DNA from: Patescibacteria group bacterium
GTDB taxonomy: Bacteria; Patescibacteriota; Microgenomatia; UBA1400; MFAQ01
Assembly: GCA_943355005.1 (NCBI GenBank)
Contig: CALRDV010000008.1
Coordinates: forward strand, 1 to 53,822
Direction of reading: 5' to 3'
DNA: 53,822 nt
The notes below the pieces were generated by a model. That model had not been told where the DNA came from, made no database searches, and saw only the letters and a program-made list of their open reading frames with translations. Positions 1 to 53,822 of the stretch are shown here, piece by piece. The stretch's first letter is position 1, and every line of letters starts with the position of its first letter. A program made the translations under genes and the position numbers.

Positions 1-1
1 T

Positions 2-790
2 GGAAGTTTTACAGGTTGTGTTAGCGGTACTGAGAAGTGTGATGAGTCAGGAAGAGTATTGCTATGTAGTTGCAAAGCTGAGATCGGCAGTACAATAAAA
101 TCTTGTACTTTTAAGATAACTAACCCTACCAGATATTGTGGGACAGCGACACCGACAAGTGGTGGTGGTGGTGGAACGACGACGCCTACAAAGTTACCTA
201 CCAAGACGACAACTCAGCCACCTACCTGTACCGATACTAGTTGGTCACCTGCTACATCTACAACTTGTACTACAGGGACACTGACTCAAACCAGTAACTG
301 CGGTAAGACAAGGGTGATAGCGGGGACAAAGGTCTGTGGCACTGCCGGAGCTTGTATGGAAATATATATGTACTCGCAGAAAGCTGATGGCACATTCAAT
401 ACCACAGCAATGACTCAAGAGCAAAAAGACAATATTAAAGTTGGTAACAAAGTTCGCTTGGCTATCAAAGGAAATAAAGCAAACCTACAAGCCAGATTTA
501 GAGTCTCTTACAATGATGCAATCATTACAGATCTTCCAGGAGCAGTATTGTGGCCTGAGGCACCAAACCAAAGACCCAGAGATGGCTTTATAGATCCGAC
601 AACAAAACTCATTTCCTACTACGACTTTAAGGTTACCAAAGCCGGAACATACAAGTTTGAAGGGTTTGTAAGTACCACTCCATTGGCTCAAACTTGTGCC
701 GGGGTTGCAGGAGTTAAATGTCCGACTGGATTCTCATGTCAAGTAAAAAGCACAACTCCTGATGCGCAAGGAATATGTATTGCAAACTAA
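2..790 (+). CDS. cysteine-rich secreted protein, 5'-truncated by the window
   Basis: The reading frame is open from base 2, so the gene begins upstream of the window; a TTG at 59 is unlikely to be the true start. The visible part has many cysteines, a Gly/Thr/Pro-rich linker around bases 160-240 (a run of five glycines followed by TTTPT-type repeats), and a C-terminal beta-rich segment that looks like an extracellular Ig-like or PKD-like domain. It ends 14 nt before the next cysteine-rich protein, so the two are probably cotranscribed and both exported. No enzyme motif was recognised. An adhesin or matrix role is an inference from composition and neighbours. Confidence 0.7.
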   Translation, partial: GSFTGCVSGTEKCDESGRVLLCSCKAEIGSTIKSCTFKITNPTRYCGTATPTSGGGGGTTTPTKLPTKTTTQPPTCTDTSWSPATSTTCTTGTLTQTSNCGKTRVIAGTKVCGTAGACMEIYMYSQKADGTFNTTAMTQEQKDNIKVGNKVRLAIKGNKANLQARFRVSYNDAIITDLPGAVLWPEAPNQRPRDGFIDPTTKLISYYDFKVTKAGTYKFEGFVSTTPLAQTCAGVAGVKCPTGFSCQVKSTTPDAQGICIAN

Positions 791-804
791 ACTAACTGAA
801 TAAA

Positions 805-2223
805 ATGAACAACAAACGAAAAAACATAGTTGCAATCATCACCATAGTAGTAATTGCTCTAATAGCTGTAGCTGCAGTCTTTGTTTCTTACAGACTTAGC
901 AATCAAGCGAATGTAGTACCGACTAAATCAAGGGCTAATACGGATGTATGTCCTGATGATAGTGGTGTTCTTCTTATATCTAGCACCCCTTCCTCAGACG
1001 GTACTTATCAAAGTTTATGCAACCAAGCAGGAAGAGTTGAAACCTGTGGAGGAGCTAAATATTGTTGTCCGAGTGTGGGTGGAACCTGGACAACAAATAT
1101 GACAAATTGTCCTTCTGCTAATGTAACAGCGACAACAACAGCCGCTGCAGGTGGAGTCGGGGTTGCTTGCGCGGCTTGTACATCCACAGCAGAATGTTCA
1201 ACAGGCTTAACTTGTGACGCAGCCGATGGAAGATGTAAGAAGACTGATGGTACGACCACTTGCTTTGAAGGAAGTGCGGCTTGTACTTCTACAGCTATTG
1301 CTGTTGCTCAGGTTTGCGTACCGACAGCGACGATTACTTGTGAGCCGGATTGTCCGACAGATTGTGGCACTGAAGCATCCGTAATTACGACATGTAAGAA
1401 TTCATGTGGAGTCGCAACAACTAAACAATGCAACGCAACAGATGCTTGTGGAGTGGTCGATGTATCTATCGTCAAGAAAGCGTACAAGGATGGAACCACC
1501 ACAGTAATACAGAATGTAGCCAGAAATCAAACATTTATATATGCATTAATCGTAAAGAATAATGGATCGGCTGCAGGAACTGATATCACTGTCACAGATT
1601 CACTTTCCGGAGAGAATCAAGATCTGTTAACTTTCGTAGACACTGCCACCGGATGTTCTTTCTCGAACACGAGCAAGACAGTGACTTGTAGCAACATCTC
1701 TCTCAACGCCGGGGCGACCAAGACGTTTACTTTTAGGGTAAAAGTAAGCAATACGGCAGTGAACGGGGATGAGATAAAGAATGTGTCAGTGGTTGACTTT
1801 GGGACCGATACTAATACGGCAGAAAATATTCTGACTGTAAGTACCGTTGTGAGCTGTAATCAGACATGTGTTACAAACGCAAACTGTTCTACGGGGCTTA
1901 CCTGTGACACGACATCAAACACGTGTAGGAAGTCGGCTTGCACAGACTCTGAGACTTGTGTCTGTCCAACAGCGGCTCCTACAGAAGAGATAACTGCTGC
2001 ACCTACGGAAGAAGTCACGGAAGCACCAACAGCAGAACCCACTGAGGAAATTGCCGAGGAACCCACAGCAACTTTAGCTGCAGGTGAGACAGCAGCTCCA
2101 ACCAAGAAAGCTACAGCCAAGGCTGAGACTCTACCTGAGACAGGTATACTCGACTTCCCAGGCATCGCAGCTTTCGGAGGAGGATTGATGTTAGCCATTG
2201 TCGGAATACTCTTAGCTCTATAA
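805..2223 (+). CDS. cysteine-rich surface protein with DUF11-type domain and LPETG C-terminus
   Basis: This 472-residue protein has a basic N-terminus and a hydrophobic signal-anchor segment at about residues 9-28. Cysteine-rich modules follow (two share a C-T-x-x-x-x-C-S-T-G-L-T-C pattern). Residues about 216-345 resemble a DUF11 conserved-repeat domain (VKNNGS...TVTDSLSG). A Pro/Thr/Glu-rich spacer comes next, then LPETG at about 443-447 and a final hydrophobic stretch. This is the layout of a sortase substrate, but no basic residues follow the last hydrophobic segment, as they would in Firmicutes. No sortase gene is in the window. It lies between another secreted protein and an FAD oxidoreductase in the same operon. 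Confidence 0.75.
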   Translation: MNNKRKNIVAIITIVVIALIAVAAVFVSYRLSNQANVVPTKSRANTDVCPDDSGVLLISSTPSSDGTYQSLCNQAGRVETCGGAKYCCPSVGGTWTTNMTNCPSANVTATTTAAAGGVGVACAACTSTAECSTGLTCDAADGRCKKTDGTTTCFEGSAACTSTAIAVAQVCVPTATITCEPDCPTDCGTEASVITTCKNSCGVATTKQCNATDACGVVDVSIVKKAYKDGTTTVIQNVARNQTFIYALIVKNNGSAAGTDITVTDSLSGENQDLLTFVDTATGCSFSNTSKTVTCSNISLNAGATKTFTFRVKVSNTAVNGDEIKNVSVVDFGTDTNTAENILTVSTVVSCNQTCVTNANCSTGLTCDTTSNTCRKSACTDSETCVCPTAAPTEEITAAPTEEVTEAPTAEPTEEIAEEPTATLAAGETAAPTKKATAKAETLPETGILDFPGIAAFGGGLMLAIVGILLAL

Positions 2224-2228
2224 GCAAG

Positions 2229-3605
2229 ATGAGAGTTGCGATAATTGGCGGTGGTATTACCGGACTAAGTTGCTCTGTATACTTGTCCGGTAAAGGGATA
2301 TCAACTGTTATTTTCGAATCTAAGAAGGAGGCAGGAGGACTGGCAAAGGGTTTTAATCCATCGGCAACAAAAAACTCAAATAAATGGAAGTGGAATCTAG
2401 AAATTTTTTATCATCACATTTTTACGAATGATAAAGAAATTATTGAGCTGGCGAAAACTGTAGGGGCAAAGATTCTGATTAATAAACCTGTCACGTCCAG
2501 CTGGCTTCATGGAAAAGAAATGCAGTTGGACTCGCCTCTTTCTCTTTTAAGATTTTCAGAGTTAAGCTTTTTTGCGCGATTACGGATGGGATTTGGACTA
2601 TTTGCTCTTAAAATGATTCCAAATGGTTTGTTTTTGGAAAAGTATAAAGCCACGGAAGTATTACCTGAGCTATTAGGGAAAGAGGGATACGATTTAGTTT
2701 GGAAGAAATTATTGACGGCTAAATTTGGACCATATGTAAACGAAGTTAATCTGGCTTGGTTCTGGAGCAGAGTGGCTAAGAGGACTAAAAATTTAGGTTA
2801 TTTTGAGGGAGGATTCGACAGACTGGTGGAAAAGATGGAGGTAGATATAAAGAAGAATGGTGGGGAGATACGGTTGGGGACTGAGGTTAAATCTTTGACG
2901 TTGCCTGGATTGCCACAGCTCGAGTACGAGATTCGCAATGACGAAAAAAGTAATGGAATGATAAGTAATAAGGTAGTAGTGAACGGGGAGGAGTTTGATG
3001 CTGTGGTGGTTACGACACCGGCGCCGATTGCGGAAAAATTACTGAAGGGATGGATTCCGGGTCAAGCCCGGAATGACGATGTGGGTATATTGGATACCAA
3101 GATTGGGAAGACGAAAATTAATTATTTGTGGGGGCAGACGCTAATACTGGAGCTTTCCAGAAAAATTCTTAATGGATACTGGCTAAATATCTTGGAGGAT
3201 AACTTCCCTTTCTTGGTAACAGTAGAACATACAAATATGATAGATAAAAAGATGTATGGGAACAACAGAATTGTTTATCTGGGAAATTATTTACCCGAAG
3301 GACACAAACAACTGTCGATGACAAAAGAAGAGCTGGTTAAGCTATACACTCCATTTATAAAAAAGATTAATGGACATTTTGATAAAAAACTTATTAAAAA
3401 TTCTTTTTTGTTCAGAGAACCTTTTGCTCAGCCGGTTTTCCCTGTAAACTATTCAAAGACGATTCCTAATATTAAGGTAAGTAATGGGGTTTACTTGGCT
3501 AATATGAGTATGGTCTATCCGTTTGACCGTGGAACAAATTACGCCGTTAAAATGGGTCGAGATGTAGCAAAGATGATTATTAGAGACATAAAGAAAAATG
3601 TTTAA
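2229..3605 (+). CDS. FAD-dependent amine oxidase/protoporphyrinogen oxidase-like protein
   Basis: The N-terminus carries a dinucleotide-binding fold (VAIIGGGITGLSCSVYL at residues 3-19, acidic residue in VIFES, then EAGG), typical of the NAD(P)/FAD-dependent oxidoreductases related to protoporphyrinogen oxidase and UDP-galactopyranose mutase. The C-terminus (YPFDRGTNYAV) fits the FAD-closing segment. Substrate is unknown; a role in surface sugar or lipid modification is only inferred from neighbours. Residues about 275-285 (GWIPGQARNDD) are encoded by a palindromic repeat at 3053-3077 inserted in frame, so the gene carries a mobile-repeat peptide. It overlaps the next gene by 8 nt. Confidence 0.8.
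   Translation: MRVAIIGGGITGLSCSVYLSGKGISTVIFESKKEAGGLAKGFNPSATKNSNKWKWNLEIFYHHIFTNDKEIIELAKTVGAKILINKPVTSSWLHGKEMQLDSPLSLLRFSELSFFARLRMGFGLFALKMIPNGLFLEKYKATEVLPELLGKEGYDLVWKKLLTAKFGPYVNEVNLAWFWSRVAKRTKNLGYFEGGFDRLVEKMEVDIKKNGGEIRLGTEVKSLTLPGLPQLEYEIRNDEKSNGMISNKVVVNGEEFDAVVVTTPAPIAEKLLKGWIPGQARNDDVGILDTKIGKTKINYLWGQTLILELSRKILNGYWLNILEDNFPFLVTVEHTNMIDKKMYGNNRIVYLGNYLPEGHKQLSMTKEELVKLYTPFIKKINGHFDKKLIKNSFLFREPFAQPVFPVNYSKTIPNIKVSNGVYLANMSMVYPFDRGTNYAVKMGRDVAKMIIRDIKKNV
3053..3077 (+). repeat. GATT...AATGAC palindromic repeat, type A, inside the FAD oxidoreductase gene
   Basis: A 25-bp element with the core CCGGGTCAAGCCCGG, flanked by GATT and AATGAC, matches copies at 5641, 9670, 34218, 36877 and 51460. 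It is read in frame as WIPGQARND. Confidence 0.9.
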
Positions 3606-5553
3606 TTCGGATATTATTCTGGTTTTTAGAGTTTATTTGATTAGTTTTCTGTTACAGCTGATTAGCTTTCCGCTGACCAAAAAGATATTTCATAAATTGC
3701 CTGACAATGGCTATCCCCTTTCCCGGCTCATGACGACTTTGATGGCGGGTTTAATTATCTGGGAACTGGCAAATTTAGGAATAGCTGTAAACACAGACGA
3801 AGGACTTGTCTGGTCGACAATCGGATTGGCTTTGTTCAATCTACTTATTGTTTATCAGCATGGTTTAAGTAGCTTCAAAGTCACCAGAGAAACTTTGAAA
3901 ATCATAGTCATCGAAGAGTATCTATTCTTTGTTGGACTTTTTGGAATGGCATATATAAGGGGATATCTGCCAAATATTGATAGTTTAGAAAAATTTATGG
4001 ACTTTGGATTTGTAAATAGTTACTTAAGATCCCCCCTATTACCGGCGTCGGACATGTGGCAGGCGGGAAAGTCTATAAATTATTATTCATTTGGTCACTA
4101 TTGGGCTAGTATTGTAATCAGATACTTTGGAGTTGCCCCTGCTGTGGGATATAACCTAGTACTAGCCTTTATCGCAGGGCTATCTCTTTCGCTCTCATTT
4201 TCTATCTCTTATTTTTTGGCAGGAACCAAAAAAAATATGGCGGGAATGATTGGAGGCCTGACAGGAGCTTTTGCGACAGTGCTGGCCGGAAACACACATG
4301 TCATTTGGTATTTGATTAGCCATATGGGTTTGATGGGATATTGGTATGCTGATGCCACCAGATTCATCCACAATACCATTCATGAATTTCCCGGGTATTC
4401 CTTTGTAGTGGCAGACTTACACGGACACCTAATCGACTTGCCGGTAGTATTGGCATTTATTTTGATTTTCCTTCATTGGCTACAATCCAGAAAAATATTG
4501 GACGAAATTATCATGGGAATTCTTTTTGGAGTTATGATGATGACCAACACCTGGGATGTGGCCGTATACGGGATGTTCTTGATGATTGCAGGATTATTTC
4601 TGGTAATTAGAGACTCAAGAGAGATTGTAAAACTTTTAAAAACTGCCGGAGTTATGCTTCTCTTCATGGTACTAACGGCATTGCCATGGTTCATAAGCTT
4701 TCAGTCTATTTCAAGCGGTATAAAAATGGTGACAGAAAGAACACCCCTGTGGCAGCTGGCAGTACTTTGGACCGGTGGAATTGTAGTAAGCATATTAGCA
4801 ATACTGACTGAGAAAAAAGGTGAAAAGTCACTACCCATATGGACACTGGTACTATGTATTTTGATGCTCATTCTAATTCCCGAGCTGGTTTATGCCAAAG
4901 ATATTTACCCGGACCACCCGAGAGCGAATACAATGTTTAAGCTTACTTACCAAGCGTCGATTATGATTGGACTACTTGTAGGAACTGTTTTTGGAAAATT
5001 ATTTGATTCCGAGAGAAAATTATTTTGGTGGTACCGAACTATTGGAATATTGATCATGAGTTTTCTGTTTGTGGGAACCATGGTTTTCCCGGTCGTCTCT
5101 TTCCCAAATTTTTATTCTAATTTCTCAAAATATAATGGGCTAAATGGTGAGAAATGGGTTTCTGAGACTATGCCGGAGAGATACAGCGTAATTAATTATT
5201 TAAGAAATAATCCAAACGGAAAAAACATGGTCGAAGCGGTCGGGGACAGTTATACAAACTTTGATGCCATATCGGTTTTTTCTGGGGTGCCCACCATTCA
5301 AGGCTGGAGAGTTCACGAATGGTTATGGAGGGGTGGCTACGATGCTGTGGGATTGCGAGAGACAGATGTTAGAAGGATCTATGAAACTTTAGACATGGAT
5401 GAAGCGAAAACATTGTTAAAAAAATATAATGCCGGGTGGATAGTGGTGGGAGAGGATGAGCGAGGAATGTACGCAATAAACGATGCAGGACTCGAATCGC
5501 TGGGTAAAAAAGTATTTGAGAACGGTGGGACGTATTTGATTAGAGTGAAATAA
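3598..5553 (+). CDS. DUF2298 (YYY-type) multi-pass membrane protein
   Basis: This 651-residue protein is almost wholly membrane-embedded, with roughly a dozen hydrophobic segments and a soluble C-terminal domain of about 130 residues. The segment with SDMWQAGKSINYYSFGHYW and the later GNTHVIWY and DLHGHLIDLP motifs match the DUF2298 or 'YYY membrane protein' family, found in Chloroflexi, archaea and CPR and related in layout to GT-C glycosyltransferases. Function is unproven; lipid-linked sugar transfer to surface proteins would suit the two exported proteins upstream. Its ATG overlaps the upstream gene by 8 nt, suggesting translational coupling. A divergent copy of its last 19 codons lies downstream at 5731-5790. 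Confidence 0.85.
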   Translation: MFNSDIILVFRVYLISFLLQLISFPLTKKIFHKLPDNGYPLSRLMTTLMAGLIIWELANLGIAVNTDEGLVWSTIGLALFNLLIVYQHGLSSFKVTRETLKIIVIEEYLFFVGLFGMAYIRGYLPNIDSLEKFMDFGFVNSYLRSPLLPASDMWQAGKSINYYSFGHYWASIVIRYFGVAPAVGYNLVLAFIAGLSLSLSFSISYFLAGTKKNMAGMIGGLTGAFATVLAGNTHVIWYLISHMGLMGYWYADATRFIHNTIHEFPGYSFVVADLHGHLIDLPVVLAFILIFLHWLQSRKILDEIIMGILFGVMMMTNTWDVAVYGMFLMIAGLFLVIRDSREIVKLLKTAGVMLLFMVLTALPWFISFQSISSGIKMVTERTPLWQLAVLWTGGIVVSILAILTEKKGEKSLPIWTLVLCILMLILIPELVYAKDIYPDHPRANTMFKLTYQASIMIGLLVGTVFGKLFDSERKLFWWYRTIGILIMSFLFVGTMVFPVVSFPNFYSNFSKYNGLNGEKWVSETMPERYSVINYLRNNPNGKNMVEAVGDSYTNFDAISVFSGVPTIQGWRVHEWLWRGGYDAVGLRETDVRRIYETLDMDEAKTLLKKYNAGWIVVGEDERGMYAINDAGLESLGKKVFENGGTYLIRVK

Positions 5554-5852
5554 TTGCCTGGATTGCCACGGAGTACCTCGCAATGACGATGTTGTCATAC
5601 CGGACCTGATCCGGCATCCAGAAATTTGAAACTTTATATAGATTCCGGGTCAAGCCCGGAATGACATGTAGCGTGAGATTGCCACCCGCCTCGGCGGGTA
5701 AACTCCGCACCTCGCAATGACGAGGGGTTGCGGTTGCTTGGGGAAAAGATATTTGAAAGCGGTGAGACGTATTTGATTAAGGTGAAATGAAATTTTTATA
5801 GATTTACCCCTTCGGGTACCAGCGGCCCACTCAGGTCGGGAATGACAGGTCG
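5554..5852. repeat. spacer with five palindromic repeats (5561-5587, 5594-5618, 5641-5665, 5677-5721, 5811-5846)
   Basis: No intact gene is present. The copies belong to several core types but share GATT and AATGAC ends; the one at 5594-5618 is in reverse orientation. Between the last two copies lies a gene-end remnant (separate entry). Confidence 0.85.
5731..5790 (+). pseudogene. remnant of the C-terminus of a DUF2298 paralogue
   Basis: Twenty codons ending in TGA read RLLGEKIFESGETYLIKVK. The intact gene at 3598-5553 ends ESLGKKVFENGGTYLIRVK. Twelve of 19 residues are identical and most others conservative. A palindromic repeat abuts its upstream side, so deletion of a tandem paralogue between repeat copies is a likely origin. 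Confidence 0.75.
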
Positions 5853-6917
5853 TTATTGGGAGAGGTGGTTTTTGATGTACTGTTTAAGAGCGTTCCAGTT
5901 ATTGTCCTTGGCAATGAGGACCCACTGACCTGAATACTTTTTGGTGGGTGGATTGTAAAGAATGGAGACTCCGTCTGCGTCGGGCAAGTTGGTTAGGGGG
6001 AGAGATTTAATAGTTTGATCTTTTGTATCCAGAGCCAACTTGGCTAAAGTGGGATAAAGGGAAGAGGGAAAATTTGTTTTTAGGTGTGAAGAAATTATAT
6101 CAAGCAGAGCATTTACTTTTTTTTGGTCCAAAAGGAAGGAGGGAGTGACCATCTTTTGGCGTAGAGCTGCGACAACTTGCTGTTGACGACGGGACCTGGC
6201 AAAATCAGTACCCTCGTCCCCATAAGAATGTCTTGACCGGACAAACTTCAGAGCAGTTTCTCCATTTAGGTGCGCTGAGCCAGTGGCAAAAGTAATGGAT
6301 TCATAACGGGAGGAGATGGGTAAGGCATTTTCTTTACCGGGAATGGGAAACTCCGTGTCGGTAAACCCCGGCGTAACGTCGACATCGATACCATCGACTA
6401 AATCTATAGCTTGCTTGAAGACAGCAAAATCCACGACTGCAGTGTAGTGGATGGGCAAACCAAGATCCTCAAGGATGGCCGCCTGAGTCAGCTGAATACC
6501 GGCACCCGGACTGGCTTCTTCTCCGTAGAGATATGTAGTATTTATTTTTGTTTTCAGTGAAGTTACCCACAAGTCCCTAGGGATACTGATAGTAGTCGGG
6601 GTTTTTGTTTCATGGTTATAAGAGAAAATAATCATAGTGTCAGTTAAGAGAGGAGATTCTGAACCTTCCCCCCTAACTCCTAGAAGAAGAAAATTGGTGA
6701 CACCATTGGTGCTGTCTAGATTTTGGGATGGTTTGCCAAAGAAACTTAAAAGATCCTGAGGATTTACGTTGTGTTGGGCCAAAAATCGAAATCCAACAAT
6801 TCCTCCGGCCAGTAGAGTACCTAGGATTAGGGCGGAAAATATAATTAGAAGATGCTGTTGAATAAAGGAAAAAAATTTGATTACAAGGCGAAAAGGCCGG
6901 ACGTGGCGGAGTTTCAT
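5853..6917 (-). CDS. LytR-CpsA-Psr (LCP) family cell-wall ligase
   Basis: LCP enzymes move lipid-linked glycopolymers onto peptidoglycan outside the membrane. The 354-residue protein has a basic N-terminus, one membrane segment at about residues 20-38, and the LCP domain: FLLLGVRGEG, LLTDTMIIFS, TISIPRDLWV, then DLVDGIDVDV and the arginine-rich RSRHSYGDEGTDFARSRRQQQ motif that contacts the pyrophosphate. Length is normal for a single-domain LCP. It starts 5 nt after tpiA on the same strand, so it is probably transcribed with it. It fits with the WecA-like enzyme at 39.4 kb, which would make the lipid-linked substrate. Confidence 0.92.
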   Translation of the reverse strand: MKLRHVRPFRLVIKFFSFIQQHLLIIFSALILGTLLAGGIVGFRFLAQHNVNPQDLLSFFGKPSQNLDSTNGVTNFLLLGVRGEGSESPLLTDTMIIFSYNHETKTPTTISIPRDLWVTSLKTKINTTYLYGEEASPGAGIQLTQAAILEDLGLPIHYTAVVDFAVFKQAIDLVDGIDVDVTPGFTDTEFPIPGKENALPISSRYESITFATGSAHLNGETALKFVRSRHSYGDEGTDFARSRRQQQVVAALRQKMVTPSFLLDQKKVNALLDIISSHLKTNFPSSLYPTLAKLALDTKDQTIKSLPLTNLPDADGVSILYNPPTKKYSGQWVLIAKDNNWNALKQYIKNHLSQ

Positions 6918-6922
6918 ACCGG

Positions 6923-7615
6923 CTAAGAAAGACTATTAATAATACCGGCAAAGAGAGTGGGCTCGAGGCTGTCGGTACCGACCAAAACTCCATTAATTTT
7001 GCTCTGATTTACAAAAGAAGCAACATTGTCCTGAGAAACTGAGCCACCGTAAAGAATTGGCGCCTGATTGTCTGTGAGGAAAGCAATTTGTCCGGCGACA
7101 TGGTTGGCATCTACCGGGTCGACAGGTTTGCCGGTACCAATGGCCGAGATAGGCTCATAAACAAAGAAACAGCGAGAGACTTCGATATCGAGATTAAACA
7201 AAGCCTTGACCTGCTCGTCCAAATAAGGAAGATCAATACAAACAATAGGTGTAATAGAATTTTCCAGAAGATATCGAGCTTTAAGAGCAACAACGTCTGA
7301 AGTCTCACTAAACTCTTGACGGCGTTCGGAATGACCGACAATACAGTAGCTGACGAGCTCACTTAACATATTGGCAGTAATTTCACCGGTATGTTTGCCG
7401 GGGGGCATATGAGATACATTCTGTGAGCCGGTGATGATAGGAAGTTCTAGGTCTGCAAGTTTGTGGTTAAAGGCGGCGATGTCGGTGAACGGTAGACAAA
7501 GAATTACAGCAAGGTCGGAAGAAAATCTGGGGCGCAAGGCGGAAAGACCATCCAGCCAAATTAGCGACTCCGTAATGTTTTGATTGCTTTTCCAATTTCC
7601 AATAACGTATTTCAC
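6923..7615 (-). CDS. tpiA: triosephosphate isomerase
   Basis: Interconverts dihydroxyacetone phosphate and glyceraldehyde 3-phosphate in the cytosol. Conserved catalytic blocks are visible: GNWKSN with the lysine at residues 6-11, GHSERR with the electrophilic histidine near 95, and the signature YEPISAIGTG with the base glutamate near 152, followed by ILYGGSV at the phosphate loop. At 230 residues it is shorter than the usual 250. The start is GTG; a TATAAT box (7623-7628, minus strand) lies 7 nt upstream and there is no SD, so the mRNA is probably leaderless. The LCP gene follows in the same operon. Confidence 0.95.
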   Translation of the reverse strand: MKYVIGNWKSNQNITESLIWLDGLSALRPRFSSDLAVILCLPFTDIAAFNHKLADLELPIITGSQNVSHMPPGKHTGEITANMLSELVSYCIVGHSERRQEFSETSDVVALKARYLLENSITPIVCIDLPYLDEQVKALFNLDIEVSRCFFVYEPISAIGTGKPVDPVDANHVAGQIAFLTDNQAPILYGGSVSQDNVASFVNQSKINGVLVGTDSLEPTLFAGIINSLS

Positions 7616-7622
7616 TGAAGTA

Positions 7623-7628
7623 ATTATA
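7623..7628 (-). promoter_or_regulatory. -10 box for leaderless tpiA transcript
   Basis: TATAAT on the minus strand, 7 nt before the GTG start; no SD lies between. Confidence 0.65.
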
Positions 7629-7638
7629 TACGTATATC

Positions 7639-7862
7639 GTCATTGCAAGGAACGAAGTGAGGTGGCAATCCAGGGATTATTATTTTACATTTACCAGATG
7701 GATTCCCGATCAGGTCGGGAATGACAACGATGATGATAGCGCCTGGATTGCCGCGCGAGTACGCTCGCAATGACAGAGGGGATGGATTCCCGATCAGGTT
7801 GGGAATGACAACGATGATGATAGCGCCTGGATTGCCACGTCGGAATACCTCCTCGCAATGAC
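7639..7862. repeat. cluster of five palindromic repeats between tpiA and uvrD
   Basis: Copies are at 7639-7670 (reverse, type C), 7701-7725 and 7785-7809 (type B, core CCCGATCAGGTCGGG, second with one change), 7746-7774 and 7830-7862 (type C with GATTGCC...GCAATGAC ends). The stretch GACAACGATGATGATAGCGC follows both type B copies, so a B plus C unit has been tandemly duplicated. Nothing else was seen in this spacer. Confidence 0.85.
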
Positions 7863-7873
7863 GGAGAATAGAC

Positions 7874-7879
7874 TAGAAT
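7874..7879 (+). promoter_or_regulatory. -10 box for leaderless uvrD transcript
   Basis: TAGAAT lies 6 nt before the GTG start of the helicase gene, with no SD between. Confidence 0.6.
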
Positions 7880-7885
7880 ATTTGA

Positions 7886-9829
7886 GTGGAAGATAATTTG
7901 TTAAACGAAGAACAGCTGATAGCCGTCACTCACAAGGAGGGGCCGCTTTTGGTACTGGCAGGAGCCGGCTCAGGAAAAACAAGAGTGCTGACTTACAGAA
8001 CCAGTTGGCTGATAAAAGAAAAAAACGTAGATCCCGGGAAAATTGTATTACTGACATTTACAAATAAAGCGGCGGGTGAGATGAAAGAGAGAATTAGGAA
8101 AATGGGTGACCGGAAAATTGAAATTGGCTTCTCGGGAACCTTCCATACTTTTTGCGCCAAACTACTTAGAGCTTACGGTATGAATGTAGGAGTGAATCCA
8201 GGCTTTGTAATTTTTGATAGTGATGATTCCGAATCGGTTATGAAACAGGTGCTCAAAGATATGGAGATAGACACCAAACAGAGTAAACCGGGGATGTTTC
8301 TAGCGCTCATAAGCAAAATGAAGAATGATTTAGTTTCTGTCAAAACAGCTGAAGAAACTGCCAAGGATTTCTTTTACCGCCAGCTGGCTAAGGTTTGGAA
8401 AGCGTATCAAGAAAGATTAACAAAAAATAATTCAGTGGACTTTGATGATTTATTAGTGAAAGCCGTAGATTTACTGAGAATAGATAGGATTAGAAAAGAA
8501 ATAAACGAAAAGTTCGAGTGGATACTAGTAGACGAGTATCAAGATACCAACAAAGCACAGTTTGAACTGACTAAACTGATGGCGGGTGAAAATGGCAATA
8601 TTACGGCAGTGGGTGATGCAGCTCAAGCTATTTATTCTTTCCGAGGAGCGGACTATAGAAATTTAAAACTACTCGAGGACACCTATCCAAACCTAACTAC
8701 TGTCGGTTTACCCAAAAATTATCGAAGCACTCAATCAATCTTGGACGCGGCTTACAGTGTGGTGAGTAACAACACAAATCACCCAACGATAAAACTTTCG
8801 GCTACGAGAGAAATTGGTGGTAAGGTGGGCTTGTTCGAGGCTGTTGATGAAAGAGATGAAGCTAAATATGTAGTAGATTGTGCAAAGAAAATTATTGACC
8901 GAGACGAAGAGCTTGCTATTCTTTACCGGACAAACGCACAGTCCCGATCTTTGGAAGACGAACTACTCAAGAGAGATATTCCGTATAAATTGATTGGGGG
9001 TCTACGATTTTATAATCGGGCAGAGGTAAAAGATCTTATTGCTTACTTGCGTTTGCTTTACAATCCGGAAGAGGAAATTAGTCGAATCCGAATAGAAAAA
9101 ATTGGCAAAAGAAAAGCTACTGCTTTTGATGAATGGTTATTTAAATTGCCGGTAGAAGAAAGAGAAGAGGAACAGCCCGGTAAATTGCTGGAACAGATAA
9201 TAAATGTCACAAATTATTTGGATAAATTTGACGAGAGAGATGAAGATGACCTGGCACGAATTGAAAATATAAATGAACTTTTGGCTGTGGCGGGAGAATA
9301 TACGAACGTATCATTATTTTTGGAAAGCGCGGCTTTGTCCGAAGCAGATATCAAGCAACACAGATCAAACGCAAAAATCACTTTGATGACAGTGCACGCT
9401 GCCAAAGGACTCGAGTTTGAAAATGTTTTTGTAGTAGGGCTGGAAGAAGGCCTGTTCCCCCACTCCAGATCGATGTTTGAAGGGGGAAAAGAAGAGATTG
9501 AAGAAGAAAGACGACTAATGTATGTCGCCATGACAAGAGCTAAGGAAAACCTAACATTATCTTTTGCCAGGAGTCGTCTGACCTATGGAGGTAGACACAC
9601 CTCGATTCCTTCCAGATTCTTGGCTGAGATACCGGAAGAGTATTTACAAAAAATACAAATCAGGGGATGGATTCCGGGTCAAGCCCGGAATGACGACTCA
9701 GGTAGATTGCCACGCTCCTCTCGCAATGACGAGAGGGATGAGTTTGGTGACAAAAAGCGAATTATTGTTCAAGATTGGGAGGTGGCAGAAGAGACAAAAG
9801 ATGATTTTAGTGATATCGATAATTGGTAA
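7886..9829 (+). CDS. UvrD/PcrA-family ATP-dependent DNA helicase
   Basis: A superfamily 1A helicase that unwinds DNA 3' to 5' in repair and replication restart. Walker A is LAGAGSGKT near residues 24-32, Walker B is DEYQDTN near 214, and AIYSFRGADYRN, NYRSTQSIL, TVHAAKGLEFENVFVVG and RRLMYVAMTRAKENL give the other motifs. Length 647 is slightly short for UvrD. The start is GTG with a TAGAAT box 6 nt upstream and no SD. Near residue 594 two palindromic repeats (9670-9694 and 9705-9730) are inserted in frame and add GWIPGQARNDD and RLPRSSRNDE just after the helicase core, in the normally variable tail. Confidence 0.93.
   Translation: MEDNLLNEEQLIAVTHKEGPLLVLAGAGSGKTRVLTYRTSWLIKEKNVDPGKIVLLTFTNKAAGEMKERIRKMGDRKIEIGFSGTFHTFCAKLLRAYGMNVGVNPGFVIFDSDDSESVMKQVLKDMEIDTKQSKPGMFLALISKMKNDLVSVKTAEETAKDFFYRQLAKVWKAYQERLTKNNSVDFDDLLVKAVDLLRIDRIRKEINEKFEWILVDEYQDTNKAQFELTKLMAGENGNITAVGDAAQAIYSFRGADYRNLKLLEDTYPNLTTVGLPKNYRSTQSILDAAYSVVSNNTNHPTIKLSATREIGGKVGLFEAVDERDEAKYVVDCAKKIIDRDEELAILYRTNAQSRSLEDELLKRDIPYKLIGGLRFYNRAEVKDLIAYLRLLYNPEEEISRIRIEKIGKRKATAFDEWLFKLPVEEREEEQPGKLLEQIINVTNYLDKFDERDEDDLARIENINELLAVAGEYTNVSLFLESAALSEADIKQHRSNAKITLMTVHAAKGLEFENVFVVGLEEGLFPHSRSMFEGGKEEIEEERRLMYVAMTRAKENLTLSFARSRLTYGGRHTSIPSRFLAEIPEEYLQKIQIRGWIPGQARNDDSGRLPRSSRNDERDEFGDKKRIIVQDWEVAEETKDDFSDIDNW
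9670..9730 (+). repeat. two palindromic repeats inside uvrD (type A then type C)
   Basis: The type A copy (9670-9694) is read in the same frame as the copy in the FAD gene. The type C copy (9705-9730) has GATTGCC and GCAATGAC ends. The reading frame stays open through both. Confidence 0.9.
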
Positions 9830-9832
9830 AGG

Positions 9833-9838
9833 TACAAT
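9833..9838 (+). promoter_or_regulatory. -10 box for the leaderless start at 9845
   Basis: TACAAT lies 6 nt before the GTG start of the first FemAB-like gene, with no SD between. Confidence 0.55.
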
Positions 9839-9844
9839 ATAACT

Positions 9845-10849
9845 GTGATAAGAGAAGCGACGGAAAAAGATAAACAAATATTTGATAAGGTAGCCAGACA
9901 CCCTTTGCAGTCATGGCAGTGGGGTGAGTTCCGAAAAAAAACCGGAGTAGAGGTTCTGCGGCTTATCGAGGCAAGGAATGTTTTTCAAATTACCTGGCAT
10001 AGAATTCCGAAAACGAGACTATTTATTGGCTATTGCCCAAAGTCTGTGATTCCTGATAGTGAGGCGATGAAGGGAATTGAGAAGGTAGCCATAGAAAGAG
10101 GAGCCATCACGGTAAAGTTTGAGCCAAACGAAAAGAATACCAAAGAAAATATAGAAAAAATCGGAAAACTTAAGAAAATATTTGAGCTGACACCAGGAAA
10201 GCCACTGTTCACCAAGTACACTTTCCAGCTGGATATTTCCAAGTCCGAGGAAGAGATTTTAAAAAACATGCATCAGAAGACCAGATATAATCTGCGACTG
10301 GCTGAGAAAAAGGGAGTAAAAATCGTAGAAGATAATTCTGAGTCGGCATTTGAAGAATACTGGAAACTGACAGAAGAAACGACAAAGAGGCAGAAATTTT
10401 TTGCCCACTCCAAAAGCTATCACAAGAAGATGTGGCAAACTATGATTGTGGATGGTGGAGGACATTTATTAAAAGCAGTTTATGAAGGAAAGACATTAAC
10501 CGCCTGGGTGCTTTTTGAATTGAATAGTGTACTTTATTATCCATATGGTGCATCCAGCAATGAAAATCGGGAGGTGATGGCAAACAACTTGATGATGTGG
10601 GAGGCTATCAAGCTTGGCAAGAAACACGGATGCAAAATGTTTGACATGTGGGGAAGTATGGGGCCGGAGCCGGACATGACTGACCCTTGGTTCGGCTTCC
10701 ACAAATTTAAACAGGGATATGGTGGAGAACTAACGGAGTTTGTCGGTACCTATGATTTGGTGGTGAACAAAACATATTACGACATATATACAGTGGTGGA
10801 GAAACTCAGATGGTCTTTCTTGAAGTTAGTGGCTAAGATCAGAAAATAA
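9845..10849 (+). CDS. FemAB/FemX-like peptidoglycan cross-bridge aminoacyltransferase
   Basis: Fem proteins add amino acids from aminoacyl-tRNA to lipid II, using a double GNAT fold. This 334-residue protein shows the family pattern: an N-terminal LQSWQWGEFRKKTG segment, HQKTRYNLRLAEKKGV near residue 140-155, a central AVYEGKTLTAWVLFE strand, YPYGASS, and the C-terminal GFHKFKQGYGGEL motif. The start is GTG. Its stop overlaps the next gene's ATG by one base (TAATG), so the two Fem-like proteins are coupled. The amino acid added cannot be told from sequence. Confidence 0.85.
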   Translation: MIREATEKDKQIFDKVARHPLQSWQWGEFRKKTGVEVLRLIEARNVFQITWHRIPKTRLFIGYCPKSVIPDSEAMKGIEKVAIERGAITVKFEPNEKNTKENIEKIGKLKKIFELTPGKPLFTKYTFQLDISKSEEEILKNMHQKTRYNLRLAEKKGVKIVEDNSESAFEEYWKLTEETTKRQKFFAHSKSYHKKMWQTMIVDGGGHLLKAVYEGKTLTAWVLFELNSVLYYPYGASSNENREVMANNLMMWEAIKLGKKHGCKMFDMWGSMGPEPDMTDPWFGFHKFKQGYGGELTEFVGTYDLVVNKTYYDIYTVVEKLRWSFLKLVAKIRK

Positions 10850-11670
10850 TGGAAGACATCAGGCAGACAGAAGGATGGGCAGGATACTTGGTCGACAAAG
10901 GTTGGATAGTGGAGCCACTAATCTCAGAGGATAAAAAACACACTATGAATACCTTTATTATTCCGCTAGGAATGTTCGGAATGAAAATGATGAAGGTACA
11001 GAGATCTCTCTATGATCCGAATTGGAAGGAGCTTACCAGACTTAAGAAAAAATTTAAAGTGGTTTCTTCTGTGATTGAACCTCAGAGGGTGCAGGATTAC
11101 TTAGGTTACAAAATGGCGGGGTATAAATTGAGCAAGTTCCCCTACCTGGCAACAAAAACTTTTATTGTTGATTTGACAAAAACCAAGGAGGAATTGTGGA
11201 AAGGATTATCGGAAAATGCCAGAAGACAGATACAAAAAAATAAGACTGTAACAGTTGAAGAATGTTCGCCAAAAAAGTTTTTTGAATTATGGAAAATTAA
11301 TAGTAAGGTGTGGACGATGAAGGAGAAAGAGTTAGCCAGTCTACTGAAAAGATTTAAGGGGAGGGCAAAATTGATTGTAAGTAGGTCGGGTACGGTTTAT
11401 CACTCAGGGCTTTTGATTATATACAGCGCCGACTGTGCCAATTATTATCAGACTTGGACGAGTGAGCAAGGGAGATTGTCGGGGGCTCATTACAAGCTGG
11501 TTTGGGAAGAGATGCTGCGAGCCAAAGAAAATGGTCTAAAGTTTTTTGATTTGGAAGGAATCTACGATGAACGCACACCACAAAAAAGATGGTTGGGTTT
11601 TACCGAATTCAAAAGAAGGTTTGGAGGAAATGTAACTAGTTTTCCAGGAAGTTTTTTTCGCTGGCTTTAG
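10849..11670 (+). CDS. second FemAB-like aminoacyltransferase
   Basis: A 273-residue relative of the preceding protein, with LSENARRQIQKNKTVTV matching the conserved RYNLR-like helix, a central strand and loop, and GFTEFKRRFGGNV matching the C-terminal Fem motif. It is shorter than the first and seems to lack part of the N-terminal subdomain. Paired Fem genes in other bacteria add successive residues of an interpeptide bridge; whether this pair does so is an inference. It overlaps the convergent gene at 11667 by 4 nt, with no visible terminator between. Confidence 0.8.
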   Translation: MEDIRQTEGWAGYLVDKGWIVEPLISEDKKHTMNTFIIPLGMFGMKMMKVQRSLYDPNWKELTRLKKKFKVVSSVIEPQRVQDYLGYKMAGYKLSKFPYLATKTFIVDLTKTKEELWKGLSENARRQIQKNKTVTVEECSPKKFFELWKINSKVWTMKEKELASLLKRFKGRAKLIVSRSGTVYHSGLLIIYSADCANYYQTWTSEQGRLSGAHYKLVWEEMLRAKENGLKFFDLEGIYDERTPQKRWLGFTEFKRRFGGNVTSFPGSFFRWL

Positions 11671-11918
11671 GACTTTATTTTGCACCAGGCAGGAGCATTC
11701 ACCGGATAACTTTCACAAGCACCATCCGCCATCATTTTGTCGCATTTGACGATGTGATATGACCGTTTGACACTTCCCACGATTTTGATGCCGGAGCCAA
11801 TAACTTTTAGAAAGGAAAATTTTTCAGTGATTTTCTTGGGTTCGTCCTTGGAAAATATAGTGAAGCCATCTATGCAATTATTACCACACTTACCACACAG
11901 ACTTTTGATTTTGGCCAT
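11667..11918 (-). CDS. small cysteine-containing protein of unknown function
   Basis: Eighty-three residues with an N-terminal C-x2-C-x3-C group (CGKCGNNC) and further cysteines in the C-terminal half (KCDK, ACES, WCK). A small metal-binding protein is possible, but no known family was recognised. A TAACAT box on the minus strand (11925-11930) is 6 nt before the ATG, fitting the leaderless pattern seen elsewhere. It lies 9 nt after the OB-fold gene and may be cotranscribed with it. Confidence 0.6.
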   Translation of the reverse strand: MAKIKSLCGKCGNNCIDGFTIFSKDEPKKITEKFSFLKVIGSGIKIVGSVKRSYHIVKCDKMMADGACESYPVNAPAWCKIKS

Positions 11919-11927
11919 GAGTAGATG

Positions 11928-12221
11928 TTAGCACACAGGTGGTCGGAACTTGTATCCATAAGAAATCAGACCTCTATCTCCATCCTCAGAAAGTTTGCGG
12001 GTAACCATTTCTACCGGCATACCGATATATACAGCTTTGGGATCTATGTCTGTGAGCATAGCCGTAACTTTTGGACCTTCTTCCAGTGATATTAAGGCAA
12101 CGATGTAGGGAACTTGAAACTGAAATTTAGTAGGAGCTTCGTATACTACAGTAAAAGAATAAACTTCTCCCCGACCGGAGAACTGAAATGACTCGTTTGC
12201 TGTCCTTCTGATAGTTTCCAT
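11928..12221 (-). CDS. DUF35-like OB-fold protein without the zinc ribbon
   Basis: The 97 residues match the C-terminal OB-fold of DUF35 proteins: GRGEVYSFTVVYEAP, a hydrophobic strand PYIVALISLEEG, then DIDPKAVYIGMPVEMV and the closing YGYKFRPP. In archaea, DUF35 proteins join thiolase to HMG-CoA synthase in the mevalonate pathway, and normally have an N-terminal rubredoxin-like zinc ribbon. That ribbon is absent here. No thiolase or HMG-CoA synthase gene lies in the window, so the partner is unknown. The next gene downstream is cysteine-rich, but it is not a clear replacement for the ribbon. Confidence 0.75.
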   Translation of the reverse strand: METIRRTANESFQFSGRGEVYSFTVVYEAPTKFQFQVPYIVALISLEEGPKVTAMLTDIDPKAVYIGMPVEMVTRKLSEDGDRGLISYGYKFRPPVC

Positions 12222-12322
12222 GGATTTTATAATGACAGTTAAAGCCTTCCAGATACTCTCAAGAAAGTACTTACTTGTATGAAAACTGTTAGAATTATTA
12301 GTATTACCAATTAATAAAGAAC

Positions 12323-12757
12323 ATGGATAGCTTGATCAAAACTTTGGATTTGTACTTGGTGAAGAAGGCTCCGGTATTACCCAAAAACATTAAAGAAGTG
12401 ATTGTGAACCTGGCTCCTTGGCTAGAGATTGTGGGATTAGTACTGATGGTTCCGGGAATGTTTGCCATGTTTGGAATTAATGCCATGATGTACGGCACAC
12501 CATACGGTGGCTATATGATGGCCAGAAGTGGATTCAACTATTCCTTGCCGGCTATTTTTCTGATAGCGAGTTTTGTTTTAACTTTACTGGCTATCCCAGG
12601 ACTATTTAACAAAACCAAGATGGGCTGGAACTACGTATTTTATTCTATGCTGGCGACCGCTTTATATTCCTTTTTGTCAGGGCAGTTATTTGGCTTCGTA
12701 GTAGGGACAATCATCTCGCTTTACTTACTTTTCCAAGTAAAAAGCTACTATAAATAG
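12323..12757 (+). CDS. four-helix membrane protein of unknown function
   Basis: The 144-residue protein has a short basic N-terminal cytoplasmic part and about four hydrophobic segments (roughly residues 30-55, 70-90, 100-118 and 121-139). It matches a common CPR pattern of small chromate-transporter-sized membrane proteins but no named family was recognised. No SD precedes the ATG. The promoter of the radical SAM gene begins 20 nt after its stop. Confidence 0.65.
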   Translation: MDSLIKTLDLYLVKKAPVLPKNIKEVIVNLAPWLEIVGLVLMVPGMFAMFGINAMMYGTPYGGYMMARSGFNYSLPAIFLIASFVLTLLAIPGLFNKTKMGWNYVFYSMLATALYSFLSGQLFGFVVGTIISLYLLFQVKSYYK

Positions 12758-12777
12758 GGTAGATTGGGCATAGCCGT

Positions 12778-12806
12778 TTGACTTTTTGAAAACTATGGGG
12801 TAAAGT
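12778..12806 (+). promoter_or_regulatory. sigma70-type promoter of the radical SAM gene
   Basis: TTGACT (12778-12783) and TAAAGT (12801-12806) are separated by 17 bp. An AAAGGAGG SD lies just before the ATG at 12845. Confidence 0.7.
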
Positions 12807-12844
12807 ACAGGGTAAGAAAATCGAACCCTAAAAAAGGAGGCAAA

Positions 12845-13960
12845 ATGAGCGCCTTGTCTTGTAGTCATAGTGCGTATGTTGAGATTACGGATCAGTGTTA
12901 TGGATCCTGCTTGTGGTGTTACAAAAAGGGAATTGTGAGCCCAAAAGGCAAACATGTGCCTCTAGAACGTTTAATAGCCAGGATTAATTGGATTATCAAG
13001 AACGTTGAATGTGAAGAGATTGTACCAATCGGAGGGGAACCTCTACTTCACCCAAACTTTATAGAGATTTGTGATCATATTATCAGCACCGGTAAAAGAC
13101 TATCTATTGTCACAGCTGGGATGCTGTCTAGGCGGACGTATGAAAAAAAGAACCTGGAATATGCTCTGGAGCTTTACAAGAAAGGAAAGCTTGTGGACAT
13201 CAATCTTTCTCTCCAGCCGGGGAGAAATGAAAAACAGTACCTAAAAATCTTAGTAGAGATTAAAAAAATCTATCACCAAAGCCGAGAAGCCCGTGAAGAT
13301 CTAGGTATCTATCACACAAAAGATCAAGATTTATACACGACAGTTGTCGTAGACAAAACATATCTGAAAGATAAACAGAAATTTCTTGATCTTATAAACT
13401 TCCTAAGAACAAACAGCGGTTTCACTGCATATGATAGTAATAACAAAACATTTCTGGAGATGTGCGGACATCTGGAAGCGCATTTTTCAGAGTTTGAAAT
13501 TTCCCACGACTTGAACTATTCGATGTGGCAACTTGATGAATTTGCAGGATTCAGACACAAACTAAACTTTAGAGGTGAAGTCGAAACAACCAGAATTGAT
13601 GGGATAAGTAAAGTTCGAGTCCCACAAGGTGGTATGTGCGAAGCACAAAAAATTAAAGTAGAAAATGATGTAATAAAATGCGAAGGATTGATGGTGAGAT
13701 CCGACGGAGAAGTCTGTATTCCTACCCCACAATGCATTCCTGTGGCTAGTGGATTATGCAGTGCCGATATTCATGATGGGAATAGTGTTTACCAAACAGT
13801 GAAAAACTCACTGAGTGAGATTCACAAATTGGTTTACCTGGCAAATAGGAGGAAGGCCCTTGCAAAATGCAAACCTGATATGCAGGAGGAAGACTGCACT
13901 GCTTGCCCGTTTGATGACATGTGCAATGCCTGCCACGCAATCGTTAGGAAATGGAATTAG
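12845..13960 (+). CDS. radical SAM protein with SPASM-like C-terminus
   Basis: The N-terminus holds the radical SAM cluster motif C-x3-C-x2-C at Cys18, Cys22 and Cys25 (CYGSCLWC), followed by the GGEP motif (IGGEPLLHP) that binds SAM. The C-terminal third has many cysteines, including CTACPFDDMCNACH, which would hold one or two auxiliary Fe-S clusters as in SPASM proteins. Such enzymes modify peptides or proteins or act as activases; no precursor peptide was found next to it. It has its own -35/-10 promoter, a strong SD and a terminator, so it is monocistronic. Length 371 is typical. Confidence 0.88.
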   Translation: MSALSCSHSAYVEITDQCYGSCLWCYKKGIVSPKGKHVPLERLIARINWIIKNVECEEIVPIGGEPLLHPNFIEICDHIISTGKRLSIVTAGMLSRRTYEKKNLEYALELYKKGKLVDINLSLQPGRNEKQYLKILVEIKKIYHQSREAREDLGIYHTKDQDLYTTVVVDKTYLKDKQKFLDLINFLRTNSGFTAYDSNNKTFLEMCGHLEAHFSEFEISHDLNYSMWQLDEFAGFRHKLNFRGEVETTRIDGISKVRVPQGGMCEAQKIKVENDVIKCEGLMVRSDGEVCIPTPQCIPVASGLCSADIHDGNSVYQTVKNSLSEIHKLVYLANRRKALAKCKPDMQEEDCTACPFDDMCNACHAIVRKWN

Positions 13961-13965
13961 GTTTC

Positions 13966-13993
13966 AGAGCTCCTGTTCAAGGAGCTCTTTTTT
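13966..13993 (+). terminator. intrinsic terminator after the radical SAM gene
   Basis: AGAGCTCC pairs with GGAGCTCT over a 7-nt loop and a run of six T follows. Confidence 0.9.
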
Positions 13994-14051
13994 ATTGATT
14001 AATTTCATAATATGTTTACAATGGATTATTGGTTAATATTTACAACCTGAG

Positions 14052-14611
14052 ATGAATAAAAAAATAATTGGAGGAGGAGTCGTAATGGGACTGTTATCAC
14101 TAGCTTTGGTTTTTCCAAAAACGAGCCAAGCCTTTTGGCCGTTTGATTTCTTGTTTGGACGAGGTGAAGTAAAAGGAGAACAGACAGAAATAAGGAGATC
14201 TACCGGCAGACCGACAGAGTCCTTCGGTGGCGGTTCTTCTGCTACTAATACAACAAGTTTGACGACGACAATTAGTCCGACTCCAACTCCGACAGAGGAT
14301 GAAGTTCTAGCTCAAATGGAAAAAAGACTCGAAAATGCTTGGAAAAAAAGTTAATCACTGATGCCCAAAGATTAGAATTAAAAACGAGAATTAACAATAT
14401 AAAAGCCAAACGCGAAGAGCTTAGAAAAATGCAAGAATCTTTGATTGCCTGGCTTAAGTCCCAAAAAATTGATCCTAAAAAATGGGGTGAACCAAAGCCG
14501 AGTATTTCGATCAAGCCCAGTGTTTCTCCTTCGGTGACCAGAACAGATGACCACAACCCCAACTTAAGAGGGAAGCCATCTCTGACACCAAAAGCAACTG
14601 AGAATAATTAA
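14052..14611 (+). CDS. secreted Pro/Thr-rich plus helical protein, interrupted by a -1 frameshift at an A7 run
   Basis: Two overlapping frames (14052-14354 and about 14339-14611) appear to be one gene. The first starts with a clear signal peptide (basic start, hydrophobic core, cleavage near SQA-F at residue 27) and runs through a Ser/Thr/Pro linker into a helix QMEKRLENAWKK. The second continues the same charged helix (LITDAQRLELKTRINN) and ends in a Ser/Pro-rich tail. The switch lies at AAAAAAAG (14343-14350), a slippery run. One extra A would give one 186-residue product. Programmed frameshifting, phase variation or a sequencing error would all fit. Function is unknown; it is likely extracytoplasmic. 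Confidence 0.7.
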
Positions 14612-14634
14612 GTAAAAGTCTTAGTGAAAAGAAG

Positions 14635-14656
14635 CTCCCCGCAAGGGGAGTTTTTT
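14635..14656 (+). terminator. intrinsic terminator after the frameshifted gene
   Basis: CTCCCC-GCAA-GGGGAG followed by six T. It lies against the 3' end of the convergent ung gene. Confidence 0.9.
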
Positions 14657-14657
14657 G

Positions 14658-15320
14658 TTACCAATCGACAGGAGTTTCGCCGTGTTCCACCAGATATTTA
14701 TTGGTTTTGGAAAATGGGCGGCTGCCAAAGAAACCAGAATATGCAGAGAAAGGAGAAGGGTGAGGTGCTGTCAAGACTAAATGTTTTTTTGTGTCTACTA
14801 TCGAGCCTTTCTGTTTAGCATAATTCCCCCAAAGAATAAAAACGAGGAAATTCTTTTTTTCGACTAACCGTCGGATGATGGCGTCGGTAAAGGTTTCCCA
14901 ACCTTTATTTTGATGAGAGCCGGCTTGTCCACCGCGTACTGTGAGTGTGGCATTTAAAAGAAGCACTCCTTGACTCGCCCACCTTCCTAAATTGCCGGAA
15001 GGATGCTTGGAATGACCAAGATCTGATTCGATTTCTTTATAAATGTTTTGAAGTGATGGAGGTAGATTTACCCCATCCGGGACTGAAAATGAAAGGCCAT
15101 GGGCCTGACCGAGCCCGTGATACGGATCTTGACCAAGTATCACTACTTTGACTTGGTCGACCGGAAGACTGTCGAGAGCATTAAAAATTAATTTCGCAGG
15201 GGGATAAACTGTCGCAGATTTGTATTCCTTTTTGACAAATTCCGTTAGCTCCTTAAAATAAGGTTTTTCAAATTCGTCTTTGAGAAGATCTTTCCATGAT
15301 TGTTCCAGCTTAACTTCCAT
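14658..15320 (-). CDS. ung: uracil-DNA glycosylase, family 1
   Basis: Removes uracil from DNA as the first step of base excision repair. Hallmarks are present: GQDPYHG with the catalytic aspartate at residues 63-69, LLLNATLTVRGGQAGSHQNKGWE, ILWGNYAKQKG and the DNA-intercalating HPSPFSAYSGFFGSRPF motif. Length 220 is normal. A TAAAAT box (15327-15332, minus) lies 6 nt before the ATG without an SD. The thyX gene lies directly upstream on the same strand; both enzymes keep uracil out of DNA. Confidence 0.96.
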   Translation of the reverse strand: MEVKLEQSWKDLLKDEFEKPYFKELTEFVKKEYKSATVYPPAKLIFNALDSLPVDQVKVVILGQDPYHGLGQAHGLSFSVPDGVNLPPSLQNIYKEIESDLGHSKHPSGNLGRWASQGVLLLNATLTVRGGQAGSHQNKGWETFTDAIIRRLVEKKNFLVFILWGNYAKQKGSIVDTKKHLVLTAPHPSPFSAYSGFFGSRPFSKTNKYLVEHGETPVDW

Positions 15321-15329
15321 GAGAGCATT

Positions 15330-16247
15330 TTAAACCTTTGGATATGGCGTGGATAAACCGTTTGTACTATCGGAAAGTTGTTTGACTTCAAAATCTTCGA
15401 ATAACATGGGGGCAACTAAGTTTAGGCAACGATAAGTTTCAAAAGCAGCTTTTCTGATTTCGACTTCAGCGTGCTCACCACCCCTTACGTTCAAGAAATG
15501 TCTCCAAGCTCTGACATTCCCCGTTACGACTACAGGAGCTTCGGTTTCATTTGGGAGAAGAGAACGGGCAGCTTGGCGGACTTTTTTACGCAAGTCGGTT
15601 TTGTGTTCGGCACTAAGTATTCCTCCTAAACTTTGTTTTTGTTTTTCGAGAAGATAGTCCGTAATATATTCGTATTCACGCTGGGTACTTTCAATACGAT
15701 CTTCAAATAATCCATGGAGAAATTCATCCCCCGCGTATTCAGGACGCTCGACAAAACGAAGTGTTCGACCACCTACATAACGTTGAGAAACTTGAGAAAA
15801 ACCAAAACCGGCACGATGACGGACCAACTCATGAGTAAGACTGCGGGAAACACCCCAAAGAAGTATAGAAATATTACTGTGTTCCAATACCGAACCATGA
15901 CCGGATTCTTTGATATTTTTTAAATATGTCCTAGCATCCTTATTTAAAGTCCTGTTTGGTCCGTGACTAAGATAACAAAGCTGGCCTGCGAATTTACTTA
16001 GTGTTTCGGCAGGAGGTAGTGGAGTAGGATCATTCAAGTATTTATAAAACTCTAGCTCTCTAGGAAAACCATCAAGAAATCCTTGGGTGCCGCGTAGATC
16101 GACGTAGGGAATGGAAATGACGGCAATACCCGGAGACCTTAGATAGGTCAAGCCTGATTGGGTTTCGTAGACTTCAGGATTAATGAAGGGCAAGGGCTCT
16201 TTTGAGAGAATTTGTTCGATGGATTTTCTTTTATCAAATTCAGACAT
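15330..16247 (-). CDS. thyX: flavin-dependent thymidylate synthase
   Basis: Makes dTMP from dUMP using FAD, NADPH and methylenetetrahydrofolate. The ThyX motif is seen as RHRAGFGFSQVSQRYVGG (RHR at residues 143-145) with eight residues rather than seven between RHR and the serine. ESGHGSVLEHSNISI (the substrate and flavin histidine region) and the C-terminal NVRAWRHFLNVRGGEHAEVEIR segment also fit. At 305 residues it is longer than most ThyX (about 220-260) owing to an N-terminal extension. A TATAGT box (16254-16259, minus) lies 6 nt before the ATG. Confidence 0.95.
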   Translation of the reverse strand: MSEFDKRKSIEQILSKEPLPFINPEVYETQSGLTYLRSPGIAVISIPYVDLRGTQGFLDGFPRELEFYKYLNDPTPLPPAETLSKFAGQLCYLSHGPNRTLNKDARTYLKNIKESGHGSVLEHSNISILLWGVSRSLTHELVRHRAGFGFSQVSQRYVGGRTLRFVERPEYAGDEFLHGLFEDRIESTQREYEYITDYLLEKQKQSLGGILSAEHKTDLRKKVRQAARSLLPNETEAPVVVTGNVRAWRHFLNVRGGEHAEVEIRKAAFETYRCLNLVAPMLFEDFEVKQLSDSTNGLSTPYPKV

Positions 16248-16298
16248 TGATTAACTATATCAATATTTTTTATTGTTATGATTACTATACTAATTTAT

Positions 16299-17087
16299 AT
16301 GCCACTATCACCGGAGTTATCCAGACTTCCAAGAATAGCAGCTTCATTTTACAGAGCAGGACTCCTGCAGGAATTAGTTTGGGGAATTGTTACCGGGGAA
16401 ACCGGCAGAGACATGGTGGAGGATGCTGAAAAACTTCTTGTCCAGCTGGAAAAACAATCTAAAGTAGACTTGTGTGGCTTGGAAAATATTCCTTCTGAGA
16501 GTGGTTGTTTGATTGTCTTTAACCATCCGAACATGGAAATACTTCTCCCCGCCATGTTGGAATTGTTTGTAGGTATTTTTGAAACTAACGGAAAACAAGT
16601 AAGGCTCGCTATGGGTTCGGAAATTCCAATGATGACGAAAAATTTTAATGACAAGACGGCGATGCCCGGCTCGGTCTGGCTCCTGGAAAGATTCCACGGC
16701 ATGTATTCCAATAATATTATTTCCGTACCAACAGCCGAAAATAGAAAGGATTTTTTGACAGGGAGAACAGTTGCTGTCAGAAAAATGATGCGATCTTTTA
16801 AAGATCACAACATCGTAGCTATCTCGCCGGAAGGACATGTGGAAATAAATGGGTCGGTTTCACCAGTGGAAACCTATCACGACGGCTCCGGAAAAATGGC
16901 GATGTTAGCAACGAGGATGGGTATTCCTACCGTGCCTGTTTCGGTCTGGGGTAGTGAAAAGGAAATGTCTGTGGTGGTTGGAAAACCTTTTTTTATTACA
17001 GCAGAAACAGCTAATCTGGCAGCCGTGGAGTCGATGTTACATGTGTCATTGAATTTGCCGGAAGAGCTAAGGGGACCGTTTAGATAA
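16299..17087 (+). CDS. PlsC-like 1-acylglycerol-3-phosphate acyltransferase family protein
   Basis: The acyltransferase blocks are recognisable: IVFNHPNMEI replaces the usual NHxxxxD motif (the aspartate position is Glu), and VAISPEGH matches the FPEGT block, followed by GIPTVPVSVWG. The family transfers acyl chains to glycerolipids at the membrane. CPR genomes often lack fatty-acid synthesis, so it may use scavenged chains; that is an inference. I place the start at ATG 16299 rather than 16278, because a TATACT box at 16286-16291 would lie inside a gene starting at 16278 and is 7 nt from the later ATG. Confidence 0.75.
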   Translation: MPLSPELSRLPRIAASFYRAGLLQELVWGIVTGETGRDMVEDAEKLLVQLEKQSKVDLCGLENIPSESGCLIVFNHPNMEILLPAMLELFVGIFETNGKQVRLAMGSEIPMMTKNFNDKTAMPGSVWLLERFHGMYSNNIISVPTAENRKDFLTGRTVAVRKMMRSFKDHNIVAISPEGHVEINGSVSPVETYHDGSGKMAMLATRMGIPTVPVSVWGSEKEMSVVVGKPFFITAETANLAAVESMLHVSLNLPEELRGPFR

Positions 17088-17097
17088 TTGAATCGGC

Positions 17098-17103
17098 TAT
17101 AAT
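17098..17103 (+). promoter_or_regulatory. -10 box for leaderless nuclease transcript
   Basis: TATAAT lies 8 nt before the ATG at 17112. No SD and no clear -35 were seen. Confidence 0.6.
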
Positions 17104-17111
17104 TTTTAAGA

Positions 17112-17684
17112 ATGAAACTAACGAAAAGTTGGATAAAGGTTCTGACATTAGTTCTGGTAATAACCAGTTTACTGAGTCGACCAGGCGATGTATCAACAAC
17201 CACAATTCCCTCCCCCGAGGCAGTTCCGGCGACACCAACAATTACTTCGACCCCTTCAGCAGAGACCAGGATCTTATATCAAGTAGAAAAAGTAGTGGAT
17301 GGTGATACGCTCAAAGTAACAATAGATGGAAAAATTGAAACATTAAGGTTAATTGGATTGGACACCCCAGAAGTTGTCGACCCAAGAAAGCCGGTGCAGT
17401 GCTTTGGGATTGAAGCGAGCAATAAGGCAAAGGAAATCTTGACAGATCAAAAGGTTGCCTTGGAAGCAGACCTGAGCCAAGGAAACAGGGATAAGTACGG
17501 TAGATTGCTGAGATATGTCTATTTGGAAAACGGAGAGAACTTCAACAAAATGATGATCGCTGAAGGATATGGACATCAATATACCTACAACAAACCTTAC
17601 AAATACATGGATGAGTTTAAGCTGGCTGAGCAAAAAGCAAGAAGTGAGAAAAAAGGTTTGTGGGGTGATGGGGTTTGTCTGTAA
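17112..17684 (+). CDS. secreted thermonuclease (staphylococcal nuclease family)
   Basis: The protein has a signal peptide or anchor (residues about 8-24), a Pro/Thr-rich linker, then an SNase domain at about 55-190. The core motifs are VVDGDTLKV, LRLIGLDTPE, RDKYGRLLRYVY and the C-terminal KGLWG. The Arg, Asp and Glu residues of SNase catalysis are in place. It would degrade DNA or RNA outside the membrane, useful for nucleotide scavenging in an organism with poor biosynthesis (inference). No SD precedes the ATG. Confidence 0.92.
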   Translation: MKLTKSWIKVLTLVLVITSLLSRPGDVSTTTIPSPEAVPATPTITSTPSAETRILYQVEKVVDGDTLKVTIDGKIETLRLIGLDTPEVVDPRKPVQCFGIEASNKAKEILTDQKVALEADLSQGNRDKYGRLLRYVYLENGENFNKMMIAEGYGHQYTYNKPYKYMDEFKLAEQKARSEKKGLWGDGVCL

Positions 17685-17724
17685 AGCTTATAAATCAGAG
17701 CTTCAGGGATGCTAGAATAGCTTT

Positions 17725-18141
17725 ATGAACAATGAGGAACTAGTCAAAATGATGAAGAAGCAACACGATGGACTTCAGGCTGATTTAACAACAGTGCTAA
17801 ACACGGACGTAAATGAAGGTGAATCGGTTATCGAGCTTCTACTTAAGTTTAAAAATGATTTATTGGGCCACTTGGCAGTGGAAGATAAAATTTTCTATCC
17901 TGCCTATCTAAATGAATTAAAGGAGAAGGGTGAGGACGTATCAAATACAGTGGCCTTTATTGAGGAGATGGGTCTCATTAAAGATGCAGTTCTTGTATTT
18001 CTAAATAAATACGGAACTACTTCTGATATTCTCAAAGATGTAGAACTTTTTACTTCAGAGTTAAAGGGAATTATCCAAACACTAAACATCAGAATTGAGA
18101 CTGAAGAAGAAGGTGTATATGAGTTTTATTCGGTGATGTAG
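17725..18141 (+). CDS. hemerythrin-like HHE-domain protein lacking some ligand histidines
   Basis: The 138 residues form four predicted helices in the HHE pattern: KKQHDGL near residue 14 and GHLAVEDKIFYPAYL near residue 49, matching the first two iron-binding helices. The third and fourth helices, where HHE proteins have H and HxxxE, read IEEMGLIKDAV and IRIETEEEGVYEFY, with no histidine. It may bind metal differently or have lost oxygen binding. A TAGAAT box (17713-17718) lies 6 nt before the ATG, fitting a leaderless mRNA. Confidence 0.7.
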   Translation: MNNEELVKMMKKQHDGLQADLTTVLNTDVNEGESVIELLLKFKNDLLGHLAVEDKIFYPAYLNELKEKGEDVSNTVAFIEEMGLIKDAVLVFLNKYGTTSDILKDVELFTSELKGIIQTLNIRIETEEEGVYEFYSVM

Positions 18142-18179
18142 CGTGATGAGAGTCTAGAAATAACTGGTGTCTTATAGTG

Positions 18180-18188
18180 TGTTATAAT
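18180..18188 (+). promoter_or_regulatory. extended -10 promoter of a small transcript
   Basis: TGTTATAAT carries an extended -10 TGn and a perfect TATAAT (18183-18188). The expected start site is at or next to A18195, which is also the first base of a small reading frame. No good -35 was seen. Confidence 0.7.
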
Positions 18189-18194
18189 AAACCC

Positions 18195-18275
18195 ATGAAA
18201 CGAATTAGTTGCGTTATGAATCCTGAATATACCCTTGAAAAAGGTGCTGATTTTGGCACCTACATGGAGGCATAA
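18195..18275 (+). CDS. 26-residue leaderless small open reading frame
   Basis: ATG at the predicted transcription start opens a frame MKRISCVMNPEYTLEKGADF... ending ...GTYMEA before TAA. It is followed by a small hairpin (AGGTGC/GCACCT) inside its 3' part and a strong terminator 20 nt downstream, making a transcript of about 120 nt. It could be a small protein, a leader peptide or a noncoding RNA. It resembles no family I know. Confidence 0.45.
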   Translation: MKRISCVMNPEYTLEKGADFGTYMEA

Positions 18276-18295
18276 GCATACTTAGTTTGCTGATT

Positions 18296-18318
18296 AAGCC
18301 TCCAATTGGAGGCTTTTT
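18296..18318 (+). terminator. intrinsic terminator of the small transcript
   Basis: AAGCCTCC-AATT-GGAGGCTT followed by a T run. The right arm GGAGGCT is repeated as the SD of the downstream acetyltransferase (18407-18412). Confidence 0.85.
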
Positions 18319-18415
18319 CGGTTTTTCCCCTTCCAAATTGGAGTTTTAGACGAACAAACAAAGCTATCTCATGAGTAGTTCTAGTTGTTCGGCACACTAA
18401 AATTTGGAGGCTAAA

Positions 18416-19060
18416 ATGTATGGACTTACGTTGGATGTGAAGCATGGAGAATTGAAAATTAGATTAAGGAAACCTGAAAAGGAGGATTTACCGGAACTGG
18501 TAAAGTTTTTTTCCTCGGCGAGCATACATCTGTTTACCAATGGGTTGTTTGCTCAAACAATTGAAAATGAATTAGAGTGGTATGAAAAAAATCGAAAAGA
18601 TCCAGATACTTGTCTCTGGTTAATTCAGCCTGAAGGGTCAGAGGTGCCGATTGGAGTAACCGGGTTACACGGTTTGAGTAACATGGGAGGCACTTGCACG
18701 TCCGGGATTATTATCTGGGATAAAAACTGGTGGAAAAAAGGAATTGCGACGGCAGCCCATGAAGCCAGAAACTGGTTCGCGTGTAACTGGTTAAACAGAT
18801 TTACAATCAGAAGCTGTGTTCGAGTTGAGAATGTTGCGTCCTTCAGGGCATTGCAGACAGCAGGGTACTCAGTTTGGGGAGAGGAACCTGTGGATGATTT
18901 TCGGGACGGTCGATGGTTGGCAACGTATCATATGATCTACTTCCGGCCGAGTACGATACATTATATGTTTCCCGATGGGATTCCTGAAAAATATCTGCCT
19001 GGCCACGAACGAGCAATTAGGCAGATGGCATTAGCCGAAAAAGAAGTTTTCCGTCCGTAG
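18416..19060 (+). CDS. GNAT-family N-acetyltransferase
   Basis: The start is ATG 18416, because the SD GGAGG (18407-18411) lies just before it; a TTG at 18404 would overlap that SD. The 214 residues follow the RimJ/RimL type of GNAT: LKIRLRKPEKEDLPELVKF, LIQPEGSEVPIGVTGL, WDKNWWKKGIATAAHEARNW (acetyl-CoA loop) and RVENVASFRALQTAGY. The substrate is unknown. It is monocistronic, with a terminator after it. Confidence 0.85.
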   Translation: MYGLTLDVKHGELKIRLRKPEKEDLPELVKFFSSASIHLFTNGLFAQTIENELEWYEKNRKDPDTCLWLIQPEGSEVPIGVTGLHGLSNMGGTCTSGIIIWDKNWWKKGIATAAHEARNWFACNWLNRFTIRSCVRVENVASFRALQTAGYSVWGEEPVDDFRDGRWLATYHMIYFRPSTIHYMFPDGIPEKYLPGHERAIRQMALAEKEVFRP

Positions 19061-19069
19061 TTAGAGTTT

Positions 19070-19096
19070 ACCGGGTGTCATGAGCACCCGGTTATT
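19070..19096 (+). terminator. terminator after the GNAT gene
   Basis: ACCGGGTG pairs with CACCCGGT around a 7-nt loop, followed by a short T-rich run (TTATTT). Confidence 0.75.
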
Positions 19097-19109
19097 TGTG
19101 TTCTATAGG

Positions 19110-19138
19110 TTGATTTTTGTACCCTTCTAGGGTATAAT
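19110..19138 (+). promoter_or_regulatory. sigma70-type promoter of the zinc-ribbon/GIN gene
   Basis: TTGATT (19110-19115), a 17-bp spacer and TATAAT (19133-19138). Confidence 0.8.
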
Positions 19139-19186
19139 CGTGGCTGATAGAGATCATATTCTTTGAAAATTAGGAAGAGAGGCACA

Positions 19187-20170
19187 ATGAGACAAAGTTT
19201 TGTATGTCCAGCATGTGGTTATAAAGTGACAGCGGATAGGGAAGTTAAGTTCTGCGAGTTGTGTGGAGGCAAAATGTCTGCTGATCAAGAGGTCAATACA
19301 GGCCCGTTGAAGTTTGAATACAGGAAATCGGCTATAAACTTCGATAAAGTTTATGCAGATCTTCAGGTAACCTTTCACACGATGGATTACATTCTGGTTA
19401 CGATTGAGGGTGAGCCGGAAATGCTAAGTGAAATCGTGGTTGATGCGACTAATCCTACGATTGAAGTTCACGGAAAATTACCAGGCGTAGAAAAGTTGAC
19501 CAAATACTCTGGAATCGAGATTGAAGATGGAGTAGTAACGGTCGATGGCATTGTTCTTGACCCGAAAAAGAAATTACGGATTAACCTGACACTGCCAATG
19601 ATCGCCGAAGTACAGCTGGGAAAATTTGCGATTGGTCTCTTTGTCGGCCAGCAAGATGGTGGTACTTTAACTATTCTCAATTCCGGTTTCATGAACGTCA
19701 TTGTTTGGTCTCTAGAAGATCTAACGTATGATTTATCCGGAATGGCAGACGCAATCGTCCTGGACGTAAAAGGAAAGTTTAAGTGTTCAATGTCTGGTAA
19801 CGGAGGTTTCTCCGGTAGGAATATTGGTGGTCCCGCGAATATTGAAATTTCCGGAAACGCCAATCTCGGCTTTGTAAGCATGAAGGGAAATGTGGATTTG
19901 GAGATTTCGGGTAGTTGCTCCTTTGAAACTCAAAGCCTGAATGCGAAATTATGCCAGGTAGATTTAAGTGGAAATGGAAACGTCCAGATACTCAATGGCT
20001 CTGTCGACCAACTGTCAGCCGAAATATCGGGTGCCGGTAGTATGGGTTTCGCAATGGAAGTTAACAGGGGAACCTATGAAATATCCGGTGCCGGATCGAT
20101 CCACACTAAAAAATGTAAATCGGTTCTTTCAAGTGAAGTTACGGGAGCCGGAAGTATTACATTTGGTTAA
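19187..20170 (+). CDS. zinc-ribbon protein with GIN (DUF2807) beta-repeat domain
   Basis: The start is ATG 19187, preceded by AGGAAGAGAGG; a TTG at 19163 is less likely. The first 30 residues form a zinc ribbon (CPAC...CELC). The remaining 290 residues are rich in beta-strand repeats with VEISGSGS-like units (LEISGSCSF, VDLSGNGNV, AEISGAGSM, YEISGAGSI, EVTGAGSI), matching the 'putative auto-transporter adhesin head GIN' domain. GIN proteins are usually exported, but no signal peptide or membrane segment is visible. It has its own promoter and terminator. Confidence 0.85.
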   Translation: MRQSFVCPACGYKVTADREVKFCELCGGKMSADQEVNTGPLKFEYRKSAINFDKVYADLQVTFHTMDYILVTIEGEPEMLSEIVVDATNPTIEVHGKLPGVEKLTKYSGIEIEDGVVTVDGIVLDPKKKLRINLTLPMIAEVQLGKFAIGLFVGQQDGGTLTILNSGFMNVIVWSLEDLTYDLSGMADAIVLDVKGKFKCSMSGNGGFSGRNIGGPANIEISGNANLGFVSMKGNVDLEISGSCSFETQSLNAKLCQVDLSGNGNVQILNGSVDQLSAEISGAGSMGFAMEVNRGTYEISGAGSIHTKKCKSVLSSEVTGAGSITFG

Positions 20171-20177
20171 TTGATTG

Positions 20178-20205
20178 TCCCGGGATATCTACCCCGGGAT
20201 TTTTT
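20178..20205 (+). terminator. terminator after the GIN gene
   Basis: TCCCGGG pairs with CCCGGGA and six T follow, then GTGG. Confidence 0.85.
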
Positions 20206-20220
20206 GTGGTTAAAAATAAA

Positions 20221-20245
20221 AAAGTGCCTCTTCAAGAGGCACTTT
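20221..20245 (-). terminator. terminator of the minus-strand gene at 20255
   Basis: A 12-bp perfect stem (AAAGTGCCTCTT/AAGAGGCACTTT) with a 1-base centre; on the minus strand a T-rich run follows. Confidence 0.85.
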
Positions 20246-20254
20246 AATCGATCT

Positions 20255-20866
20255 TTATGACTGGGCAAATTCGTGCATTTGCGCCAGATTGAGGGCTCCA
20301 CCATTGGTCACGTTCCAGTATTGGTGAGGTTCTGAGTTTTGCTGCGGAATTATCACCAAACTTTCACCGCTTTGCGACAGGAGAATAAACGCCTCCGGTC
20401 GTTTCGTGTCCGGAGAGCTGGCCGAGAGAGGATAGCTCTCAAGCTCGAGGTCATCACTGACAGCTTTTGTGAGAGCGGTCAGTGGAAGGTAGTTTTGGTG
20501 ATACACCTCCCATAGATGACGAGCCGTGACAGTAGGAGGTTGATACCCAGAAGGTAGCCCGTGAGACAGAAGTTCGGCCATATAGAGAACCTCGGTCGAA
20601 GAGAGCTTAACTTCCTCCGGAGATGTGGTCAATACCCAGGCATCGCCAACACCTTTTTTCTCGTAGATGGCATGGGTAATCCCGTGTGGACCCATGAACT
20701 CGATGGCAATTCGCTGAGCATCCATGGGGTCGCCGAGCCCGAGCAAATTGGCCGGGAAGATGTGAATAAATCCGGATTTCCGGATCAAATCAACCATCTC
20801 TTTCGTGTCCAGCCAAAGTCGGCTGTACACGTTTAACAGATTTGTTACCGTAAAAATTGGAAGCAT
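20255..20866 (-). CDS. hypothetical cytoplasmic protein
   Basis: I do not recognise this 203-residue protein. It has no signal peptide or membrane segment and a mixed alpha/beta composition; the C-terminal half contains strand-like stretches (AFILLSQSGESLVIIPQQ). It has a complete expression unit: TTGACA/TATTAT promoter, AAGGAG SD 5 nt before the ATG, and a 12-bp terminator. This fits the accessory SD-led class in this window. Confidence 0.7.
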   Translation of the reverse strand: MLPIFTVTNLLNVYSRLWLDTKEMVDLIRKSGFIHIFPANLLGLGDPMDAQRIAIEFMGPHGITHAIYEKKGVGDAWVLTTSPEEVKLSSTEVLYMAELLSHGLPSGYQPPTVTARHLWEVYHQNYLPLTALTKAVSDDLELESYPLSASSPDTKRPEAFILLSQSGESLVIIPQQNSEPHQYWNVTNGGALNLAQMHEFAQS

Positions 20867-20910
20867 GGTTTCTCCTTAAATGTGCCTAAAAAGATTTGAA
20901 TTCAGTTGAG

Positions 20911-20939
20911 ATAATACCATTTTTGAGCTCAACTGTCAA
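20911..20939 (-). promoter_or_regulatory. promoter of the minus-strand gene at 20255-20866
   Basis: On the minus strand, TTGACA (20934-20939), 17 bp and TATTAT (20911-20916). It is divergent from the next promoter with only 9 bp between the two -35 boxes. Confidence 0.8.
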
Positions 20940-20948
20940 GCTATAGGC

Positions 20949-20977
20949 TTGACTTTGTGCCTAGGCAGAGGTATAAT
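20949..20977 (+). promoter_or_regulatory. promoter of the gene at 21022
   Basis: TTGACT (20949-20954), 17 bp and TATAAT (20972-20977). Confidence 0.8.
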
Positions 20978-21021
20978 CCCGTATCGAGTAAGTACATTCC
21001 ATTTTCAGAAAGAAGGTTATA

Positions 21022-21447
21022 GTGGATAATCCAATCGCATTTTGGGCAGCAAAACCTATCGTAGAATTCATTGCAGGGTTGGTCGCGTTGGGTGTCGTTT
21101 ATCTGTATTTCGGAGGAAAGGGCTTGTTGATGAAATTTCAAAAGTCCATTGGTTCTTCGAAGTTTGACATCATTGATGTGGGTCAAACAAGATACTTTAT
21201 TTCCAAGCAGGTTTTTGTCCTGACCATGGAAACGGCAACTGAACAAAATCTTTTATACCCCGATAATGTCGAGTGGTTGACCAACGGGGTTTTTGAACTG
21301 AGAGCTTTCTCAGACAAACAAAAGAACGTTGGGGTCCCCGGTGACACAGGCAGAATCAGATTTACCCTAGCTTCAAATTGTATTGAAGGAAAGTTCGGGA
21401 ATAATCAGATTATGCTAAAACCAGAATGGGTCTCGGAAAAGATTTAA
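21022..21447 (+). CDS. hypothetical protein with one N-terminal membrane segment
   Basis: The start is GTG with an AGAAGG SD 6 nt upstream. The 141 residues have a membrane segment at about 12-30 followed by a soluble domain of about 105 residues with alternating strands. No family was recognised. It has its own promoter, facing away from the 20255-20866 gene, and its own terminator. Confidence 0.65.
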   Translation: MDNPIAFWAAKPIVEFIAGLVALGVVYLYFGGKGLLMKFQKSIGSSKFDIIDVGQTRYFISKQVFVLTMETATEQNLLYPDNVEWLTNGVFELRAFSDKQKNVGVPGDTGRIRFTLASNCIEGKFGNNQIMLKPEWVSEKI

Positions 21448-21450
21448 GAC

Positions 21451-21483
21451 AAAATCCCTCGTCGGAAGATGGGGGATTTTTTT
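21451..21483 (+). terminator. terminator after the 21022 gene
   Basis: ATCCCTCGTC pairs imperfectly with GATGGGGGAT over GGAA, followed by seven T and GTGG. Confidence 0.8.
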
Positions 21484-21587
21484 GTGGGAAAAATTTAGAA
21501 TTCGAGAGATATAAAACAGAGTTAGTAAATACATGATGAAAAAAGTTAGAAATGTTAGACTAGATTAGTTAGTAATTTAAGTAATGA

Positions 21588-22013
21588 ATGAAACACAACC
21601 TCCCGACAACTACCAGCGCACAAATGACCATGATTTTTCTTGTGCAACTTCTATTAAATAGTGTGGTGATTTGGCTCGCAAACATAGTCTTTCCCTCTCA
21701 AGTGGTTCTTGGAACGGCTTACTTTACTTTGGGTTGGGCGATTTTCCATAGCATGTTAGCTTTATCCCTAATTGGTACTTTGGTAGTTCCACTATTTGAA
21801 TGGAAGCAAGAGATGATGGGTAAGGCTCTTACGTCGCAACATTGGATGATTGGCTATCTTGCAATTAATTTTGCCGGGATTTGGGTGATTACCAGATTTT
21901 CCGAACAATTCGGATTAGGAATTTCGGCATGGTGGGTAGGACTACTGCTTGCTGCCGTATTTGATTTTGTCCAAGGCATGGGCATGATGATGGTGCTTAA
22001 GAAGGAGAAGTAA
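21588..22013 (+). CDS. four-helix membrane protein of unknown function
   Basis: The 141 residues contain four hydrophobic segments (about 10-32, 40-65, 80-98 and 108-132) joined by short loops, with few charged residues until the basic end KKEK. It resembles phage-holin-like or DUF-type small membrane proteins but no family is certain. A second ATG 4 nt upstream is out of frame. It converges on the DHH phosphoesterase gene with one base between the two stop codons. Confidence 0.6.
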   Translation: MKHNLPTTTSAQMTMIFLVQLLLNSVVIWLANIVFPSQVVLGTAYFTLGWAIFHSMLALSLIGTLVVPLFEWKQEMMGKALTSQHWMIGYLAINFAGIWVITRFSEQFGLGISAWWVGLLLAAVFDFVQGMGMMMVLKKEK

Positions 22014-22014
22014 A

Positions 22015-23037
22015 TTATTCCTTAAATTCGGAGTAGAGTTCGGAGATGATGGCGAGAAGACTTTGTTTGGCTGTGTCGAGTGGCTGCTTTATCGTAGTGC
22101 CGGCAGCTCCGCGGTGACCCCCACCCTTCTCCCCTATCGCCTTGGCGATTTTGCTGACATCATAGTCATCTTCGTATCGAGTGCGCAAACTAACTTGGAT
22201 TTCTCCGGGTGACATCTCAACCAGGCTGGCGACAATACGCCAATCAGTGACAGTACGCAGTGTATCGGGAATTAAGGCTTCCGAAGCTTCATCGCGACTC
22301 AGACTTTTTTGCTGTATTAATTCGTAGGGAAAGATAGAAAAAGCAATTTGATTGTTAGAATATTTCTCGATACTTGAGAGAGCCAGTCCCATGATCTCCA
22401 GGTCGAGTGCCTTGTGATGATTTTCGATAGCGTAGGCTAAAGAGTGATAGTTGGAGTTTATTTTTACCAGCTCGGACGCCACCCTAAATGTTTCCGGAGA
22501 GGTATTCATATATTTAAAGCCTCCCGTGTCGGCGAAGATACCCAAGAAGAGCTGCAGAGCCATGTCTTTATCGATTTTTATTTTCCAATGACTAAATAAT
22601 TGAAAAAGAAGTTCGCTGGTGGAGGAGCAGAGAGTGTCGATAAGATTGATGTCGGCGTTGATGTGATTGGTGCGGTGATGGTCGATGGCGATGGTTTTCA
22701 TAGTCTTAGGGAAAACGACGTCACCTGTTTGGGTGACCATGTGAGGACCGGAAGAATCGAGAATCAGAAAAAGGTCATAGTCTTCAGGATTTATTTGAGA
22801 ATAATTTTTGGTAACGAACCAATCTTTGTTTGGAATATCTATGAAGTATTCAGGAAATTCCGAGTCGCCCATGATTGGGGTGACTCGCTTGCCCAGCTGC
22901 TTGAGGGCGGCCGTCATCGCCAAGACGGAGCCGATACTGTCGGGGTCGGGATAGAGGTGGCAGTGAAGCAGAATGTTTTTTGAATCCTTAATGGCAGAAA
23001 GAATTTGCGGAGCGAGATAGTGGATATCGGAAGTCAT
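22015..23037 (-). CDS. DHH/DHHA1 phosphoesterase (NrnA-like oligoribonuclease)
   Basis: The family degrades short RNA oligonucleotides or pAp, or hydrolyses cyclic dinucleotides. The N-terminal DHH domain shows HCHLYPDPDSIGS (metal-binding DxD), LILDSSG, and AIDHHRTN with the DHH triad near residues 118-120. The DHHA1 domain ends in GEKGGGHRGAAGTTI with the GGGH motif. Length 340 fits NrnA. A TAAAAT box (23044-23049, minus) lies 6 nt before the ATG without an SD. The helicase-nuclease gene diverges from it with only 36 bp between the two start codons. Confidence 0.9.
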   Translation of the reverse strand: MTSDIHYLAPQILSAIKDSKNILLHCHLYPDPDSIGSVLAMTAALKQLGKRVTPIMGDSEFPEYFIDIPNKDWFVTKNYSQINPEDYDLFLILDSSGPHMVTQTGDVVFPKTMKTIAIDHHRTNHINADINLIDTLCSSTSELLFQLFSHWKIKIDKDMALQLFLGIFADTGGFKYMNTSPETFRVASELVKINSNYHSLAYAIENHHKALDLEIMGLALSSIEKYSNNQIAFSIFPYELIQQKSLSRDEASEALIPDTLRTVTDWRIVASLVEMSPGEIQVSLRTRYEDDYDVSKIAKAIGEKGGGHRGAAGTTIKQPLDTAKQSLLAIISELYSEFKE

Positions 23038-23060
23038 GTATAGATTTTAAACTAACACGT

Positions 23061-23066
23061 TACAAT
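23061..23066 (+). promoter_or_regulatory. -10 box for the leaderless helicase-nuclease gene
   Basis: TACAAT lies 7 nt before the ATG at 23074, with no SD. Confidence 0.55.
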
Positions 23067-23073
23067 TAGTCAC

Positions 23074-26070
23074 ATGGCAGTAACAGCCGCTTTTGAAAGC
23101 GCTTATCAAAGATTAAATCCGACTCAGAAACAGGCCGTCGATAGTATCGAGGGGCCGGTGATGGTACTCGCTGGACCAGGAACAGGAAAGACACAGGTCC
23201 TGACCGTCCGCATCGCGAATATTCTTAAACAAACTGATGCAGACGCCTCATCGATCTTGGCTTTGACATTTACCGAAGCAGCAGCGAGAGAGATGAAAGA
23301 GAGACTGATAGATCTCACCGGTCAAGAGGGATACTTTGTAAAAATCGGCACGTTCCACGCACTGTGCAATGAAATTATCAGTGATAATCCGGAGAGATTT
23401 GCGAGACCGTCCGGTATGCAAAACGTAACCGAGCTGGAAAGAGTAAATATTATTTCGGATATCTTGGAGAAAAATTCTTTCCAATTATTAAAGCCGGTAA
23501 ATGCCCCTATGATGTATGTCCGGGACATTATCGGAAACATCTCGACTCTCAAGAGAGAAGGTATTACTCTGAAAAAATATGCCGAGCTGGTATCGATACT
23601 GAAAGATGAGTTTGAGATTGAAAAAGAAGAAATGACAAAGACGGCGCGAGGAGAAAGAGAGACTCTAGTGCTTAAGAATGTGGATCTGCTTTTTATCTAC
23701 GAAAAATATCAAGACAAGTTAAAAGAGATCGGCAGATTTGATTTCGAAGACATGATTAACTGGGTAGTGGAAGCCTTTGAAAATGACCCCGATTTTCTTC
23801 TCAAGTATCAGGAAAACTTCCAGTACATTCTGGTGGACGAGTATCAGGATACAAATTCGGCACAGAATAGATTGGTTTTCGCGCTGTCTAGTTTCTGGGG
23901 AGAGGAAGCAAATATTTTTGCCGTAGGAGACAGTAACCAATCAATTTACAGATTCCAAGGGGCCTCAAAAGAGAACTTGCTTGAGTTTGAAAAAAGATTC
24001 CCCCGCCACACCAGAGTGAAACTGACGGACAATTACCGCTCGACATCGACACTGCTAAAGTCTACGGCCGGACTTTTGAGTGAAGAAGAGCTGAAGCCAA
24101 ATGTGAAGTATAGAGATGTGCAGGTTAAGACAGCAAAGTTTAATTCCTCAATTCTGGAAGACGAGTTTATTTGTAAATCGATAAAACAAAAAATAAAAGC
24201 AGGAATCCCGGCGGAAGAGATTGCGGTGATTGTGAAAGAAAATAAAGATATTGATAACCTTATCAATCTTTTTAAACAAAAGAACATTCCATATCGTTTG
24301 GAGGGAGGGACCGATGTTCTAAAGACGCCTTTGGTATCACAGTTTCTAAAAATATTAAGGGTGGTGACACAGCTTTCCGGACCGGTAAATGACATCGAGC
24401 TCTTTACTGTTTTGAACTATCCGTATCTGGAAATCAAACCATTGTCAGTCCTGAGGGCTGCCAGATATGCTCACGAGAGAAGGGAAACTTTGGTAGATAC
24501 ACTGCAAGACGCCCATCCGGAAATTGACGGAAATTTAATCGAAAAATTTAATCTTATGGTGGGGTGGAATAGCAAAAGCGCATCTCATACTTTACCGGAA
24601 ATGTTCCAAATGATCTTCCAGGAATCGGGGCTACTGAATTATGTTTTGTCTTTACCTCAGCCCATCATTGAACTGAACCGATTTGGAACGCTGTATGAGG
24701 ACACAAAAGCACAAGCGGAGTCCATCTCCGGACTAGATTTGTTTGGCTATGTTTTTAATCTTGGAATAATGGAAGAAAATGGTTTGAAATTGCCGGAGCA
24801 AACGCTGGTATCAGATGTTAAAGCCGTGACACTGACGACAGCACATAAATCCAAAGGACTGGAATGGAAACTGGTATACATCTACCGCTTCGCGGATACA
24901 CACTGGGGTAATTCAACGCGACGGCAAATGATTAAGCTGCCACCAGGAATTATCAATGAGCAAGATGTGAGTAAAGAGGACAAGAACGCTGAAGAAAGAA
25001 GACTTTTTTATGTAGCCATGACACGGGCCAAGCAACAGCTATATATAGTAGGATCCACCAAGTACACCACATCGGTAAAAATGGCTTACCCGTCTTTATT
25101 CCTGAGCGACTTACCAAAAGATACGATCAAGAAAATAAAAACTTCTGGACTGGAAAAAAGAGCCGAGAAGATTCTAGCTTCTCTGATGCAGATCCCCGCT
25201 GCGCCTACCATCCATGAGGGAGAGGAAGAATACTTAGTTCAATTAATTAAAGATTTCAAACTGAGCCCGACAGCCTTAAACACTTTTCTCAAGTGCGCGT
25301 ACAAATTTAAGCTGGACAATCTTTACAAAATCCCAAGAGCGAAAGCACCGGCCATGTGCTTTGGGACTGCGGTGCACTTTGCCATGGAGAGACTTTACCT
25401 AGGGCTAAACAATGGCGAGAAGTTGGAATCGAGAGAAGATTTTCTGAGAGACTTCGAAGTGGCTCTAAAAAATGAGGTGCTAACCGAATCGGAATTCAAG
25501 GCGAGACGGGAACACGGGAAAGAAATTTTGGGAAAATATTACGATCACTATGAGAAGGAGTTTGGTCCGTGTCTGTTTACCGAGAAAAAGTTTGGCAATT
25601 CATTATCTTCGGCGGCGATGCTTGGAGACATTCCCCTTTCCGGAAAAGCAGATCGGATAGATGAAACAAACAAGGATGAGAAACACGTCAGATTTACAGA
25701 CTACAAAACGGGTAACCCTAAGAGCCGAAATGAGATTGAGGGAAACACCAAGAACTCGGATGGGGATTACAAAAGACAATTAGTTTTCTACACTCTACTG
25801 GCCGACTTGGACAAATCTTTCCAATACAAAGTAGTGCAAACAGTCTTGGACTTTATCGAGCCGGATAAAGGTGGAGTGTTTAAAAAAGAGCATTTTAATA
25901 TTACTAGTGATGAGGTGGCTGAATTAAAAGGACTAATTAAAAAATCGGTGTCCGAAATCAGGGAGCTAAAATTCGATAGAACCAAAAATTACACTACCTG
26001 TGGTAATTGTGAATTTATGGATCACTGCTGGCCAAACGGCGTGCCGGTGGCCACAAATTCTGAAGAATAG
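23074..26070 (+). CDS. UvrD/AddA-type helicase fused to a PD-(D/E)XK nuclease with Fe-S cysteines
   Basis: The 998 residues combine an SF1A helicase (Walker A GPGTGKT near 34-40, DEYQDTN near 254, TAHKSKGLEW near 589, RRLFYVAMTRAKQQL near 641) with a C-terminal RecB/AddB-type nuclease (FTDYKTGN near 873). One cysteine near 740 and a C-terminal C-x2-C-x5-C group near 976-985 fit the 4Fe-4S staple of AddB. This is the layout of a single-chain helicase-nuclease for double-strand break processing. No AddB or RecC partner gene is adjacent. It reads divergently from the DHH gene. Confidence 0.9.
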   Translation: MAVTAAFESAYQRLNPTQKQAVDSIEGPVMVLAGPGTGKTQVLTVRIANILKQTDADASSILALTFTEAAAREMKERLIDLTGQEGYFVKIGTFHALCNEIISDNPERFARPSGMQNVTELERVNIISDILEKNSFQLLKPVNAPMMYVRDIIGNISTLKREGITLKKYAELVSILKDEFEIEKEEMTKTARGERETLVLKNVDLLFIYEKYQDKLKEIGRFDFEDMINWVVEAFENDPDFLLKYQENFQYILVDEYQDTNSAQNRLVFALSSFWGEEANIFAVGDSNQSIYRFQGASKENLLEFEKRFPRHTRVKLTDNYRSTSTLLKSTAGLLSEEELKPNVKYRDVQVKTAKFNSSILEDEFICKSIKQKIKAGIPAEEIAVIVKENKDIDNLINLFKQKNIPYRLEGGTDVLKTPLVSQFLKILRVVTQLSGPVNDIELFTVLNYPYLEIKPLSVLRAARYAHERRETLVDTLQDAHPEIDGNLIEKFNLMVGWNSKSASHTLPEMFQMIFQESGLLNYVLSLPQPIIELNRFGTLYEDTKAQAESISGLDLFGYVFNLGIMEENGLKLPEQTLVSDVKAVTLTTAHKSKGLEWKLVYIYRFADTHWGNSTRRQMIKLPPGIINEQDVSKEDKNAEERRLFYVAMTRAKQQLYIVGSTKYTTSVKMAYPSLFLSDLPKDTIKKIKTSGLEKRAEKILASLMQIPAAPTIHEGEEEYLVQLIKDFKLSPTALNTFLKCAYKFKLDNLYKIPRAKAPAMCFGTAVHFAMERLYLGLNNGEKLESREDFLRDFEVALKNEVLTESEFKARREHGKEILGKYYDHYEKEFGPCLFTEKKFGNSLSSAAMLGDIPLSGKADRIDETNKDEKHVRFTDYKTGNPKSRNEIEGNTKNSDGDYKRQLVFYTLLADLDKSFQYKVVQTVLDFIEPDKGGVFKKEHFNITSDEVAELKGLIKKSVSEIRELKFDRTKNYTTCGNCEFMDHCWPNGVPVATNSEE

Positions 26071-26073
26071 TTT

Positions 26074-26079
26074 TATACT
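26074..26079 (+). promoter_or_regulatory. -10 box for the leaderless tspO gene
   Basis: TATACT lies 8 nt before the ATG at 26088, with no SD. Confidence 0.5.
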
Positions 26080-26087
26080 GGATATAT

Positions 26088-26558
26088 ATGAAAAGTTGGA
26101 TGAAGCTACTCATTTCGGTTATCGGCTGTGAGCTGGTGGGGGTTCTGTCTGCTCTCTTTACAATTTCAGGTATTAAAGATTGGTATTTATATCTAAACAA
26201 GCCTTTCTTTGCCCCACCAAACTGGATCTTCGGACCAGCATGGACGACTTTGTATTTTTTAATGGGAGTCGCAATTTACCTTATTTGGACACAAGACCAG
26301 AAAAAGAAAAAAGTGAAGATGGCAGTTCAATTTTTCTTGGCTCAGCTGGCGGTAAATTTTATTTGGTCACCAATTTTCTTTGGCCTGAGAGCCCCGGCAC
26401 TAGGGCTTGTCACAATTTTGGTCATGTGGGGTTTGGTTTTCATGACCATGAAAAAGTTTTACCCGATCTCTAAGCCGGCGTTTTATCTGCTGGTGCCTTA
26501 TATCGCCTGGGTCAGTTTTGCCACACTACTTAATGCGGCGATTGTGGTGCTAAATTGA
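26088..26558 (+). CDS. TspO/MBR family membrane protein
   Basis: Tryptophan-rich sensory protein, a five-helix membrane protein that binds porphyrins. The 156 residues show the family pattern: LNKPFFAPPNWIFGPAWTTLYFLMG, NFIWSPIFFGLRAP, and PYIAWVSFATLLNAAI at the end. Length matches TspO. In an organism with no visible haem genes in this window, its ligand is unclear. Confidence 0.93.
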   Translation: MKSWMKLLISVIGCELVGVLSALFTISGIKDWYLYLNKPFFAPPNWIFGPAWTTLYFLMGVAIYLIWTQDQKKKKVKMAVQFFLAQLAVNFIWSPIFFGLRAPALGLVTILVMWGLVFMTMKKFYPISKPAFYLLVPYIAWVSFATLLNAAIVVLN

Positions 26559-26560
26559 CC

Positions 26561-26590
26561 AAAAAAACACCCCACTACTTGAGTGGGGTG
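26561..26590 (-). terminator. terminator of the minus-strand gene at 26601
   Basis: CACCCCACT pairs with AGTGGGGTG around ACTTG; the A7 run at 26561-26567 is the U-tract on the minus strand. Confidence 0.85.
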
Positions 26591-26600
26591 AATTCGTCTG

Positions 26601-27005
26601 CTAATTTCTGAGGTCTTGGTATTTTTCGATCTCCCCCTGTGTCATCCAGAGCAAGGAGAATGAGCCATTTACCAGGAAGAAATTTATCGTCCTTTTTTCT
26701 ATTACTGTGATCCTGACGATATCTTCCAACGGCACTCCGTATTTGTGCCCACCATAGACTACGAAGAGTACTCCATCCTGAATGTAAGCAGTATCAGCTT
26801 CCGGACAGCCCTCACAGACTAATAGTCCATCGTCTTCCTCGCACTCAGCCTTGAGGTCTTCGAGGAATTCCGGGTTGGTCATTTCGTTCGGACCAATTAT
26901 GACCCGGCGGCCCAAGAACTGGGTGAAGCCCAGCGATAGGCGGGGGTCTTGGAGCTGGTGGTTTATGATTCTGACCAGCTTCTCGGGCATTGTCTTGTGG
27001 ACCAA
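26601..27005 (-). CDS. hypothetical protein, TTG start
   Basis: I place the start at TTG 27005 because AGGAGG lies 5 nt before it and the promoter (-10 at 27046-27051) lies upstream; a longer frame from 27074 would include the promoter. The 134 residues contain LVCEGCPEAD and strand-rich stretches (YIQDGVLFVVYGGHKYGV, FLVNGSFSLLWM). No family was recognised. It belongs to the SD-led accessory class with its own promoter and terminator. Confidence 0.7.
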   Translation of the reverse strand: MVHKTMPEKLVRIINHQLQDPRLSLGFTQFLGRRVIIGPNEMTNPEFLEDLKAECEEDDGLLVCEGCPEADTAYIQDGVLFVVYGGHKYGVPLEDIVRITVIEKRTINFFLVNGSFSLLWMTQGEIEKYQDLRN

Positions 27006-27045
27006 GATTGTCCTCCTTATAAATGTTCGGCACGAAGATAGCGAT

Positions 27046-27074
27046 ATATTACAATATACTTTAATAAATGTCAA
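27046..27074 (-). promoter_or_regulatory. promoter of the 26601-27005 gene
   Basis: On the minus strand, TTGACA (27069-27074), a 17-bp spacer and TAATAT (27046-27051). Confidence 0.8.
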
Positions 27075-27135
27075 ACTTATAGGCCTTACTTGGTTTCAAC
27101 TCTCTGTTAGATTGGTCAGCGATATAATTAAGATT

Positions 27136-27756
27136 ATGAAGCCATACGAGGGGATGACTAAAGACAACACGGCACTTCTAGTAATAGACCCGATAAACTC
27201 ATGTGCCCACGAGAGGTGTGAAACGCCGGAGTGGAATATCCACTACACCAAGATAAGGGAGATGCTGCCTAAGCTGGCTGATTTTGTAGTTGAGTACAAG
27301 AAGAACTTTGGCGGTTTAGTGGCATACGTAAAATTAACTTCCTGGACCAAGGAAAATTTGCCGAAAAATATTAAAACTCTCTACGAAGACCCAAAAGCAA
27401 ATTACTATTCCAACGACCCTTCCGGATTTGAAGAACTTTTTCATACAGTAAAGCCCAGTGAAGATGATTTGGTGTTTATAAAAAATACCTACGATGCGTT
27501 TTCGAATGAGGATTTGGTAAAAGAATTAAATCAGAGAAAAATTAGATACGTTGTGATGACCGGCATTTTTACGGATGGCTGTGTTCTCGCCACGATTGTT
27601 AGCGGATTTTCCAAAGGTTTCAATTTTGTGATTTTGAAAGATCTTATCGAGACAACCGACGACCCGGAAAGGCAGGAATTGCAAAAGCTTTTGATTGGTT
27701 TCACCTTCCCGGTGATGTATGGGAAGACGATTACTTCGGCGGAGTTTTTAGTATAA
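27136..27756 (+). CDS. isochorismatase-family cysteine hydrolase
   Basis: The start is ATG 27136, with TATAAT (27123-27128) 7 nt upstream; the frame stays open further 5', but that region holds the divergent promoter of the neighbour. The 206 residues have the Asp-Lys-Cys catalytic triad: LLVIDP near residue 16, FIKNTYDAF near 115, and GIFTDGCV near 150. The family includes nicotinamidases and other amidohydrolases. No partner gene indicates the substrate. Confidence 0.85.
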   Translation: MKPYEGMTKDNTALLVIDPINSCAHERCETPEWNIHYTKIREMLPKLADFVVEYKKNFGGLVAYVKLTSWTKENLPKNIKTLYEDPKANYYSNDPSGFEELFHTVKPSEDDLVFIKNTYDAFSNEDLVKELNQRKIRYVVMTGIFTDGCVLATIVSGFSKGFNFVILKDLIETTDDPERQELQKLLIGFTFPVMYGKTITSAEFLV

Positions 27757-27780
27757 AAAATCCCTAGGCTTTACTAGGGA
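27755..27780 (-). terminator. hairpin terminator between the isochorismatase-like and metallopeptidase-like genes
   Basis: TCCCTAG pairs with CTAGGGA; the A6 run at 27755-27760 gives a U-tract on the minus strand. It lies about 70 nt after the stop of the 27849 gene. Confidence 0.7.
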
Positions 27781-27848
27781 TCAGATTATAAGGCGCTTAC
27801 AGATGTGGTTGTATGATCTCAGGGTATCTTGGTCAAGCTATAAGTTAT

Positions 27849-28610
27849 TTAATCTAGAAACCCTTTGTCTTGCATTTCTCTCCTATGGACCTGTCTTTCT
27901 TTTAAATTTCTATCAACCCGAAAGGTAAGATTGGAATGCTTGAAATATTTTCTAAGAAAGGCGATTTGCCAGAGTCTTCCTTTTATCTCTAAATCAGAGG
28001 CTTTTAGAAGATAATCAAATTCGACCTCAGATAGGTTTTCGTATCGATCAGTATCACCAGTAAGATCTTTATATTCTGTTTGTTTTCTCCCCGGATTTTT
28101 ACTAGCTTCTTGAATATATAACATGTGGCCAAACTCATGGACGGGAGAGCTGAGGTATTGGGCGTCGCTTTCAAATAGTTTCTGATTTCTTAAATTTGAC
28201 TCCGCCTCATCGATCACAGCATCAAGGTTTAGTGTTAAATCAAAAGAAAGAAGCGTCTCCCCACTTTCGTTATATTTTGGAGTAACACTCATTTTTGAAC
28301 CGAAAGAGATATCATCTTCTTTAACATCGTGAATAAATTTGATGTTTACCGGATGTTCAAGTTTAATCGGAGATATTTTTCTCATCAGGTCAGTCATGAA
28401 CATAGCTTCACAGATAAGACGGGCGACCACAGGTTTCTCACGTTGACCAACTCTTGATAATCCTTTAACTTGCTCAGATGCTGCTTCCATATGATCTTTT
28501 AGGTATTCATCACGCATCCGGAAAAATTCAGGATTATCCGGCCAATCGATTTTTCGAGTGTTTTCGGTAGTTTTCTCAGTAGGCTCCAGTATTCCGAAAT
28601 TAATTTCCAT
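27849..28610 (-). CDS. HExxH metallopeptidase-like protein
   Basis: The 253 residues contain SPVHEFGHMLYI near residue 157, a zincin-type HExxH motif, preceded by strand-rich sequence and followed by a helical, charged C-terminus where a third zinc ligand (glutamate in LSEVEF) might lie. I do not recognise the family. It starts 2 nt after the stop of the 28613 gene on the same strand, so the two form a tight pair. No signal peptide is present, so it acts in the cytoplasm. Confidence 0.7.
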   Translation of the reverse strand: MEINFGILEPTEKTTENTRKIDWPDNPEFFRMRDEYLKDHMEAASEQVKGLSRVGQREKPVVARLICEAMFMTDLMRKISPIKLEHPVNIKFIHDVKEDDISFGSKMSVTPKYNESGETLLSFDLTLNLDAVIDEAESNLRNQKLFESDAQYLSSPVHEFGHMLYIQEASKNPGRKQTEYKDLTGDTDRYENLSEVEFDYLLKASDLEIKGRLWQIAFLRKYFKHSNLTFRVDRNLKERQVHRREMQDKGFLD

Positions 28611-28612
28611 AT

Positions 28613-29287
28613 TTATTTTTCGTAAACAGTTTTAATCCATGGATGGGACATAAAATAGCCGCATTTCCCAAGAGATTCCATACTAGCGACACGGTGGCGG
28701 CCGTTTTCGACTTTATCGAATTTGCCCTTTCGAATCGGATCGTTTTCAAAGATGCTTTCGTAAACAATTTCATTATCCATAACGATTCCCAGACCATAGA
28801 GATAAGTTTGGATATCTTCTCCTCTGCCTTTTAGATCATCAAATAGTACCCCGTTCTCTTCCTTTGCTTCTTCATAACCTTTTTGAAACTTATCAAATTT
28901 TGGATAGTATTTATCTTTAATTGGGGTTTCTTTAAGTGAGGTAATATAACCGGACAATTCGAGAAGCTTGTCTATATCACATTTTCCTTTTTTATCTAAT
29001 ATTCCGAGAGTGTGGAGTAAGGTACCGACCGCTTTTCTTTTCATATCCAGAATACCTGGCTCCCAAGAAGGACCTTTTTCTATAATGTCCGCCCAGAGTT
29101 GCATTAATTTATCGTATTTTTTAATTGTTTCTTTGGCTTCCAATTTTGGTTCTTCAGTTATGGATTCAAATTCGACTTCTTGTTCTACCTCATCGCTTTC
29201 TGCTTGATCTTCAGTCTTAGGAGCTTTCCATTCAGCAAAACCTTCACTGCCGCGGCCAAAAGAAGATTCGCAATACAAATATTCCAT
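28613..29287 (-). CDS. hypothetical protein with ParB-like NGRHRVAS motif
   Basis: The 224 residues have an acidic N-terminal region (residues about 25-50), a helical middle, and a C-terminal stretch ENGRHRVASMESLGKCGYF near 195. GRHR followed by A and a helix is the core of the ParB/sulfiredoxin fold (the G-x-H-R nucleotide-binding motif). Full ParB partition features such as an HTH are not visible. It is cotranscribed with the HExxH protein. A joint function is likely, but its nature is unknown. Confidence 0.6.
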   Translation of the reverse strand: MEYLYCESSFGRGSEGFAEWKAPKTEDQAESDEVEQEVEFESITEEPKLEAKETIKKYDKLMQLWADIIEKGPSWEPGILDMKRKAVGTLLHTLGILDKKGKCDIDKLLELSGYITSLKETPIKDKYYPKFDKFQKGYEEAKEENGVLFDDLKGRGEDIQTYLYGLGIVMDNEIVYESIFENDPIRKGKFDKVENGRHRVASMESLGKCGYFMSHPWIKTVYEK

Positions 29288-29335
29288 AGGTAGATTATAT
29301 GACTTCTATCTAAAGCTTTACGGAGTAACTTGATA

Positions 29336-29360
29336 CAAAAACTCCTCATTACTGAGGAGT
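29336..29360 (-). terminator. terminator overlapping the stop of the 29349 gene
   Basis: ACTCCTCA pairs with TGAGGAGT; the stop codon of the minus-strand gene lies in the loop and an A-rich run follows on the plus strand. Confidence 0.75.
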
Positions 29361-29657
29361 GGTAAACCAAGCGTCAAAAACGGAAACGTCTACTTTGTAC
29401 GAGTACTGGCTTTCTCGGTCGGCGGAATAGGACCGAGTAGTAGTCGACTTAATAGTCTCCGTGTGGAGCTTGTGGCCGGTGGCCCTATCGCTGAGCGTGA
29501 TCTTAATTTCGCCCCAGAATACCATGTGGTCCCACATATCAATGGTACGGCTATTTTCTTCACCGTGGATCTCAAGCTTCTGGCCGGCAGAAAGCTTGGA
29601 TTTTAGGTATTCTTCAAGCTTGCCAAGTACGAACCAGTCAATGCCTTCGATTATCAT
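29349..29657 (-). CDS. hypothetical 102-residue protein
   Basis: A small soluble, beta-rich protein (IKITLSD, RESQYSYKVDVSVFD) with no recognised family. It has an AGAGGAC SD 4 nt before the ATG, a consensus-like promoter and a terminator, so it is a self-contained unit of the SD-led class. Confidence 0.65.
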   Translation of the reverse strand: MIIEGIDWFVLGKLEEYLKSKLSAGQKLEIHGEENSRTIDMWDHMVFWGEIKITLSDRATGHKLHTETIKSTTTRSYSADRESQYSYKVDVSVFDAWFTTPQ

Positions 29658-29698
29658 TTTGTCCTCTTTAACGTGCGTGAGTTGATTAGATATTGTAT

Positions 29699-29727
29699 AC
29701 TATACACTATCTAAAGGGCTTTGTCAA
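29699..29727 (-). promoter_or_regulatory. promoter of the 29349-29657 gene
   Basis: On the minus strand, TTGACA (29722-29727), 17 bp and TATAGT (29699-29704). Confidence 0.85.
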
Positions 29728-29775
29728 GTCCTTCTTTTTTAAGCAAATTACGCATCAAATATCTGGATTTAGATA

Positions 29776-29781
29776 TAAAAT
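29776..29781 (+). promoter_or_regulatory. -10 box for the leaderless DUF2779 gene
   Basis: TAAAAT lies 7 nt before the ATG at 29789, with no SD. A start at 29693 would place this box inside the gene. Confidence 0.6.
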
Positions 29782-29788
29782 ACAGAGA

Positions 29789-31237
29789 ATGATTACGAAG
29801 TCGGATTTTATAAAACATGAGGAGTGCCCGATTTGGCTGTGGCTGGTAAAGTATCGGAAAGATTTGCTGCCGAAGCAGAGTGAAGCCCTAACGAGAATTT
29901 TTACCAACGGAAATTTGATAGATGAGCTGGCGAGGAAACTTTATCCGGAAGGGATAGAGATTGAGGACAGATTTGAGCGGGGATATATCAATACGAAGAG
30001 AATGATTGAAGAGGGAGCGACGGTAATGTTTCAGCCGACGGCGATTACGAATGACGGACTTGGTTGTACTGCAGATATCCTTACTAAAGACCTTAAGATG
30101 GGACTCTGGGACCTGCGGGAAGTGAAGAGTAGCACTTCAGTGAAAGAGGAACATCTTGTGGACGTGGCGTTTCAAAAAATTTGTTTTGAGAGAGCAGGAA
30201 TAAAGATCGGGAGAACATATCTGATACATATTAATAACGAATATGTGAGGCAAGGGGAGATAGAGCCGGAAAAACTTTTTGTAGAGGAGGAGATCACCGA
30301 GCAGGTGGCGGAGCATATGGATGAAGCTAGGAAGCAAATTGAAGAAGCGAAACTAATAATTGGGAATATCCGGTCACCAGACATGGCGCTGATACAGAAA
30401 TGTCATAATCCGGAAAAATGTGACTGGTTGGATTTCTATATTCATGGATTTCCCGAGATATATGAAATTGCGGAAACTTTTCCGGATGATCACCTGAAAA
30501 TATTACTGGACCGGGGGACGCTGGACTACACGAGGTTGCCCCAGCAACTGCTGGACCGGGTTGGTTTTGTGGAGCCGGTGGCTTTTGAAGAAATTGACAG
30601 AGAAGGAATTAAGAAAGAGTTGGCCGACCTGGTTTATCCTTTGTATTTTTTTGATTACGAAACATATTCGGCCGGGATTCCCCCATTTGACGGGACCAAG
30701 CCGTATCAGCAAATCCCCTTTCAGTATTCGCTGGATATCATGGACGAACCGGGTGGAGAAATAATTCACAAAGAATTTTTGGCTAGAAGCTTTGTGAATC
30801 CGATGGCGGAATTAATTGAAAATCTAAAGAAGGACTTCGGACCCAAGGGGAGTGTAGTTGTTTGGAATGCTAGTTTTGAAACTCTCCGAAATAAAGAAAT
30901 GGCAGAGATGTTTCCGGAGGAAGCGGAATTTCTTTTGGATTTGAACGAAAGGATGTTTGACTTGATGCTCTTGTTTAAATTTGATAGAAAAATATATATT
31001 CACAGTGAGTTTAACAAGAGCGCTTCTCTAAAGAAAGTTTTACCTGTGTTGTGTCCTGAATTAGCGTATACGGATTTGGAAATTCAAGAAGGTGGGACAG
31101 CGTCGGCCAGTTGGCCAGTGATGACGAATGAGGAAACACCGGAAGAAGAAAAAGGAAATCTGGCCAGGGCGATGCTCGCATATTGCGGAAGAGACACCAT
31201 GGCGATGGTGGGGATATTTAGGAAATGTATTTTTTGA
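29789..31237 (+). CDS. DUF2779 protein: Cas4-like nuclease domain plus exonuclease-like domain
   Basis: The start is ATG 29789; the 32 residues before it are unlike the family. The N-terminal half (TKSDFIKHEECPIWLWL, then LREVKSSTSVKEEHLVDVAFQK with the PD-(D/E)XK E-x-K) resembles Cas4/RecB nucleases, with cysteines that could hold an Fe-S cluster (KCHNPEKCDW). The C-terminal half has YFFDYETY, VVWNASFE and AYCGRDTMAMV, matching a DEDD 3'-5' exonuclease fold. This is the DUF2779 layout, presumed to act in DNA repair or defence. It overlaps the convergent SDR gene by 20 nt. Confidence 0.85.
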   Translation: MITKSDFIKHEECPIWLWLVKYRKDLLPKQSEALTRIFTNGNLIDELARKLYPEGIEIEDRFERGYINTKRMIEEGATVMFQPTAITNDGLGCTADILTKDLKMGLWDLREVKSSTSVKEEHLVDVAFQKICFERAGIKIGRTYLIHINNEYVRQGEIEPEKLFVEEEITEQVAEHMDEARKQIEEAKLIIGNIRSPDMALIQKCHNPEKCDWLDFYIHGFPEIYEIAETFPDDHLKILLDRGTLDYTRLPQQLLDRVGFVEPVAFEEIDREGIKKELADLVYPLYFFDYETYSAGIPPFDGTKPYQQIPFQYSLDIMDEPGGEIIHKEFLARSFVNPMAELIENLKKDFGPKGSVVVWNASFETLRNKEMAEMFPEEAEFLLDLNERMFDLMLLFKFDRKIYIHSEFNKSASLKKVLPVLCPELAYTDLEIQEGGTASASWPVMTNEETPEEEKGNLARAMLAYCGRDTMAMVGIFRKCIF

Positions 31238-31970
31238 TCAGGGGGTCGCGGATGGTGGACGGCAAAGCCATAAGTAGTTTGACCAGATGTTTTTCCTTTC
31301 CCACTAAATAATTGGCTTTGGGATTTTTGGTTTCGATGATTTTTTCGATAAGCTTCGCAATTTGAACAGGTGGTTCACCATAGTCTTTGTAGTCGTTAAC
31401 GACCGTGGGCGGAACTTTAGAATTTTTGTAAAATTTGGTATCGTAAGCACCGGGGTTGACGGCGACGACTTGGATATTATTTTTGATTTCTTCCAAGCGA
31501 AGGGCTTGAGAAAGACCTTCGACGGCAAACTTACTGGCGCTATAAATACCGTAATCAGGAAGAGAGAAGAGTCCGACAATCGAACTGATATTAATAATCA
31601 GTCCGGATTTTTGAGTCCTCATTATTGGAAGATTCGATTTGATGACTTTGTAGGTGCCGAAAAAATTAACTTCAAACTGGTCTCTGGTCTGGCTTTCGGT
31701 AGAGGCTTCGACAGAAGCGACATAGCCGTAGCCGGCATTGTTTATAAGTACGTCGATTCGGCCATATTTTTTATAAATTTCTTTTACAACTTCATCAATT
31801 TGATTTTGACTCCAAGTTACATCCAGAAGTTTGGTGTTTGGGAGTATGGAAAGATCTGATTTTTTGCGGACAGTGGGAATGACAGTGTGACCTTGTTGGG
31901 ATAAATATTTGGCGGTTTCGTAACCAAAACCTGAGGAACAGCCGGTGATGAGAATGGTTTTCTTTTTCAT
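31218..31970 (-). CDS. short-chain dehydrogenase/reductase
   Basis: Classical SDR features: TGCSSGFG at residues 9-16 for NAD(P) binding, NNAGYGYV, ISSIVG, and the catalytic YSASK near residue 153. VAVNPGAYDTKF follows. At 250 residues it is of normal length. The substrate is not predictable. It lies 4 nt after the histidine phosphatase gene on the same strand, so both are probably one operon. Confidence 0.93.
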   Translation of the reverse strand: MKKKTILITGCSSGFGYETAKYLSQQGHTVIPTVRKKSDLSILPNTKLLDVTWSQNQIDEVVKEIYKKYGRIDVLINNAGYGYVASVEASTESQTRDQFEVNFFGTYKVIKSNLPIMRTQKSGLIINISSIVGLFSLPDYGIYSASKFAVEGLSQALRLEEIKNNIQVVAVNPGAYDTKFYKNSKVPPTVVNDYKDYGEPPVQIAKLIEKIIETKNPKANYLVGKEKHLVKLLMALPSTIRDPLIKKYIS

Positions 31971-31974
31971 AATT

Positions 31975-32559
31975 CTATCTAACTATTTTTATACCACTTA
32001 AAGAAACAAGACTTAATTTACCATCCGTGTAGTTTAGTTCGGCAAAGCCGCAGTCTTCGACTTTTACCTCTCCCTCTTTTAGTACTTCTCTGAAAATATA
32101 TTTAATAGGACCACTGCCGTGAGTAATAATTGCGACGGATTGAAAATTTGACCCAAAGATCTTTTCCAGTGATTTTCCGAACCTCTCACTGAAATCAGTG
32201 TAGCTTTCAGCACCGGTAATAGTGTTTCTGTAATCCTTAAGAAGTTCGACTTCTTTGGGGTATTTTTCTTTGGCTTCCGATTTGACCATCCCTGTTAAAA
32301 TGCCGTATTGATTTCTTTCTCTCAAATCTTCAAAGGTTTCTGTGGATACCGACAGCTTTTGATTTATTATTTCGGCGGTTTCTTGAGCTCGAATGAGAGG
32401 GCTGGCAAAGATTTTTTCGATACCTTTATTGATAAGTTTTTCCGCCAAATCTGTGGCTTGGGTACGACCCACTTCGGTCAAATGATCATCGTAGTCACCA
32501 CCGTAACGATCTTCGAGATCCCCGGTAGTCTGGCCATGGCGAATGAGAAATATTTTCAT
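31975..32559 (-). CDS. histidine phosphatase (phosphoglycerate mutase-like) family protein
   Basis: The catalytic RHG is at residues 7-9 (LIRHGQTTGD), with ASPLIRAQETAE, and the second histidine in VAIITHGSG. At 194 residues it resembles cofactor-dependent phosphoglycerate mutase GpmB or an alpha-ribazole phosphatase; one cannot choose from sequence alone. It might serve in lower glycolysis with tpiA, gap and pgk. A TAGAAT box (32566-32571, minus) lies 6 nt before the ATG. Confidence 0.85.
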   Translation of the reverse strand: MKIFLIRHGQTTGDLEDRYGGDYDDHLTEVGRTQATDLAEKLINKGIEKIFASPLIRAQETAEIINQKLSVSTETFEDLRERNQYGILTGMVKSEAKEKYPKEVELLKDYRNTITGAESYTDFSERFGKSLEKIFGSNFQSVAIITHGSGPIKYIFREVLKEGEVKVEDCGFAELNYTDGKLSLVSLSGIKIVR

Positions 32560-32651
32560 AGATATATTCTATAGTTTTGCTAGGGAGAATATAAGAGAGA
32601 TTGGAGTAAAATATGACTTAGAACTTTGACTGATCCTAAGAAGGAGAAAAA

Positions 32652-32834
32652 ATGTATTTAATAGGATTTACTCTTGGTGGTGTTTTGCTTGGTTTGGTAA
32701 TGGGAGGAGTAGCTGTTTCATTTGTCGTATGGCTCGGAATGACTGAGATGGCGGCAATGGTGGTAGGCGCAGCTGTCTGGTGTTTAGTTTCAATCATCGG
32801 ACTTGGAGTTGGATGTATATTGCAGTTTAAATAA
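32652..32834 (+). CDS. 60-residue small membrane protein
   Basis: Two hydrophobic segments (about residues 3-28 and 33-56) rich in Gly, Val and Met, with almost no charged residues. The SD AAGGAG lies 6 nt upstream and a strong terminator follows. Function unknown. Confidence 0.6.
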   Translation: MYLIGFTLGGVLLGLVMGGVAVSFVVWLGMTEMAAMVVGAAVWCLVSIIGLGVGCILQFK

Positions 32835-32841
32835 CATAGAG

Positions 32842-32865
32842 TCCCGCTGATGGCGGGATTTTTTT
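32842..32865 (+). terminator. terminator after the 60-residue membrane protein gene
   Basis: TCCCGC-TGATG-GCGGGA followed by seven T and GTGG. Confidence 0.9.
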
Positions 32866-32885
32866 GTGGACATAAGGAGGTTAAA

Positions 32886-33869
32886 TTAATCTAATTCTGT
32901 GGAGTCGAGACCGGATTTGAGCTGACGGGCAGAATCGAGCTTGTTGCCGATTTGGTTCATAGTTTGAGAAGTGGAGTTCATGGAGTTGTAGGCATTAGTG
33001 AGATGTTTGCCCAGAAGAGTAAAGTTTTCATTAAGTTTTTCGTAATCTTTTTGGACAGCTCTGAGGATGGTAAAAACTTCGGAGGTTTTGCCGGCGATTT
33101 TTTGACCTTCCAGAGAAAGAAGAATGGTTTGGAGATGGGCGTAGAGAGTAGTGGGCGACACGGGATAGACGCGGCACTCGCGGGCAAGGTCTAGTAATTC
33201 TTGTTCACTAACTATTTCGTAATAAATACTTTCCGAAGGAATGTACATGAGAGCAAAGTCCAGAGTTCCCTCTTCGGGCAGAATATATTTGCCCGAAATG
33301 TCTTTGATGTGTTTCTTGACGTCTCGAATAAAAGCGGTGCGGGCAATCGACTTCTCTGAAGCGGTAGCAGAAGAGTAAATTTTCTGAAAATTTTCCATGG
33401 GAAATTTGGAATCTATGGGAAGGATGCCAGCTTGAGTCTTGATGGCGGCGTCGACGATGGAGCCACCTTTGAAGTGATACTGAAGATGAAAACTGTTTTT
33501 GGGGAACATTTGTCCAATGAGGTCTTTGAGAACTTGTTCGCCGATGTTGCCGCGAAGCTTGGGAGACTTAAGATAGTCTTGAAGATCTTTCATGGAGCGA
33601 CTAACTTCACCGAAGGCTCCCGCTTCTTTCTTCAAGTCCGAAATAACGGCTGTGGCTTGGTCGAGACGGGAGAAAAGTTCGCGGTAGTTCTGCTGGAGAG
33701 AGGAGGTGGTGTTGCGATTGGTGGTATCGAAGGACTGCTGGAGTGATTTGAGCCAGGCATTCAGGGTGGGGTCGGTTTTCTGGGCTTCCAGCTTCTGTTT
33801 GAGCAGGAGATAGACCACAAAAAGCCCGATGGCCAGGAAGGCAAGAATAATGAGCGTGTCTGAGGACAT
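32886..33869 (-). CDS. rmuC: RmuC-family DNA recombination protein
   Basis: The protein has an N-terminal membrane segment (about 5-24), a coiled coil, then the RmuC nuclease-like domain: LRGNIGEQVLKDLIGQMFP, DAAIKTQAGILPIDSKFPMENF (the conserved D...D-S-K-F-P block) and LDFALMYIPSESIYYEI, with TPTTLYAHLQ-like SPTTLYAHLQTI. RmuC proteins limit DNA inversions and are related to PD-(D/E)XK nucleases. Length 327 is slightly short. A TAGAAT box (33876-33881, minus) lies 6 nt before the ATG without an SD. Confidence 0.92.
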   Translation of the reverse strand: MSSDTLIILAFLAIGLFVVYLLLKQKLEAQKTDPTLNAWLKSLQQSFDTTNRNTTSSLQQNYRELFSRLDQATAVISDLKKEAGAFGEVSRSMKDLQDYLKSPKLRGNIGEQVLKDLIGQMFPKNSFHLQYHFKGGSIVDAAIKTQAGILPIDSKFPMENFQKIYSSATASEKSIARTAFIRDVKKHIKDISGKYILPEEGTLDFALMYIPSESIYYEIVSEQELLDLARECRVYPVSPTTLYAHLQTILLSLEGQKIAGKTSEVFTILRAVQKDYEKLNENFTLLGKHLTNAYNSMNSTSQTMNQIGNKLDSARQLKSGLDSTELD

Positions 33870-33917
33870 TAATCCATTCTAGCGCAAATGGGCGTAGAAA
33901 ACACGAAGATGATGGGC

Positions 33918-33946
33918 TTGACAAATATATAGGTTAGTCTTATAAT
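33918..33946 (+). promoter_or_regulatory. consensus sigma70 promoter
   Basis: TTGACA (33918-33923), a 17-bp spacer and TATAAT (33941-33946): a perfect match, driving a 48-residue small gene. Confidence 0.92.
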
Positions 33947-33987
33947 ATAAGGGCTGTTTACCAAAATCTAGATTTGAGGAGAACGTT

Positions 33988-34134
33988 ATGCCCGCATGGT
34001 TGGTCTCATTACTACAAGGACTTGGTGTTTGTTGGGGAACGTTGATTCTGGTTTGTGTGATTGTCTTGGTGGCAGGCATTGTGATTGCCTACCGAGCAAT
34101 GACACATCGAGGAATAAACCCCCCTAAGTTTTAA
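33988..34134 (+). CDS. 48-residue small membrane protein
   Basis: ATG at 33988 is preceded by GAGGAG 6 nt upstream. The product has a short N-terminus (MPAWLVSLLQGLG), one long hydrophobic segment (about residues 15-36) and a basic C-terminus ending NPPKF. It has a perfect -35/-10 promoter and a strong terminator, so it is probably well expressed. No family is known to me. Confidence 0.7.
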   Translation: MPAWLVSLLQGLGVCWGTLILVCVIVLVAGIVIAYRAMTHRGINPPKF

Positions 34135-34142
34135 AGAAGATT

Positions 34143-34168
34143 GGAGGAGCTGAGGCTCCTCCTTTTTT
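34143..34168 (+). terminator. terminator after the 48-residue membrane protein gene
   Basis: GGAGGAGC pairs with GCTCCTCC around TGAG, followed by six T and GTGG. Confidence 0.92.
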
Positions 34169-34217
34169 GTGGTTTGAGTGTGGTTAAATTGATGGAGAAT
34201 GGTTGAGTTATTTGATG

Positions 34218-34289
34218 GATTCCGGGTCAAGCCCGGAATGACGAGGTGGTTGACAGGCTAGATTGCCACGCGAGTACACTCGCAATGAC
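34218..34289 (+). repeat. two palindromic repeats (34218-34242 type A, 34261-34289 type C)
   Basis: Both have GATT and AATGAC ends. They lie directly upstream of the 34297 gene. Confidence 0.9.
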
Positions 34290-34296
34290 GAATTAT

Positions 34297-34671
34297 ATGG
34301 AGACAAAAAATAATAGACAGAAGAAAAGATATGGATGGCTGATATTTTTTGCTGTTTTGAACTGGTTGATAATTGGATTAACAGTATGGATAGTGGACCC
34401 GGAGACGATTAAAGACTTTATATTGCCCGGGAGCTATTTACCCATGACTCTTCTGGTCATGGGAGGGATTTTTTGGCTCTTATCGATCTTATTTTTATCG
34501 GCATCTACGGCACTAAGATGGACAATAGGAATTACAGCGTTTCTGGAAATGAGACTACTGCATCTAGGAACCATGATGAATGGACTTTTGATACTTGGGC
34601 TACTAGTGTCGTGGGAGATTTATATGTTTAAAAGTAAAAATCAAAACCGTATGGATTCTGGGTCAACTTAA
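34297..34671 (+). CDS. small membrane protein flanked by repeats
   Basis: I place the start at ATG 34297; a start at 34246 would translate the repeat at 34261-34289 and is less likely. The 124 residues have three to four hydrophobic segments (about 14-36, 44-66, 70-90 and 95-110). The last residues (RMDSGST) are encoded by the left half of a degenerate repeat at 34654, so the gene end was probably altered by a repeat insertion. No family was recognised. Confidence 0.6.
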   Translation: METKNNRQKKRYGWLIFFAVLNWLIIGLTVWIVDPETIKDFILPGSYLPMTLLVMGGIFWLLSILFLSASTALRWTIGITAFLEMRLLHLGTMMNGLLILGLLVSWEIYMFKSKNQNRMDSGST

Positions 34672-34767
34672 GGAGACGAATACGTAGATTTAAATAGATT
34701 CCCGATCAGGTCGGGAATGACACAACACACCATGCTAGATTGCCACGCGAGTACGCTCGCAATGACG
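34654..34767 (+). repeat. half repeat plus two palindromic repeats
   Basis: A degenerate left half of type A at about 34654-34668, a type B copy at 34697-34721, and a type C copy at 34738-34767. Confidence 0.8.
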
Positions 34768-34854
34768 AATGTGTTTCGCAATGACGAGTGGTGTATGATT
34801 TGATTAATTGAAGAACTACCTGATTGCAGGAAAGGTTATTAATTAGGACAGAAT

Positions 34855-35217
34855 ATGCAACTTTCACAAAACCCCATAAACAAAAATTTAGAAAAACAGC
34901 TAGCTGATATGTTTTATCAAGTGTTGGCTGAAATTGATTCTCCAGATGAATTGAGAGTTATTCTTGGTTCCATACTTACTGAAGGCGAAAGAATTGCCGT
35001 ACTTAAACGATTGGGGATTGCACTCTATCTGGATAAGGGGAGGAGCTACGAAGATGTCAAAAATAATATTAAGGTTAGTTCCGCGACCATTGCGACAGTG
35101 GCGGAAAATCTTGGAAACGAGGGATGGCAAGAGGTAATTAGAAGAGTTAAAGCGGAGGAATGGGCTAGTGACTGGACTGACAAGATTGCGGGTGGGATAA
35201 AGAAGATCTTTAAGTAG
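34855..35217 (+). CDS. TrpR-like YerC/YecD family DNA-binding protein
   Basis: The 120 residues match the Trp-repressor superfamily subgroup YerC/YecD: LADMFYQVLAEIDSPDELRVILGSILTEGERIAVLKRL, then a helix-turn-helix region SYEDVKNNIKVSSATIATVAENL. These are small cytosolic DNA-binding regulators with unknown ligands. It lies just upstream of metG with 14 nt between, and metG has its own -10 box overlapping the gene's end. Confidence 0.88.
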   Translation: MQLSQNPINKNLEKQLADMFYQVLAEIDSPDELRVILGSILTEGERIAVLKRLGIALYLDKGRSYEDVKNNIKVSSATIATVAENLGNEGWQEVIRRVKAEEWASDWTDKIAGGIKKIFK

Positions 35218-35219
35218 GG

Positions 35220-35225
35220 TAAAAT
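35220..35225 (+). promoter_or_regulatory. -10 box for leaderless metG
   Basis: TAAAAT lies 6 nt before the metG ATG; no SD is present. Confidence 0.6.
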
Positions 35226-35231
35226 TGAGCC

Positions 35232-36650
35232 ATGGGAAAGTTTTATATCACCACAACGTTACCGTATGTAAATGCCGAGCCACATATCGGTTTTGCTATG
35301 GAAATTATCAGGGCAGATACGCTGGCTCGAATGCACCGGCTTCAAGGAGATGACGTATTTTTTAATACAGGCACAGATGAACATGGTCAAAAAATATATC
35401 AGAAAGCATTAGAGTCAGGGGTTGAACCTCAGACTTACTGCGATGAATATGCTGCCAAATTTGGCAACCTAAAGTCAGCACTAAATCTTTCTTACAATAA
35501 CTTTATCCGAACGACAGATGAACATCACGTAAAAGCGGCTCAAGAATTCTGGAAACTTTGTGAAGCCAAAGGAGATATTTACAAAAAAGTTTATAAGGTT
35601 AAATATTGCGTGGGGTGTGAACTGGAAAAAACCGACTCAGAGCTGGTAGATGGTAAATGTGGACTTCACCCAAACCAGGAGATTGAAAATATTGAAGAGG
35701 AAAATTACTTCTTTAAATTTTCAAACTACGAACAGAAATTGGTGGACATGTATGACTCCAGTCCAGGGTTTGTAGTACCTGATTTCAGGCAAAATGAAAT
35801 GAGAATATTTGTAAAATCCGGACTTCAAGATTTTAGCGTTTCTAGATTGAAATCCAAAATGCCTTGGGGAGTAGAAGTGCCGGGAGACCCCACACAGGTA
35901 ATGTATGTTTGGTTTGATGCTCTGGTGAATTATATTTCCGCGTTAGGGTGGCCCTCCGACGATAAAAAATTTGAGGAGTTTTGGCCGGGTATTCAAGTCT
36001 GCGGAAAAGACAACTTGAGACAACAAACGGCAATGTGGCAGGCGATGCTAATGTCGGCCGGCTTACCGAACTCCAAACAAATATTTGTCGGAGGATTTCT
36101 AACTTCGGGTGGACAAAAAATGAGCAAGAGCTTAGGGAACGTCATAAATCCGATTGAGTGGGCAGAGAAATATGGCACCGATGCGCTGAGAAACTTCCTT
36201 CTGTCAGAAGTAAGTGTTTTTGAGGACTCGGATGTGACCGAAGATAGATTCAAAAAAGCTTTTCAAACTAACTTGGCAAACGGTATTGGAAACCTGGCCG
36301 CCAGAGTGGCAACCATGGCGGAAAAAATTAATCTAAAAGTGGAGGAGCAGAGGCTTGGAATTCGAGAGGCAGTGGTGAATAATCTGAATGGATTTCGATT
36401 TGATGAAGCTTTGAAATTTATTTGGGAAGATGTCAAGACAGCTGATACTTTAATCAATCAGAGAGAGGTGTGGAAACTAAAAGGAGAGGAACAAGAATAT
36501 TTCTTAGCCGACCTGGTGAGAATTATCAGACAAGTGGCGGCTGACCTCGCACCTTTTATGCCGGAGACCTCTGAAAAATTAATGACCTCGTTTGGAGGGG
36601 AAGTGATTAAAAGAGGACCTAATTTATTTCAGAGGATAGAGGAGAAATAA
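35232..36650 (+). CDS. metG: methionyl-tRNA synthetase, short form
   Basis: Charges tRNA-Met with methionine. The class I signatures are TTTLPYVNAEPHIGF (HIGH-like, residues 7-21) and GQKMSKSLGN (KMSKS, near 296). Between them are the zinc knuckle (YCVGCELEKTDSELVDGKC) and VWFDALVNYISALGWP. At 472 residues it ends after the anticodon-binding helical domain and lacks the C-terminal tRNA-binding (EMAP-like) domain. It precedes tatD by 3 nt, as in many bacteria. Confidence 0.97.
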   Translation: MGKFYITTTLPYVNAEPHIGFAMEIIRADTLARMHRLQGDDVFFNTGTDEHGQKIYQKALESGVEPQTYCDEYAAKFGNLKSALNLSYNNFIRTTDEHHVKAAQEFWKLCEAKGDIYKKVYKVKYCVGCELEKTDSELVDGKCGLHPNQEIENIEEENYFFKFSNYEQKLVDMYDSSPGFVVPDFRQNEMRIFVKSGLQDFSVSRLKSKMPWGVEVPGDPTQVMYVWFDALVNYISALGWPSDDKKFEEFWPGIQVCGKDNLRQQTAMWQAMLMSAGLPNSKQIFVGGFLTSGGQKMSKSLGNVINPIEWAEKYGTDALRNFLLSEVSVFEDSDVTEDRFKKAFQTNLANGIGNLAARVATMAEKINLKVEEQRLGIREAVVNNLNGFRFDEALKFIWEDVKTADTLINQREVWKLKGEEQEYFLADLVRIIRQVAADLAPFMPETSEKLMTSFGGEVIKRGPNLFQRIEEK

Positions 36651-36653
36651 AGT

Positions 36654-37592
36654 ATGTTAATTGATTCACACTGCCATCTGACGGATGAAAAATTTACAGA
36701 CGTAAAAGATACTTTGAAAAAAGCTTTCGAGGCCGGAGTGGAAAAAGTGATTATCCCGGCAACCAGTTTGGCCGATGCCAAAAGAGGGGTAGTGATTGCG
36801 ACTCAGGAAAATCAGTATTGTTTAGTGGGCATACATCCGGAGGAAGTGGAAAAGATGTTTGATGATATTCCGGATGGATTCCGGGTCAAGCCCGGAATGA
36901 CGGATAATGAGAAGTTGGAAATTGTCATGGAGGAGATGGAGAAGATAATTGATAGTTCTGAGAGGGTGGTAGGTATCGGAGAAATTGGACTTGATTATTA
37001 TTGGGATAAAGAGAAAAAGACCGAGAAGACTCAGGTGGAGATATTCCGAAGGCAAATAGAGTTGGCGGTGTCAAAAAATTTACCAGTGGCCATTCATATG
37101 CGGAATGCGGAAGAGGAGATGAAGAAAGAGTTGGAGTTGTTTGTGAATAATTATCCTGGATTGCCACGACCCACTACGGCGGGTCTCGCAATGACAGGGA
37201 CCAATGAGGAGTCTCCTCGTACGACTACGTACAAGGAAGACTCCTCTGGGGAAAAATTCAGACTGAGGGGGCAGTTTCACTGCTTTGCTGGGAGTCCGGA
37301 GTTTTTGGAAATGATATTAGAAATGGGATTTTATGTCAGCTTTTGCGGTAACATCACTTATAAATCGGCCGGAAACCTGAGAGAGCTAGTTAAAAAAGTT
37401 CCAATAAATAGACTATTGATGGAGACTGACAGCCCGTATTTGAGCCCGGAACCACTTCGAGGCACGGTAAACAGTCCGGCAAATGTTAAAATAACAGCAG
37501 AGTTTATAGCCTCCGAATTGAATATTAGCTATACGGAACTAGCAGAAAAAACCAGTCTAAACACAAAATGTTTGTATTCCTTAGAAAGCTAA
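36654..37592 (+). CDS. tatD: TatD-family metal-dependent DNase with repeat-encoded insertions
   Basis: TatD metal ligands are visible: DSHCHL at residues 3-8, GEIGLDYYW near 103, AIHMRN near 145, QFHCFAG near 205 and METDSPYLSPEPLRG near 259. Normal length is about 260, but this protein has 312 residues because of two insertions in surface loops. The type A repeat at 36877-36901 gives GFRVKPGMT (a different frame from the FAD and UvrD copies). A type C repeat at 37159-37195 gives GLPRPTTAGLAMT, followed by about 20 more non-family residues. It overlaps the glycosyltransferase gene by 25 nt. Confidence 0.9.
   Translation: MLIDSHCHLTDEKFTDVKDTLKKAFEAGVEKVIIPATSLADAKRGVVIATQENQYCLVGIHPEEVEKMFDDIPDGFRVKPGMTDNEKLEIVMEEMEKIIDSSERVVGIGEIGLDYYWDKEKKTEKTQVEIFRRQIELAVSKNLPVAIHMRNAEEEMKKELELFVNNYPGLPRPTTAGLAMTGTNEESPRTTTYKEDSSGEKFRLRGQFHCFAGSPEFLEMILEMGFYVSFCGNITYKSAGNLRELVKKVPINRLLMETDSPYLSPEPLRGTVNSPANVKITAEFIASELNISYTELAEKTSLNTKCLYSLES
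36877..36901 (+). repeat. type A palindromic repeat inside tatD
   Basis: Same sequence as the copies at 3053 and 9670, but read one frame over. Confidence 0.9.
37159..37195 (+). repeat. type C palindromic repeat inside tatD
   Basis: GATTGCC and GCAATGAC ends flank a core with ACCC...GGGT pairing. It is read in frame without a stop. Confidence 0.85.
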
Positions 37593-39100
37593 TAAAAAAA
37601 TACCCCCACGCCAGCCAGAGAGCACTGGAAATTTTGCCTGGTTTTACCAGCTGGACATTTATCCTTTTCCCTGTTTGGGGATCAATCTTTTGGCCTATCG
37701 GGGTTGCATATTTTATTATCGCCTTTAATGTTTATTGGCTTTACCGTTCGACTACTCTGGCCTGGGCCGGAGTAATGTCCTATTACAGAATTCAAGCTTG
37801 GGAAAAGTATGACTGGATGGGTGATGTGCAAGGGTTTGCGGACTGGAAAGAAGTCAAACACTTAATTGTTCTTCCAACATACAAAGAACCTGCTGAAATT
37901 CTAGAAAGAACCTTAGAAGCCCTAGAAAAACAAACCATTGGTCCAAAACAAATCATTCCACTCATTGCCTGGGAAGGCAGAGCCGGAGATGAACTTAATA
38001 ATGAAAGGGAAAAATATTTAAGAGATCGGTTTGAAGGAAAATTTGCGGGACTTATGTTTACAACCCATCCGTTCAACCTGCTTGGAGAAGTGATTGGGAA
38101 ATCCAGCAATGCCTCGTGGGCAGGCAAAGAATTCAAAAAAGAACTGGATAAACATAAAGAATGGAACATTGATAAGATGACGATCTCCTCCGTGGACTGC
38201 GATGTAGCCTTACACCCGAATCATTTGGCTGCCATCACATATGTATTTTTGGATGATCCAAACCGTTACCGTAAGATTTGGCAAGGAGCGATTGTCTTCT
38301 ACAACAATATCGAAAGAATTCCATGGCCCATGAGAGTATTTAACCGCATGAGTAGCGTCATAAACATGGCACAGCTATCCAGACCAGATAGACTAATTAA
38401 CTTTTCGACTTATACTCTGAGCTTGAAACTCATGGATGAAATCAATTACTGGGACACGGATGTGATTCCTGAAGATTATCGAATATTTTTCAAAACTTAT
38501 TTTGCTACCAAAGGGGAAGTGGAGGTTGAACCGATCTTCCTTTCCGTTTTCGCCGACGCAGCGGAAGCAAATGGCTTCTGGAGTACATACACCAATACTT
38601 ATGAACAAGTAAAAAGGTGGGCGTGGGGAGCCAGTGATGACGCTTACATTATCAAAGAATACATTTTGGACACCAAAGCTCCCTTCTGGGATAAAACAAT
38701 ACGAGTATTTAAAGTAATTGAAGATCACTTTATGTGGCCGGTGAATTGGTTCATTATTACGGTCGGAGCAAATATGCCACCACTTCTAAATCCGACTTTC
38801 TCCAGAACGGTAATCGGCAAAACACTACCCCAAGTATCTTCCGCCATTTTGACCCTATCGCTTATTAGTTTGGTGGCTATGGTCTTCATAGATCTCAAAG
38901 CCAGACCAAAAGTAGCAAACCAATCTATCTGGAGAAAAGTCTCTTCGCCTTTTGAATTTATATTGATGCCGGTGGTGGGTTTCTTCTTTTCGGCTTTACC
39001 CGGACTTGATGCTCACACCAGACTAATGATGGGAAGATATATGGAGTATCGAGTAACAGAAAAATCTATAGGCAAGACAGAAGATAAAAAACAAAAATGA
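37568..39100 (+). CDS. membrane GT2-family glycosyltransferase
   Basis: The 510 residues begin with one or two membrane segments, then a GT-A domain: LIVLPTYKEPAEILERTLEAL at about 98-118, SSVDCDVALHP (DxD type) near 210, TDVIPEDYRIFF near 295, and the QxxRW motif QVKRWAWGASD near 348. Two to three membrane segments close the protein. This is the layout of processive or lipid-linked GT2 enzymes. Donor and acceptor are unknown. It overlaps tatD upstream by 25 nt and the next gene by 4 nt, so it opens a tightly coupled envelope operon. Confidence 0.85.
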   Translation: MFVFLRKLIKKYPHASQRALEILPGFTSWTFILFPVWGSIFWPIGVAYFIIAFNVYWLYRSTTLAWAGVMSYYRIQAWEKYDWMGDVQGFADWKEVKHLIVLPTYKEPAEILERTLEALEKQTIGPKQIIPLIAWEGRAGDELNNEREKYLRDRFEGKFAGLMFTTHPFNLLGEVIGKSSNASWAGKEFKKELDKHKEWNIDKMTISSVDCDVALHPNHLAAITYVFLDDPNRYRKIWQGAIVFYNNIERIPWPMRVFNRMSSVINMAQLSRPDRLINFSTYTLSLKLMDEINYWDTDVIPEDYRIFFKTYFATKGEVEVEPIFLSVFADAAEANGFWSTYTNTYEQVKRWAWGASDDAYIIKEYILDTKAPFWDKTIRVFKVIEDHFMWPVNWFIITVGANMPPLLNPTFSRTVIGKTLPQVSSAILTLSLISLVAMVFIDLKARPKVANQSIWRKVSSPFEFILMPVVGFFFSALPGLDAHTRLMMGRYMEYRVTEKSIGKTEDKKQK

Positions 39101-39432
39101 CAAAAATCAAAACAGCACAAAAACTGATGTATGCAGGATGGGTGGTGCTAATATTGATGGGAGTTGTACTGGCATTAGTTTGGAATAATTTACCCCCTCA
39201 AGTCCCTTGGTTCTACTCTCTAATAGGAGGAGAACAGCAACTGGTAAATAAAATTGTCCTAGCAGGGGTAATCGGTGGAATGGCTGTGATTTTGGGAATT
39301 ACCAGAATATTGGCTTCTTGGGCAGGTAAGGGGGATACTCCGGCTGAGACGACTCTGATGGTAGGAGCCTTGATGTCAATTTTGCTTTTGGCGGCAGGAT
39401 TTTTTAGAGTAATCCAAATTTTCGCTTTATGA
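39097..39432 (+). CDS. three-helix small membrane protein
   Basis: The 111 residues have three hydrophobic segments (about 11-30, 50-68 and 84-106). The first loop (LPPQVPWFYSLIGGEQQL) has the flavour of DUF1648-type proteins, which I hold weakly. Its ATG overlaps the upstream stop (ATGA), and its own TGA overlaps the next ATG, so it is translationally coupled within the polysaccharide operon. Confidence 0.65.
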   Translation: MTKIKTAQKLMYAGWVVLILMGVVLALVWNNLPPQVPWFYSLIGGEQQLVNKIVLAGVIGGMAVILGITRILASWAGKGDTPAETTLMVGALMSILLLAAGFFRVIQIFAL

Positions 39433-40517
39433 TAAACTCCGGAATCACGGTACTTCCTTTCTTCTTAGCTTTCTTAATTAGTTTGATAATTACTCCGGCA
39501 ACGGTATTACTTTTTGACAAACTTGGGTGGGTAATTGATCCAAAGAAAAACCCTCACCCAGCACACATTCACAAAATACCGGTGCCAAAAGGCGGGGGCA
39601 TCCCCATCTTTCTAGGAGTGTTTATGACGGTTGGCTTTTTTCTACATATTGATAAACACTTACTGGCCATTGGCATTGCCTCGCTACTGGTACTGGTGAC
39701 GGGCTTGGTGGATGATGTTCAAGGTCTTAATCCGTACTTAAGACTGGGGCTAAATTTTGTGGCAGTGGTGATAATCGTTTCATCGGGGATTGGGATTTCT
39801 TTTGTCTCTAACCCCTTTGGGGGAATAATTGATTTTTCGAAAATAAAAATCGGATTTGATCTTTTGGGTGCTCATCATGAGATTTGGGTGCTGGCTGATC
39901 TTTTTGCGCTACTTTGGATTCCAATATTAATGAATGCGATTAATTGGTCTTCTGGAGTGGATGGGCAGATAAGTGGAGTGGTGACAATTGCAGCGCTGGC
40001 TCTAGGAATTATTTCACTTAGTTACAGCGCCGATATCACACAGTGGCCGGTGGCAATCCTGGCTTTTTCATTGGCCGGAGCTTTTGCCGGGCTTACAATT
40101 TTTCACTTTTATCCACAGAAAGTTATGCCAGGATATTCCGCAACATCACTTGCCGGGCTTTTACTGGGAGTTATTTCTATTTTGGCAACAGCAAAAGTGG
40201 GGACTGTTCTGGTGGTGCTTGGAGTACCCCTGGTAGATTTTATTTACTTAGTGATCAAAAGAATTATGTCCGGTAAGTCACCAGTGTGGGGAGACAAGAG
40301 TCATTTACATCACAAATTACTGTCCATGGGATGGGGGAAAAGGAGAATTGCTTTATTTTACTGGATGATTACGGCAATTCTAGGCGTGTCCGCAATCAAG
40401 TTTGAAGCTAGAAGTAAGTTTTTCATCATGATAGGATTGGTAATATTAATGCTAACATTTGTTATATGGCAATACTCCTCTCACTTCTCAAAGAAGTCAG
40501 ACCGCGACAATGGGTAA
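39429..40517 (+). CDS. WecA/TagO-like undecaprenyl-phosphate sugar-1-phosphate transferase
   Basis: Starts lipid-linked glycan synthesis by moving a sugar phosphate from UDP-sugar to polyprenyl phosphate. The 362-residue protein has about ten membrane segments and motifs PVPKGGGIPI, GLVDDVQGLNPYLRL (DDxxG near 95), NAINWSSGVDG and DKSHLHHKLL (HxHH near 292). The usual FMGDxGS block is replaced by VMPGYSATS, lacking its aspartate. It overlaps the downstream UbiA-type gene by 52 nt. Its product could feed the LCP ligase at 5.9 kb (inference). Confidence 0.85.
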   Translation: MINSGITVLPFFLAFLISLIITPATVLLFDKLGWVIDPKKNPHPAHIHKIPVPKGGGIPIFLGVFMTVGFFLHIDKHLLAIGIASLLVLVTGLVDDVQGLNPYLRLGLNFVAVVIIVSSGIGISFVSNPFGGIIDFSKIKIGFDLLGAHHEIWVLADLFALLWIPILMNAINWSSGVDGQISGVVTIAALALGIISLSYSADITQWPVAILAFSLAGAFAGLTIFHFYPQKVMPGYSATSLAGLLLGVISILATAKVGTVLVVLGVPLVDFIYLVIKRIMSGKSPVWGDKSHLHHKLLSMGWGKRRIALFYWMITAILGVSAIKFEARSKFFIMIGLVILMLTFVIWQYSSHFSKKSDRDNG

Positions 40518-41398
40518 AGAATCTTAGTTTGTTCGCTGCTTTGATTTTTTCTGGTCTTCTGTTTCATGAAGGATATTTTATTAGAGTCTTTCAGGCTGCA
40601 GTGATTTTTACCATTTTGAGTAGTGTGACATATATCTTTAATGATCTCTTGGATATTAAGGCAGACAGAAATCATCCTTATAAAAAGAATAGACCAATTG
40701 CTAGTGGAGAATTGCCGATTCCGGTGGCGATATTTGTATTGGTTGCCGGAGTGATTGTGGGTTTGGCTTGGGCGTATAGTCTGAATTATTACCTTTTTAT
40801 TAGCGGGCTTGTATACCTTCTAATTCAAGTTGCCTACACCAAGTATCTAAAAAATGTAGCTATTGTTGATGTAATTGTAATTGCCATAGGATATCTCCTT
40901 AGGGTTTACGCCGGAGCACTAACTATTTCTGCTCATATGGATGTATGGTTTCTCATGACGGTCATAGCAGCATCACTTTTCTTAGCTGTTGGAAAGCGCA
41001 GAGGAGAGATGACTTTGCTTCTTGGAAAATACACAGAAAAAGAAACCAGAGCCACATTGAAGCGATACACAGAACAACTACTGGATATTTATACCGGTAT
41101 GTTTGCGACAGCCACCTGGATTACCTATGCACTATTTACTTTTAACCAACCTAAGATTGTTCCCGACGGAAGAGCTTTAAAATTGGTTTCACTTTTACCC
41201 AGAACTTTGGTGTCGGAGAAGTGGATGATGATAACAATTCCCTTTGTGGTCTACGGCATCATGAGGTACCTACAAATCATTTATGAAGGGAATGAGGGTG
41301 AGAGTCCCGAAAGAATTATACTGTCGGATAAGCCACTAATTGCGACGGCTGTGACCTGGAGTGTGATGGTGGTAGGAATCTTGTACTACTTAGGATAA
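40466..41398 (+). CDS. decaprenyl-phosphate phosphoribosyltransferase (UbiA family)
   Basis: A UbiA-type prenyltransferase with about nine membrane segments. The motif NDLLDIKADRNHPYKKNRPIASG near residues 58-80, and the early RPRQWVKNLSLF, match DPPR synthase, which links phosphoribose to polyprenyl phosphate for arabinose-type glycans. A second region (AVGKRRGEMTLL) also fits. The gene overlaps the WecA-like gene by 52 nt in another frame. With the GT2 and WecA-like enzymes it suggests a lipid-linked furanose or surface polysaccharide pathway. Confidence 0.85.
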   Translation: MAILLSLLKEVRPRQWVKNLSLFAALIFSGLLFHEGYFIRVFQAAVIFTILSSVTYIFNDLLDIKADRNHPYKKNRPIASGELPIPVAIFVLVAGVIVGLAWAYSLNYYLFISGLVYLLIQVAYTKYLKNVAIVDVIVIAIGYLLRVYAGALTISAHMDVWFLMTVIAASLFLAVGKRRGEMTLLLGKYTEKETRATLKRYTEQLLDIYTGMFATATWITYALFTFNQPKIVPDGRALKLVSLLPRTLVSEKWMMITIPFVVYGIMRYLQIIYEGNEGESPERIILSDKPLIATAVTWSVMVVGILYYLG

Positions 41399-41693
41399 AA
41401 AAAAGAACTCAAAAACTCAAGGAATCAAAAACTCAAAGTACTGAATTTATTTTTATAGATTCCCGATCAGGTCGGGAATGACAGGGTTGGTACCAAAATA
41501 AGCAGTTGAGTGAGATTTCCCCCTTCGGAGACCAGCGGCCTACACTCATTTCACTCGGTCGGAATGACAATATAAAATCCTGGATTGCCACGGTTCGGTG
41601 TACCGAAACTCGCAATGACGATTAAATTTCGGAGTAATTTGATGGATTCCGGGTCAAGCCTGGAATGACACTGGGTGATTTATATTGTTGAAA
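41399..41693. repeat. repeat-filled spacer (41458-41482 B, 41514-41568 D, 41583-41619 C, 41645-41669 A)
   Basis: No gene was seen. Four palindromic repeats of four different core types stand in the same orientation. A-rich short direct repeats (AAAAACTCAA) precede them at about 41400-41438. Confidence 0.85.
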
Positions 41694-42599
41694 TTATTTA
41701 ACCAGTTTGGCGTATTGGGAGGAGACGAAGCCCCAAGAACCTTTGACATATTCGATAGAGTACCAAGAGGCGGTTGAGTCTAAGGCTTTGTAAGCAAATT
41801 TATCACCAGGATTTACTTTAGCTAGCTCAATTCCACTAACGGAGGCAGCGTCTCGAACTTTTAGCCAGCCGGTAGGAGTGGTAAGAATCTCAACGTAAGG
41901 TGTGGCAAGAACAGCTGAGGAAGAGGCTTGTTTTGGTAGCGGGGTGACAGTTTGTGCGATAGTTGGTTTTGCCTTGGGAGAAGGAGTGAGAGAACCTGAA
42001 GGGGTGGCAACGAGAGGTGTGGGGGTTGGAGTGGGAACTATATCCATAGTAGCCAAGGTTAAGTTTAGAGCGAGTCGGTAGCCGGCTTGAACGGCAGCAT
42101 TAACGATTTTGTCCTGATAACCAGGAGCCGTAAAGGAAAAGACGTGAGGTCCAGTGGAAATATCGGCAGTAGCGGGAGTAAAACCTGCAGGCTTGCCATC
42201 AATACTTACAGTTGCATTGGGTGGGAGACTAATGATGCTAACTGAAGAATCTTTACTGTTAGCAAGCTTTTCAAAAGAAAGAGTGTAACTATGTGACTTG
42301 TCTGGGGTGGCTCCAAATTCTCTGTGGACAGTGGTGAGAGTGCCGGCAACTAAATTTACTTTACCTTCCCAAGATTGACCGGAATCGATGGCGGTTAATT
42401 GAATAGTGGCCATGCCTGGAACAAGACTCTCGTCGTAAAAAGGGGTTTTACCTACAGATTTGCCATTTATGACGACGTTAGCATCCGGGTGAGAAGTGAT
42501 TTGGATTCCGGATTTCTTCGCAAAAGGATTCAGCTGGCAGCCGGCAAGAAGGAGAGAAAATAATAAGATGGGCAGTGTACGTAAAATGCGTGACCTCAT
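41694..42599 (-). CDS. lipoprotein with two PEGA domains and a C-terminal SH3 domain
   Basis: The start is ATG 42599, giving a lipoprotein signal with lipobox LLAGC (Cys near residue 21); a longer frame from 42653 would bury it. Two PEGA-type beta modules follow (QITSHPDANVVINGKSVGKTP and IISLPPNATVSIDGKPAGFTP), then a Pro/Thr/Ser linker and a bacterial SH3 domain (WLKVRDAASVSGIELAKVNPG...WGFVSSQYAKLV). Such proteins sit on the outer face of the membrane and bind peptidoglycan or glycans. Confidence 0.85.
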   Translation of the reverse strand: MRSRILRTLPILLFSLLLAGCQLNPFAKKSGIQITSHPDANVVINGKSVGKTPFYDESLVPGMATIQLTAIDSGQSWEGKVNLVAGTLTTVHREFGATPDKSHSYTLSFEKLANSKDSSVSIISLPPNATVSIDGKPAGFTPATADISTGPHVFSFTAPGYQDKIVNAAVQAGYRLALNLTLATMDIVPTPTPTPLVATPSGSLTPSPKAKPTIAQTVTPLPKQASSSAVLATPYVEILTTPTGWLKVRDAASVSGIELAKVNPGDKFAYKALDSTASWYSIEYVKGSWGFVSSQYAKLVK

Positions 42600-42623
42600 A
42601 GTAAGAATAGTGTAGCACATTAG

Positions 42624-42642
42624 GAGGCCGGAGCGGGAATCG
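42624..42642. repeat. 19-bp copy of the tRNA-Cys 3' end
   Basis: The 19 bp GAGGCCGGAGCGGGAATCG are identical to 42764-42782, the 3' end of the tRNA-Cys gene, 140 bp away in the same orientation. Direct repeats of a tRNA 3' end are typical of integration sites. No integrase is nearby and the interval is too short for an element. Confidence 0.6.
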
Positions 42643-42733
42643 CCTTCGGTCAATCATTGATTGCCTCAGGACCTGTCTCGCTGGGTTCGTTACGAAACCA
42701 GCTCCGACTGTTCGATTCCCAAGTCAAAACAAA

Positions 42734-42756
42734 AAATTATCCGCGAGGGATAATTT
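42734..42756 (-). terminator. hairpin terminator of tRNA-Cys
   Basis: AAATTATCC pairs with GGATAATTT over GCGAG. On the minus strand a T-run (TTTTTTGTTTT) follows, directly downstream of the tRNA. A T-rich run also follows on the plus strand. Confidence 0.8.
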
Positions 42757-42764
42757 TTATTTTG

Positions 42765-42836
42765 AGGCCGGAGCGGGAATCGAACCCGCGCATGGAGGTT
42801 TTGCAGACCTCAGCGTTACCACTTCGCCATCCGGCC
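42765..42836 (-). tRNA. tRNA-Cys (GCA)
   Basis: On the minus strand the acceptor stem GGCCGGA pairs with TCCGGCC, with discriminator T73, the cysteine identity base. The anticodon stem GAGGT/ACCTC encloses loop CTGCAAA, giving anticodon GCA. The T arm is GCGGG-TTCGATT-CCCGC. CCA is not encoded. Length is 72 nt. Confidence 0.95.
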
Positions 42837-42901
42837 GAATCACGCACTATTTTAGCATTAAAACAATCACTAACTAAGAATGAATTAGGAAATATTTATA
42901 T

Positions 42902-43990
42902 TTATTCCAGAGCCTGGCCGACTTTTATGGTTTCCTCTACTAGACGGTTGGCATAGCCCCACTCGTTGTCGTACCAAGCCAAGACTTTTACCATAGTGCC
43001 GTCAACAACTCTCGTCATATCCAAATCGACAATACTAGACTCGGATCTACCAACTATGTCGGAGGAAACAATTGGCTCGTCGGTAACAGCCAGGATGCCT
43101 TTATATCTAGGAGTTCTGGAGGCGTCGATAAAAATTTGATTTATTTCTTCGACGGAAGTGGAGCGCTGAGTAATAAAAGTAAAATCTGTAATTGAACCGG
43201 TAAGGACTGGAACACGAAGAGAGATACCATCAAACAAGCCTTTTAGGTCTGGAATAGCAAGAGTAGCAGCTATGGCGGCACCGGTACTAGTAGGGACAAT
43301 GTTCATTGCAGCAGCTCTGGAGCGACGAAGATCACGATGTGAGTTGTCTTGTAGATTTTGGTCGTCGGTATAGCCGTGAACAGTTGTAAGCATGGCTTTC
43401 AAAATTCCAAGTTTTTCATGAAGAAGGGCGGCGACAGGGGCAACACTGTTGGTGGTACAAGAAGCATTACTGATGACGGAAATAGTATTTACATGATCTT
43501 TTCTAAAAATTTCTTTTTCGTTGACACCCAAGACGGCAGTGGGAACACCTGGGCCTTTGGCGGGAGCCGAGAGGACCACCATCTTGACTCCACCACAAAT
43601 GTGAAGAATTGCTTTCTCTAGAGAAGTAAACGCTCCAGTAGATTCGATGACGATTTCCGTGCCATATTTGTCCCATGGAATTCTTGAAGGATCTCTTTGG
43701 GCTAGCACAGGAACACGGAGGTCTCTTTTAGGGTGTTTAATGTTTAGATATCCAAGAAGAGGATTCGTATCAGTGACTTCCTCAGGCTTTTGAACTTCTT
43801 CAGCATTGATTTCATAAGGGAGAGGACCATATGAAGTATCGTATTTTAGAAGATAAGCCCAACCACTGACCCCTTGTGAACCGGAGGTATTAATGGCGAC
43901 AAGATTTGATTCATCTAGGTGACTAGTAAGCCAGACGCGGGTAGCAGAGCGGCCGATGCGGCCGAAGCCGTTGATGGAAAATTTTGTCAT
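42902..43990 (-). CDS. gap: glyceraldehyde-3-phosphate dehydrogenase
   Basis: Converts glyceraldehyde 3-phosphate to 1,3-bisphosphoglycerate with NAD(P). The NAD-binding start FSINGFGRIGR (residues 3-13), the active-site SNASCTTN near 173, the histidine in TTVHGYTDDQ, and NIVPTSTGAA and WYDNEWGY all match. Length 362 is slightly longer than usual (about 335), with an extra loop near residues 65-80. A TTTACT box lies 6 nt before the ATG on the minus strand, fitting the leaderless pattern. Confidence 0.97.
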   Translation of the reverse strand: MTKFSINGFGRIGRSATRVWLTSHLDESNLVAINTSGSQGVSGWAYLLKYDTSYGPLPYEINAEEVQKPEEVTDTNPLLGYLNIKHPKRDLRVPVLAQRDPSRIPWDKYGTEIVIESTGAFTSLEKAILHICGGVKMVVLSAPAKGPGVPTAVLGVNEKEIFRKDHVNTISVISNASCTTNSVAPVAALLHEKLGILKAMLTTVHGYTDDQNLQDNSHRDLRRSRAAAMNIVPTSTGAAIAATLAIPDLKGLFDGISLRVPVLTGSITDFTFITQRSTSVEEINQIFIDASRTPRYKGILAVTDEPIVSSDIVGRSESSIVDLDMTRVVDGTMVKVLAWYDNEWGYANRLVEETIKVGQALE

Positions 43991-44043
43991 ATGGGCAGTA
44001 AAGATTAACTAATTAAACTTTAGCACAAAGGAGCAGTTGCCAC

Positions 44044-44065
44044 AAAAAACTCCCCAGAAGGGGAG
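44044..44065 (-). terminator. terminator of the 44082 gene
   Basis: ACTCCCC pairs with GGGGAG; the A6 run at 44044-44049 is the U-tract on the minus strand. Confidence 0.8.
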
Positions 44066-44081
44066 AGTTTTAAATTAGAGA

Positions 44082-44279
44082 CTATTGAACAGGACCTTTG
44101 GGGTTGAAAGCACCAGTCATTAGTCCGATGATGAACAGTACAAAGCAAAAAGCAGTGGCTACAATCAGGATTCCCAAGATTTGCCAAACGTACTGAGGAA
44201 ACAAAATGGCAACAACTGAGACTGCGACTAAGAACAAAGCCAACCCAAGCAAAAATTTTACCCATTTAGACTTATTCAT
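44082..44279 (-). CDS. 65-residue small membrane protein
   Basis: Two hydrophobic segments (about residues 8-28 and 31-54) between a basic start (MNKSKWVKF) and a short tail. GGAGG lies 9 nt before the ATG. It has its own promoter and terminator and belongs to the SD-led class. Function unknown. Confidence 0.65.
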   Translation of the reverse strand: MNKSKWVKFLLGLALFLVAVSVVAILFPQYVWQILGILIVATAFCFVLFIIGLMTGAFNPKGPVQ

Positions 44280-44316
44280 GTTAGAGATCCTCCGGTCTGA
44301 GTTTTAGAATAGTTGA

Positions 44317-44345
44317 ATTTTACGACAGAGAAAGTAAATTGTCTA
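44317..44345 (-). promoter_or_regulatory. promoter of the 44082-44279 gene
   Basis: On the minus strand, TAGACA (44340-44345), 17 bp and TAAAAT (44317-44322). Confidence 0.7.
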
Positions 44346-44354
44346 GCTATAGGG

Positions 44355-44897
44355 CTAAAAGTTGCTAGTGCCGACGAAGATTTCGTCCTGAGAACTGAGA
44401 ATTTGGGTAACCGCTTCGGGGGAGGAGAGAGAAGCAATCATTCCACCAAGTTCAACATCTTTTTTGCCGGTTTTGTCAATAAAGTAGTAAGGACGTCCTA
44501 GTGGTATATATCCAACAGGGGTGTACAGGGGACTGAGGTGCGGTATATCTGTACAGAGCAAAGAAAAGTCATAATTTTTTTTCATTGCCATCAAAGTTCT
44601 ATTTAGTAGTTCTGTGGCAAACCCCTGATGTCGAAACTGTTTGTGGGTGGCGACACCACCAATACCAGAAAAAGAGTATTTTTTACCTTGATAGACCAAA
44701 AATCGTGAGTAAATTACCAGAGTAGAAACAGGAAGGTTGTTATTCAAGAGTAGGGCAAATTTATCCGGAATATCAAAAAACTGGAGGTGTGCAGGATCGG
44801 GGTGAATTGGCTTGTCCCAATTTGTATTTGCAAAAAAATCATTTAAAATGATTTCCTCCCGAGTAGGGTTGGGCTTAAAAATGAATTCAGTAGCCAT
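44355..44897 (-). CDS. GNAT-family acetyltransferase downstream of pgk
   Basis: The acetyl-CoA loop is seen in GIGGVATHKQFRHQGFATELLNRTL near residues 77-101. The protein has 180 residues. It starts 1 nt after the pgk stop on the same strand, so it is cotranscribed with pgk. The substrate is unknown. Confidence 0.85.
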   Translation of the reverse strand: MATEFIFKPNPTREEIILNDFFANTNWDKPIHPDPAHLQFFDIPDKFALLLNNNLPVSTLVIYSRFLVYQGKKYSFSGIGGVATHKQFRHQGFATELLNRTLMAMKKNYDFSLLCTDIPHLSPLYTPVGYIPLGRPYYFIDKTGKKDVELGGMIASLSSPEAVTQILSSQDEIFVGTSNF

Positions 44898-44898
44898 A

Positions 44899-45867
44899 TT
44901 AGTTATTTTTTAGAATATCTAGTAGGGGGTGGGTGTTTGTGACTAGAAAGTCGAGCATGGCCCCTCCGCCGGTACTGACAAAGCCAAAGTCGGAGTAGCT
45001 GAAGCCAAGGTCTGGGATGGCGGCTAAAGTGTCTCCACCACCTAAGACAGTAAAGGCGGAGCTAGTTTTGAGGGCTTGGAATACCTCTATAGTGGCTTTG
45101 GCATGCACTCCATCTTCATAGACACCCAAAGGTCCGTTCAAAACGACTGTTTTAGCCTCATAAATGGCATTTTTGAATAGGGAAGTGGTTTCTTCATTTA
45201 AATCCAAGCCATCGGGGGTTAGCTGAGCCTGGGGGGCGAATTTGCCACCCAAAAGGACATTATCAAACTTGGAGGATATCTGCTGTATCATCTCTAATTT
45301 ATCCGGCTTGGCGCCGGAAGCCAGAAGTAGGGTGGGGTGGACAGGCTCATTTAGGAGTTTTTTGAGCGTAACGACTTCCCTATCAAACTGGAGTCCCGTG
45401 CGTGTAGGAAGTACTTCGGGTATTTTATGGAGGCTCGTGGAAGGTCTATAACTGGCAAAGGCTTCGTAAATGTACAAATCGGCCCCTTGGCAAAGCTGCT
45501 CTGCGAATTCCCTACTAATAGATTCTTCACGAGGATCGAACCTTAAGTTCTCCATTAAAGTGAGAGGGAATTCCCCTGTCCAACACTCCCCTGGAGAAAA
45601 ACCCGAAACAAGAAAACCAATCTCTTGATTCATCAATCTTTTTAACTCCTCTTGAACAGGAGCGAGGCTAAAATTGGAATCTTGACCTTCAGGGCGTCCC
45701 AAGTGCCCTATTATGCAGGTCCGGTGGGCGTTTTCCAGACAGAGTTTAAGAGTAGGGAGAAGAGCCTCGAGGCGAAAATTGTTCTCTACCCTACCATCCT
45801 TGATAGGCACGTCTAAATCGGCTCTAAGTAGGATGTTTTTACCTTGGAGTTCTTGGGCTGTAAGCAT
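44899..45867 (-). CDS. pgk: phosphoglycerate kinase, short form
   Basis: Makes ATP from 1,3-bisphosphoglycerate. Recognisable blocks are LLRADLDVP (residues 13-21), IIGHLGRPEG, LMENLRFDPRE, VVLNGPLGVYED and the nucleotide-binding VLGGGDTLAAI plus STGGGAMLDFL. It has only 322 residues instead of about 390. LRADLDVP has Asp where most have Asn (RxDxNxP), and the NDAFGTAHRAH block has become YEAFASYRPSTS. A TACACT box (45874-45879, minus) lies 6 nt before the ATG. Confidence 0.93.
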   Translation of the reverse strand: MLTAQELQGKNILLRADLDVPIKDGRVENNFRLEALLPTLKLCLENAHRTCIIGHLGRPEGQDSNFSLAPVQEELKRLMNQEIGFLVSGFSPGECWTGEFPLTLMENLRFDPREESISREFAEQLCQGADLYIYEAFASYRPSTSLHKIPEVLPTRTGLQFDREVVTLKKLLNEPVHPTLLLASGAKPDKLEMIQQISSKFDNVLLGGKFAPQAQLTPDGLDLNEETTSLFKNAIYEAKTVVLNGPLGVYEDGVHAKATIEVFQALKTSSAFTVLGGGDTLAAIPDLGFSYSDFGFVSTGGGAMLDFLVTNTHPLLDILKNN

Positions 45868-45908
45868 ATATAGAGTGTACCACTAGCCTCAGAAATGGGT
45901 GTCTGGAC

Positions 45909-45938
45909 TTGACATGATGGGGTGTGATGTGGTATGAT
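45909..45938 (+). promoter_or_regulatory. promoter upstream of the M23 peptidase
   Basis: TTGACA (45909-45914), an 18-bp spacer and TATGAT (45933-45938). The -10 lies in a small palindrome GGTATGATACC. Confidence 0.75.
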
Positions 45939-45944
45939 ACCCCC

Positions 45945-45969
45945 TGCTTGAGTAACTCGAGCATTTTTT
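45945..45969 (+). terminator. terminator-like hairpin between promoter and M23 gene
   Basis: TGCTTGAG-TAA-CTCGAGCA with a run of six T begins at the expected transcription start and ends 6 nt before the ATG. It may act as an attenuator. Confidence 0.6.
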
Positions 45970-45975
45970 GTACTT

Positions 45976-46602
45976 ATGCGGGTATTTCCCGCGTATATGA
46001 TACGGATAAAACCAATAAAGATAACATCGCATCCTCTTTCCAAGTTCTTCAGACCGATGTTTGAAAAAAGAAGTCTAAAAGCCGCCTTGGGCGGGGCCAT
46101 ATCAGTCACTACCCTGGCATCAGGTATGTTTATATTGCCTGGGGACCAGTCTGTAATGGCTATGGCGAATATTCAACCTTTTGATCAAAACGTCGTAATA
46201 GAGACCAAGAAAACATTGGTTAACGTTTTACCCATAAATACCGGTGTTTCTCAAGAGTTTCACCTTGGCCACCCAGGCATGGATATCACTGCCCCACTAG
46301 GCTCCAAAATTTATCCCTTAAAAGATGGTGTGGTTGTCTTAATGAGTTTTACCAAGTGGGACTACGGCAGATCAGTGGTCATCGACCATGGAAATGGCCT
46401 AATGACCCGCTATGCACATATGGGAAAGATCTTTGTCGAAGAAGGTGAAAGAGTAACCACAGACATGGCATTAGGAGAAGTTGGTCTTACCGGAAGAACT
46501 ACTGGACCACATCTACATATAGAGATCATGAAGGATGGTAGAACCGTTAACCCTAGAGCTTATCTAACCCTAGATAAAGTTCGCATGGCTGAGGCTAATT
46601 AA
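45976..46602 (+). CDS. M23-family (LytM) peptidoglycan endopeptidase
   Basis: The N-terminus has a hydrophobic export segment (about residues 36-56), followed by a LytM domain: HLGHPGMDITAPLG (zinc-binding HxxxD), a central VVIDHGNGLMTRYAHM and GPHLHIEI (HxH). The protein has 208 residues. LytM enzymes cut cross-bridges in peptidoglycan during growth and division. An ATG at 45976 and a later ATG at 45997 are both possible starts. A terminator-like hairpin lies in the presumed leader. Confidence 0.92.
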   Translation: MRVFPAYMIRIKPIKITSHPLSKFFRPMFEKRSLKAALGGAISVTTLASGMFILPGDQSVMAMANIQPFDQNVVIETKKTLVNVLPINTGVSQEFHLGHPGMDITAPLGSKIYPLKDGVVVLMSFTKWDYGRSVVIDHGNGLMTRYAHMGKIFVEEGERVTTDMALGEVGLTGRTTGPHLHIEIMKDGRTVNPRAYLTLDKVRMAEAN

Positions 46603-46614
46603 AGTTTCCAACAG

Positions 46615-46704
46615 TTTTCCACTTGGTTTATATTGATTTATCCGTTAATTTTGTTGTGTGGATAAGTCTTTTTTTTTGGGGATAAGTCTTTTTGGGAGTA
46701 TAAT
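46615..46704 (+). promoter_or_regulatory. DnaA-box-like cluster and promoter before the 46738 gene
   Basis: TGTGGATAA at 46657-46665 is a perfect DnaA box (reverse orientation). TGGGGATAA at 46677-46685 matches with one change, 20 bp away in the same orientation. Weaker matches are TTTTCCACT (46615) and TTATCCGTT (46638). TATAAT at 46699-46704 is the likely -10. Confidence 0.5.
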
Positions 46705-46737
46705 TCAGATAGAAAGTACTCTAATAAGGAGGTATTT

Positions 46738-47016
46738 ATGATCAAAGTTAAGTATTTCGTTGGGGATGATCTATATGCGATAAGAACAATAAATAAGGCG
46801 AAAGCTCGTGGATGCGGAATTGCTATTCAAAAGAACAGGTCCACCATTAAGATCTTCGTAATAGATGAAAACCTTTCTATTCCCGAAGATCATCTTAAAC
46901 CCTCGCTTGACACAGTTGTTAACGAGCATCGTCCAACTTATATTGAGACCGAGTCGACGGTAGAAATGGTAGTCAAAGTTCTGTCTACCCTCTTTGAACT
47001 CGAAAAAGTATCTTAA
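46738..47016 (+). CDS. hypothetical 92-residue protein
   Basis: Small alpha/beta protein (IKVKYFVGDDLYAI, TIKIFVIDENLSI) with no recognised family. AAGGAGG lies 7 nt upstream of the ATG, and a terminator follows. DnaA-like boxes lie upstream of its promoter, so its expression might follow DnaA level (inference). Confidence 0.65.
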   Translation: MIKVKYFVGDDLYAIRTINKAKARGCGIAIQKNRSTIKIFVIDENLSIPEDHLKPSLDTVVNEHRPTYIETESTVEMVVKVLSTLFELEKVS

Positions 47017-47024
47017 ATAAAAAA

Positions 47025-47048
47025 ACCCTGCAGATGCGGGGTCTTTTA
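47025..47048 (+). terminator. terminator after the 46738 gene
   Basis: ACCCTGCA-GA-TGCGGGGT followed by a T-rich run. Confidence 0.8.
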
Positions 47049-47075
47049 TTTTTTATAATATTATTTGCCTTATTA

Positions 47076-47756
47076 TTACAAATCTTCCGGTCTTTGGTAG
47101 AACCAATGTGTTCCCTCTTTTTTTAGTTTATCTAACGAACCAAAACAGTTTTGAGCAATATCGAGAATCACTACTTTTCCCCAGCTGGTAGTATATCTCG
47201 CCCATGCATGGCCACCTAGGCCGAGAATCGCATTTCTGTCTACAGATACTTTTCCTCCTAAATAACCATCATCAACAAGTTTTTCCAGAAGATAAGCAGC
47301 TAGAAGCGCCTGGTGACGGCAAACTCCGGCGTGAGATTTGAGATATCGATTCAAACCAATTTTTTGATCTGGCTCTCCACCATAGTTTCTATGAATAGAA
47401 TCCACCTTAGCGGAATTGTAGGGCATTTTTTCTAATACAAGATCAAAAACTTCACGGAGAGAATAATATTTAAAATCTCCCCCTTTACTCTCAATCCGAC
47501 TAATTAAGAGTTGATAAATTTCTTCCAGCTCAGGCTGCTTTTCATCATCAACCACTATGGCTTCACGAGCATTTCCACCGAGATATACGCCTCTATTTAT
47601 CCGACAATCACGCCCAATAATTGGTCTTCCTTGCCAAAAACCATGTCGGGAATCTACTACTGGTTCTTCATAAAAAGGGTTGCTTTTGACACGTTGAACC
47701 CCCATTTCAGTTCTTCTGGAACTAACTCTTTCATGGTCAATCTCCATTCTTGGCAT
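47076..47756 (-). CDS. transglutaminase-like cysteine protease fold protein
   Basis: The start is ATG 47756; a TATAAT box (47763-47768, minus) lies 6 nt upstream and would be inside a longer frame from 47771. The 226 residues contain a Cys-His-Asp triad as in transglutaminase-like proteins: HAGVCRHQALLAAYLLEKL near 142, LGGHAWARY near 180 and VVILDIAQN near 197. The N-terminal 60 residues are unlike known domains. It has no signal peptide. Its role may be peptide cleavage or cross-linking in the cytoplasm. Confidence 0.75.
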   Translation of the reverse strand: MPRMEIDHERVSSRRTEMGVQRVKSNPFYEEPVVDSRHGFWQGRPIIGRDCRINRGVYLGGNAREAIVVDDEKQPELEEIYQLLISRIESKGGDFKYYSLREVFDLVLEKMPYNSAKVDSIHRNYGGEPDQKIGLNRYLKSHAGVCRHQALLAAYLLEKLVDDGYLGGKVSVDRNAILGLGGHAWARYTTSWGKVVILDIAQNCFGSLDKLKKEGTHWFYQRPEDL

Positions 47757-47785
47757 GGCAAGATTATACACCCCATAAAAACAAC

Positions 47786-47808
47786 AAAGGCCCTGATATA
47801 GGGCCTTT
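47786..47808 (-). terminator. terminator of groEL
   Basis: AAAGGCCCT-GATAT-AGGGCCTTT lies 22 nt after the groEL stop on the minus strand, with T-rich sequence next. Confidence 0.85.
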
Positions 47809-47829
47809 GCTTGTTAATCTTTGGAGTTT

Positions 47830-49501
<1,672 letters not shown>

Positions 49502-49512
49502 AATGATAATTG

Positions 49513-49824
49513 TTATTTACTAACGATGGCGAGAATGTCGTCGAACTTGAGGAACTGGTATTCGGTATCACCAATCTCGACTTCGTTACCGCCCCACTTC
49601 TTGTAAAGGACAGTGTCCCCTGCTTTGGCGGGAGAAGAGACTTCGACACCTCGATCATTAATTAATTTACCTCCTGCAGCGAGAACAGTGCCGTATTGAG
49701 GTTTCTCGGAATGAGAATCAGGGAGATAGAGTCCGGAAGCAGTTTTCTTTTCTTGTTTAGCCGGTTCGACTAAGAGATATCCCGGAGCGGGCTGTAACTT
49801 TTTAACAGTAAGGGTATTAACCAT
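49513..49824 (-). CDS. groES: co-chaperonin GroES (Cpn10)
   Basis: The cap of the GroEL chamber. The 103 residues show LQPAPGYLLVEP, a mobile loop region KKTASGLYLPD, GTVLAAGG and KAGDTVLYKKWGGNEVEIGDTEYQFLKFDDILAIV. Its 5' leader is about 60 nt long, with a 16-bp palindrome (49853-49868). A candidate operator lies at the promoter. Confidence 0.97.
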   Translation of the reverse strand: MVNTLTVKKLQPAPGYLLVEPAKQEKKTASGLYLPDSHSEKPQYGTVLAAGGKLINDRGVEVSSPAKAGDTVLYKKWGGNEVEIGDTEYQFLKFDDILAIVSK

Positions 49825-49851
49825 ATTGGTTTATTTGTGTTAATTGATATG

Positions 49852-49870
49852 GATCCGCCTAGGCGGATGA
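49852..49870. repeat. palindrome in the groESL leader
   Basis: ATCCGCCTAGGCGGAT (49853-49868) is a perfect 16-bp palindrome followed by GAC. It resembles the repeat family with a shortened core. Confidence 0.7.
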
Positions 49871-49888
49871 CAAATGACAATGAGACTT

Positions 49889-49918
49889 GTTGAGTATAAC
49901 AGAAAACTATCACTCAAC
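49889..49918 (-). promoter_or_regulatory. candidate groESL operator (inverted repeat over the promoter)
   Basis: GTTGAGT-N16-ACTCAAC is a perfect 7-bp inverted repeat. On the minus strand TATACT (49893-49898), the likely -10, lies in one arm. It has the layout of CIRCE (arms plus spacer) but a different sequence. Confidence 0.5.
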
Positions 49919-50024
49919 TATCTCGATTGCTATTTTACAAACTATTGGAAAATTTTGTCAAGAGGATTTTCTATCTATTGGCATGCCATGCCAGCACAAG
50001 TAAACTGTTTGCATATTTGCTTAA

Positions 50025-50510
50025 TTATTTTTTTATCTTGAGTGGTGGACAAGGAGCACAGTCTGCTCTTTTGCACTCGTCGGGTAATAGACTGGAATAA
50101 TTTTTGTCAGTTTCATAAAGTATCCAGCCGTCTGAGCCAATCTCAGAAGAACTAATAACTGTTGGACAGGAACAACAAGTGTTTGTTTGTATTCCTACAA
50201 CTTGTCCTTCCGTTAATATAAGAGTGTTTGTTTCTTCCTCAAGCAAAATCTCTTTGAACCCGACCCCTGATTTAGTAAAACATACTGATGGGTAAGATTC
50301 TGAAATATTGGACCCGGGAGATTCGACGCATTCTTTGAAATTAGCAGGCTCCTGAGTTTGTGTTGTATTTACTTTGGAAAAAAATGGCCAAGGCATGAAA
50401 CTAGAAGCCAGGTAACCAACAAGTACGCCTAAGAAAAATAATAAGGACCCCAGAGGGAAGGTGTTTTTTTTGGGAACAGGCGGGGTAATGAGAACAGGAT
50501 TGTTTTCCAT
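50025..50510 (-). CDS. membrane-anchored cysteine-rich protein
   Basis: The 161 residues have a short cytoplasmic start, one membrane segment (about 18-40) and an outer domain with several cysteines (CVES, NTCCSCP, CKRADCAPCPP). TATAAT (50517-50522, minus) lies 6 nt before the ATG, with no SD. It is one of a run of anchored proteins of like design that follow on the same strand. No family was recognised. Confidence 0.7.
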   Translation of the reverse strand: MENNPVLITPPVPKKNTFPLGSLLFFLGVLVGYLASSFMPWPFFSKVNTTQTQEPANFKECVESPGSNISESYPSVCFTKSGVGFKEILLEEETNTLILTEGQVVGIQTNTCCSCPTVISSSEIGSDGWILYETDKNYSSLLPDECKRADCAPCPPLKIKK

Positions 50511-50567
50511 AATCTGATTATAGTATTTTTTGTAGATTAGAAAATTATTTGTGTTGTGTGTTGGTAT

Positions 50568-51590
50568 TTATAGAGCAGCACCTTGGAAATTTGGACAGTT
50601 GGCAGACGCCCAGGAAATAAATTCGGATGAACATTGTGGTTTTACTGCGCCTGGACCGGGCATACAGTCGACGTAATCTGTAGTGGGGCAGACAAAGCCT
50701 GATGTAGGAGAAAGAGGTTCGAAGGTATTGAGGATTGTCTGATAATTAGAAAAAACAATTGTTTTTCGATAATCATCTTCTGATCCTGGATATACAGAAA
50801 AACGATAAACAGTTTTGTTTGCCAAAGTATATGTTGAAACTGTAATAAAACCTGGAGCTAACCACTCCTCCACTCTCTCAATTGCAGGCAATCCTAATAA
50901 GCTAGATTTGGTGGTGGAAATAACTTTGCTTCCAGGTTTACCTTCCCAAGAAGTTTTATTTATTTCATCCAGTTTTGCTAAATACGAAATCAGATTGGAG
51001 GATTCTGAATCCAAAATATCAATCTGGAGAGAACTGCCATCCGGAGCTTGAATGGTGTTTGAATTTTGAAAACTACTGCCGTGCTCGATTAATTTCCAGT
51101 CGGAAGGAACAACTATTTTATATCGACTTAGTTCATCTTTTATTATTTGAGAGCCTGAAGGTAGCTCAGAAATTATTGGAGAAATTGACGGAGTGATTGT
51201 CCGAGGACACATGTCTGGAGTTTCCGGAATCATACAACGAGGGGTGGCGTCTAGGCAGGCTGGTCTGGGGATGCAATTTTTTAGCTGAGGGTTTATGGAT
51301 TCAGGAATTTTTGAAACGGGTAGATAAATGGCGATAAAATAGCCGAGAACTATACCGATTGTTAGAAATAACAAACCAATAGGAATAATTTTATGGATTT
51401 CCCCCTTCGGGGACCAGCGGCCCGCCTTCGCGGGAATGACAGGTGGCGTGGATATACTGGATTCCGGGTCAAGCCCGGAATGACGAGTGTATAGAGATTT
51501 ATCTAATCCCGTCACGGCGGATGAGGTAGTTGATGGGCTAGATTGCTTCGCTTCGCTCGCAATGAAGTTGTCTGGATTGGAATTTTCCAT
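50568..51590 (-). CDS. membrane-anchored protein with a repeat-built N-terminus
   Basis: Residues 1-65 are mostly translated palindromic repeats: NFIASEAKQS (51541-51566), RHSGLDPES (51460-51484) and VIPAKAGRWSPKGEI (51396-51440). A membrane segment (about 68-90) and an outer domain of about 240 residues follow, with cysteine-rich ends and the strand-rich middle ISELPSGSQIIKDELSRYKIVVPSDWKLIE like PsbP or DUF-type lipoproteins. The repeats form the cytoplasmic tail, where inserts would be tolerated. It starts directly after the stop of the 51591 gene, so the two are coupled. Confidence 0.75.
   Translation of the reverse strand: MENSNPDNFIASEAKQSSPSTTSSAVTGLDKSLYTRHSGLDPESSISTPPVIPAKAGRWSPKGEIHKIIPIGLLFLTIGIVLGYFIAIYLPVSKIPESINPQLKNCIPRPACLDATPRCMIPETPDMCPRTITPSISPIISELPSGSQIIKDELSRYKIVVPSDWKLIEHGSSFQNSNTIQAPDGSSLQIDILDSESSNLISYLAKLDEINKTSWEGKPGSKVISTTKSSLLGLPAIERVEEWLAPGFITVSTYTLANKTVYRFSVYPGSEDDYRKTIVFSNYQTILNTFEPLSPTSGFVCPTTDYVDCMPGPGAVKPQCSSEFISWASANCPNFQGAAL
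51396..51566 (+). repeat. three palindromic repeats inside the 50568-51590 gene
   Basis: Type D at 51396-51440, type A at 51460-51484 and type C at 51541-51566 (the last with AATGAAG replacing AATGACG). All are read from the opposite strand, without stops. Confidence 0.85.
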
Positions 51591-52643
51591 TTAGGGAAGG
51601 ATTACGATTTTTTCGAGGATGTAATTAACCTCATCCCCTAAAATCTCATCAATTACTGTGTTGCTTGTTATTTTAATCTGACCAAGTGCAGTTGAAGAAA
51701 CAAATTTCCCTTCTGAATTATTTTCACAAATTCTATAGACCGGTGTTACTGCAGCAGAAGGGAGTTCTTGTTGGGCCCAGCGCCACATAAAGTTATCATT
51801 TTTTAGGAGGGATTTAAAATCTCCATATCGATCAAACAAACCTTCGATGTCTGGTTCTCCAGGGTAAACACAGTCCGCATAATGAGCATCTGATTGAATA
51901 ATTTCGATATTGATATTTCCTTTCATCAAGGTCAAAGTAGAACTGCCAAGTTCTCCAGTTTTTGGAACGTTTTTGTATTCCTTAATTGACCAGGTGGTGG
52001 GATAGTAGATACGATAAGACTTAAAGGCGGTTAGTGGAGATTTGACTGTCATCATGTTCCACTTGAGACTGAGAAGAGCGGCGGAGGTGGCGGTGGGCTC
52101 AGGGATAGGTGTTTCCATGGGAGTTAATTCCTGAATTGGCTCGATGGTGGGCTCGGCGGGGGCGACAACGGCAGGAGCAGTGGGAACAAATCGTGAGGCT
52201 AGAACTCCAAGAAGGATACCAAGAAGGACAAGAGCAAAAGTGACTAAGACATTTCTGACTACAGATGATTTTTCAGTTTCTTCAATATGAGGCGTCGGTG
52301 GGAGTGGGTGGGGCACTTCCGTGGTCTGAGGAGTCACTACCGTCTCCTGAGGAATGGTCCATGAGGGTGACTCTCGAGTCGGGAGAGGTGGAGCCGGTGG
52401 CTCTTGGGGTGACTGGAATGGGGTCGAGGAGTATAGATCTACGGATGGCGGTGTCCCCACTGGAGCGACTGTCTGGTCTCCTCCCCAGGACTGGGGCGGT
52501 GTGTAACTGACTCCTGGGACTACCAATGGCTGGTCCGGAGCCGAAGCTTCCATCTTGGAAGTTTCTTGGTTTTTCATCAGGGAGTCTTCGGGGGCTATCA
52601 TCAAGTCTTGGTTTGGTTGGTCGCTCTTTTGGTTCGGGTCCAT
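51591..52643 (-). CDS. membrane-anchored protein with Pro-rich cytoplasmic tail and PsbP-like domain
   Basis: The 350 residues begin with about 125 Pro/Thr/Ser/Glu-rich, disordered residues, then a membrane segment (about 130-152), a Pro/Glu linker and an outer domain with SYRIYYPTTWSIKEYK near 220, like that of the neighbour (YKIVVPSDWKLIE). The two may be diverged paralogues. Its first 362 nt overlap the end of the Nudix frame in another phase. Confidence 0.7.
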   Translation of the reverse strand: MDPNQKSDQPNQDLMIAPEDSLMKNQETSKMEASAPDQPLVVPGVSYTPPQSWGGDQTVAPVGTPPSVDLYSSTPFQSPQEPPAPPLPTRESPSWTIPQETVVTPQTTEVPHPLPPTPHIEETEKSSVVRNVLVTFALVLLGILLGVLASRFVPTAPAVVAPAEPTIEPIQELTPMETPIPEPTATSAALLSLKWNMMTVKSPLTAFKSYRIYYPTTWSIKEYKNVPKTGELGSSTLTLMKGNINIEIIQSDAHYADCVYPGEPDIEGLFDRYGDFKSLLKNDNFMWRWAQQELPSAAVTPVYRICENNSEGKFVSSTALGQIKITSNTVIDEILGDEVNYILEKIVILP

Positions 52644-53772
52644 TTTTGGTTAGTTGATTGGTAGTTAGGAGACCTTTGTCTCTTAAAAGATTGAGTAGGT
52701 TGACGGTCATCCGTAACCTGCCTCCGGTATTGGTCTCTTTAATTAGTTTATACGCTTCATCGAAATTTAGCCATTTTATATCGTCGAATTCAGTGGCTCC
52801 TAAAGTAATATTAGTATCTTTTGCTTCCGTTGTATAGAAATAATAATATTTACCTTTCATGACGACCGATTCTCCTGAATCTGTTACCATATCCCTCAGT
52901 CCTTGTTTACTTGGAGGAAATTCTATTTTGTCGACAGAAATGAGTTTGATATTAGTATCACAGGTTTTTATAAAATCTTCCGTGACTTCTTCCGATAATT
53001 CTTTGAAAAATGCTTCTTGAATAGTTTCTTTGTTTTCTACTCCCCCTTGAGGTAGGAGCCATTGATTAAATGTTTTTTGATAGGCTAGAAGAATTTTTTT
53101 GTTGTTTAAAAAACATCCGACAACACTAGGACGAAGACCTTGTTTACGGAGAGTGTCCATGACTTCCAAAGTTGGATCCTTAAGAGGGGCGCTTGGAGTA
53201 GCTGATATGCTAGATTGCCGCGCTTCGCTCGCAATGACGAATGGTGTTGTTTTTGAAGTGACAGATGTTTTGATGGTTTGAGATTCCTCCACTCGCTTTG
53301 GCTCGGTCGGAATGACAGTTTTTGATTCCGAGATGGTGGAAGAAGTTTTGTTGTCTATTTCTTCAGGTTTTATGGGGACTCCGGAGGGAGGAATCTTATA
53401 TGAATTGGGTTTTGTCAAAACCGGAGTAGGTGGAAGTTGGGGTTGATATGGGGGTTTGGGGGTGTATGGTGCGGGTGGAGTGTATGGAGCGGCTGATGTA
53501 TTAGATTGCCGCGCTTCGCTCGCAATGACGGGTGTCGAGCTAGTGACAAATGGAGGTTTGTTAAATCGCTGAGTGTCTTGGTAGCTTCTGGATGCCTCAC
53601 TTTGGACAGACACTGAGGGTTTTGATGAAGAATAAGCAGAGGAATTGTTTGGTTGAGCAGCAAAATCAGCGGGAGAATTTTCCGGAGTGCGCAATGCTTT
53701 GGGGATGTAGGGTGGTTCGGTGAATCTTTTGGCGGCCGGAGTCATAATAGCGGTCACTTGTGACATGTCCAT
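52282..53772 (-). CDS. Nudix hydrolase-domain protein with long disordered ends
   Basis: A frame of 496 residues. About 150-210 residues at the start are Pro/Thr/Ser-rich and contain repeat-derived peptides (VIASEARQS twice, VIPTEPKRVEES). A Nudix domain follows near 215-365, with the box GGVENKETIQEAFFKELSEEVTED: the catalytic glutamates are kept, but R is Lys and the final G is Thr. The last 120 residues lie in the overlap with the next gene and may be out-of-frame read-through. The frame stays open upstream to the window edge (KVLDTTFTKYYRKIEP before the first Met), so the true start may lie outside. Confidence 0.65.
   Translation of the reverse strand: MDMSQVTAIMTPAAKRFTEPPYIPKALRTPENSPADFAAQPNNSSAYSSSKPSVSVQSEASRSYQDTQRFNKPPFVTSSTPVIASEARQSNTSAAPYTPPAPYTPKPPYQPQLPPTPVLTKPNSYKIPPSGVPIKPEEIDNKTSSTISESKTVIPTEPKRVEESQTIKTSVTSKTTPFVIASEARQSSISATPSAPLKDPTLEVMDTLRKQGLRPSVVGCFLNNKKILLAYQKTFNQWLLPQGGVENKETIQEAFFKELSEEVTEDFIKTCDTNIKLISVDKIEFPPSKQGLRDMVTDSGESVVMKGKYYYFYTTEAKDTNITLGATEFDDIKWLNFDEAYKLIKETNTGGRLRMTVNLLNLLRDKGLLTTNQLTKNGPEPKERPTKPRLDDSPRRLPDEKPRNFQDGSFGSGPAIGSPRSQLHTAPVLGRRPDSRSSGDTAIRRSILLDPIPVTPRATGSTSPDSRVTLMDHSSGDGSDSSDHGSAPPTPTDASY
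53213..53529 (+). repeat. three palindromic repeats inside the Nudix gene (53213-53238, 53282-53316, 53514-53529)
   Basis: Two type C copies share the core GCGCTTCGCTCGC and both are read on the minus strand as VIASEARQS. The type D copy at 53282-53316 is read as VIPTEPKRVEES. Confidence 0.85.
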
Positions 53773-53822
53773 GGGCTCTATTTTGCGATAGTATTTTGTG
53801 AAAGTAGTATCAAGAACTTTTT

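Follow-up and report, generated by a model that had tools for sequence, protein, structure and literature searches.

The two genes considered here lie next to each other on the reverse strand of the window, which is the whole 53,822-nt stretch of DNA that was analysed. The first, PB (nt 28613–29287), encodes 224 aa with the sequence NGRHR close to its C-terminus (residues 195–199; nt 28691–28705), and the second, MP (nt 27849–28610), encodes 253 aa that include SPVHEFGHMLY, in which HEFGH occupies residues 158–162 (nt 28125–28139). Both motifs are on the reverse strand; their positions were derived from the residue numbers and agree with the sequence. The PB–MP junction reads GAA AAA TAA AT ATG GAA, a gap of 2 nt. 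Codon usage prefers the annotated frame in PB (0.37 bits per codon) and in MP (0.24), with other frames at 0.08 or less, and the coding statistics of the two genes resemble those of other genes of the window. An earlier note on this DNA had described two unrecognised genes 2 nt apart, and this description proved accurate: both ORFs are present at the coordinates given, both motifs are in place, and neither protein matches a known family.

The layout is that of a short transcript. Terminator-like hairpins on the same strand, both of them consensus matches only, stand directly 5' of the pair, between PB and a 102-aa ORF upstream (nt 29341–29360), and, with a T tail, 3' of MP (nt 27759–27782), which makes a two-gene transcript likely, and PB and MP are probably co-transcribed as one unit. 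A TATAAT sequence, read by eye and without a good -35 box, ends 6 bases 5' of the PB start codon; a stringent promoter and terminator scan did not report it. PB and MP have the same GC3 (0.32), compared with 0.59 in the 102-aa ORF, and this common low value suggests a shared history. Together with the transcript-like layout it fits a functional link between the two genes in the host lineage.

Neither PB nor MP has a meaningful match in Pfam, NCBIfam, PADLOC or PHROGs, or any match among PDB sequences or in phage, plasmid or viral-contig collections, and scanning genome and viral collections for peptide patterns, an approach that reaches close relatives only, recovered no relatives of either. 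A PDB profile match to DnaJC5 (E = 0.4) was judged to be due to chance. The PB family is missing from the curated libraries searched; five further genomes of the phylum encode homologues at about 20–33% identity. The nearest homologue, in G011, belongs to the same taxonomic family as the host (E = 2.7e-12, 33% identical) and is the only one in 88 genomes of the order. Profile searches added homologues in G529, of the same class (E = 4e-10), G407 (E = 4.9e-15), G850 (E = 1.4e-32) and G877 (E = 2.8e-20). PB was not found in any of the eight other genomes of the genus, and samples of 374–380 genomes each gave one to three true positives, the host genome counted, so that the distribution within the phylum is sporadic and patchy. 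In an alignment of six rows, R155, Y176, GRHR, L206 and W217 are invariant (6/6), and GRHR arises in shuffled PB protein in only 8e-5 of trials. These homologues and the invariant motif show that PB represents a real protein family of which GRHR, whose conservation the earlier note had proposed as a check, is the hallmark. A small family with one invariant motif is well suited to a clear mutational test.

Several weaker matches to PB were set aside. A match in G332 falls within a sufB-like gene, and profile matches with E values of 0.01–0.05 are mostly frames of about 650–720 aa, of which the one that was opened (L051) is uvrB and the others look alike. The G877 representatives are two fragments on a single 3.2-kb contig (L068:1-408 and 2869-3192), which look like a pair of paralogues truncated at either end of it.

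The earlier note had placed PB in the ParB/sulfiredoxin (Srx) fold. Compared with PF02195 and the orphan ParB-like proteins, in whose ParB-CTPase fold the P motif is GxxR and among which Box III is often missing (PMC12704722), PB has GRHR as the equivalent of the P motif, and its predicted order of strand, GRHR, helix ending in LG, and strand resembles Box II. It differs in lacking a significant profile match and a recognisable Box I, in its extra helical N-terminal region, and in having histidine at the third place of the motif, as in the Srx and serine-kinase types. In an hhalign comparison the GRHR of PB was placed over GERR of a chromosomal ParB, with the preceding strand and the following helix in register. 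The P of 0.085 is not significant, and among 150 templates with shuffled columns at least 8 scored higher; when ParB was compared with a ParB-methylase fusion as a positive control, P was 1.4e-4. The Pfam ParB models matched no PB member. Structure prediction followed by fold search, which the earlier note had recommended for both proteins, yielded AlphaFold models too low in confidence to be of use: the mean pLDDT was 49 for PB, whose C-terminal domain lay mostly under 50, and 44 for the single-sequence model of MP. PDB fold searches with the two models found nothing. A ParB/Srx fold for PB is plausible on the invariance of GRHR and its register with ParB; the profile similarity does not reach significance. 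Separately, a ParB-domain protein that runs on into a DNA-methyltransferase-like region is encoded in the host genome and in G014 (L086, L085).

Among the 87 open stretches of 100 aa or more that the window contains, HExxH occurs once, as the HEFGH of MP; shuffled MP protein contains HExxH in 1.6% of trials, and in 0.16% when PROSITE-like hydrophobic positions are demanded. A proline at position -2 relative to the first His puts MP outside the PROSITE zinc-protease pattern in its strict form. No recognisable homologue of MP was found in 54 relatives, 380 genomes of the phylum and 36 more, sets that overlap and amount to about 450 genomes in all, G850 and G877 lying outside this genome-wide search. 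Weak matches (E = 0.001–0.1) were inspected and rejected, the best (L004) corresponding to rpsU-like and YqeY-like frames without HExxH. The similarity to ImmA-type regulators suggested in the earlier note extends to the HExxH motif only: Pfam and NCBIfam models detected no relatedness to ImmA/IrrE proteins, and no repressor partner was seen. Zincin metallopeptidases (MPTases) show the order helix, strands, HExxH helix, helix (PMC5512222), and the low-confidence model of MP would place HEFGH in a helix after a first helix and three strands, with a later helix that bears Glu; E208 in YLLKASDLEIKGR is a possible third zinc ligand. MP departs from zincins in its lack of a family match and of homologues and in the proline at -2, and the model on which the likeness is based is of low confidence.

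It is possible, though somewhat less likely than the explanation preferred below, that GRHR and HEFGH mark neither a ParB fold nor an active peptidase. PB would then keep its basic motif within an unrelated fold, and MP would be a fast-evolving, non-catalytic orphan. The missing library matches of both proteins, the non-significant profile comparison of PB with ParB, the proline before the HExxH of MP and the orphan status of MP are all consistent with this explanation. It is harder to reconcile with a motif that is invariant among PB members of only 20–33% identity and in register with the P motif of ParB, or with the zincin-like order of elements predicted for MP.

Whether PB and MP form a conserved pair can be judged from the other PB loci. 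G011 shows rmuC, PB and uvrD in direct succession, with a gap of 13 nt after PB and no MP. No plausible HExxH partner is present near the PB homologues of G011, G529, G407, G850 and G877, although partner absence is limited evidence in G877 (the contig being 3.2 kb) and in G850, where PB lies about 1.5 kb from a contig end. The scan of these loci turned up one HExxH, the HEREH of an unrelated protein of 525 aa encoded some 6 kb away from PB in G407. PADLOC found no clear defence system among PB neighbours in other genomes. Since other members of the PB family are without an MP-like partner, PB–MP is probably not a conserved system. The sensor/effector or toxin-protease pair envisaged in the earlier note is not supported as a conserved unit, with no plausible HExxH partner seen at the five other PB loci and no MP homologue in the genomes searched. 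Adjacency in homologues, a test which that note had set beforehand, goes against the pair, whereas conservation of GRHR, part of the same test, holds.

A split relic of a polyvalent protein from a mobile element is a very unlikely origin for PB–MP. Such proteins often combine a ParB-like domain with a zincin MPTase domain; the DdrB-like ParB domain and the MPTase domain serve as hubs in them and are found together in DdrB of phage P1 (PMC5512222). The same two kinds of domain are suspected side by side here. PB and MP are, however, separate short genes; the homologues of PB stand alone as genes of comparable length, elsewhere without an MPTase, phage, plasmid and viral-contig collections gave no match to either protein, and no phage genes or other mobile-element context were noticed nearby.

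The pair lies in a variable interval (nt 26071–32885) between uvrD (nt 23074–26070) and rmuC (nt 32886–33869), which in the window holds genes for TspO, isochorismatase, MP, PB, a DUF2779 protein, an SDR protein and a histidine phosphatase; PB occupies this interval both here and in its nearest homologue (G011). The rmuC gene is present in 15 of 16 genomes of the host's taxonomic family. In six of these (G002, G005, G006, G009, G014 and G015) the slot is near-empty, with about 20–65 nt left between the alignments of rmuC and uvrD, and in G001 and G013 it holds small ORFs only. Defence-type cargo occurs in four: G007 and G008 carry DNA methyltransferases with partners matching PADLOC REase_II (type II restriction-modification), G004 has RhuM (PADLOC PDC-S05) and other genes, including the TspO gene that is common to it and the window, and in G003 SoFic adjoins rmuC on the same side, uvrD being outside the fetched stretch. 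In G012 no uvrD was found within the 4.8 kb fetched beyond rmuC. The interval is a variable slot, often with defence cargo, as judged from counts of genomes.

A link of the pair to defence islands, raised in the earlier note, has indirect support only, from the slot as it is in relatives. Restriction-modification, SoFic and RhuM genes fill it there; the slot genes tested in the window gave no match to a PADLOC system. A weak match, Cas4-like and N-terminal (PADLOC E = 2.5e-5), is confined to the DUF2779 protein (nt 29693–31237), which also matches the UU173 family below the cut-off and is a possible nuclease. A defence-related accessory role for PB and MP is possible. That PB senses a nucleotide and controls the MP protease, the two genes making up a true system of the sensor/effector, toxin-protease or anti-phage type, is unlikely: the 2-nt gap, common GC3, flanking hairpins and defence genes in the slots of relatives speak for it, and the absence of MP from five other PB loci, of MP homologues from all genomes searched, and of a recognised defence system among the tested slot genes of the window speaks against it. 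The least probable proposal is that the two proteins defend against phages as a nucleotide-sensing protease pair of an undescribed kind, one alternative cargo of the slot, with PB working with other effectors elsewhere. Were MP and PB to cooperate, they would represent a new kind of protease switch; the present data are against a conserved pair.

The explanation preferred here, tentatively, is the most economical one, in which both genes are accessory and occupy a cargo slot. PB would be an accessory protein of a small, patchy and new family of the phylum, most likely helical in its N-terminal region and with a ParB/Srx-like module at the C-terminus, built on GRHR, that may bind nucleotide phosphate, and would act without a fixed partner. 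MP would be a lineage-specific gene, probably for a zincin-type metallopeptidase, that forms the downstream gene of the short PB transcript in the host genome. Both would be cargo of the slot between rmuC and uvrD, which looks like a defence-prone insertion site in a lineage of very small genomes and could be mined for further unknown defence genes.

Some minor features of these loci may be added. In G003 a different HExxH protein of 135 aa (IIHEILHLATYD; L039:55-462) lies beside SoFic and rmuC. The uvrD of G007 (L038:12385-16473) is a frame of 1362 aa that is broken in-frame after GDNNQ by an intein-like segment starting CLPGDTKIN, and G011 carries a homing-endonuclease-like ORF (L014:7200-7922; PADLOC HEase, E = 1.5e-4).
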